Source of the DNA: a virus
Length of the DNA stretch: 27,327 nt
IMG/VR virus record: IMGVR_UViG_3300031746_000138
Location: 1 to 27,327 of that record
Strand: one strand, 5' to 3'
Shown here: one piece after another, positions 1 through 27,327 of the stretch
Numbering within the stretch: the first letter of the stretch is position 1
How the letters are laid out: each line of letters starts with the position of its first letter
Position numbers and translations under genes: made by a program
Notes under the pieces: generated by a model
Told to the model about the DNA's origin: nothing
Database searches by the model: none
The model's input: only the letters and a program-made list of their open reading frames with translations

Positions 1-7
1 AATATGA

Positions 8-73
8 TTTAATCCGCATATCAATTTTGAAGAGTTACTTAAAATTTCTGATAAGGAAGTATCTAGGAAGTAA
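8..73 (+). other. possible C-terminal remnant of an upstream gene
   Basis: After an in-frame TGA at 5-7, the frame reads FNPHINFEELLKISDKEVSRK and stops at TAA 71-73. The composition looks protein-like and no start codon is present. It may be the end of an upstream gene interrupted by a frameshift near position 8, or simply chance. Too little is visible to decide. Confidence 0.2.
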
Positions 74-78
74 TATAT

Positions 79-114
79 TAAGTATCAATTAGTTATAACT
101 TATTGAGTATCAAT
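79..114. repeat. palindromic operator-like element pair, region A
   Basis: A forward copy of the 20-bp element (79-98) and a reverse copy (94-113) overlap at the perfect palindrome AGTTATAACT (91-100). Each arm carries the inner inverted repeat TTGA-N3-TCAA or a close variant. The pair lies 23 bp upstream of the -33 box of the promoter at 137. The same overlapping layout recurs at 6444-6479. Likely a binding site for a dimeric regulator (inference). Confidence 0.75.
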
Positions 115-136
115 ACCTATTTATTTATCTAATTCC

Positions 137-166
137 TTGTATATTCAATATCATTCCTTATATTTA
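137..166 (+). promoter_or_regulatory. Bacteroidota-type promoter (TTG-N19-TATATTTA)
   Basis: TTG at 137-139, a 19-bp spacer, and TATATTTA at 159-166 followed by AGTA. This fits the Bacteroidota sigma layout of -33 TTG and -7 TAnnTTTG, with A replacing the final G. The stretches CTTGTATATTCAA and TTCCTTATATTTAAGTA are shared with the promoter at 3887. Transcription should begin around 170, giving a leader of about 19 nt before the ATG at 189. Confidence 0.75.
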
Positions 167-188
167 AGTAAGATAAAAGGATAAAAAA

Positions 189-536
189 ATGAAACCAAAT
201 AAAACCCAATTAAGGCAAATCGTTCAGGCAGAATTTAATAAATTCGTGAACGCTAATTTTAAAGTAGGTCAGGTTATATCAACTCGTGAAGTGAAGCAAA
301 AACTTCACGATAAGAAACCGAAATACCTTAGAAAAAAGTATGCGGAGTATGTCGCGTTGTGCGGTCACAATTGCGCGTATGGTATTAAATGGGACTTGAC
401 AATGTTCGAAAGAACTAGTCGCCTAATGAAAAAGCATCCCGGATATTTGGCGTTAGGTACCTTTACCGTTAATTTGAACCGCGGTTTGAATCGTAGTTAT
501 ACTCACACCAAGCACGGTATTTACATTTCCAAATAA
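189..536 (+). CDS. hypothetical basic protein, 115 aa
   Basis: No family recognised. The protein is rich in Lys and Arg, with an N-terminal helical stretch (MKPNKTQLRQIVQAEFNKFV), then a mixed region containing one Cys-x-His-x-x-Cys cluster (CGHNC, about residues 58-62) that could bind metal but lacks a second pair of ligands. The strong positive charge would suit nucleic-acid binding; that is inference only. The ATG is supported by its short A-rich leader downstream of the promoter at 137-166. It is the first gene of this transcription unit, and a structured intergenic element follows it. Codon usage is somewhat more GC-rich than in the genes that follow. Confidence 0.75.
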   Translation: MKPNKTQLRQIVQAEFNKFVNANFKVGQVISTREVKQKLHDKKPKYLRKKYAEYVALCGHNCAYGIKWDLTMFERTSRLMKKHPGYLALGTFTVNLNRGLNRSYTHTKHGIYISK

Positions 537-543
537 AGACTTG

Positions 544-621
544 CCGATACATCGCTTGCTACCTAGATTAATCTAGTACGATGCTCCTGAATAAAGTAGT
601 TGAATAAAGGAGGAATATCGG
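544..621 (+). ncRNA. candidate structured RNA, three-way junction
   Basis: Four perfect helices nest in 78 nt. P1 is CCGATA 544-549 with TATCGG 616-621. P2 is CATCG 550-554 with CGATG 579-583. An inner hairpin CTAGA 563-567 / TCTAG 572-576 has loop TTAA. P3 is CTCCT 584-588 with AGGAG 608-612. There are no unpaired bases at the P1/P2 and P2/P3 junctions, and GAA (613-615) links P3 to P1. P3 pairs the AGGAG of a perfect AGGAGG Shine-Dalgarno-like run. No known riboswitch or ribozyme core was recognised: the hammerhead CTGANGA and GAAA boxes are absent. It could act as a 5' regulatory element for the RNA-repair operon starting at 644, or as a small RNA. Confidence 0.55.
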
Positions 622-643
622 AGTTAAAAAATAAACCAAGAAA

Positions 644-1297
644 ATGAAATTAACCTTAGAAAAAAACCAAAAATTATTTTTTACATCGGATACGCATTAT
701 GCACATACGAATATATGCAGAGGAGTTACCTCTTGGAAAGATGCTGAGGATAAAACTAGAGATTTCAAAACTCTAGATGCGATGAATGCTGCTATTGTTA
801 ACAATATAAATACAAAAGTAGGTCAGGATGATATTTTAATTCATTTAGGTGATTTCAGTTTTGGTGGTTTTGATAAGATAATTGAATTTCGTAAACGAAT
901 AGTTTGTAAAAATATCATATTAGTTTATGGTAATCATGACCATCATATTCAAAGAAATAAGGACGGTGTTCAAGGATATTTCATGAAGACTACTCAATAT
1001 CTAAACTTATCAGTAGTATCAAATCCGGGAACATTATTAACTTCTGAAACACATTTTGTTTGTTTTCACTATCCAATTGCGAGTTGGGAGAATATGAATA
1101 AAGGAGTGTACCATTTATTTGGTCATGTACATTTACCGGGAAATAAAAAGTTATTGGATAATCGTAGTATGGATGTGGGTATGGATGGTAATAATTATAC
1201 TCCATACGAGTTGCATGAAGTAGTAAGAATTTTAAAATCACAATCGGTGAAATCATTATTACCATATAATGACCACCATGTAACCGAAGTACGATGA
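644..1297 (+). CDS. calcineurin-like metallophosphoesterase
   Basis: This 217-aa protein carries the full set of binuclear metallophosphoesterase motifs: D-T-H (D16, H18), GD (G69-D70), GNHDHH (N98, H99), an isolated His (H142 in FHYP) and GHVH (H161, H163). The family hydrolyses phosphomono- or diesters using two metal ions. The substrate cannot be read from the sequence. The gene starts a tightly packed operon (ATGA overlap with 1294) containing a polynucleotide-kinase-like protein and an RNA ligase, so removal of 2',3'-cyclic or 3'-phosphate ends is a plausible role. The central module of bacterial Pnkp uses this same fold. A general nucleotide phosphodiesterase is the alternative. The family call is secure; the role is inferred. 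Confidence 0.9.
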   Translation: MKLTLEKNQKLFFTSDTHYAHTNICRGVTSWKDAEDKTRDFKTLDAMNAAIVNNINTKVGQDDILIHLGDFSFGGFDKIIEFRKRIVCKNIILVYGNHDHHIQRNKDGVQGYFMKTTQYLNLSVVSNPGTLLTSETHFVCFHYPIASWENMNKGVYHLFGHVHLPGNKKLLDNRSMDVGMDGNNYTPYELHEVVRILKSQSVKSLLPYNDHHVTEVR

Positions 1298-1710
1298 GCA
1301 AATATCTAATCTTATTAAGAGGGCTGCCAGGTGCAGGTAAAAGTTCATTTGCTGAATTTATGTATCCATCATCTTTAGTTTGTGAAGCAGATAAATACTT
1401 TGTTGATAAAGCTACTGGTGAATATAAATGGGATGGTTCTAAATTACATGAAGCACACGAGTGGTGTTATAACTTGGTTGAAACTTATATGAAAGATAAT
1501 CTAGTCAATGAACAATATTATACTGAGATTGTCGTTTCAAATACGTTAACCACTGAGAATGAAGTGAATAAATATAAAGAGTTAGGTGAAAAGTATGGTT
1601 ACATTGTAATCAGTTTAATAGTTGAAAACCGACACGGTAACAAATCAGTGCATAATGTTCCTGAAGCGTCAATTGAAAAAATGAGAAAAAGATTTGATAT
1701 CAAATTATAA
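1294..1710 (+). CDS. P-loop polynucleotide kinase-like protein
   Basis: 138 aa. The Walker A motif GLPGAGKSS spans residues 10-18, directly after the first beta strand (YLILLR). D33 in the CEADKY stretch sits where T4 polynucleotide kinase has its catalytic Asp. Near the C-terminus, an Arg followed by a PEASIEKMRKRF stretch resembles the lid and terminal helix of the T4 PNK kinase domain and related AAA kinases. The T4 enzyme's C-terminal HAD phosphatase domain is absent. The phosphatase role may instead fall to the upstream metallophosphoesterase, whose stop overlaps this start as ATGA. Probable role: ATP-dependent 5'-OH phosphorylation of RNA or DNA ends. A small-molecule kinase of the zeta/AAA_33 group remains possible. 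Confidence 0.8.
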   Translation: MSKYLILLRGLPGAGKSSFAEFMYPSSLVCEADKYFVDKATGEYKWDGSKLHEAHEWCYNLVETYMKDNLVNEQYYTEIVVSNTLTTENEVNKYKELGEKYGYIVISLIVENRHGNKSVHNVPEASIEKMRKRFDIKL

Positions 1711-1713
1711 ATT

Positions 1714-1983
1714 ATGGAAACAGCAGAAGAATTTTGGAATTTATCATGTAAAAATGATAAACTAAAATCACCATCAGATATAATGATTGAATTTGCTAAA
1801 CACCATGTAGATGCAGCATTAAAAGCGGCGGCTGAAAATAGTAAAGTATGTCCTACTGATTATCAACCTATACCAAATCGAAAAGTAGGTAGTGCTTATG
1901 TTATTATTGATAGAGCAGATATCATGATAGTAGTCGATAAAGAATCTATTACCAATTCTTACCCTTTAACCGACATCAAATGA
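1714..1983 (+). CDS. hypothetical protein in the RNA-repair operon, 89 aa
   Basis: No domain could be named. The N-terminal half is predicted helical (EEFWNLSCKNDKLKSPSDIM, then an Ala-rich helix around residues 28-44). The C-terminal half ends in a beta/turn pattern with a VDKESITNSYPL stretch. It has no signal peptide or membrane segment. It starts 3 nt after the kinase gene and overlaps the next gene by 4 nt (ATGA at 1980-1983), so it is surely translated with the operon. It may be a small accessory or adaptor to the repair enzymes, but nothing in the sequence proves that. Confidence 0.8.
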   Translation: METAEEFWNLSCKNDKLKSPSDIMIEFAKHHVDAALKAAAENSKVCPTDYQPIPNRKVGSAYVIIDRADIMIVVDKESITNSYPLTDIK

Positions 1984-2570
1984 TAAATAATTTTAGTACT
2001 TTAAAACCATTTATAACTTTTACTTCACCTTCGGATTTCTATTTCCTACAAATACTAAAGCGTAGAAAAGATAATCCAGGTCAAACCGGTGATGTACATG
2101 TAATTCATAATTATTTTATCTATTCAGTTGAACAATATGAATCATTGGAAGAAAAAGTAATTAAACTATGTACCGATAATAATGCTCGTGCATATTTGAG
2201 ATTGAACAAACGGAATGATTACAAAATAGGATTACAGGTTCTTAGAAAATCAGCACAATTACTTGCAGATGGTAATCCTAAAGCTATTAAAAATGTTTAC
2301 GAATCAGTATGCGGTGAATTTCATCATGACCCAATTAAAAAATGGATTGTAGATATTGATGTTCATTATCCAGATAATCAAGTTACTGCATTTGCAATAT
2401 CCGAATTTATTTCTAAAATTGAACCGATTGGACCTAAAGTTTTAGCTAATATTCCTACTAAAAATGGTTTGCATTTGATTACTACAGCTTTTAATAAAGC
2501 TAAGTTTAAAGAAATTTATTCTGAAATCGACATTCACGGCGATAACCCCACTGTTTTGTTTTGTTTATGA
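1980..2570 (+). CDS. primase-polymerase (AEP)-like protein, tentative
   Basis: 196 aa. Three short motifs appear in the order expected of the archaeo-eukaryotic primase fold. WIVDIDVH has D125 and D127 (hhhDhD). TKNGLHLIT has H165 (sxH-like). YSEIDIHGDNPT has D184 (hD). The N-terminal 110 residues are unassigned, with a helical middle. The gene sits between a kinase-like gene and an RNA ligase, overlapping each neighbour by 4 nt, so it probably joins the same end-processing pathway. An AEP enzyme could add nucleotides to ends before ligation; bacterial LigD likewise pairs an AEP polymerase with a phosphoesterase and a ligase. The motifs are short and the fold call is inferential. A different nucleotidyltransferase-like family is possible. 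Confidence 0.5.
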   Translation: MINNFSTLKPFITFTSPSDFYFLQILKRRKDNPGQTGDVHVIHNYFIYSVEQYESLEEKVIKLCTDNNARAYLRLNKRNDYKIGLQVLRKSAQLLADGNPKAIKNVYESVCGEFHHDPIKKWIVDIDVHYPDNQVTAFAISEFISKIEPIGPKVLANIPTKNGLHLITTAFNKAKFKEIYSEIDIHGDNPTVLFCL

Positions 2571-3661
2571 AATCATACGACTTAAATTTAATACAAAAGT
2601 ATATTGATGATGGATTGTTGGAAGTGCAAAAGCATCCAACTCTTCCATTAAAGATATACAACTATTCTAGGGAAGTCTCTTTCGAAAAAAAGTGGGATGA
2701 AATAACCTTAGCAATGAGAGGAACTATATTAGATGATACCGGAACCTTAATAACTAAAGGTTATGATAAGTTTTTCAATTATGAAGAACTACAATTATCT
2801 GATATACCTACTGATTCAGGATATATTACCGTTCAAGATAAAGCTGATGGGTCGTTAGGAATATTGTTTAACTATGCTAATGAATGGATTCTAGCTACTA
2901 GAGGTTCATTTACTTCTGACCAAGCTATTAAAGGAATGGAAATACTAAAGTCAAAATATGATTTATCTAAATTTGATAAGTCAATTACATACTTGTCTGA
3001 AATTATTTATCCGGAAAACCAAATTGTAGTTAATTATGACGGTGAAGAAAAACTAGTATTTACATCATGTGTTCGTACTTTAAATGGAAAAGAATTTGAT
3101 TGGGAAGAATCTTTAAAAATATTATTTGAATCAGGAATAAATTCTGAGGATGTAGTACCATATACAAATGTGTCATCTGGTGATATAGCAGCTTTTGCAA
3201 ATGAGTTAAAATCTAAAAATCTAAATAATAAGGAAGGATATGTATTACGATTCTATCCTTCTAACTTTAGAATGAAGATTAAGTTTGAAGACTATTGCAG
3301 GTTACACCGTTTAATGACTAACTTTTCCAATGTAGATATATGGGAATGTTTAATGAAAGGTGATGATATAACCGGATATCTAGATAATGTACCTGATGAA
3401 TTTGATGACTGGGTTAGAAATACAATTAAAGAATTACAATTTAAGTTTGATATTCTTAAAGATGAATATGAAAAAGAGTTCTGGACATTGTTTGATAAAA
3501 AAGAATTTGCTATGAAAATTGAATCTAATCCAAATAAGCATATTCTATTTAAGAGATTAAATTCAGTGTCTAAAGTATATGATGAAATGATTTGGAAAAA
3601 GATTAGACCGGTATATCAAAAACCATTTTGGCAAACTAAAACAAATTTAGAAGTAGAATGA
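2567..3661 (+). CDS. T4 Rnl1-type RNA ligase
   Basis: 364 aa from the ATG at 2567, which overlaps the previous stop as ATGA. A TTG two codons upstream is less likely. Nucleotidyltransferase motifs are in order: K92-A-D-G (motif I, adenylated Lys), ATRGSF about residues 110-115 (Ia), YLSEIIY about 142-148 (III), EGYVLRF about 223-229 (IV) and MKIKFEDY about 236-243 (V). Length and layout match T4 RNA ligase 1 (374 aa), which joins 5'-phosphate and 3'-OH RNA ends using ATP. In T4 it repairs tRNA cleaved by host anticodon nucleases. With the kinase-like and phosphoesterase genes upstream, this protein would perform the sealing step. The ligase call is strong; tRNA as substrate is inferred. Confidence 0.93.
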   Translation: MKSYDLNLIQKYIDDGLLEVQKHPTLPLKIYNYSREVSFEKKWDEITLAMRGTILDDTGTLITKGYDKFFNYEELQLSDIPTDSGYITVQDKADGSLGILFNYANEWILATRGSFTSDQAIKGMEILKSKYDLSKFDKSITYLSEIIYPENQIVVNYDGEEKLVFTSCVRTLNGKEFDWEESLKILFESGINSEDVVPYTNVSSGDIAAFANELKSKNLNNKEGYVLRFYPSNFRMKIKFEDYCRLHRLMTNFSNVDIWECLMKGDDITGYLDNVPDEFDDWVRNTIKELQFKFDILKDEYEKEFWTLFDKKEFAMKIESNPNKHILFKRLNSVSKVYDEMIWKKIRPVYQKPFWQTKTNLEVE

Positions 3662-3828
3662 TAAAAGTTTTCACAACGGGTGTCGGTCCTTTGACCGCCG
3701 GAGATGCATTAACTAAGGAATATAATGATTGGGTTCAAACCTTAGTTAAAAAAATTGAAATAATTTCAATTCATACTTCAAGCAATAAGTACGGATGGAT
3801 GCTTACTGTCCTATATAAGAGTAACTAA
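3658..3828 (+). CDS. small hypothetical protein, 56 aa (Cse60-like pattern)
   Basis: The ATG overlaps the ligase stop (ATGA at 3658-3661), and the frame runs to TAA at 3826-3828. The protein starts MIKVFTTG and ends with a strand pattern (IEIISIHTS, then WMLTVLYK), with a helix containing NDWVQTLVKKI between. This beta-alpha-beta-beta layout resembles the small Cse60-type proteins found in many phages, whose function is unknown. The 46-aa protein at 9040 has a comparable start and NDW motif. It lies at the end of the repair operon, just before operator region B. Confidence 0.7.
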   Translation: MIKVFTTGVGPLTAGDALTKEYNDWVQTLVKKIEIISIHTSSNKYGWMLTVLYKSN

Positions 3829-3877
3829 TTGATTCTCAATACCTAAAACTAACGGTATTGATTCTCAATGAGTTATA
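3821..3877. repeat. palindromic operator-like element pair, region B
   Basis: A reverse copy (3821-3840, reading TTGAGAATCAATTAGTTAC on the minus strand) and a forward copy (3858-3877, TTGATTCTCAATGAGTTATA) point away from each other. The forward copy ends 9 bp upstream of the -33 TTG at 3887. The reverse copy overlaps the end of the 56-aa gene. Confidence 0.75.
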
Positions 3878-3886
3878 GGTACGGTC

Positions 3887-3916
3887 TTGTATATTCAACT
3901 TGGTTCCTTATATTTA
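3887..3916 (+). promoter_or_regulatory. Bacteroidota-type promoter (TTG-N19-TATATTTA)
   Basis: TTG 3887-3889, 19-bp spacer, TATATTTA 3909-3916. The sequence around it matches the promoter at 137 (CTTGTATATTCAA and TTCCTTATATTTAAGTA). The expected start of transcription, about 3920-3924, coincides with the first ATG of the next gene. Confidence 0.75.
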
Positions 3917-3919
3917 AGT

Positions 3920-4195
3920 ATGGTAAAAGATAAAAATAACGAAAATCCGATAGTAGCTCTAATGAGCAGAAGTGAAGTAGTTGAATGGTTGAATAAAAAA
4001 TGTAAGTCGACAGCCGCTGATATAGTGGATTCAATTCCTACCACCTATTATATAACAAAAGATGACACCGAATATTGTCATAAAGAGGACCTTCGTAAAT
4101 TGTTGAACCCGTTGTTAGTAATAGAAATGGAATGTGATGTAACTACTGTTCTAATTCCAAAAAAACATGTTCATTTCACAGGCGTTGAAATCTAA
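3920..4195 (+). CDS. hypothetical protein, 91 aa
   Basis: No family recognised. The reading frame is open from a TTG at 3887, but that TTG is the promoter -33 box, so it cannot be the start. The first ATG (3920) lies at the predicted transcription start and would make a nearly leaderless message. A second ATG at 3962 (MSRSEVVEWLNKK) would leave a leader of about 40 nt and is equally plausible. The protein has an early helix (EVVEWLNKKCK), then a strand-rich part (YYITKDD, then VIEMECDVTTVLIPKKHV). It contains one Cys in each half and no clear metal site. It probably heads a short two-gene unit ending before operator region C. Confidence 0.65.
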   Translation: MVKDKNNENPIVALMSRSEVVEWLNKKCKSTAADIVDSIPTTYYITKDDTEYCHKEDLRKLLNPLLVIEMECDVTTVLIPKKHVHFTGVEI

Positions 4196-4217
4196 AAAAT
4201 ACAAAAAAGGATTATTG

Positions 4218-4367
4218 ATGGTTGTAAAAGATAACAACGGTGATTATATTTGCTTAGATGAAAAATCAATATTTGAAGAAACTCAAGGTGAATTAAAAAC
4301 GGTATTTCTTAATAGTCAAATCACTAAAGAATTCACATTGGATGAAATTCGCAGTAATTTGAAGTAA
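4218..4367 (+). CDS. small hypothetical protein, 49 aa
   Basis: I prefer the ATG at 4218, which lies 22 nt after the preceding stop and is preceded by an A-rich stretch. The frame is also open from an ATG at 4167 inside the previous gene, which would add 17 lysine-rich residues. The short product has a beta hairpin (MVVKDNNGDYICL), an acidic middle and a terminal helix with FTLDEIRSNLK. No function could be assigned. Confidence 0.5.
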   Translation: MVVKDNNGDYICLDEKSIFEETQGELKTVFLNSQITKEFTLDEIRSNLK

Positions 4368-4371
4368 TTTA

Positions 4372-4421
4372 TTGAGAATCAATATGTTAAAAACAATACC
4401 CTTGATTCTCAATTAGTTATA
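4372..4421. repeat. palindromic operator-like element pair, region C
   Basis: A reverse copy with core TTGAGAATCAA (4372-4382) has a degenerate tail. The forward copy TTGATTCTCAATTAGTTATA is at 4402-4421. The forward copy ends 19 bp before the -33 TTG at 4441, the same distance as in region D. Confidence 0.75.
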
Positions 4422-4440
4422 GCACTTGAATATTTTGTGC

Positions 4441-4470
4441 TTGTAACTATGGTTTTCTTCCTTATATTTA
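4441..4470 (+). promoter_or_regulatory. Bacteroidota-type promoter with conserved leader
   Basis: TTG 4441-4443, 19-bp spacer, TATATTTA 4463-4470. From CTTATATTTAAG through the leader to the ATG and one base beyond, about 37 nt are identical to the promoter cassette at 6558. Both also share ATTTTGTGCTTGT at the -33 box. The leader, about 20 nt, is purine-rich and has no Shine-Dalgarno match. Confidence 0.8.
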
Positions 4471-4494
4471 AGTATAGATAAAAAGAACAGAAAA

Positions 4495-5085
4495 ATGATA
4501 AATCCAAAATGCGAGTGCGGCGGAACTGTAAAAATCAAAAATCATCAAAGATGGATTGGTTATTATTGCCCCGATTGTAAAAAAGGAGGTTCAATGCAAA
4601 AGGATAAGTCAGGTAATGCAATAGCATCAACACCGAAACAGCACAAACCGGGAAAAGTGTTTAAGAGGTTTGGGTCAAAGGTTAAGAGACATCAATTACC
4701 TACCACCCCGGTATCTAATTGCAGTTGTGTTCCGGGCCAACCGTATAACAATATAACTTGTAAAGTTCACGGGCCCGTTTCAGTCACGAAAGTGAAACTG
4801 ACACCGGAATTGCCCTTGGCCCCTGTGGTAACTTTTAATTCGGATATTATCAGCTACACAAAGGAAAATTTGACTTTTAGTATGTATATTTCAGAAATGA
4901 GTCAAATCAGTACTTCAGGTAGTGTGCTAACCAAAGGATTTAATTTGAAACGACCTGATACTGGAACTATGATGCATTTTACTGCTACTGAAATAGATAA
5001 AAATGATGATGAAATTGAAGGATGGTGGTATTCAGGAAAAACTGCTGATGGGAAAGTTTGTAGATTCTTAATCATAAATGACTAA
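4495..5085 (+). CDS. zinc-ribbon-containing hypothetical protein, 196 aa
   Basis: The N-terminus forms a zinc ribbon: C6-x-C8 and C25-x-x-C28 (YYCPDCKK). A second Cys/His cluster follows a basic linker: C76-x-C78, C89 and H92. Residues 45-70 are strongly basic (KPGKVFKRFGSKVKRHQ). The C-terminal half (about 105-196) looks like a beta-rich domain (FSMYISEMSQIS, then TGTMMHFTATEI and WWYSGKTADG). Zinc ribbons with basic linkers usually bind nucleic acid or partner proteins; no specific function can be given. The start is fixed by the conserved promoter leader. It is the first gene of a unit running to 6375. Confidence 0.85.
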   Translation: MINPKCECGGTVKIKNHQRWIGYYCPDCKKGGSMQKDKSGNAIASTPKQHKPGKVFKRFGSKVKRHQLPTTPVSNCSCVPGQPYNNITCKVHGPVSVTKVKLTPELPLAPVVTFNSDIISYTKENLTFSMYISEMSQISTSGSVLTKGFNLKRPDTGTMMHFTATEIDKNDDEIEGWWYSGKTADGKVCRFLIIND

Positions 5086-5311
5086 AATGAGTGACGAACA
5101 ATTAAGGTTTTATAATAGGAAGTACTTAAACAAGAAAGTAGATGTTATGACCGACAGAGGTCAATATGTCGGGATTCTTGGATTCATTGGCCCGAACACC
5201 ATATTGGGTTGGGAGCTATCTATGACTATTGGCAGAACTCCTGTTCACATAAAAGAAATTTTCTCAATCAAATTGTACTCTGAACCCGACCGTATTTATG
5301 ACAAAATCTAA
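5078..5311 (+). CDS. hypothetical small beta-barrel protein, 77 aa
   Basis: The frame begins with ATG at 5078, inside the previous gene's end, or at a second ATG (5087) one base after that gene's stop, which may be the true start. After a short helix (EQLRFYNRKYL), the protein shows a strand-turn-strand series (KVDVMTDRGQYVGILGFIG, then TILGWEL) that looks like an SH3- or Sm-like small barrel. No catalytic residues stand out. It overlaps the next gene by 14 nt, so the two are probably translationally coupled. Confidence 0.75.
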   Translation: MTKMSDEQLRFYNRKYLNKKVDVMTDRGQYVGILGFIGPNTILGWELSMTIGRTPVHIKEIFSIKLYSEPDRIYDKI

Positions 5312-5633
5312 ACGATTCTTTCACGCTACCACTATTACGAATGCTTACTCTATTAAAGATGAAGGATTGAAACCGTTATTCGGTGAAGTATATTTAACCG
5401 ATTCAATTGAAAGTGCTTGTAGGTGGATGGGATTTCGATTAAAAGCGATGGGTGAAACGGTAATGGCAGTAATTGAAGTTGAAGCTGATGAAAGTAAATT
5501 GATTGAAGGAACAGACCACTCACCAGAAATGGTAAAGATTTTCGGAGTCGGCAAATCATTAGTTTCAGAAAAACGAATACCAAAAAGTAGAATTAAACGA
5601 GTTCATTATTTTAGATTAACCGACCCAAAATGA
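5298..5633 (+). CDS. ADP-ribosyltransferase-fold protein (KptA/Arr-like)
   Basis: The 111-aa protein follows the compact ADP-ribosyltransferase pattern of RNA 2'-phosphotransferase (KptA/Tpt1) and rifampin-ART proteins: FFHATT with H9, then a helix and SIKDEGLKP, then VYLTD with Y32, then a helix of the kind that carries the A-x-x-x-x-G segment. A strand (VMAVIEVEAD) and a terminal VSEKRIPKSRIKRVHYF segment follow. These families use NAD+ to modify RNA, proteins or drugs, or to remove a 2'-phosphate from spliced RNA. The catalytic set here is only partly recognisable, so activity is uncertain. The RNA ligase operon nearby makes a KptA-like RNA role attractive; host-protein ADP-ribosylation, as in T4 ModA/ModB, is the alternative. 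Confidence 0.6.
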   Translation: MTKSKRFFHATTITNAYSIKDEGLKPLFGEVYLTDSIESACRWMGFRLKAMGETVMAVIEVEADESKLIEGTDHSPEMVKIFGVGKSLVSEKRIPKSRIKRVHYFRLTDPK

Positions 5634-5857
5634 TAATCAACGACAACCAAATTAAAGAAATAATTCTTAAGGAAGTAACTGATTTAGTAGAGTGGCTCGA
5701 TATTATCAGAGCTTATATCTACGAAAAGAAAGGAGTTGATATTGGCCAAATTAAATACCCGAATCCAAATCATCCTCATTTTCAATTATTTTTAATTGCT
5801 CAGGATACATGTTGGAATTATTATGCTAAAAAACTTTTAAAACCGATAACCGAATAA
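5630..5857 (+). CDS. hypothetical protein, 75 aa
   Basis: No family recognised. The protein is mostly helical: residues 7-35 form an amphipathic helix (IKEIILKEVTDLVEWLDIIR), a proline/asparagine-rich turn follows (YPNPNHPHF), then a second helix with W-N-Y-Y. No membrane segment or signal is seen. It overlaps its upstream neighbour as ATGA and its stop shares a base with the next start, so it is part of the 4495-6375 unit. Confidence 0.75.
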   Translation: MIINDNQIKEIILKEVTDLVEWLDIIRAYIYEKKGVDIGQIKYPNPNHPHFQLFLIAQDTCWNYYAKKLLKPITE

Positions 5858-6375
5858 TGGATACGAACAAATTTGTAGATTATTGCCACAACAGACATGA
5901 CCGAGTTTGCAATCAGACTTACTCACCTGGAATTCCATATTCCTTTCATTTACGAATGGTTGAAGAACAGGTAAGAAAGTTTGGAAAATTACTTGACCCG
6001 TCCGTATATGACTTAGTACTGATGGGCGCTTCCGGGCACGATTTAATTGAAGATGCTAGGGTAACTTATGGTGACTTAGTAGGAATGGTTGGTGTTGATG
6101 TTTCAGAAATCATTTTCCTTTGTACTGAAATGCGAGGACGATATCGTGCAGACCGTAAAAATGATGCATTCTATGAAGACCTTAAGACTAATAAACTAGC
6201 AGTGTTTGTTAAATTATGTGATATCATTGCCAATGTTAAATTTGGATTCTTAGAAAATTCTAAGCAATTTCAAAGAGCAAAGGATGAATATCCAAAAATC
6301 AAAGGTAATTTATATTGTGAAGAATATAAACCGATGTTCGATTACTTGGAAAGCATATTTGATATCAAACATTAA
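5857..6375 (+). CDS. SpoT/MESH1-like HD hydrolase
   Basis: 172 aa matching the HD hydrolase half of RelA/SpoT and the stand-alone MESH1 family: RHDRVCNQ (H14), GIPYSFH (H31), GHDLIED (H61-D62 and E65-D66) and VKLCDIIANV (D122, N126), which is the equivalent of the SpoT KLADRLHN stretch. There is no synthetase, TGS or ACT domain. The family uses a metal ion to remove pyrophosphate from (p)ppGpp, and MESH1 also acts on NADPH. A phage copy could blunt the host stringent response or adjust nucleotide pools during infection; this is inference. It is the last gene of its unit, followed by a hairpin at 6420. Confidence 0.85.
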   Translation: MDTNKFVDYCHNRHDRVCNQTYSPGIPYSFHLRMVEEQVRKFGKLLDPSVYDLVLMGASGHDLIEDARVTYGDLVGMVGVDVSEIIFLCTEMRGRYRADRKNDAFYEDLKTNKLAVFVKLCDIIANVKFGFLENSKQFQRAKDEYPKIKGNLYCEEYKPMFDYLESIFDIKH

Positions 6376-6419
6376 ATACGCCTCAAATCCTGGGTATAGT
6401 ATTAGGTAAGTTTATAGAC

Positions 6420-6433
6420 GCCCTTCTAAGGGC
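6420..6433 (+). terminator. probable intrinsic terminator hairpin
   Basis: GCCCT (6420-6424), loop TCTA, AGGGC (6429-6433), followed by TTATTGTTTGTTG, which is T-rich but interrupted. It lies 44 nt after the HD hydrolase stop and just before operator region D. The stem is only 5 bp, so termination may be partial. Confidence 0.5.
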
Positions 6434-6443
6434 TTATTGTTTG

Positions 6444-6538
6444 TTGATAATCAATTAGTTATAACTCATTGAGAATCAAGATAATAGGTATTAATATTAT
6501 TAATTCAAATCAATGGTATTGATAATCAATTAGTTATA
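6444..6538. repeat. palindromic operator-like elements, region D (three copies)
   Basis: A forward copy (6444-6463, TTGATAATCAATTAGTTATA) overlaps a reverse copy ending at 6479 across AGTTATAACT (6457-6466). A second forward copy, identical to the first, is at 6519-6538. The last copy ends 19 bp before the -33 TTG at 6558, as in region C. The AT-only stretch between copies (about 6481-6510) shows nothing else. Confidence 0.75.
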
Positions 6539-6557
6539 GATTTATGTAATTTTGTGC

Positions 6558-6587
6558 TTGTTTAATGTAACCTTTATCTTATATTTA
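6558..6587 (+). promoter_or_regulatory. Bacteroidota-type promoter with conserved leader
   Basis: TTG 6558-6560, 19-bp spacer, TATATTTA 6580-6587, then the same leader as at 4471-4494 up to the ATG at 6612. Open reading from the TTG at 6552 lies inside this promoter and is not expected to be translated. Confidence 0.8.
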
Positions 6588-6611
6588 AGTATAGATAAAA
6601 AGAACAGAAAA

Positions 6612-7427
6612 ATGAACCCAATCCTAGAAATTTTAAAGAAAGCGCAGGCTGAGAAAGAAGCCTTAATTGCAGTTGAATATAAAAAGGCAGAAGCCCGTAG
6701 AATTGGGATATCTGACTCATTCAAAGAAAATGTAGTTGACCCGATTTTAACTACCGCAGGTTTAAGTACCGACCTTAAAGTTGAAGTTCAAAATTCATAT
6801 ATTAAATTTGAAGTACCTTCTGGATTTTATTCTAACGGTGTTTCAGTTAGATACCGTGATTTTACTCTTTACCGTAGAGAAAGTTGGCAAGCCGGTGTAC
6901 CTCCCACTTTTGAATTTTCTTATTCGAGTTCAACTATCGCTTTAGGTGAAGCCCGTGAAATTTGTTATACCGCAATTGTAGGTGAAATAGCATCTAATTT
7001 TGTTGTTGGTTCACTCTTTATGCTTGGAGTACATAAAGCGTTTGAGTTGCAAAATGATGAAAGTGCTTTTGCTACCGGAATGGCTTTGATTAAGGAAAAA
7101 AATGAAATTGAGCGAGTAGTTAATGAGCGTATTCAAGAAGAAAAAAATGCAGCACGCGCTGAATTATTGAAAGTCGGAAATAAATTAGAATTTTCAGAAA
7201 ATACTTGTCTTTATTATAACCATAAGTATAATCATTATGTGTCAGCTGTAGTTTTAAAATCAGTAACCAAATCCGGAAAGACTTGGGAAGTTGAATTTTT
7301 ACCTACCAATCCTGGTGGTTTTATATATACCGAAACCGTGAAAGCTGAATATGTAATTGAAATGATTAGTACTCTTTTAACCCAAAAAGCTGAAGCGGAA
7401 GCTAAAAAGGAATTGGAAGTAGCTTAA
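6612..7427 (+). CDS. hypothetical protein with coiled-coil segments, 271 aa
   Basis: The start at 6612 is fixed by the promoter leader, which is identical to that of the gene at 4495. Residues 1-35 are a charged helix (ILEILKKAQAEKEALIAVEY). A mixed domain follows (about 36-150) with strands such as YIKFEVPSG and VSVRYRDFTLYRRESW. Next is a second charged coiled coil (about 165-195: EKNEIERVVNERIQEEKNAA), then a beta-rich region (YVSAVVLKSVTKSGKTWEVEF) and an Ala/Glu-rich tail. There is no signal peptide. No family could be named. It is a single strongly promoted gene, so probably abundant early in infection (inference). Confidence 0.8.
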   Translation: MNPILEILKKAQAEKEALIAVEYKKAEARRIGISDSFKENVVDPILTTAGLSTDLKVEVQNSYIKFEVPSGFYSNGVSVRYRDFTLYRRESWQAGVPPTFEFSYSSSTIALGEAREICYTAIVGEIASNFVVGSLFMLGVHKAFELQNDESAFATGMALIKEKNEIERVVNERIQEEKNAARAELLKVGNKLEFSENTCLYYNHKYNHYVSAVVLKSVTKSGKTWEVEFLPTNPGGFIYTETVKAEYVIEMISTLLTQKAEAEAKKELEVA

Positions 7428-7452
7428 TTTTATCAACCAAAACTGAAACAAA

Positions 7453-7538
7453 ATGACTAAAACAAAATCAATAAGGTTGCAATATGGGCAGCAAATGAAC
7501 CGACTGAATTTTTAGGAACAATTAAACCAAATAATTAA
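7453..7538 (+). pseudogene. frameshifted micro-gene, about 28 aa when restored
   Basis: The ATG at 7453 opens MTKTK and then goes out of frame, hitting TAG within 21 codons. The other frame, from 7464, reads a convincing short protein: KINKVAIWAANEPTEFLGTI followed by KPNN and TAA (7536-7538). It has no ATG of its own because a TAA lies at 7458-7460. Adding one A to the AAAA run at 7464-7467 joins the two into MTKTKINKVAIW and onwards. It is either a one-base deletion in a homopolymer (natural or a sequencing error) or a frameshift site. The rest of the 131-nt gap is A-rich leader. Confidence 0.5.
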
Positions 7539-7558
7539 TAAACAATAACAAATAACAA

Positions 7559-8647
7559 ATGAAAAAACCAGTAAAAGTTAAAATTTTAGGCAAAGGTGAT
7601 TGGATTACTATCACAAAAGGAAAGGCTATATGGAATTCTGATATGAGCCAATTCATAGGAAAGACAGTTAAGGTTTATAAAAAAGAAGGACAGGATGTCA
7701 TATTCAAAAATATCAAAGGTAAACGAGGTACCAATGATTCAAATCAATATTACTGGAGGCAATCAGCAGGGCATTACCGGGCTGCGACATTATCAGAAAT
7801 TTCAAAAGTCATTCACGCTGTACCTATAACACCTACTTTTAAGGTTGGCGATTGGGTAGTAATTATTAATTCAGGTAAAAATTGGGTATCTGAAATGAAT
7901 AAAAGAACCGGTAAAGTAGTTCAATTAACCAATGTAGTAGGTAATGACTGTATTGGATTTGCAGATGATGGTAGTTGGACCTGGAGTTATAGCGATGGAC
8001 ATTTCAGAAAAGCTACTAAGGCAGAAATTTTAAAAGCTACAGCAGCTTTAACTACTCCGGAATTATTAGGATATAAAGCTCCTATTGATTACTATGGTGG
8101 ATTAGTTAAAAAGGATTCAATAGCATTGGTTTCTAGTAAATTAGGAACTACATATGCTATTCGTAGTTATCGTTTGCCACAAGAAATAGTTGAAACCTGG
8201 GTTAAAGTTTATAAAGACCCTGCACCAGCTTTTAAAGTAGGTGATTATATTGTTGCAAAGGAAAAGGTTTCGTATTTATCAAAAGGTAAAATTGCTAAGA
8301 TTTTTAGAATAGACGGTGAATCTGTTAGATATTCGCACGCTGCAGAAGAAGAAGATTTTGCACCGATGAAAGAATTACAAAGAAATTGCCGGTTAGCTAC
8401 TAAAACTGAAATTGCTGAATCTTTAAAAGTAGTAATTGGTGGATATGAAGCCGAAACTACCAGAAGTTCTGTATCATTTCGTGGTGAAAAATATGGTAAA
8501 TCTGAATTGGAATCGTTAATCAAATTAGCGGCTGAAAAACTATTTGAAAAGCATCCAAATCAAATAAAATCATTGAATGTTGGTTGTAGTGGACAATATA
8601 AAGTTGAATTAAGTACTTTAAAGAAATTGCAAGCTAAATTAAAATAG
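7559..8647 (+). CDS. threefold SH3-like repeat protein, 362 aa
   Basis: Three divergent copies of a beta-rich unit are visible at about residues 5-84, 93-160 and 223-288. Each has a GDWI/GDWVV/GDYIV strand near its start and ends with an R-x-A-T-x-x-E-I motif (YRAATLSEI, FRKATKAEI, CRLATKTEI). Copies 2 and 3 open with almost the same F-K-V-G-D phrase. A linker (about 168-215) and a C-terminal region (about 295-362, helix plus KVELSTLKKLQ) are unassigned. The repeats look like SH3-like barrels, which bind peptides, walls or nucleic acid. There is no signal peptide, so a cytoplasmic binding role is more likely. It is followed by a long hairpin element. Confidence 0.8.
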   Translation: MKKPVKVKILGKGDWITITKGKAIWNSDMSQFIGKTVKVYKKEGQDVIFKNIKGKRGTNDSNQYYWRQSAGHYRAATLSEISKVIHAVPITPTFKVGDWVVIINSGKNWVSEMNKRTGKVVQLTNVVGNDCIGFADDGSWTWSYSDGHFRKATKAEILKATAALTTPELLGYKAPIDYYGGLVKKDSIALVSSKLGTTYAIRSYRLPQEIVETWVKVYKDPAPAFKVGDYIVAKEKVSYLSKGKIAKIFRIDGESVRYSHAAEEEDFAPMKELQRNCRLATKTEIAESLKVVIGGYEAETTRSSVSFRGEKYGKSELESLIKLAAEKLFEKHPNQIKSLNVGCSGQYKVELSTLKKLQAKLK

Positions 8648-8661
8648 AAATCAATTGCTAG

Positions 8662-8749
8662 AAATCATTTTCCATATAATAGGTATATGCCCGGACTCAT
8701 TTATGCATTTGGACTTATTAGATATTATATCTTTATATGGAAATGATTT
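8662..8749 (+). ncRNA. candidate structured RNA closed by a 17-bp helix
   Basis: AAATCATTTTCCATATAA (8662-8679) pairs with TTATATGGAAATGATTT (8733-8749): 17 bp with a single bulged T. The 53-nt interior has a second hairpin AGATA-TTA-TATCT, a possible ATGC (8687-8690) / GCAT (8705-8708) stem, and a GGACT repeat (8694-8698 and 8711-8715). It fills most of the 150-nt gap between 8647 and 8798. There is no T tract after it, so it is not a standard terminator. It could be a small RNA, an RNase III processing site or a DNA-level inverted repeat. Confidence 0.5.
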
Positions 8750-8797
8750 GTTAGTATTAACTAAAAATCTTAAATTAAAAATAATAAAATAGAAAAA

Positions 8798-9016
8798 ATG
8801 AAAATCTTGTACTTAATTTTTAGCGTTCTTACTGCTATGCTTGGTTATACCATACATGGTAGTATCTTTTGGTGTATAATGGATTTTATCTTTACTCCGA
8901 TTACTTGGGTTAAATGGATAATATTTCATGAAATAACAGCATCAGTATTTCAACAAACATTTCCCTGGTTCTTTAACAGCATCAGTATTTCAACAAACAT
9001 TTCCCTGGTTCTTTAA
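8798..9016 (+). CDS. small membrane protein with altered C-terminus, 72 aa
   Basis: Two hydrophobic segments are visible, about residues 1-17 (ILYLIFSVLTAMLGYTI) and 22-46 (SIFWCIMDFIFTPITWVKWI), followed by a tail. This is a small inner-membrane protein of a type common in phages, with no known function. The last 14 residues (SISISTNISLVL region) are read from a frame-shifted second copy of a 40-bp tandem duplication (8934-9016). Without it the protein would end WFFN at about 58 aa. It is the first of the membrane-protein group reaching 11,044. Confidence 0.75.
   Translation: MKILYLIFSVLTAMLGYTIHGSIFWCIMDFIFTPITWVKWIIFHEITASVFQQTFPWFFNSISISTNISLVL
8934..9016 (+). repeat. perfect 40-bp tandem duplication
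   Basis: 8934-8976 is identical to 8974-9016: two exact copies at period 40 plus 3 shared bases. Because 40 is not a multiple of 3, the second copy is read in another frame and extends the 8798 gene. The copies show no substitutions, which suggests a recent event, or an assembly artefact. Confidence 0.95.
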
Positions 9017-9039
9017 TTAAAAAAATCACAAACAAAAAA

Positions 9040-9180
9040 ATGAAAACGTTAATCATTTATTTCACGGAAGATAAAAAATCTTACCAAATAGTAAAGCCTA
9101 CTCGAGAATTCAATAATGATTGGTCTGGGTTAGTTCAAGCAATAACCAAAGGTAATTATCATTCTTACGAAACCTTTTAA
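9040..9180 (+). CDS. small hypothetical protein, 46 aa
   Basis: The ATG at 9040 follows an A-rich leader and the frame stops at TAA 9178-9180. The product starts with a strand (MKTLIIYFTEDKKSYQIV) and ends with a helix containing NDWSGLVQAITKGNY. It recalls the 56-aa product at 3658 in its KVF/LIIYF start and NDW-x-x-LV helix. No function is known. Confidence 0.6.
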   Translation: MKTLIIYFTEDKKSYQIVKPTREFNNDWSGLVQAITKGNYHSYETF

Positions 9181-9231
9181 GTAAAATCAAATAACAAATA
9201 ACAATTAATTAAAAACAAAACAAAAAAGAAA

Positions 9232-10437
9232 ATGGACAAGAAATTGAAAAGAATTATCCTTGCAATATTTGCATCGGTATTGTTAATCGTTGCAGTATCA
9301 TTATCAGGTAAGATGTTTGAAAATGTAGATTCAGGTGAAATTGTAGTAATTCAAGATGCAATTGATGGTGATTTACATGTATTCACTACCGCAGGAATCA
9401 AACCGCAATGGTTTGGTACGGCTACACATTATAAGCGGTCATTCCAATATTCATTTACTAAGGCAATAGATGCGCACGGTGATAGTATAGATGCATCTAT
9501 TAAAGTTCGATTTAATGATGGTGGTCACGCACAATTATCCGGAGCGGTTCGTGTTGACTTACCGTTATCTGATAGTCTAATTATAATGATGCACCGCACT
9601 TATGGTAATCAACAAGCACTTGAAAATCAATTAATGTCGACAGTGATAACTAAGTCTGTATATATGACCGGACCATTAATGTCGTCAAAAGAATCATATG
9701 CTGAAAAGCGTAATGATTTAATATCATATATTGAAGACCAGGCATCTAACGGTGTATATAAAACTACTACTATTCAGAAACGTGTAAAAGACCCGATGGA
9801 TTCAACTGTTACAAAGACGGTATCTGTAGTTGAAATTATTGTAGGTACTACTAATCAATTACCGCTTCGTCAGGAACAAAGTCCTATTACTAAATTCGGT
9901 GTGAAACTTAATAACCTTAGTATTAGTTCAATTGACTATGATGCTAATGTTGAAAAACAAATTGAAGTGCAACAAAAAGCTACTATGCAGGTACAAACGG
10001 CTATTGCTAACGCTAAGCGTGCTGAGCAGGATAAGTTTACCGTTGAACAACAGGGTATGGCGGATGCTGCTAAGGCGAAGTGGGAACAAGAAGTTATTAA
10101 AGCTCAGAAAGTAACACAGGCTGAACAGGAACTTGAAGTTGCTAAACTTAATAAGCAAACCGAAGAGCAAAATAAAATTGCATTAACGCTTAAAGGTGAA
10201 GGGGAAGCAGCATATAAAAAGGCTGTTACTTTAGCAAATAATAACTTTGATAAGAAGGCTGATATTTGGCTAAAATCTCAAGAACTAATGTGGGATGCAT
10301 TTGCTAAATATCAAGGTAATATGGTACCTACTACTATTATGGGTAGTACCGGTAGTGGTAGTACATCAGCAATGGATTTTATGCAGATAATGACTGCTAA
10401 ATCGTTAAAAGATTTATCATTAGATGTAACTAAATAA
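9232..10437 (+). CDS. SPFH/Band-7 (prohibitin-like) membrane protein
   Basis: 401 aa. An N-terminal membrane anchor (about residues 8-26, ILAIFASVLLIVAVSLSG) is followed by a Band-7 domain (about 30-235), with the family's start (SGEIVVIQDAIDGDLHVFTTAG) and the beta-alpha pattern around SIKVRF. A long Ala/Gln/Glu-rich coiled coil spans about 240-325 (KATMQVQTAIANAKRAEQ). The tail has a Gly/Ser/Thr-rich turn. Band-7 proteins form membrane rings or scaffolds, and bacterial HflKC binds the FtsH protease. Phage copies may alter host membrane quality control or superinfection exclusion; that is inferred. A lipoprotein gene follows after 2 nt. Confidence 0.88.
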   Translation: MDKKLKRIILAIFASVLLIVAVSLSGKMFENVDSGEIVVIQDAIDGDLHVFTTAGIKPQWFGTATHYKRSFQYSFTKAIDAHGDSIDASIKVRFNDGGHAQLSGAVRVDLPLSDSLIIMMHRTYGNQQALENQLMSTVITKSVYMTGPLMSSKESYAEKRNDLISYIEDQASNGVYKTTTIQKRVKDPMDSTVTKTVSVVEIIVGTTNQLPLRQEQSPITKFGVKLNNLSISSIDYDANVEKQIEVQQKATMQVQTAIANAKRAEQDKFTVEQQGMADAAKAKWEQEVIKAQKVTQAEQELEVAKLNKQTEEQNKIALTLKGEGEAAYKKAVTLANNNFDKKADIWLKSQELMWDAFAKYQGNMVPTTIMGSTGSGSTSAMDFMQIMTAKSLKDLSLDVTK

Positions 10438-10439
10438 CT

Positions 10440-10718
10440 ATGAAATATATATTATTAGTCATTTCTATTGCATTCATATTTAGTTGTACAAATGTTAAAC
10501 GAAAAGATAAACCAGCTGCGCTTAAGTATAAAGCAGGTGACATGGTTTATCTTAAACCGGATTCAACTTTAGTATTAATAACTGAGGTTGACGGTAGGTC
10601 GTGTGCATGTGGCGGTGATGCTCAGTATAAGACAAAAGCTAAATCATCTGACATCGCATCGTGGAATGTTAATGAATCAGATATATTCGGTTTAAAAGAA
10701 ATACCTGAACAATTTTAA
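10440..10718 (+). CDS. lipoprotein, 92 aa
   Basis: MKYILLVISIAFIFSC is a classical lipoprotein signal with a lipobox ending at C16, so the mature chain would be lipid-anchored in the cell envelope. The mature part is short and soluble, with a KAGDMVYLKPDSTLVLITEV strand pattern and two close cysteines (CACGG, about residues 55-59). It starts 2 nt after the Band-7 gene and is probably co-translated, so an envelope complex or immunity role is possible. No family recognised. Confidence 0.75.
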   Translation: MKYILLVISIAFIFSCTNVKRKDKPAALKYKAGDMVYLKPDSTLVLITEVDGRSCACGGDAQYKTKAKSSDIASWNVNESDIFGLKEIPEQF

Positions 10719-10744
10719 TTATTCATTTAAAAGCAAAAAAAAAT

Positions 10745-11044
10745 ATGTGGTTACTAATTCAAGAATGTTTAGTGTTTTGTGTCGGTTTAATTATCTTTAG
10801 TCAAATTATTTTACCTTTATTGTTTCCTAGTATTGAAATGTTTTGGTTATTTAAAAGGTCAAAGGAAACTGAAATTGATGTAAAAAAAATTCAATGGTCT
10901 AAAGCTGGTGTACTTAGGCAAATTGAAAACGCTAAAATCAAAGTATCAGAAGTTAAAGATGAAGTGAAACAAATTCGTGATTTAACTAAGAATAAGTTAG
11001 ATGAAGCTAAGTCTCAAAAGGATGAAGCTGATAAGCTAATTTAA
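10745..11044 (+). CDS. membrane-anchored coiled-coil protein, 99 aa
   Basis: An N-terminal hydrophobic segment (about residues 2-36, including CLVFCVGLIIFSQIILPLLF) is followed by a charged coiled coil (about 42-99: GVLRQIENAKIKVSEVKDEV). It has one probable transmembrane span with a cytoplasmic or periplasmic helix. It sits directly after the Band-7 and lipoprotein genes, so the three may form one membrane complex. A spanin- or holin-like role cannot be excluded, but no lysis enzyme is adjacent. Confidence 0.7.
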   Translation: MWLLIQECLVFCVGLIIFSQIILPLLFPSIEMFWLFKRSKETEIDVKKIQWSKAGVLRQIENAKIKVSEVKDEVKQIRDLTKNKLDEAKSQKDEADKLI

Positions 11045-11051
11045 TTAGGTA

Positions 11052-11136
11052 AGTATAGTATGGCCGGGACGCTAAGCGTCACATACTGCTAATCCGCACA
11101 CAAGTTAGCATTAAGGTTCAATTCCTTTTTATACTA
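11052..11136 (+). ncRNA. tRNA-like structured RNA (possibly degenerate tRNA)
   Basis: AGTATAG (11052-11058) pairs with TTATACT (11129-11135) as a 7-bp acceptor-like stem with one G-T pair, followed by T8/A9-like TA. The T arm is convincing: AAGG, loop TTCAATT (11117-11123, matching TTCRANY) and CCTT, with G53-C61 kept. Instead of a standard D and anticodon arm, the middle has two perfect hairpins: AGTATG 11057-11062 / CATACT 11082-11087 enclosing GACGC-TAA-GCGTC, and GCTAA 11088-11092 / TTAGC 11105-11109. A CTGCTAA string (11086-11092) resembles a Ser-GCT anticodon loop but has no stem. No 3' CCA is encoded. It is either a decayed tRNA or a tRNA mimic. Confidence 0.5.
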
Positions 11137-11151
11137 CAAATCAATAAATTT

Positions 11152-11394
11152 ATGAAAACAATACGAAGAAAGGTAGCTTCAAATGAAGCATCTGGAGTAG
11201 ATGGGTTTGAGTACAAAAGAGTATCAAACGAGAAAGCTGATGAATTAGTTAAAAAGAGTGGTTACACTTTTACATCTAAAAAAAGCTGGAAAGTAAATGT
11301 TAGAGATATTCAACCCGCAAAACCTGTTAAGGAAGTTACGGTAGTTGATTCAGTACCTAAAGTAAAAGTTAAAAATAAAGATAAAAAATATTAA
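11152..11394 (+). CDS. hypothetical basic protein, 80 aa
   Basis: No family recognised. The N-terminal two thirds contain a short helix with SNEKADELVKKSGYTF and a strand KSWKVNVRDI. The C-terminus is Val/Lys/Pro-rich and probably disordered (VPKVKVKNKDKKY). The high net positive charge hints at nucleic-acid or capsid association, without proof. It lies between the tRNA-like element and operator region E. Confidence 0.7.
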   Translation: MKTIRRKVASNEASGVDGFEYKRVSNEKADELVKKSGYTFTSKKSWKVNVRDIQPAKPVKEVTVVDSVPKVKVKNKDKKY

Positions 11395-11444
11395 TGAACG
11401 ATTTGGCATTATCACCGGAAGCCTATTTAGGCGAAAAACTATAA
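11394..11444 (+). CDS. possible micro-ORF, 16 aa
   Basis: An ATG that shares a base with the preceding TAA opens MNDLALSPEAYLGEKL and then stops. The codons look ordinary and the overlap suggests coupling, but a 16-codon frame can occur by chance. It contains the small palindrome GCCTATTTAGGC, and its stop overlaps operator region E. Confidence 0.25.
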   Translation: MNDLALSPEAYLGEKL

Positions 11445-11493
11445 CTCATTGATTCTCAATAAAATATCATTATTTGATTCTCAATGAGTTATA
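11440..11493. repeat. palindromic operator-like element pair, region E
   Basis: A reverse copy (11440-11459, minus strand TTGAGAATCAATGAGTTATA) and a forward copy (11474-11493, TTGATTCTCAATGAGTTATA) diverge. The forward copy is identical to that of region B. This is the last copy in the window, and none appears in the tail-gene half. Confidence 0.8.
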
Positions 11494-11497
11494 GGTA

Positions 11498-11523
11498 TTG
11501 ATGATATTAGAAAAAAGTATAAT
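11498..11523 (+). promoter_or_regulatory. weak promoter candidate in the 11,395-11,615 gap
   Basis: TTG at 11498-11500 is followed after 17 bp by TATAAT (11518-11523), 4 bp downstream of the region E forward element. It lacks the CTTATATTTAAG signature of the other four promoters. The remaining sequence to 11,615 is AT-rich, with a weak AAGC/GCTT stem near 11,592 and nothing else I can name. Confidence 0.35.
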
Positions 11524-11615
11524 ATAAGCAATAAGAGCTTATTAAATCTAGGTATATTTAGATATCACGCAGTATATTATAATTAAATCTTGAAGCTCTA
11601 AGGGCTTAAAATCTT

Positions 11616-11813
11616 ATGCAAAACGGAATATTTAATCGACAATTCGGAATATATTTACTCAAATGGCAATTAGGCACATTCGTAGCTGTTCCCTGCATGT
11701 ATTTATTCTCAGATTATATGAAACTACCTTATTGGGCATCGGTTATCCTGTTCAATTTTGTTGGTGCATTAATCTTTTATAGAATTGATGCGTATATTTT
11801 TAGGAAAAAATAA
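11616..11813 (+). CDS. small two-span membrane protein, 65 aa
   Basis: Two hydrophobic segments are visible: about residues 12-32 (YLLKWQLGTFVAVPCMYLFS) and 38-56 (YWASVILFNFVGALIFYRID). A basic C-terminus (FRKK) favours both ends inside the cytoplasm. Proteins of this size and pattern are common in phages and have no known function. It is a holin candidate only by topology. The late promoter motif of the next gene begins 7 nt after its stop. Confidence 0.7.
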   Translation: MQNGIFNRQFGIYLLKWQLGTFVAVPCMYLFSDYMKLPYWASVILFNFVGALIFYRIDAYIFRKK

Positions 11814-11819
11814 ACCAGA

Positions 11820-11827
11820 TATTTATA
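11820..11827 (+). promoter_or_regulatory. late promoter motif TATTTATA
   Basis: TATTTATA, preceded by GA, ends 15 nt before the ATG at 11843 and is followed by ATAAATTC. It is the first of five such sites placed just before starts in the late half. Confidence 0.6.
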
Positions 11828-11842
11828 ATAAATTCATTCTAT

Positions 11843-12688
11843 ATGAAAGGTTACGAGTATTATCCGGAAACGAAAAGGTATTATCCTGTAGTAAATCAAG
11901 TAGTAACCAAAATAAAAAGTGGTGCCTATCATTTGATGTTAGATATGCAAAATAATGTAGCATTCTTTGAAGAAATACTTCCTAATTCAAATGAAATAAT
12001 TGAATTGCCTGGGATGCCTGTGACTCAAATATTAGAAGAAGTAGATAAATTCTGGACATCTAAAGACCAATATATTAATTTAAAATTACCATATAAAAGA
12101 GGAATTCTATTACATGGTAAACCGGGAACAGGTAAGACAACAGTTATTAAAAAGATATCAGATTATGTTGTTAAGAACGACGGTTTAGTATTTTATATTA
12201 ATTGGTTTAATGAGTTATCAGCAAAAATGCTTTTAACTTTTAGAGAAACGGAACCGGATAGGCCTATTGCTATTATATTTGAAGAAATCGATATTATGGT
12301 TGCAACGGAACAAGCCGCTTCAGAAACAGGTATGCTGCTAAACGCTTTAGATGGTATTTATAATTTGCATAATTTTATTTTTATAGCATCAACTAATGAC
12401 TTGAATTCAATACCTGATTCATTAAAGAAGCGTCCTAGTAGATTTGATATCGTACAAGAAATTGCATATCCGACAGCCGATGATAGAAGAGCATTTATTA
12501 CTTCTAAATTAGATGCTGAAAATCTTAAGAAGATTGATTTAGAAAAATGGATAGCTGATACTACTGATTTTGGAGTCGCACATATACAAGAATTAATCAT
12601 AAGCGTGTTTATATATAGTAAAAAATACGAGGCGGTTCTTAAAATATTAAAAGCTGAACACAAAAAAGTAGGATTTAAAACCTATTGA
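11843..12688 (+). CDS. AAA+ ATPase
   Basis: 281 aa. Walker A is GKPGTGKT (residues 92-99), Walker B IIFEEID (144-150), sensor-1 ASTND (N185), and the Arg-finger region is KKRPSRFD (R197, R200). These are typical of the FtsH/BCS1/Cdc48 classical AAA clade. The first 85 residues are a separate N-terminal domain (YHLMLDMQNNVAFFEE). There is no membrane segment and no protease motif. Such ATPases remodel or unfold protein partners. The position at the head of the late region, ahead of the sigma factor and tail genes, suggests a role in late expression or assembly (inference). Not a T4 gp44 clamp loader or gp41 helicase by motif. Confidence 0.88.
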   Translation: MKGYEYYPETKRYYPVVNQVVTKIKSGAYHLMLDMQNNVAFFEEILPNSNEIIELPGMPVTQILEEVDKFWTSKDQYINLKLPYKRGILLHGKPGTGKTTVIKKISDYVVKNDGLVFYINWFNELSAKMLLTFRETEPDRPIAIIFEEIDIMVATEQAASETGMLLNALDGIYNLHNFIFIASTNDLNSIPDSLKKRPSRFDIVQEIAYPTADDRRAFITSKLDAENLKKIDLEKWIADTTDFGVAHIQELIISVFIYSKKYEAVLKILKAEHKKVGFKTY

Positions 12689-12699
12689 TAACATTAACA

Positions 12700-12707
12700 T
12701 ATTTATA
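12700..12707 (+). promoter_or_regulatory. late promoter motif TATTTATA
   Basis: TATTTATA, preceded by ACA, ends only 5 nt before the ATG at 12713. A transcript from it would be almost leaderless if that ATG is used. Weaker than the other four sites in context. Confidence 0.45.
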
Positions 12708-12712
12708 GTTAT

Positions 12713-13147
12713 ATGATTTTACGTGATTTAATTAAATCTAATTTCCTTTCTAATTTCGAATATGAAATTTCAAAAGCTAGTTCGGTTAAATATCTTAAAA
12801 GTATAAATTTTTTAGATACAGAGTATTCAACTAAATTATATACAAGTAAAAAGATAAGTAAGCATGTACATTTATTTACTTTTGTTTATTATTATTCCGG
12901 TCTTAGGAAAATGGTAAATACAGTCATTGAACCGCCTAAGAATTATTTATTCTATAAGTATATGAACTATGCATTCGTTATGCATACAGATATGGCTCAG
13001 ATTAGATATATGGAAGGTGCCCAATTAGCGGCTTCTGGATTATTGCCTATACACCGGGTGAAAGTAATAAACAAACACGGATTAGAATTATTCGTTCTAC
13101 TATATGATATCAATTTTAATTTTGATACTAGAATTAATTTAAACTAA
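12713..13147 (+). CDS. hypothetical protein, 144 aa
   Basis: No family recognised. The protein is basic and aromatic-rich, with an N-terminal helix (MILRDLIKSNFLSNFEYEIS), a strand-rich middle (KHVHLFTFVYYYSGLRKMV), a Tyr/Met-rich section, and a C-terminal strand pair (HRVKVINKHGLELFVLLYDI). No signal or membrane span is convincing. It is 24 nt downstream of the AAA+ ATPase and may be its partner. The first ATG is used, although it lies very near the promoter motif at 12700. Confidence 0.75.
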   Translation: MILRDLIKSNFLSNFEYEISKASSVKYLKSINFLDTEYSTKLYTSKKISKHVHLFTFVYYYSGLRKMVNTVIEPPKNYLFYKYMNYAFVMHTDMAQIRYMEGAQLAASGLLPIHRVKVINKHGLELFVLLYDINFNFDTRINLN

Positions 13148-13152
13148 AAGTT

Positions 13153-13323
13153 ATGAAACATAAAGATTTTGCAAAGGACAAGTTAGATAAGATAGAAACT
13201 CTTATACGAACAACCCAACAATTAATTAAGCGCGGTGGCAACAGAGACCAAGTAAATGAATTTCTGGATGTAATGCAAAACGAAGTAACCGCTTTAACCG
13301 AAAGGATTAATTTGGAAGATTAA
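13153..13323 (+). CDS. small helical protein, 56 aa
   Basis: The ATG at 13153 follows 5 nt after the previous stop. The frame ends at TAA 13321-13323. The whole protein appears to be two helices (KDKLDKIETLIRTTQQLIK and DQVNEFLDVMQNEVTALTER) joined at RGGNR, with heptad-like spacing, so a helical hairpin or dimer is likely. No function assigned. Confidence 0.7.
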   Translation: MKHKDFAKDKLDKIETLIRTTQQLIKRGGNRDQVNEFLDVMQNEVTALTERINLED

Positions 13324-13342
13324 CCTTTTCTTCTTATCTTTT
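13312..13342 (+). promoter_or_regulatory. weak promoter candidate (TTG-N20-TATCTTTT)
   Basis: TTG 13312-13314 and TATCTTTT 13335-13342 with a 20-bp spacer, preceded by TTCT as in the strong promoters. It overlaps the end of the 56-aa gene and would give an almost leaderless message for the ATG at 13347. Low confidence. Confidence 0.3.
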
Positions 13343-13346
13343 TATT

Positions 13347-13769
13347 ATGAATATAGTTAAAAGTAAATCATCTTCTACACGAAACGATGCATACTTTGTA
13401 AGTATGTCTTGCAGTTGCGGTAGAATAGTAGACAAAGTATCTAGTGATGCCGTTGCTGTAACTTGCTGGAGATGCGTATGTAAATTAATGCCTAACGATG
13501 AACTGAATGACACCATCGTTGCCTTAAAGAAAACATATCCTAGGGGTTGGAAAACTCAGGAATTGTTTGTTGATTTAGAAGGCAATGTATATAAGTTAGG
13601 TGAACGCGTTAAAGAATTAAAAGGAAAATATCCAGTGACGCCGTATACACCGAAAGACCCTGAATTAAAAATAGAAAGGGCGCCTAGGAAAAAGAAAAAG
13701 ACATTTAAGGAACAAGTAGAAGAAGTGATGATTCGTCAAAAGAATTTCGCTGAAGGTAAATTCGAATAA
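13347..13769 (+). CDS. zinc-ribbon-like protein, 140 aa
   Basis: The N-terminal cysteine set is C22-x-C24 (SCSCGR) and C40-W-R-C43-x-C45, a likely single zinc-binding knuckle. The middle contains a KKTYPRGWKTQELFVDLEGN stretch (about residues 60-79) with a DLEGNVYKLGE turn that looks like a short beta unit. The C-terminus (about 100-140) is strongly basic (APRKKKKTFKEQ) and probably helical. A zinc knuckle plus a basic tail suggests nucleic-acid binding; the target is unknown. It lies among late-region regulators ahead of the sigma factor gene, so a transcription or packaging accessory is conceivable. Confidence 0.75.
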   Translation: MNIVKSKSSSTRNDAYFVSMSCSCGRIVDKVSSDAVAVTCWRCVCKLMPNDELNDTIVALKKTYPRGWKTQELFVDLEGNVYKLGERVKELKGKYPVTPYTPKDPELKIERAPRKKKKTFKEQVEEVMIRQKNFAEGKFE

Positions 13770-13781
13770 AAAATAATTGTT

Positions 13782-14492
13782 ATGATAGTAAATAAGAGAA
13801 ATAAAATGGAATTAACTCCTGAGCAAATTCATGAAAACTGGGATAAGTTATTAGGTATTATTGATAAGTATATAGCATCTCCTAGGAAAGAACAACTTAA
13901 AGCTTTATATGAAAAGTATGAAGATAGGTTAGCAACGATGCCGGCATCCGGACGCGAAGCCTTTCACTCATGTTTCGTTGGTGGGTATGTAGACCATATC
14001 TTAAATGTAATTGAATGCGGATTGAAGACTGCAAAAATGTGGGAATTCTTTGGTGCTAAAAAAGACTGGACTGATGAAGAATTAGTATTTAGTTTAATGA
14101 ATCACGATTTCGGAAAAGTAGGAGATGATGATGGTGAGTACTATATTCCTAATGAATCAGAATGGCATAGAAAGAATTTAGGTATTATGTATAAGTCAAA
14201 TCCAGCTATACATAACATGACAGTCCCAGATAGAGGATTGTTCTTAATGCAAGAAAACGGGATAGCTGTTTCAAAGAATGAATATCTAAGTATCAAATTA
14301 CATGATGGATTATATGATGATATTAATAAACCGTACTTGTTATCATTTGATGATGATAAAAAATTAAAGACTAATTTACCTTTCATTGTTCATCAAGCTG
14401 ACTTTTTAGCATATAGAATTGAATATGAAAAATGGAAAGAAATATCAACTAACAAAATTTCTGGAATTAAAAAATCAATTGCTAATTTATGA
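13782..14492 (+). CDS. HD-domain phosphohydrolase
   Basis: 236 aa from the first ATG. A second ATG at 13806 (MELTPEQIHENW) has the more typical A-rich upstream sequence and may be the real start. HD-family residues are clear: H72 in GGYVDH, the H108-D109 pair in MNHDFGKVGD, H174-D175 in LHDGLYDD, and H204/D207 in IVHQADFLAYR. The layout resembles the HD domain of YhaM-type 3'-5' exoribonucleases but without the OB domain, so it may act on nucleotides or nucleic acids. It differs clearly from the SpoT-like HD protein at 5857. It overlaps the next gene as ATGA. Confidence 0.82.
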   Translation: MIVNKRNKMELTPEQIHENWDKLLGIIDKYIASPRKEQLKALYEKYEDRLATMPASGREAFHSCFVGGYVDHILNVIECGLKTAKMWEFFGAKKDWTDEELVFSLMNHDFGKVGDDDGEYYIPNESEWHRKNLGIMYKSNPAIHNMTVPDRGLFLMQENGIAVSKNEYLSIKLHDGLYDDINKPYLLSFDDDKKLKTNLPFIVHQADFLAYRIEYEKWKEISTNKISGIKKSIANL

Positions 14493-14797
14493 TTACATTT
14501 ATTATAGTATTATTAATACTTTTATTGTGTGGTTCGGTGTATGCTAATTATAACCTAATTAAAAAATCTGAAAAACTAGAAGATAAATATCTAGAATTAT
14601 ATAATTCATTTTGTTATATACGTGATAGTTTTGAAGTTGGGTATAAAGTAATGCAAAAGGTTGATAAGTTAGGGGCATTTGCTGCTGATGATGAAACCGG
14701 CACAATTTTTAATACCGTTAGGGATACCGTTGAAGATTTAAAGAAGTTAACAAATATAGAAGTAACTGACGAAAATGGGAAGGAAGAAAAAAAATAA
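14489..14797 (+). CDS. membrane-anchored hypothetical protein, 102 aa
   Basis: One N-terminal transmembrane segment (residues 2-20, ITFIIVLLILLLCGSVYAN) is followed by a coiled helix (LIKKSEKLEDKYLELY) and a soluble part with a DKLGAFAADDETGTIF motif. I recall this arrangement from small proteins next to gp55-like genes in T4-like marine phages; their role is unknown. It overlaps the sigma factor gene by 23 nt, so the two are likely translationally coupled. Confidence 0.78.
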   Translation: MITFIIVLLILLLCGSVYANYNLIKKSEKLEDKYLELYNSFCYIRDSFEVGYKVMQKVDKLGAFAADDETGTIFNTVRDTVEDLKKLTNIEVTDENGKEEKK

Positions 14798-15491
14798 AGG
14801 TGATAATACTAAATCGAATTCAAAGAATTATTTTACTACTGAAACGGAGTTAGCTATAGTTGAATATCTAAATACTGAGGATGACTTTCTGCGTAATAAA
14901 ATATACAGGGAAAAGATTGATTACCCGTTAAATAAATTAGCTGAAAATATCATTCATACATATAAAATGTATTATTATGATGACCGATATGAACATTTCA
15001 AACATGAAATAGTAGCATACCTTTTAGAGAAATTGCCTAAAATTGATTTAGAAAAAGGAAAAGCATTCTCATACTTAACTAGAACAGCTATTAATTATTG
15101 TATTATTAATAATTCAGAAGGGTACTCAGATAAAATAAACAAAAGTGATTTAGATACTGTAGATAAAGAAATAGATGTAGCGTCTATTGACAGGTTAGAA
15201 ACGGTAAAGTCTGAATTATACGTATTCTTTGATAAATATATTGAATATTGGGAAAAGAATATGACAGTGCATTTTACCAAAAAGCAAGATTTACAAATAA
15301 TTGATTCAATATTGCAATTGTTTAAGAGTCGAGAAAACATGGATATTTTTAATAAAAAAGCATTCTATATTATGCTTAGAGAAATGACAGATGCAAATAC
15401 GCAACAAATTACTAGAACTATTAGTGTGATGAAAGATAAATATCGAGAGTTATATGAAGAATATTTATCAACGGATGATATTAAAATATAA
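14775..15491 (+). CDS. gp55-like late sigma factor
   Basis: 238 aa. After a basic tail (GRKKKNKGD), the part at residues 45-112 matches sigma-70 region 2 as found in T4 gp55: a helix LNKLAENIIHTYKMYYYDD, then HFKHEIVAYLLEKLPKIDL, then KGKAFSYLTRTAINYCI. T4 gp55 directs host RNA polymerase to the short late promoter TATAAATA. A TATTTATA motif precedes five genes here, fitting a sigma that reads only a -10-like box. The C-terminal half is helical and poorly characterised; a sliding-clamp-binding tail as in T4 is not obvious. A strong terminator follows 5 nt after the stop. Confidence 0.82.
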   Translation: MGRKKKNKGDNTKSNSKNYFTTETELAIVEYLNTEDDFLRNKIYREKIDYPLNKLAENIIHTYKMYYYDDRYEHFKHEIVAYLLEKLPKIDLEKGKAFSYLTRTAINYCIINNSEGYSDKINKSDLDTVDKEIDVASIDRLETVKSELYVFFDKYIEYWEKNMTVHFTKKQDLQIIDSILQLFKSRENMDIFNKKAFYIMLREMTDANTQQITRTISVMKDKYRELYEEYLSTDDIKI

Positions 15492-15496
15492 ATGAT

Positions 15497-15518
15497 AAGG
15501 GGTCGATTTTGACCCCTT
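15497..15518 (+). terminator. intrinsic terminator
   Basis: AAGGGGTC (15497-15504), loop GATTTT, GACCCCTT (15511-15518): a perfect 8-bp stem followed by TCTTATTTAT. It ends the sigma factor transcript and separates it from the tail gene block. A TTG at 15509 inside this hairpin extends the next reading frame but cannot be its start. Confidence 0.88.
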
Positions 15519-15521
15519 TCT

Positions 15522-15529
15522 TATTTATA
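15522..15529 (+). promoter_or_regulatory. late promoter motif TATTTATA
   Basis: TATTTATA, followed by ATAAATC as at 11820, sits directly after the terminator and ends 12 nt before the ATG at 15542. A terminator followed at once by this motif is good evidence that a new transcript starts here. Confidence 0.65.
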
Positions 15530-15541
15530 ATAAATCGTGTT

Positions 15542-15931
15542 ATGGGACTAGATAAAGATTCTCCAATTTTTGATAATAAATCATTTGCTGATATAGCCAA
15601 GGATATTTACGAGGCGAAAGGTAAAAAGGATGTAGTGATACGGGACTTAGTACAACAGGTTTCAGACCTAATTAAAACCACTCACGACGCAACTATGCTA
15701 ATTCCGGTTATTAAGGAATATCTAGAAGTGGGTGTAAAAAACGATGAAATGCTAGTTAAATTAGCAGTAGTTATACAACGAATTATGAGTGATACAACGG
15801 TGAATGGTACTGATGAATTTGGTATGTCAGCTGATGAGAAAGCTAAATTCATGAAAGATGTTGAATCTACAATCAAGGCAGGTGCTATGATTAAATTACC
15901 TACATCAGAACCTAATACTTTAAAACAATGA
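15542..15931 (+). CDS. hypothetical tail-region protein, 129 aa
   Basis: The start is the ATG at 15542, downstream of the late promoter motif; a longer frame from TTG 15509 would lie in the terminator. The protein is mostly helical (FADIAKDIYEAKGKKD, VIRDLVQQVSDLIKTTH, IPVIKEYLEVGVKNDEMLVK) and ends in a short unstructured tail (LPTSEPNTLKQ). No family recognised. It overlaps the hub gene as ATGA, so it probably belongs to baseplate assembly, perhaps as a small hub or chaperone protein. Confidence 0.78.
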   Translation: MGLDKDSPIFDNKSFADIAKDIYEAKGKKDVVIRDLVQQVSDLIKTTHDATMLIPVIKEYLEVGVKNDEMLVKLAVVIQRIMSDTTVNGTDEFGMSADEKAKFMKDVESTIKAGAMIKLPTSEPNTLKQ

Positions 15932-17379
15932 GTTTATTTCCTAATTTATCACCTAATAGTAATTCAAATACTAACTCAGTAAATCCTAGGGATATTCAAA
16001 ACCCATCAGTGTTTACAGCTGAAGTAGTTGATGTGATGATTACGGGGTCAATATCTTTTCCTAGACCGGGTACTATAAAGTTTAGAGCGTATCGAGATTA
16101 TGGTGTAGCTGTTAGTAACATTGTCACACACGCATTACCATTAGATTCGAATATAATTAAGCCACCGTTAATAGGTGAGTTTGTAGTTATCATAAAATCG
16201 GTTAATGGTAATATAAAAGACAAAGCATATCTAAGAGATGCTGTTTATTATTATACCAGTATAGTAAGTACAGGTGGTAATCGTTCACATAATATATTTG
16301 ATAATTCTAAAACATTTACTAGAGACCCAGATGCTGTTACTTTAGAAAATAAAACATTCGATACACAATTAACAAATACCGGTTCAATATACCAAAAAAG
16401 TTCTACATCTATTCATGAAGGATTTGTAATATATGAAGGTAGATTCGGACAATCAATTGTACAAGGTGCTTCTAGTAAGGAGCGACCTGACGGTATCGGG
16501 TCAATATTAGGCGGTAATAATGGCGACCCGTTTACTGTTATACGTAACGGTAATAAAGGTAGAATACCTAATATAAAGAATGATGCCTGCAGTATGTATA
16601 TGTTGTCGAATCAACGAATTATAATTCAAGATGCATCGTTTGATAGTATATTAGGCGGGTGGACTACATTAAATTTAGATAATATAGATGCAGCAGTTCA
16701 AGAAGTAGTAATGGAAGACATACAAGACAAAGAGTCTATATCCGCTGACCCTAGAGCAGAGTTCACAGACCCAGCAGAAAGCATAACACCTATAGAAATT
16801 ACGCATAATTCAGATGAAGGTGTGCCTGTTTATAATCAAGGTGACCCACGTTGGGGTAGTTTAAAAGCTACTAGTGAAACATATACAATGAAACAAGCAG
16901 GGTGTGCAATGTGTTCAATGGCTATGGTTGTTAGATACTTAACTAGCGTTGATGCTATTACTCCTGAATTATTATTTAATGTTAAAAAAGTAGTATTAGT
17001 TCATTGGAGTGATATTATATCATATGTGAATTCTAAATACAACGCATCACTTACACCATTAACATTTATCATGAATCCTAAAGATATGGTAATAGCTGAT
17101 AGAGCATTAGCATCAGGTATTCCTATATTATTTGAAAGTAAAAATAGAGATAAACCGCATTCAGGAGAAACATATAAAAATAACATTTTAGAAGCATCTA
17201 GTTCAAATCAAAAACCGTATGTAGGAGGAAAGCAGCATTGGATGGTTATAACATCAAAGAATGCTGATGGTTCATATAACCTAAATGACCCGAATGGCGG
17301 CCGTGTTCGTAAAAAACAAAGTTCAGCTGACATTTTAAATAAAGTAGGAAGATTTGGATTCATAAATTTTAAACCATAA
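15928..17379 (+). CDS. gp5-like baseplate hub with C39-like peptidase domain
   Basis: 483 aa. Residues about 25-115 resemble the gp5 OB-fold: FTAEVVDVMITGSISFPRPG, then FRAYRDYGVAV, then ALPLDSNIIKPPLIGEFVVI. A middle linker follows. From about residue 299 a C39-like (papain-type) domain begins: VPVYNQGDPRWG, AGCAMCSMAMVV (likely catalytic Cys at 326, or Cys 329), KQHWMVITS (H437) and LNDPNGG (N453/D454). In T4 the hub gp5 carries a lysozyme domain; here a cysteine peptidase or amidase appears to take its place, so it may cut peptidoglycan peptides during injection (inference). It has no glycoside-hydrolase motif. Confidence 0.82.
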   Translation: MSLFPNLSPNSNSNTNSVNPRDIQNPSVFTAEVVDVMITGSISFPRPGTIKFRAYRDYGVAVSNIVTHALPLDSNIIKPPLIGEFVVIIKSVNGNIKDKAYLRDAVYYYTSIVSTGGNRSHNIFDNSKTFTRDPDAVTLENKTFDTQLTNTGSIYQKSSTSIHEGFVIYEGRFGQSIVQGASSKERPDGIGSILGGNNGDPFTVIRNGNKGRIPNIKNDACSMYMLSNQRIIIQDASFDSILGGWTTLNLDNIDAAVQEVVMEDIQDKESISADPRAEFTDPAESITPIEITHNSDEGVPVYNQGDPRWGSLKATSETYTMKQAGCAMCSMAMVVRYLTSVDAITPELLFNVKKVVLVHWSDIISYVNSKYNASLTPLTFIMNPKDMVIADRALASGIPILFESKNRDKPHSGETYKNNILEASSSNQKPYVGGKQHWMVITSKNADGSYNLNDPNGGRVRKKQSSADILNKVGRFGFINFKP

Positions 17380-17380
17380 T

Positions 17381-17860
17381 ATGGCATTTTTAAGAATAAC
17401 ATCACCGGATGAATATCAAGGCAGTCAGTATGTATTTAGTTCAGGTAGAATTATATTAAATTCAGTTGCTGGACCTACTGATAGTGGCGATATGTTTTTA
17501 GCAGCCGCAGGTTCAATGGCTTTAGGTTCAGGAAACACGATGCATTTTAATTCTAAGGATGATATGTTTTTTAATGTATCAGGTAGTAATAAAATAGTAT
17601 TTGGTAAACCTGGAACTGCTCGCCCTAAAATACAAGCTAATTTATTGGGCGCAAGTACTTATGAATTTCTAGATGATATATTAAGTCTTATTTCAACATT
17701 AAAAATACATACTCCTATGGGTACGGCTGTCATTGCTCAAGAATCAATTGACAAATTACTAGATTTACAAAAGAAGTACTTGCAACCTACTAGTAACCAA
17801 TATATTTTATCTGATTTAGTTTTTACCGCAGACAACATACAACCTAAAAATGCCAATTAA
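17381..17860 (+). CDS. spike-like beta-structured baseplate protein, 159 aa
   Basis: The central part (about residues 35-80) is a regular short-strand series with G/S/N turns (MFLAAAGSMALGSGNTMHF, then DDMFFNVSGSNKIVF), as in the beta-helical needle of T4 gp5 or similar spikes. The C-terminal third is helical (FLDDILSLISTLKIHTPMG). It lies 1 nt after the hub gene, so the T4 gp5 needle may be encoded here as a separate polypeptide. The final part overlaps the next gene by 11 nt. The spike role is inferred from repeats and position. Confidence 0.65.
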   Translation: MAFLRITSPDEYQGSQYVFSSGRIILNSVAGPTDSGDMFLAAAGSMALGSGNTMHFNSKDDMFFNVSGSNKIVFGKPGTARPKIQANLLGASTYEFLDDILSLISTLKIHTPMGTAVIAQESIDKLLDLQKKYLQPTSNQYILSDLVFTADNIQPKNAN

Positions 17861-19538
17861 TTGGAAATCACAATTTGACACACCGTTAATTAATCTTATA
17901 CATCTAAATCAAATAGAAAATTCGGACCAATTAGTAAATAAAATTGCTCAGTTTTATGATTTAGCTATTAAGACGGGAACACCGATGGCTCCTGGTACAC
18001 CAGCTGGTCCTGTTGTTACAGGTAATATTCAAGGGTTCAAATCATCTTTAAAGTTATATTACAAAATACAAAAGGTAGCTACGGTTAAAACTGAAACTGC
18101 TAAATATATACAGCGAATTAAGAAGTTAGTTGAATTAGGAAAAGAAATTAAAATAGAAATATCTAATATTAATGATGAATTAAAAAGTACTAAATCTGAT
18201 AAATTATCAATATTAAATAGTATAGTAAAAATAAAGAATAGTGATAGTATTGAATTATTATTAGCATCAATACCGGAAGGTCATACGAAAGAACGAGTAC
18301 GGAAATTAGGAATTAAAGAAGTAGAATTAAAGAATAAAATAATTAATTTAGAAAATAAATTAAAACGGGTTGTAACGGATAAGATTAATGACCTAAAGAA
18401 AGAAATAGCTAACTTTATAAAGAAATTGCAACCAGGAGGTAATGAAGGCAGTATTAAAAAACGAAAATTTAAGGGAATAACCGACGCTAAAAAGATAACT
18501 AGGCAATCTATATCCAGTATAAAATTAATACAAGCTGAAATAAAGGATACTACGGCTCAAATAGATTCAATATCAAATTCTATTAATAGTATTAATGGAA
18601 TAAAACCCGTAGACTTTAATTTAATCCTAGGAATAACCAAACAAATAATAACCTCGTCATATGATAAGACGCTAGAATTAATGACTGCAATATTGGTTAT
18701 TATAGGCGGTTATCCGGATAGTATAGTATCATCTAACACCAAATCGAAAATAAGAAAGGACTTATCTAAAATAGCTGATTTTAAATTAAAAGTACAAACC
18801 AAAGAAACAGAAATTACTACTAAGTATAAAAACAAAATAAAGAAAAAGATAGCTGATATAACGAAATCGTTGATTCCATCAAAGAATAAGAAGACAAATA
18901 GAATCAAAGAAAAAATTAATGATTCAAAGCGAATACAACATATAATTAAACAGCTTAATACCATAAAGAAGGATGCTGTGTTTGTAGTAAATTTCATTAA
19001 GGTTATTAAATTGATTAAAGCGGATATTGAGAAACAGCAATATAAATCCGGTGTCAATAGTTCAATTCGATTGTCCGAAGCAACATTATCCTTTATACAC
19101 AAGAATGACCCCGTTTTATATTCAAAGGTCTCCAAGAACACTACGATTCTACATATTAAATCCTTTATTCATGATAAAGAACAGGAGCTTAACGGCTTTC
19201 TGGCTAAGCTAAAATCAAAAGAGCGAAAATTGCTATCTTTCAAAGATAAATTAGCCCAAAGCATCAAAGATAAATTGGTGAATAAACAGTCTATTATATT
19301 TGGAATATTTGTTAAGATGGCAATTATACGGTATTGGACGGGAGCGGTATGCGTAAATTTAGGAGTAGTTACATTCCCTGGTATAGTTGTAACAGCACCA
19401 TTACGGATGATTGAATCAGAAGGACCCGCAGATACCATATCACAGTTATCCAAAGTATTTCAAGCTCACACTAAAACGGTCGTAGGTACATATACCACTC
19501 CGGTAGGTGTTACCACCCCATGGACGGGTTATTTTTAA
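17850..19538 (+). CDS. long lysine-rich coiled-coil baseplate-region protein, 562 aa
   Basis: Residues about 80-480 are almost continuous helix with very high Lys, Ile and Ser content (for example IQRIKKLVELGKEIKIEISN, LKNKIINLENKLKRV). This gives several coiled-coil stretches and probable rod shape. The N-terminal 80 residues contain a PMAPGTPAGPVV linker. The last 75 residues form a distinct domain (IIRYWTGAVCVNLGVVTFPG, then HTKTVVGTYTTP, ending WTGYF) that I recall from structural proteins of T4-like marine phages. No enzymatic motif is seen. Between the spike and gp25, a baseplate or tail-hub connector is likely. A tape measure is less likely because it is short and lies among the wedge genes. 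Confidence 0.65.
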   Translation: MPINWKSQFDTPLINLIHLNQIENSDQLVNKIAQFYDLAIKTGTPMAPGTPAGPVVTGNIQGFKSSLKLYYKIQKVATVKTETAKYIQRIKKLVELGKEIKIEISNINDELKSTKSDKLSILNSIVKIKNSDSIELLLASIPEGHTKERVRKLGIKEVELKNKIINLENKLKRVVTDKINDLKKEIANFIKKLQPGGNEGSIKKRKFKGITDAKKITRQSISSIKLIQAEIKDTTAQIDSISNSINSINGIKPVDFNLILGITKQIITSSYDKTLELMTAILVIIGGYPDSIVSSNTKSKIRKDLSKIADFKLKVQTKETEITTKYKNKIKKKIADITKSLIPSKNKKTNRIKEKINDSKRIQHIIKQLNTIKKDAVFVVNFIKVIKLIKADIEKQQYKSGVNSSIRLSEATLSFIHKNDPVLYSKVSKNTTILHIKSFIHDKEQELNGFLAKLKSKERKLLSFKDKLAQSIKDKLVNKQSIIFGIFVKMAIIRYWTGAVCVNLGVVTFPGIVVTAPLRMIESEGPADTISQLSKVFQAHTKTVVGTYTTPVGVTTPWTGYF

Positions 19539-19546
19539 TGTTAAGA

Positions 19547-19554
19547 TATTTATT
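19547..19554 (+). promoter_or_regulatory. late promoter motif variant TATTTATT
   Basis: TATTTATT, preceded by AAGA and followed by AGAAAT, ends 14 nt before the ATG at 19569 in the only real gap (19,539-19,568) of the tail block. One base differs from TATTTATA. Confidence 0.5.
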
Positions 19555-19568
19555 AGAAATAGGAATCT

Positions 19569-19976
19569 ATGAAATCAAAGGATTTTTTATTAGTGTTACG
19601 CCATATTATACGGGAAGAAAACAGAAAGGTAATTAAGGAAGAAATTAAATTACTTAAAGAAGAACTTACATTGCTAATTGAAGGTAAGCAACAATCACCT
19701 AGTAGTAAAAAACAAAACATTGACACTATATTATCGTCAATTAACACTACGGTACCTACAAAGTCTCCGAGTAGAAAGTACACAGATAATAAAATGATAA
19801 ATGAATTGCTTCAATCGACTAGTGTTGATAGCGGATTCAAGTCGGCTATGCCAATAACTATGACAGGTGAACCGATTCCGGCGGAAGCTGTAAGCGATGA
19901 TTTAACTGCACAGTTTGCTAATCGTGATTACTCTAAAGTATTAAAACTTTCATTAGAAAAATCAGGTAAAGCATGA
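19569..19976 (+). CDS. hypothetical baseplate-associated protein, 135 aa
   Basis: The N-terminal 45 residues are a charged coiled coil (IIREENRKVIKEEIKLLKEE). A Ser/Thr-rich disordered middle follows. The C-terminus ends with a conserved-looking ANRDYSKVLKLSLEKSGKA. Small proteins ending this way are often found just before gp25 in T4-like phages. The ATGA overlap with gp25 implies coupled synthesis. The function is unknown, perhaps a wedge scaffold. Confidence 0.7.
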   Translation: MKSKDFLLVLRHIIREENRKVIKEEIKLLKEELTLLIEGKQQSPSSKKQNIDTILSSINTTVPTKSPSRKYTDNKMINELLQSTSVDSGFKSAMPITMTGEPIPAEAVSDDLTAQFANRDYSKVLKLSLEKSGKA

Positions 19977-20401
19977 GTAACTTAACGGTTGATTTTAGAT
20001 TGCATCCTTTAGACTTAGAATCCAATATCGCTATTGGTATAAGTTTACCTTTGATGAAATCTAATACTCAATTTAATTTAACATATACCACATTAGACCA
20101 AGCTAAAGCTAATTTAGTTAATTTACTTCTTACAAATAAAGGTGAACGCGTGATGCTTCCTAATTTTGGATGTGATATTTATAAAATGTTATTTGAAAAT
20201 ATAACAGATTCATTGCTAATTAAAATAGAAGAAGTTATTAGAGAAGAAGTAGCATTTTGGCTTCCGTACATACAAATAGATGAGGTTAATGTTACACATG
20301 ATATAGATGCACATACTATAAATTTTGATTTATTATTTTTAACTAATGGTAATAAATTTAATCCGGAAAAATTAGTATTCAATATAATATTGCCTAAATG
20401 A
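19973..20401 (+). CDS. baseplate wedge protein gp25-like (GPW/gp25 family)
   Basis: The 142-aa protein shows the family's core: a stretch NLVNLLLTNKGERVMLPNFG (about residues 46-65) followed by CDIYKMLFENI, an amphipathic helix (LIKIEEVIREEVAFWLPYI) and C-terminal strands (INFDLLFLTNG). T4 gp25 is 132 aa and forms the inner wedge with gp6 and gp53, linking the baseplate to the sheath. Gene order gp25 then gp6 with a 4-nt overlap supports this. Confidence 0.9.
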   Translation: MSNLTVDFRLHPLDLESNIAIGISLPLMKSNTQFNLTYTTLDQAKANLVNLLLTNKGERVMLPNFGCDIYKMLFENITDSLLIKIEEVIREEVAFWLPYIQIDEVNVTHDIDAHTINFDLLFLTNGNKFNPEKLVFNIILPK

Positions 20402-22269
20402 ACAAAAATACAACAGAAATAAAATATTTAAGTAAGGATTTTTCTCAATTTAGGGAGAATTTAATTAACCTTGCAAAAACATATTATCCGGATACATATA
20501 ATGATTTTAATGAATCATCTCCAGGTAGTATGTTTATTGATATGAGTTCATATGTAGGAGATGTACTTGCATTATATGTAGACCAACAATTACGAGAATC
20601 ATTATTAGGATACGCTCAAGAAAGAAAGAATGTAGTAGCATTAGCTAGAATGTTGGGATACAAACCTAATATAACTACACCGGCGCAGTGCACATTAGAT
20701 GTGTTTCAAATATTACCTAGTATCGTTTCAGGTAGTGCAAAAGTACCTGATTTTAATTATGCTTTAAATATAGTTCCAGGTATGGTAGTAGGAACAACTA
20801 GTAAACCGACTATTGAATTCAGATGTGACGAAAATATTAATTTCGCAGTATCTAGTTCTAATAACCCAACAGAAACTTTAGTTTATACTTTAGATAGTAA
20901 TAATCAACCTGAATATTTTTTACTTAAAAAGCAAGTAAAAGTATATGCAGCAACTGAAAAGACTATTAATTTCACTTTTGGTACCGCAACGAAATTTGCT
21001 AAGGTATTGATTAATGATGATAATATTATTGGCATAAGTAAAGTAGTTGATTCCGACGGAAACATTTGGACGGAAGTACCATACTTAGCCCAAGAAACTA
21101 TTTTCGATGAAGTAACTAACACGTACGACCAAACTCCGGATTTACCAATTTATAAAGATTCAGTACCATTTTTGTTAAAATTAAAAAATGTACCTAAGCG
21201 ATTTGTTACAAGACCGACCGCTGATAATAAAATGGAAATACAATTCGGTTCAGGTATATCAACTAATCCAGATGAAGAAATAATTCCGAATCCGGAAAAT
21301 GTTGGGTCTTCATTACCGTTAGGTGTTAATAAATTAGATGCAACTTTTGACCCGTCAAATTTTGTATATACGAAGGCGTATGGTCAAGTACCTACTAATA
21401 CTACATTAACGGTTACATATTTAGTGGGTAATGGTATTAAATCAAATGTAGGTGTTAACACTATTACTAATTTGTTAAATGTACAATTTAATAACGATGT
21501 AAGTACATTGAACCCACAATTATATAGTAGAGTAGTAAATTCCGTTGCAGTTACAAATAATGTATCAGCAACCGGCGGTAAAGATACTGAAACATTAGAT
21601 GAAATTAGAGAAAAGGCGTTAGCTACATTCTCTGCTCAGAATAGAACAGTAACTCGTGATGACTATTTAATTCGATTATATTCAATGCCTGCTAAGTATG
21701 GTGCTATTGCTAAAGCACATATTTCACAGGATGAACAACAGAATCCATTTGTGTCCGGTGAAAAAGTTAGGAATCCGTTTGCATTAAATATGTATTGCTT
21801 AGGGTATGATAGCAATAAAAACTTAATACAATTAAATACTGCAATAAAAGAAAATATAAAACATTTTTTAAGTCAGTATAGGATATTAACCGATGCAATC
21901 AATATTAAAGATGCATATGTAGTAAATTTTGCTATACATTATGATATATTAGTGCTACCGGGATTTAACAATAATGAGGTTTTATTACAATCAGTTGAAG
22001 TTATTAAAAATTATTTTAATATTGACAATTGGCAAATTAATCAGCCTATAATCAAAGCTGAAATTATAAATGAATTATTGAAAGTTCCTGGAATACAAAG
22101 TGTACCTAAAATATTTATTAGGAATATGTACGGTACCGGATATTCAAACATATTTTATGATATGGAAACGGCAGAAAGAAATCACATAATATACCCGTCA
22201 TTAGACCCGTGTATATTCGAATTAAAATACCCAAACTCAGACATTAAAGGACGAGTTATAAAATACTAA
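20398..22269 (+). CDS. baseplate wedge protein gp6-like (baseplate J family)
   Basis: 623 aa, close to T4 gp6 (660 aa). The N-terminus has FNESSPGSMFIDMSSYVGDV, followed by an ALARMLGYKP stretch typical of gp6/baseplate J. Residues about 395-440 hold GGKDTETLDEIREKAL, then the TVTRDDYLIRLYSMP signature. The remainder is alternating alpha/beta with a KAEIINELLKVPGIQSVPKI segment near the end. gp6 dimers form the ring of the baseplate wedges. It starts inside the gp25 stop codon. Confidence 0.9.
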   Translation: MNKNTTEIKYLSKDFSQFRENLINLAKTYYPDTYNDFNESSPGSMFIDMSSYVGDVLALYVDQQLRESLLGYAQERKNVVALARMLGYKPNITTPAQCTLDVFQILPSIVSGSAKVPDFNYALNIVPGMVVGTTSKPTIEFRCDENINFAVSSSNNPTETLVYTLDSNNQPEYFLLKKQVKVYAATEKTINFTFGTATKFAKVLINDDNIIGISKVVDSDGNIWTEVPYLAQETIFDEVTNTYDQTPDLPIYKDSVPFLLKLKNVPKRFVTRPTADNKMEIQFGSGISTNPDEEIIPNPENVGSSLPLGVNKLDATFDPSNFVYTKAYGQVPTNTTLTVTYLVGNGIKSNVGVNTITNLLNVQFNNDVSTLNPQLYSRVVNSVAVTNNVSATGGKDTETLDEIREKALATFSAQNRTVTRDDYLIRLYSMPAKYGAIAKAHISQDEQQNPFVSGEKVRNPFALNMYCLGYDSNKNLIQLNTAIKENIKHFLSQYRILTDAINIKDAYVVNFAIHYDILVLPGFNNNEVLLQSVEVIKNYFNIDNWQINQPIIKAEIINELLKVPGIQSVPKIFIRNMYGTGYSNIFYDMETAERNHIIYPSLDPCIFELKYPNSDIKGRVIKY

Positions 22270-22272
22270 AAG

Positions 22273-23376
22273 ATGATTTATTTTATATATCCAAAATACG
22301 ATTCAACCATATACGAAGATTCTAAGTACTTAAATACTGGATTGGATAGTGTATTAGAAATAGGAAAGTACATTGCTAGTACAGGTAGTATTGTTACTAC
22401 CAGCTCTATTAATAATAGTAGAGCGTTATTAAAATTTGATTATTCCGATTTATCACCACTAGTTGTAGCTGGGTATACGACCTCGAGTGCGATATATAAT
22501 TTACAATTATTTACGACTGAAATTAGGCAATCGCCAACGACTTATACGTTTATTGTTCACCCCGTTTCTGGTTCTTGGGAATCAGGAATAGGAAAATTAG
22601 AGTACGGCACTAAGGTAACTGAAGGCGTAGGTTGGAGATATACTACAGGTTTAGGCTCTAGGATTGAATGGAGTACAGCATCTTATACTGCAGGTACAAC
22701 GGGTTCATGGACATCAAACCCCGGCGGTGCGAATTGGTATACAGCGTCGGTATCAAAGACTATTAATTACAATGAAAGCTCTGATATTAATATTGATATA
22801 ACCAATTTAGTTACGGCACATTTAAGCGGTTCAATAACTAATAACGGGTTTATAATAAAAAGAACCGATTCAGATGAGCAGTCTTTAGGTGATAATGGTA
22901 GGTTTATGTTCTTTTCAGTAGACACTAATACTATATATCCACCTAGATTAAAGGTAAGTATAGATGATGCTATATTTTTTACGGGTAGTAAAACCGTATT
23001 AAGTTCAGGTGACAATACTATTTACTTTAATAACCTAAACGCAGTATATACTGACACCGATATAGCACAAATACAATTAACAGGAAGAGAAAAATATCCT
23101 ACTAAAACGTTTATTACTTCTAGTAATTATATTGCAGCTGTTAAATTATTGCCTAGTAGTTCATACTATGCAATTAAGGATTTACAAACAGAAGAAACCG
23201 TTATAGATTTCGATGATTACACTAAAATAAGCTGTAGCGGGTCATATAATTATTTTAATATTTTTATGGGTGCATTACAAACTGAAAGATATTATAGGAT
23301 ATTGGTTAAGGTTAAATATTCTAACAATGATGTTAGAGTGTATGATGCAAATAATGTATTTAAAGTTGTAAGATGA
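22273..23376 (+). CDS. structural protein with DNRLRE-like beta domain, 367 aa
   Basis: Residues about 1-230 show the jelly-roll pattern of DNRLRE-type domains: YPKYDSTIYEDSKYLNTGLD at the start, then SRALLKFDYSDL, a strand YNLQLFTTEIRQ, VHPVSGSWESGIG, INIDITNLVTAHL and GFIIKRTDSDEQS, ending RFMFFSVDTNTIYPPRLKV. This fold usually binds carbohydrates or forms fibre-like appendages. The C-terminal 130 residues are a second beta domain. It is directly after gp6, where T4 has gp7/gp8, so it may be a peripheral wedge or receptor-facing part. The domain call comes from pattern reading. Confidence 0.68.
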   Translation: MIYFIYPKYDSTIYEDSKYLNTGLDSVLEIGKYIASTGSIVTTSSINNSRALLKFDYSDLSPLVVAGYTTSSAIYNLQLFTTEIRQSPTTYTFIVHPVSGSWESGIGKLEYGTKVTEGVGWRYTTGLGSRIEWSTASYTAGTTGSWTSNPGGANWYTASVSKTINYNESSDINIDITNLVTAHLSGSITNNGFIIKRTDSDEQSLGDNGRFMFFSVDTNTIYPPRLKVSIDDAIFFTGSKTVLSSGDNTIYFNNLNAVYTDTDIAQIQLTGREKYPTKTFITSSNYIAAVKLLPSSSYYAIKDLQTEETVIDFDDYTKISCSGSYNYFNIFMGALQTERYYRILVKVKYSNNDVRVYDANNVFKVVR

Positions 23377-25310
23377 TAACGATACCTAGTAATTTTAGAT
23401 TAAATAGAATAGCAACGGAGGTAGTTGATAGGAGAGATTTCTTTGATAGTAATGCAATACAACCCGCTGTTACTAGTAGCGTTGTATATATAGCTCCAGA
23501 ATCAATTGAAATATTAGATGATTCATCGCTATTAACTATTGATGCTAACTATTATGATTATTTGAATTCAAATGATGGTTTACTAGACCGTAATACTAAT
23601 AATGATATTATATCACAGTATAAAGAGGGCGGATTACCGGGCGTATTAGTTAAAGTCCCTATTAAAACATACAGCGACATACAAGGTGATTCATCTATTT
23701 CTGAATTACTACCGCCGAAAGTTCAAACCGGACCTACTATCGTTCTGCACCCGCATCAATATTTTAGACGCGTTGATGTCGATACGTATGTGAAAGGTGG
23801 TGAAGTTCTAGTTGATGACAATAATACAGTTAAAATACTAGACGGTACTACTTTTCAATTGAACATAGCCGTCGAAACCACGGATATCAATACTCTAGTA
23901 TATGAATGGAAAGATGAAATCGATGCCACATTAGCTACTGGCAGTATTTATATTTTTGACAGTAATTTATTTGATTCTAAATCAAAATCGATATATTGTG
24001 TAGTAACTAATAAATTCGGTTCTGATATTTCTGATACGATTAATATTGAAATGATTGATTTAACTAATCCATTCATTGAAAATAATTTGATTAAAAATGG
24101 TTTTGCAGTTGAAGGCACTAATGAATGGGAGTCAGTAGGTGAGAATCCAGAAGAGATTGGTTCTTATTCTACTAAAAGATTCCCTGCATATGTATACCAT
24201 AACTTTAGGGTTGATAACGTTAACGGTGTAGAAAACACAGACGTGAATCAATGGTATCCGACACCGGAAGCGTTTGAATTGGATAATCCTAAATTTAAAG
24301 ATAAAATAATAAATAAAATATCAGAAAATAGATATTTTAGAGGCGGATTAATGATTCCTAGAGATGATTTGAATAATGATACTTCTGGATTATATAAATC
24401 TAGTTATCAAGACATTGACGTTTCTGATATAGCTGATTTAATAGACGGTAAGGTTTTTGGTATAGAAAAATTAACTACTGTCTTATTTGGTTGGTTAGGA
24501 ACTAGAGCAGACCAAGGTGATAAGTGTACTGTGCAGTATGAATTCTTTGATGATAATGATAATTTTGTTTTCGTAATAGACAACGGTGTTAAATTAGGAG
24601 GAAGTTATATTGAATCCGCGGGTGGCACTATAACGTGGGTTACTAGAAATAATGAAACCAATACCGAATCTAATATTAATTCATCTATAATTTATTTAGG
24701 AGGAACCTTCGGTTCTTCTACTTACTCTGGATTACTAAATGATAATATAAATATATTTCACCCGTTAAATATTAAAGGATATAAAAATATCGTAAACCCC
24801 GGGTCATTAGTTGGTAGTTTAGATATCACTGATACTTTACCTGGAAATATTTTGCATACGATTATACTAGGTAGAATATCAGAACTTCGAACTATACCGG
24901 TTAAAACTAGAAAAATACGAGTTACTAAATCATACTGGCATGATTCACTAAGTATAATCGAATCAGGTCAACGGCTACCTATAACTTTATGGGATTTGTT
25001 GTATACAAATAGAAACCCGCAACAATATGGTGGCGGACAATATACTAGCGAAGCGATGGCAACCGGATTAAATTTAATAGTATATGTAAATGATGACGGT
25101 ATTGATGATATTAATCATATCGATATGTTAAAAGAATCTAGTGATAATAGTATTGCTCTAAATATAGACAATGAAAACTTAAATACATTGCCTAGTACTA
25201 TGATTACACCTCCTTTGCCTCCTCCTAGTAACAATAATGGCGGTGGCCCGATGGGTGGACCTAATGGTGGCGGTGGAGGAGGCGGACATAACTTCATATT
25301 TACGCAGTAA
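23373..25310 (+). CDS. baseplate/tail structural protein with Ig-like domain and Gly-rich tail, 645 aa
   Basis: An N-terminal beta region (VVYIAPESIEILDDSS) leads to an Ig-like section at about residues 150-228 (LDGTTFQLNIAVETTD, LVYEWKDE, KSIYCVVTNKFGSDISDT). A larger domain follows (about 235-545) starting NLIKNGFAVEGTNEWESVGE, as in carbohydrate-binding modules, and then an IRVTKSYWHDS segment. The last 35 residues are Pro-, Asn- and Gly-rich (PPLPPPSNNN, then GGGPMGGP, then a run of Gly) and end HNFIFTQ. It is probably an extended part of the baseplate or short fibre. It overlaps the preceding gene as ATGA. No T4 counterpart can be fixed. Confidence 0.7.
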   Translation: MITIPSNFRLNRIATEVVDRRDFFDSNAIQPAVTSSVVYIAPESIEILDDSSLLTIDANYYDYLNSNDGLLDRNTNNDIISQYKEGGLPGVLVKVPIKTYSDIQGDSSISELLPPKVQTGPTIVLHPHQYFRRVDVDTYVKGGEVLVDDNNTVKILDGTTFQLNIAVETTDINTLVYEWKDEIDATLATGSIYIFDSNLFDSKSKSIYCVVTNKFGSDISDTINIEMIDLTNPFIENNLIKNGFAVEGTNEWESVGENPEEIGSYSTKRFPAYVYHNFRVDNVNGVENTDVNQWYPTPEAFELDNPKFKDKIINKISENRYFRGGLMIPRDDLNNDTSGLYKSSYQDIDVSDIADLIDGKVFGIEKLTTVLFGWLGTRADQGDKCTVQYEFFDDNDNFVFVIDNGVKLGGSYIESAGGTITWVTRNNETNTESNINSSIIYLGGTFGSSTYSGLLNDNINIFHPLNIKGYKNIVNPGSLVGSLDITDTLPGNILHTIILGRISELRTIPVKTRKIRVTKSYWHDSLSIIESGQRLPITLWDLLYTNRNPQQYGGGQYTSEAMATGLNLIVYVNDDGIDDINHIDMLKESSDNSIALNIDNENLNTLPSTMITPPLPPPSNNNGGGPMGGPNGGGGGGGHNFIFTQ

Positions 25311-25326
25311 AATATCGTATTCTAGA

Positions 25327-25334
25327 TATTTATA
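25327..25334 (+). promoter_or_regulatory. late promoter motif TATTTATA
   Basis: TATTTATA, preceded by TAGA and followed by TAAAAG, ends 12 nt before the ATG at 25347, in the 36-nt gap after the Gly-rich protein gene. Confidence 0.6.
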
Positions 25335-25346
25335 TAAAAGGAATTA

Positions 25347-27327
25347 ATGATTGAAGTTACTAACTTTGGTGCGTCTCCTAAGGATGTTATTGAATTATTT
25401 TTATTTAATGCAAAGGGCGATTTATTAGAATCTATATATGATAGCCCATATCAACTAACTTCAGGTTACAAAGATGATAAAAATATAGTATCATTAAATT
25501 TAGATATTCAACATGATGTTAGGAATTTAGGTTACGTAACAGGTAAATATAATGTAAACTATAACTTTTATAGAAATATATTAGGGTCGTATTTAAACAC
25601 AGCAGTTATTAGAGATATATCTAATTCTAGAACTGAAATACGTATAATATTAAATGACCTAACTAATACCGATTTAGTACAAGATTTTTTAGATTTTAAT
25701 TCTAGACCTAAAAATGATACATTAGGAAACAACTTAGAATATGTAATAAATTTCGGCGGTAATAAAACTTATAGGATATTAAATTGGATATTAGATATTA
25801 ATACAGTATCTGAAGAACCATATTCATATGTTCTAAAATTAGATACAGCATTAGATAATGCTATTTTACCTGGTACTGATTTATATGTACAGCAAGTTTT
25901 AGCAGACGCGGTTTCTGAATCAATTATAGTGTATCCCGCACCGCAGGATTCAAATTTAATTAAACTGAAAATGCCTAACTTTTCAGTTGTTAATGAGAAA
26001 CATTTTGTAACTGCTACCGGTTATAAATCTTGGAATGACTTATTAGGTACGCATCCGACATCATCACAAAGTATAATAAACCAATATTTTAGCAGTAGTT
26101 TATCTGGAGTTGATATTAATATCGATTATAAAGATTATTCCAATTTTGTATTTTATAGTTCAGCAACCGAACGACTTAAGAATTTTAAATATAAATTACA
26201 ATTAATTGAATTCTACGATTCTAGGTTGGATACTTTAAATTCTATAAGTTCTTCACTAATATTAAACAATAATGTTATTGATGCTAGAACAAAGAAAAAT
26301 ACAGTTGTAGCCGGATTTGATGCTTATGAGAAGTATTTATATTATGAATCAGCTTCATTCGAATCTAGTTCATACGGTGTATTTAATCCAACTACTTGGC
26401 CTAAAACTAATTCATCGAAGCCGTATACATTGCATTCTACTAGTGGTAGTTATGCACAATCATGGTATGATGCACAAATAGATAGCGCGTCTAGGTATGA
26501 TTTTGAAAATGCTAATATGCTGATTAATACCATTCCTGACCACGTAAAATTAGATTCTAAGAATGATTCGTATGTGCTATTTGTAAACATGGTGGCTCAG
26601 CATTTTGATATATTATGGACATATGTTAATTCAACTACTAATATTACTGATAGGGATGAAAGTATAACCTCCGGGTTATCCAAGGATTTAATATTTCAAG
26701 TATTAAAGTCATTAGGTGTTCCTGTCGACCAGGGTAAACAAATAGAAGAGTTATGGTTATATGAATTAGGATTAAATGCATCGGGAAGTTATACACAAAG
26801 TGGTTCATTACATAGTGTAGGTACGGGTGAATATTCTAAACAAATTTGGAAAAGAATATTAAATAATCTCCCTTATTTGTTAAAAACTAAAGGAACAGAA
26901 AGAGGCATACGAGCATTAGTAAATTGCTATGGTGTCCCTGATACATTATTAAGAATAAAAGAATACGGTGGCCCGGAAGTAAATGAAGATATAATATCTA
27001 AACGAGTAGTAGACAGATTTAGTTACGATTTAGCCTTTCCTGGAATTACCGGTTCTGTGAACTTAGATTATAGTATACATACTAAATGGGATATTTTACC
27101 TTGTTTAAATGATTTATACACAGGCAGGCGACCTGAAAGTACTGAAATTCGATTTAAAGTACAAGACGGAAGAAAGGATAATAATATACAAAATACACAG
27201 GTATTGTACGCGGTTGGTGGTCCCGCTAATCCATCATTAGTAGATTCATTAACTAAATTTAGTATCAAATTAACTAGAACATCAGGTAGTTTCGGATATG
27301 CTAGTTTAGTTTTTTTAACCGGTTCCG
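25347..27327 (+). CDS. large tail/baseplate structural protein, partial (C-terminus beyond window)
   Basis: The frame opens at ATG 25347 (MIEVTNFGASPKDVIELFLF) and stays open for 660 codons to the window edge without a stop. The N-terminus shows strand-rich repeats, for example the segment around NIVSLNLDIQHDVRNLGYV. A helical section later reads KQIWKRILNNLPYLLKTKGT followed by ERGIRALVNCYGVPDTLLRI (near 26,850-26,960). That KTKGTxRGIRALVNCYG phrase is a familiar one in large baseplate wedge/tail proteins of T4-like marine phages. It may hold the place of T4 gp7 (1032 aa), but that remains a guess. It is expressed from its own late motif at 25327. Confidence 0.75.
   Translation, partial: MIEVTNFGASPKDVIELFLFNAKGDLLESIYDSPYQLTSGYKDDKNIVSLNLDIQHDVRNLGYVTGKYNVNYNFYRNILGSYLNTAVIRDISNSRTEIRIILNDLTNTDLVQDFLDFNSRPKNDTLGNNLEYVINFGGNKTYRILNWILDINTVSEEPYSYVLKLDTALDNAILPGTDLYVQQVLADAVSESIIVYPAPQDSNLIKLKMPNFSVVNEKHFVTATGYKSWNDLLGTHPTSSQSIINQYFSSSLSGVDINIDYKDYSNFVFYSSATERLKNFKYKLQLIEFYDSRLDTLNSISSSLILNNNVIDARTKKNTVVAGFDAYEKYLYYESASFESSSYGVFNPTTWPKTNSSKPYTLHSTSGSYAQSWYDAQIDSASRYDFENANMLINTIPDHVKLDSKNDSYVLFVNMVAQHFDILWTYVNSTTNITDRDESITSGLSKDLIFQVLKSLGVPVDQGKQIEELWLYELGLNASGSYTQSGSLHSVGTGEYSKQIWKRILNNLPYLLKTKGTERGIRALVNCYGVPDTLLRIKEYGGPEVNEDIISKRVVDRFSYDLAFPGITGSVNLDYSIHTKWDILPCLNDLYTGRRPESTEIRFKVQDGRKDNNIQNTQVLYAVGGPANPSLVDSLTKFSIKLTRTSGSFGYASLVFLTGS

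Follow-up and report, generated by a model that had tools for sequence, protein, structure and literature searches.

A candidate RNA end-repair operon of a probable Bacteroidota phage combines a phosphoesterase, a kinase and a ligase with an AEP-like protein

We describe an operon, probably from a tailed phage of Bacteroidota, that would encode a four-enzyme RNA end-repair system (MPE, KIN, P4 and LIG) undoing RNA cleavage by host defence nucleases. We put the probability of this reading at roughly 0.6. The operon lies in a window of 27,327 bases, the whole stretch of DNA analysed, which is the IMG/VR virus record IMGVR_UViG_3300031746_000138:1-27327. MPE is a calcineurin-type metallophosphoesterase, KIN a lone P-loop kinase domain and LIG an RNA ligase with the features of T4 Rnl1. 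The novelty of the operon is P4, which by motif and topology resembles archaeo-eukaryotic primases (AEPs) and is a member of phrog_14949, a family which had no known function.

All genes of the operon are on the plus strand and tightly packed. MPE (644-1297, 217 aa) is followed by KIN (1294-1710, 138 aa), P3 (1714-1983, an 89-aa ORF with no trustworthy family match), P4 (1980-2570, 196 aa) and LIG (2567-3661, 364 aa), just after which comes a small ORF (3658-3828). Neighbouring genes overlap by 4 nt at 1294/1297, 1980/1983, 2567/2570 and 3658/3661, and a gap of 3 nt (1711-1713) separates KIN from P3. The original prediction of one operon with 3-nt spacing and 4-nt overlaps is confirmed by these junction coordinates, but it had counted three genes and missed P3 and P4 between KIN and LIG. 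We read LIG from the ATG at 2567; a TTG at 2561, two codons upstream, is an alternative start. P3 was considered as a core member and rejected, its homologues being found only in L182 and, as three copies, in L092.

A putative promoter-like element, CTTATATTTAAGTA, occurs in 4 exact copies in the window compared to 0.18 expected. One copy (157-170, plus strand) lies upstream of an ORF at 189-536 and of the operon, and the next (3907-3920, plus strand) lies downstream of LIG and the ORF at 3658-3828; the two copies thereby flank 189-3828 and may act as promoter elements. We found no tRNA genes in the window and no near-identical phage in the phage collection searched. Tail- and baseplate-type genes were noted by eye downstream in the window, more than 10 kb from the operon.

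The ligase matches PF09511 above the cut-off (E 9e-15) and belongs to phrog_562 (E 2e-56), and between profile positions 44 and 355, a span that takes in the C-terminal region, it matches T4 Rnl1 (2c5u, E 1e-23). The K92-x-D-G motif is invariant in 25 homologues, as are the catalytic E, the EG and the K-x-K. The call of an Rnl1-type ligase with K92-x-D-G was thus correct. LIG scores 40.9 of 242 bits against the NCBIfam T4 RnlA equivalog, under the cut-off, while meeting that of PF09511, and we therefore take it to be a different protein of the same family. On these sequence matches, we predict LIG to be an Rnl1-type ATP-dependent ligase that seals 5'-phosphate and 3'-OH ends of RNA; its identity with the Pnkp ligase appears unsupported. 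T4 Rnl1 has a second role in tail-fibre attachment, which is also the label of phrog_562, and LIG could likewise serve virion assembly, in an operon that would not be a repair unit. With tail-type genes further downstream this has some appeal, but those genes are more than 10 kb off, whereas LIG has complete ligase residues and healing enzymes in its own operon, and we consider such a role very improbable.

For the phosphoesterase, a match to PF00149 (E 6e-7) and membership of phrog_547 (E 9e-43) are accompanied by invariant D16, H18, G69-D70, N97-H98, H142 and G160-H161-x-H163 (n = 19 homologues). The D16/H18, GD70 and GHVH motifs originally reported are therefore real, and the pair placed at N98/H99 is actually N97/H98. 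In profile searches the closest solved structure is Aq_1665 (1xm7), an uncharacterised Aquifex protein; up to E 0.5 the profile reaches 1xm7 alone and no Pnkp chain, in a library that may lack a Pnkp phosphatase chain. As only Aq_1665 is reached, identity of MPE with the Pnkp phosphatase is unsupported. So far as detectable, the MPE lineage would be that of phrog_547 and Aq_1665, distinct from the Pnkp phosphatase, with which a distant kinship inside PF00149 may exist. With an Rnl1 ligase and a phosphoesterase profile that finds Aq_1665 only, the view of the set as a Pnkp taken apart finds no support. What is supported is a set that would function in the manner of Pnkp, as three separate healing and sealing enzymes that co-occur in unrelated phages.

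KIN is a lone P-loop kinase domain, as had been proposed from its GLPGAGKSS motif. It matches AAA_33 (E 7.5e-9), phrog_2071 (E 1e-38) and the polynucleotide kinase family phrog_505 (4e-6). GLPGAGKSS and D33 are invariant or almost so in homologues (D33 strictly), and both the P-loop and the catalytic Asp of the PNK family are thus present. The profile matches T4 PNK (1ly1, E 7e-5; 1ltq also matched), Pnkp1 (4xrp, E 8e-4) and 4gp7 (E 1.4e-3), a chain we take to be the C. thermocellum Pnkp kinase. The zeta-toxin type, set in advance as an outcome that would speak against the prediction, is far more weakly matched (E 0.32). Seryl-tRNA(Sec) kinase (3adb, E 7e-5) scores level with T4 PNK, so KIN may act on something other than 5'-OH ends. 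Judging by these profiles, KIN is best described as a PNK-family P-loop kinase with predicted activity on 5'-OH RNA.

Pseudomonas phage Amme-3 and Escherichia phage ESCO9 also have their MPE, ligase and kinase genes side by side or almost so, and all six of the corresponding proteins belong to the PHROG families of the window trio. Within 38 large contigs picked by P4 only, 18 have both LIG and MPE, and the two are at most 5 kb apart in 14 of them compared to 0.9 expected by uniform placement. The neighbourhood survey thus agrees with the original prediction in that phosphoesterase and ligase co-occur, both in the P4-picked contigs and at other phage loci. MPE could nevertheless be a counter-signalling enzyme that degrades the cyclic nucleotide alarms of host immunity and is only located among repair genes. 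Passages of one survey propose such a role for some phage calcineurin-type phosphodiesterases (PMC7824862), the nearest solved relative of MPE is an uncharacterised protein, and MPE without a nearby ligase as well as KIN-LIG loci without MPE occur. Against this, MPE sits directly beside kinase and ligase genes, and does so in phage groups that are unrelated and with the gene order permuted; we judge the counter-signalling role improbable. An apparent exclusion between MPE and cREC/HAD-SAK beside the ligase (p 9e-6) vanished once near-identical loci were removed (p 0.65) and is not claimed.

P4 recurs in clusters at loci that were collected via LIG or MPE. Gene orders on one strand include MPE-KIN-P4-LIG, P4-LIG-MPE-KIN, LIG-P4-MPE-KIN and P4-MPE-KIN-LIG; with at least four permuted orders, inheritance as one block would hardly account for the closeness of P4 and the repair genes. 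To counter ascertainment bias, 80 loci were collected by P4 alone and 38 larger source contigs were searched whole. LIG is at most 10 kb away from P4 in 14 of 22 contigs, where uniform placement predicts 2.5, and MPE is equally close in 17 of 25 (2.7 expected). For an Rnl2/Rnl5-type ligase the count is 9 of 22 at a distance of up to 5 kb (1.4 expected). The three are found near P4 around 3-8 times more than by chance, in contigs that are not fully independent of each other. Neighbours of P4 include a PF09414 RNA ligase with OB fold, cREC (PF20274) and HAD_SAK_2 (PF18143, 'Swiss Army Knife RNA repair'). Such repair genes are missing inside 5 kb at 44 of the 80 P4-picked loci, and the linkage is therefore strong, not universal.

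The family is spread over hundreds of phage contigs, Lak and crAss-like phages included. For example, a P4 homologue adjoins a tRNA nucleotidyltransferase gene in Cellulophaga phage phi17:2 and in the crAss-like phage cr116_1 roughly 1.6 kb separate another from an RNA ligase. Campylobacter phage CP21 encodes a homologue (E 1.8e-17) away from its ligase and phosphoesterase. An IMG/VR scan with a single P4 sequence gave no match; relatives there were recovered only with an alignment as query. We rejected P4 as an ordinary host gene: 84,980 species genomes hold 7 loci, all of them in metagenome assemblies and possibly phage contigs. AEPs and PNKs frequently act on DNA, and the set might accordingly repair DNA ends, with P4 as a primase or polymerase, KIN as a DNA kinase and LIG as a DNA ligase; given RNA-repair families as neighbours of P4 and a LIG matched to Rnl1 including its C-terminal region, we give this little credence.

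Searches of Pfam, NCBIfam, PADLOC and PDB sequences found no identity for P4. Its conserved residues nonetheless correspond to the AEP motifs, of which motif I is hhhDhD, motif II sxH and motif III hD/E (PMC8656161). The corresponding stretches of P4 are W122-I-V-D125-I-D127, T160-x-x-G163-x-H165 and I183-D184. Among 99 distinct homologues, R28, R70, W122, D125, D127, G163 and H165 are found in all, as is T or S at 160, and D or E at 184 in 94; motifs I and II are accordingly present in 99 of 99 sequences and motif III in 94. P4 has a D-to-H spacing of 40, inside the AEP range, as LigD-Pol has 41-42 and most PrimPols have 32-43. An AlphaFold2 model (pLDDT 95) has the succession beta(DxD)-alpha-beta-beta(GxH)-alpha-beta(D184)-beta, placing motif I on the first strand of an RRM-like unit, motif II on the third and motif III on the next. 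AEPs consist of an N-terminal alpha-beta unit that packs against a derived RRM. The modelled strand order would be that expected of an AEP palm.

Profile comparison with hhalign points the same way. Alignments of LigD-Pol and PrimPol score 25.9 and 26.6 against P4, the best of 92 other phage families 23.6 and 100 column shuffles at most 22.9; LigD-Pol against PrimPol, as a reference, gives 30.7. Reverse runs agree, and a diverse profile (A6) reaches 28.7-30.8 against PrimPol. The hhalign probabilities are low (~1-32%) and shift with the alignment used, and one 40-sequence subset scored just 18 in one direction. By motif and topology, P4 thus looks AEP-like and is a candidate member of that group. 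Our further proposal, that it represents a new phage-specific, minimal, stand-alone AEP family for RNA repair which refills or extends damaged 3' ends before Rnl1/Rnl5-type sealing, is a tentative one.

The repair set could instead consist of the trio only, T4-like and unfused, with P4 as an accessory RNA-binding or regulatory protein that has an RRM-like half. Foldseek with P4 returned no solved structure at E <= 0.001 and no AEP among the top 50, its hits being partial matches to small RRM/ferredoxin-like domains with poor whole-length matches. Many trio loci also come without P4, and those inspected in the Pseudomonas and Escherichia phages showed none. An accessory protein does not readily account for D125, D127, H165, T/S160 and G163 being absolute and D/E184 nearly so, a pattern that resembles a metal-dependent active site, nor for AEP profiles scoring above every control family. 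We regard the accessory role as unlikely, though less so than the other alternatives discussed here.

In the four-enzyme reading, each protein would take one step. Metallophosphoesterases can remove 2',3'-cyclic and 3'-phosphates, PNK makes a 5'-phosphate and Rnl1 joins a 5'-phosphate to a 3'-OH. MPE would leave a 3'-OH on ends that carry a 2',3'-cyclic phosphate or a 3'-phosphate, and KIN would phosphorylate the 5'-OH end. P4, as a predicted nucleotidyltransferase, would restore the nucleotide or nucleotides lost at the break, or otherwise lengthen the healed 3'-OH end, before LIG joins the healed ends. Jointly the four enzymes would reverse cuts made in tRNA or other RNA by host defence nucleases. 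We infer these activities, the P4 reaction, the RNA rather than DNA substrate and the tRNA target from the families, conserved residues and gene neighbours described above.

Repair of cleaved tRNA is one of the main ways in which phages counter anticodon nucleases and RNA-cleaving effectors, and healing and sealing of the T4 type alone leave excised nucleotides unreplaced. If our reading is true, P4 supplies the missing nucleotide step, and a phage could put back the letters missing from a cut tRNA before its ends are joined again. Phages would then possess an RNA equivalent of LigD that could reverse nucleotide-excising (RloC-like) tRNA cleavage, and the primase superfamily would reach into RNA repair.

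Several known systems share parts of this design. With the T4 Pnkp and Rnl1 tRNA repair pathway the phage set has in common an Rnl1 ligase and a T4-PNK-like kinase domain. In T4 a HAD phosphatase is fused to the kinase, whereas the 3' enzyme here is calcineurin-type and has its own gene. Bacterial Pnkp (Clostridium thermocellum-type) and the Pnkp1-Rnl-Hen1 complex (PMC4411300) have the same three predicted activities as the trio, with a 3'-healing enzyme of the same metallophosphoesterase superfamily as MPE and a kinase domain related to KIN (4xrp, 4gp7). Pnkp is fused in one polypeptide while the phage trio is three separate ORFs; the phage ligase is Rnl1-type, no Hen1 was seen, and P4 is extra. 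In phrog_8238 (737 positions, 'RNA ligase'), KIN matches positions 2-139, MPE weakly 189-250 and a trio-locus Rnl1 ligase 432-711, and a fused phage form, one polypeptide rather than the three of the window operon, therefore seems to exist.

Jumbo-phage RNA-repair sets described in parts of PMC7824862 carry cREC, HAD-SAK, RlaP, 2H or calcineurin-like phosphatases. They include combinations of kinase, phosphatase and ATP-grasp ligase, with a calcineurin-like phosphatase in a few; a kinase, a 3'-end enzyme and a ligase there cooperate as in the window operon. The same passages propose RlaP as a nucleotide-restoring transferase in other phages, and the components they name include no AEP-like member, whereas the window operon has P4. 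Considering this survey, the recurrence and the partial, piecemeal annotation that already exists in public phages, the trio cassette is not new in kind.

In bacterial LigD, an AEP polymerase, a 3'-phosphoesterase and an ATP-dependent ligase follow the same logic as the phage set, and the polymerase domain adds nucleotides on DNA before sealing (PMC8656161). All three AEP motifs are common to P4 and the LigD polymerase. LigD differs in being a single DNA-acting protein that works with Ku, lacks a kinase and carries another kind of phosphoesterase. By analogy, the phage set would be an RNA version of the LigD logic with an added kinase.

The operon of RNA end-repair genes is bracketed by copies of a short element, CTTATATTTAAGTA, for which sequence matching finds four exact copies in the window (157-170, 3907-3920, 4461-4474 and 6578-6591) compared to 0.18 expected. 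Upstream of these copies lie TTGATNNTCAAT palindromes, with 29 matches in the window at one mismatch or fewer compared to 6.7 expected. Judging from sequence, we describe CTTATATTTAAGTA and its upstream TTGATNNTCAAT as a putative repeated intergenic promoter or regulator site of the phage.

Downstream of the operon, a 111-aa ORF (5298-5630) belongs to phrog_38345, a family annotated as unknown. Its pattern 'HAT ... GL ... VYLT' has an ADP-ribosyltransferase-like appearance judged by eye only, and a Pfam search with this ORF gave zero matches. Positions 5857-6372 encode a metal-dependent phosphohydrolase (phrog_990), possibly an alarmone hydrolase. A small, membrane-protein-like ORF (8798-9016) contains a 40-nt exact tandem duplication (8934-9013), the second copy of which is in a different reading frame because the repeat length of 40 cannot be divided by 3.

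In many other loci that carry the kinase and ligase without the metallophosphoesterase (L007, L013-L023, L025-L030 and L056), a cREC gene is found directly downstream of the ligase, as if this predicted cyclic-phosphate processing protein occupied the 3'-healing slot. The mutual exclusion of metallophosphoesterase and cREC is non-significant once loci are dereplicated.

The non-core 89-aa P3 has three consecutive homologues in L092 (1898-3007), upstream of an RNA-repair cluster. For the AEP-like P4, a homologue adjoins a tRNA nucleotidyltransferase gene in Cellulophaga phi17:2 (L002, 19060-20415), and CP21_052 of Campylobacter phage CP21 (L204, 30990-31730), annotated as a hypothetical protein, is a distant homologue retaining both the DxD and GxH motifs.

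What the first reader, a model, noticed from the sequence alone, without database searches (positions are those of the whole stretch)
11052..11136. tRNA-like RNA with a good acceptor and T arm but a remodelled middle
Seen: 7-bp acceptor-like stem, T8/A9, and a perfect TTCAATT T-loop with G53-C61. The expected D and anticodon arms are replaced by two perfect hairpins (AGTATG/CATACT and GCTAA/TTAGC). Two strong alternative stems are unlikely in a randomly decaying tRNA. It could be a tRNA mimic, for example a decoy for tRNA-cutting host defences, which would suit a phage with an RNA ligase. That link is speculative.
Basis: partly seen in the sequence, partly recalled or inferred. Interest (0 to 1): 0.6.

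Follow-up and report, generated by a model that had tools for sequence, protein, structure and literature searches.

The report
Phage tRNA-like RNA without anticodon arm
Between two genes of a bacterial virus lies a short RNA that keeps the top half of a transfer RNA but has lost the part that reads the genetic code; related viruses carry similar stripped-down tRNA relatives between genes, so it is probably not used to make protein, although whether it has a job or is a relic is not proven.

Summary
The element is real and tRNA-related, but only its top half is. A covariance model of phage tRNAs picks exactly 11052-11136 (20.1 bits, E 0.0009; next best place 12.6 bits). Rfam tRNA agrees at 16.3 bits, below its cutoff of 29; ARAGORN finds no gene. 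No standard anticodon arm fits. It lies 7 nt after one stop codon and 15 nt before the next ATG, downstream of an SPFH/band-7 gene. Phages with a related SPFH gene often carry tRNAs or odd tRNA-likes there. In four of them (SPFH 84-88% identical) all four RNAs are non-canonical, 43-104 nt long. Acceptor and T helices stay paired, with changes on both sides in 9 of 12 pairs when this element is included. Over 22 odd RNAs, anticodon arms occur at chance level while D arms are kept. I read it as a non-decoding, tRNA-derived RNA, most likely a processing (punctuation) element; a decaying relic remains a serious rival for this copy. The RNA-ligase/decoy idea gains no support: ligase is absent from the four best relatives. 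Conservation of the two hairpins could not be tested.

The parts
11052..11136 (+). tRNA-like RNA, whole element (85 nt, ending at the discriminator A73)
   Evidence: R1 tRNA model 20.1 bits, E 0.0009; RF00005 16.3 bits over the whole model
11052..11058 (+). 5' acceptor strand AGTATAG
   Evidence: pairs with 11129-11135
11129..11135 (+). 3' acceptor strand TTATACT
11112..11128 (+). T arm TAAGG-TTCAATT-CCTTT (4 pairs and a T.T mismatch; standard T-loop)
11057..11087 (+). first remodelled arm: AGTATG/CATACT enclosing GACGC-TAA-GCGTC (11068-11080)
   Evidence: sequence and minimum-energy fold; relatives for this part not found
11087..11110 (+). second remodelled arm: TGCTAAT/GTTAGCA with a 10-nt loop, in the place of a variable arm
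   Evidence: minimum-energy fold; relatives not found
10745..11044 (+). upstream ORF (99 aa), stop codon 7 nt before the RNA
11152..11394 (+). downstream ORF (80 aa), ATG 15 nt after the RNA
9232..10437 (+). SPFH/band-7 protein gene (PF01145, phrog_11908), the landmark that relatives share

Best explanation
It is a tRNA-derived RNA that no longer decodes. It keeps the acceptor/T-arm half (the half recognised by RNase P, the tRNA 3'-end nuclease, CCA-adding enzyme and T-loop modifying enzymes; general knowledge) while the anticodon half has been rewritten. It occupies a slot between co-directional genes, downstream of an SPFH gene, where this phage group repeatedly carries tRNAs or such stripped RNAs. 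Most likely mechanism: the host's tRNA-processing enzymes cut it out of the phage's polycistronic transcript, trimming the upstream mRNA just after its stop codon and leaving the next gene a leader of about 15-25 nt (tRNA punctuation). Shown: tRNA-related top half, absence of a standard anticodon arm, tight fit between genes, paired but changing acceptor/T helices among relatives at comparable sites. Inferred: transcription, processing, and that processing is the selected function.
For: tRNA model E 0.0009 for the window, Rfam tRNA over the full model though below cutoff. Same-strand tRNA or tRNA-like elements within 1.5 kb downstream of the SPFH gene in 12 of 46 viral loci, some duplicated, against 4 upstream (counted); none downstream on the same strand in 43 genome-contig loci of the same protein family. 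In L005, L008, L009, L010 (SPFH 84-88% identical) all four RNAs are non-canonical but keep acceptor and T arm; with the window, 9 of 12 pairs change on both sides, 93% of cells paired, no shuffle as high. Among 22 odd RNAs a standard anticodon arm occurs in 6 (shuffles 21%), a D arm with GG in 14 (shuffles 11%); canonical tRNAs 31 and 30 of 33. Spacing 7 nt and 15 nt to the flanking genes; RNA end to next ATG 21-26 nt for seven of nine RNAs in the four relatives. No terminator-like site on the + strand at 8500-12000.
Against: No expression or cleavage data. This copy is the weakest fold of the set: T stem with a mismatch, AT-rich acceptor; in 50-100 nt of flanking sequence an alternative pairing is preferred (acceptor probability near 0), although one canonical phage tRNA behaves the same. 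Odd RNAs were recognised by their acceptor and T arms, so pair counts lean towards them. In L008 the spacing to the SPFH stop is 121 nt, and the window's RNA follows two small ORFs after SPFH, so the slot is comparable, not identical. No relative shares the middle.
Confidence: 0.42

Rival explanations
1. Relic: a former phage tRNA (perhaps of the long Leu/Ser type, since it is 85 nt with a variable-arm-like hairpin) that lost selection and is decaying.
For: Score below the tRNA cutoff; T.T mismatch, weak acceptor and poor folding in context; phages with tRNA arrays also contain degenerate members (L120 860-945 and 1407-1483); no relative of the middle.
Against: Acceptor 7/7 pairs and a standard T-loop survive while the anticodon arm does not; the same uneven loss is seen in many relatives, with both-sided changes in the helices; a packed gap of 107 nt holds little else.
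Confidence: 0.3
2. Functional but aberrant tRNA: a translating tRNA of unusual shape (D-arm reduced, long variable arm), for example with TAA exposed in the GACGC-TAA-GCGTC hairpin (Leu).
For: 85 nt suits a class II tRNA; a hairpin GGGAC-GCTAAGC-GTCAC with 4 of 5 pairs exists; relaxed ARAGORN fits a cloverleaf over the same span.
Against: No U33, the would-be anticodon loop can pair shut to a 3-nt loop; the relaxed ARAGORN fit has a 2-base anticodon; relatives show no consistent anticodon.
Confidence: 0.08
3. Free-standing tRNA mimic: an RNA that occupies enzymes or effectors acting on the tRNA top half (for example tail-cleaving nucleases, PNPase, modification enzymes), including the reader's decoy idea in a modified form.
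For: The retained elbow and acceptor resemble what bacterial Y RNA keeps (D, T and acceptor arms, PMC8394870), for which competitive inhibition of a tRNA nuclease has been proposed (PMC7790460); nucleases that cut tRNA tails in phage defence are known (PMC12851939); the window has an Rnl1-type ligase and kinase-like ORF.
Against: No anticodon loop, so not a decoy of anticodon nucleases by shape; ligases absent from the four relatives with the clearest odd RNAs.
Confidence: 0.12
4. Chance resemblance in an intergenic gap.
For: 11 of 300 shuffled windows contain an equally good acceptor+T match somewhere.
Against: E 0.0009 with a full model, placement exactly inside a 107-nt gap on the coding strand, downstream of the gene family near which tRNA-likes recur.
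Confidence: 0.07

Closest known systems
Phage-encoded tRNAs, including anticodon-loop variants thought to evade anticodon nucleases (PMC10264068)
   Same: Phage location between genes, acceptor stem, T arm with standard T-loop, no encoded CCA
   Different: Those keep a full cloverleaf and a working anticodon; here there is no standard D or anticodon arm and the score is below the tRNA cutoff
Bacterial Y RNA (YrlA) with Ro60/Rsr (PMC8394870, PMC7790460)
   Same: tRNA-like domain that keeps acceptor and T (and D) arms without decoding
   Different: No long Ro60-binding stem, only 85 nt, no TROVE gene in the window or in the contigs of L005, L008, L009, L010; RNAs with such an extended arm are seen instead in crAss001 and L148, both from genomes with a TROVE gene
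tRNA punctuation of polycistronic transcripts (known from mitochondria)
   Same: tRNA-like unit fitted tightly between co-directional genes
   Different: Here only inferred from spacing; no transcript data, and the unit is not a decoding tRNA
tRNA-like domain of tmRNA
   Same: Acceptor + T arm without an anticodon arm
   Different: No tmRNA match in the window, no G3.U70, no coding part

Membership tests
canonical tRNA | 7-bp acceptor stem and T arm with TTCRANY loop | tested here: met
   7 pairs with one G.U, T stem 4 of 5, loop TTCAATT
canonical tRNA | anticodon arm, 5 bp with a 7-nt loop and U33 | tested here: not met
   best fit with a proper loop has 2 of 5 pairs; ARAGORN none at default, 2-base anticodon at a relaxed setting
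canonical tRNA | tRNA model score above the family cutoff | tested here: not met
   RF00005 16.3 bits, cutoff 29
canonical tRNA | D arm with GG in the loop | tested here: inconclusive
   a 3-pair fit TGG-CCGGGACG-CTA exists, but shuffled middles give one in 11% of cases
bacterial Y RNA | Ro60/TROVE protein encoded in the genome | tested here: inconclusive
   none in the 27-kb window, which is a fragment; none in the contigs of the four key relatives
bacterial Y RNA | long Ro60-binding stem beside the tRNA-like domain | tested here: not met
   85 nt, two short hairpins; no Rfam match
tmRNA | match to the tmRNA model, with mRNA-like domain | tested here: not met
   no match
decoy for anticodon nucleases | an anticodon loop that such a nuclease could bind, and association with RNA repair genes | tested here: not met
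   no standard loop; ligases absent from the four closest cases
tRNA punctuation element | cut at both ends by RNase P and the tRNA 3' nuclease | not testable with these tools
   only spacing is available: 7 nt after a stop, 15 nt before an ATG

The most novel reading that the evidence does not exclude
Large phages carrying this SPFH-gene family encode a recurrent class of anticodon-less tRNA-like RNAs (acceptor, T arm and usually the D loop kept, anticodon half free to change or vanish) that work as transcript punctuation or as free mimics of the tRNA top half, and the window element is one of them.
Probability: 0.3. Interest if true: 0.75.

Novelty: new variant of a known kind. Interest (0 to 1): 0.5.

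Why it matters
Phage tRNAs are usually explained by codon supply or by resistance to anticodon nucleases. A set of phage tRNA-like RNAs that keep only the parts read by processing enzymes would need another explanation, and is missed by standard annotation: ARAGORN at default settings reports none of the non-canonical RNAs in the four relatives. It makes a simple question testable: are phage transcripts cut by host RNase P at such elements?

Tried and rejected
Y RNA: TROVE absent in the window and in the key relatives, no long arm. tmRNA domain: no match. RNA-ligase/decoy link: ligase families absent in G004, G007, G008, G009. Direct search for the hairpins in the viral collection: two exact patterns, no hits. 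Nearest relatives by the AAA gene: none confirmed; by the baseplate gene: 80 loci of about 50% identity, but none with an equivalent RNA apart from one tRNA array, L120. SPFH homologues in genome contigs: no same-strand tRNA-like within about 1.5 kb downstream in 43 loci. A 10-nt repeat TTAGGTAAGT shared with the gap at 6402 was dismissed: 10-mers repeat often by chance in 27 kb of AT-rich DNA. A GG(T/A)A motif at the 5' boundary in the window, L008, L009, L010 and G009b was seen but is too short to use.

Full report
What is there. At 11052-11136 (+) lies AGTATAG TA ... TAAGG TTCAATT CCTTT TTATACT A: a 7-pair acceptor-like stem (last pair G.U), T8 A9, a T arm of 4 pairs plus T.T, a standard T-loop and A73. 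ARAGORN finds nothing at default settings. Rfam tRNA aligns end to end with exactly this span at 16.3 bits, below the cutoff of 29. A model built here from 26 canonical tRNAs of related phages gives 20.1 bits, E 0.0009 for the window with filters off; the next best place scores 12.6. In shuffled windows an equally good acceptor plus T arm is found in 11 of 300, or 4 of 300 if the insert must be short. The top half is therefore very probably of tRNA origin.

The middle. The minimum-energy fold of the 85-mer is a four-way junction of acceptor (6 bp), a long first arm, a 7-bp second arm with a 10-nt loop, and the T arm. Two adjacent perfect hairpins of 5 bp or more occur in 10 of 1000 shuffles, yet the energy of the middle is average (389 of 1000). 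In 50-100 nt of flanking sequence an alternative pairing is preferred; limiting pairs to a span of 90 nt restores the tRNA-like fold at about 0.75. Of ten canonical phage tRNAs treated the same way, one is also lost completely, so this is a weak argument.

Place. The RNA fills a 107-nt gap between co-directional ORFs, 7 nt after a stop and 15 nt before an ATG. It lies downstream of an SPFH/band-7 gene at 9232-10437 (PF01145, phrog_11908), with two small ORFs between. No terminator-like site was found on the + strand at 8500-12000. The window is a virus record of 27 kb, probably a fragment of a larger tailed phage with a baseplate; the best annotated relatives of its baseplate wedge protein are Microcystis phage Mel-JY01, a 484-kb metagenomic phage and Flavobacterium phage immuto.

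Relatives. SPFH relatives were collected from viral contigs. Of 46 searched loci, some of which are duplicates, 12 have a same-strand tRNA or tRNA-like within 1.5 kb downstream at E 0.1 or better, against 4 within the same distance upstream (my count). In 43 genome-contig loci of the same protein family there is none downstream on the same strand. Many of the phage ones are not canonical: L005 (43 nt, acceptor and T arm only), L008 (79), L009 (104), L010 (77), L025 4199-4258 (anticodon arm missing), L016, L011 (6-nt anticodon loop), L012, L019 and L024.

Test of selection. L005, L008 and L010 have SPFH proteins 84-88% identical to that of L009. With the window added, the 12 acceptor/T pairs are kept in 93% of cells; 9 pairs show changes on both sides (shuffled mean 3.9, no shuffle of 500 as high; at most 4 with slid pairings). 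With 12 odd RNAs the figures are 95% and 11 of 12 pairs. Caveat: the odd RNAs were recognised by these very helices, so the counts lean towards them. A second check is less exposed to this: the pattern scan did not use D or anticodon arms. A standard anticodon arm is found in 6 of 22 odd RNAs (27%), about as in shuffled middles (21%), and in 31 of 33 canonical tRNAs; a D arm with GG is found in 14 of 22 (64%) against 11% of shuffles. So elbow and acceptor are kept and the anticodon half is not. The 22 include borderline cases (L120 860-945 is nearly a Ser tRNA), the long-armed crAss001 and L148 RNAs, and a few first seen with the covariance model.

Whole contigs of the four relatives show further odd RNAs at other loci (G009 69082-69156; G007 34616-34745; G004 5352-5436 and 6247-6366) and only one canonical tRNA, Ile-GAT in G009. 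The slot after a 202-aa gene holds the canonical Ile tRNA in G009 and a non-canonical 120-nt RNA at what looks like the matching place in G004; this matching rests on gene length and order only. The distance from RNA end to the next ATG is 15 nt in the window and 21-26 nt for seven of nine RNAs of the four phages.

Interpretation. What it works like: an RNA presenting the tRNA top half. That half suffices for RNase P, the 3' nuclease, CCA addition and T-loop modification (general knowledge), so such RNAs can be excised from a transcript. The tight spacing suggests punctuation as the most likely use; this step is inference. As to membership: it fails the anticodon test for tRNA, lacks the long stem of Y RNAs (YrlA as described in PMC8394870), and is not tmRNA. 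The relic hypothesis is the main rival for this particular copy, because its middle has no known relatives and its stems are the weakest of the set.

The mimic part is reasonable; the anticodon-nuclease decoy and the RNA-ligase link are not supported. The window does carry a T4 Rnl1-type ligase, an AAA_33 kinase-like ORF and a metallophosphoesterase, but the phages with the clearest odd RNAs have no ligase of either family in the contigs searched.

Limits. 

Noticed in passing
L006 2627-2708 (IMGVR_UViG_3300025584_000449): An 82-nt match to the tmRNA model (51.3 bits, cutoff 47; E 2e-19) with the tmRNA-type acceptor/D-loop/T arm and a G3.U70 pair, but about 14 nt in place of the 308-position interior: it looks like a stand-alone tmRNA tRNA-like domain without a message part, in a phage.
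   Followed up: partly
L052 970-1113 and 1225-1363 (crAss001, MH675552.1): Two tRNA-like RNAs with full acceptor and T arms (the first with a D arm) whose anticodon arm is replaced by a long insert lie just downstream of the TROVE/Ro60 gene gp96; they look like Y RNAs and are not in the annotation shown for the stretch.
   Followed up: partly
L148 1441-1540 (378-kb phage contig G035): tRNA-like RNA with a long paired arm in the place of the anticodon arm, in a genome that also has a TROVE gene about 70 kb away: candidate Y RNA.
   Followed up: partly
window 93, 3858, 4402, 6444, 6459, 6519, 11474: Seven copies (up to 3 mismatches, both strands) of a 21-bp element TTGATTCTCAATTAGTTATAG, those at 4402-6539 and 11474 in gaps between ORFs, none expected by chance: likely a phage promoter or operator motif.
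   Followed up: partly
window 644-1297, 1294-1710, 2561-3661: Metallophosphoesterase, AAA_33 kinase-like ORF and T4 Rnl1-type RNA ligase in one stretch, resembling an RNA repair set.
   Followed up: partly
L019 4261-4332 and 5095-5167: Two tRNAs with anticodon CTA (amber suppressor type) downstream of the SPFH gene; possible stop-codon recoding, not tested.
   Followed up: no
L012 5183-5985: About 800 nt that look non-coding, with several T-arm-like motifs, follow the SPFH gene; nature unknown.
   Followed up: no
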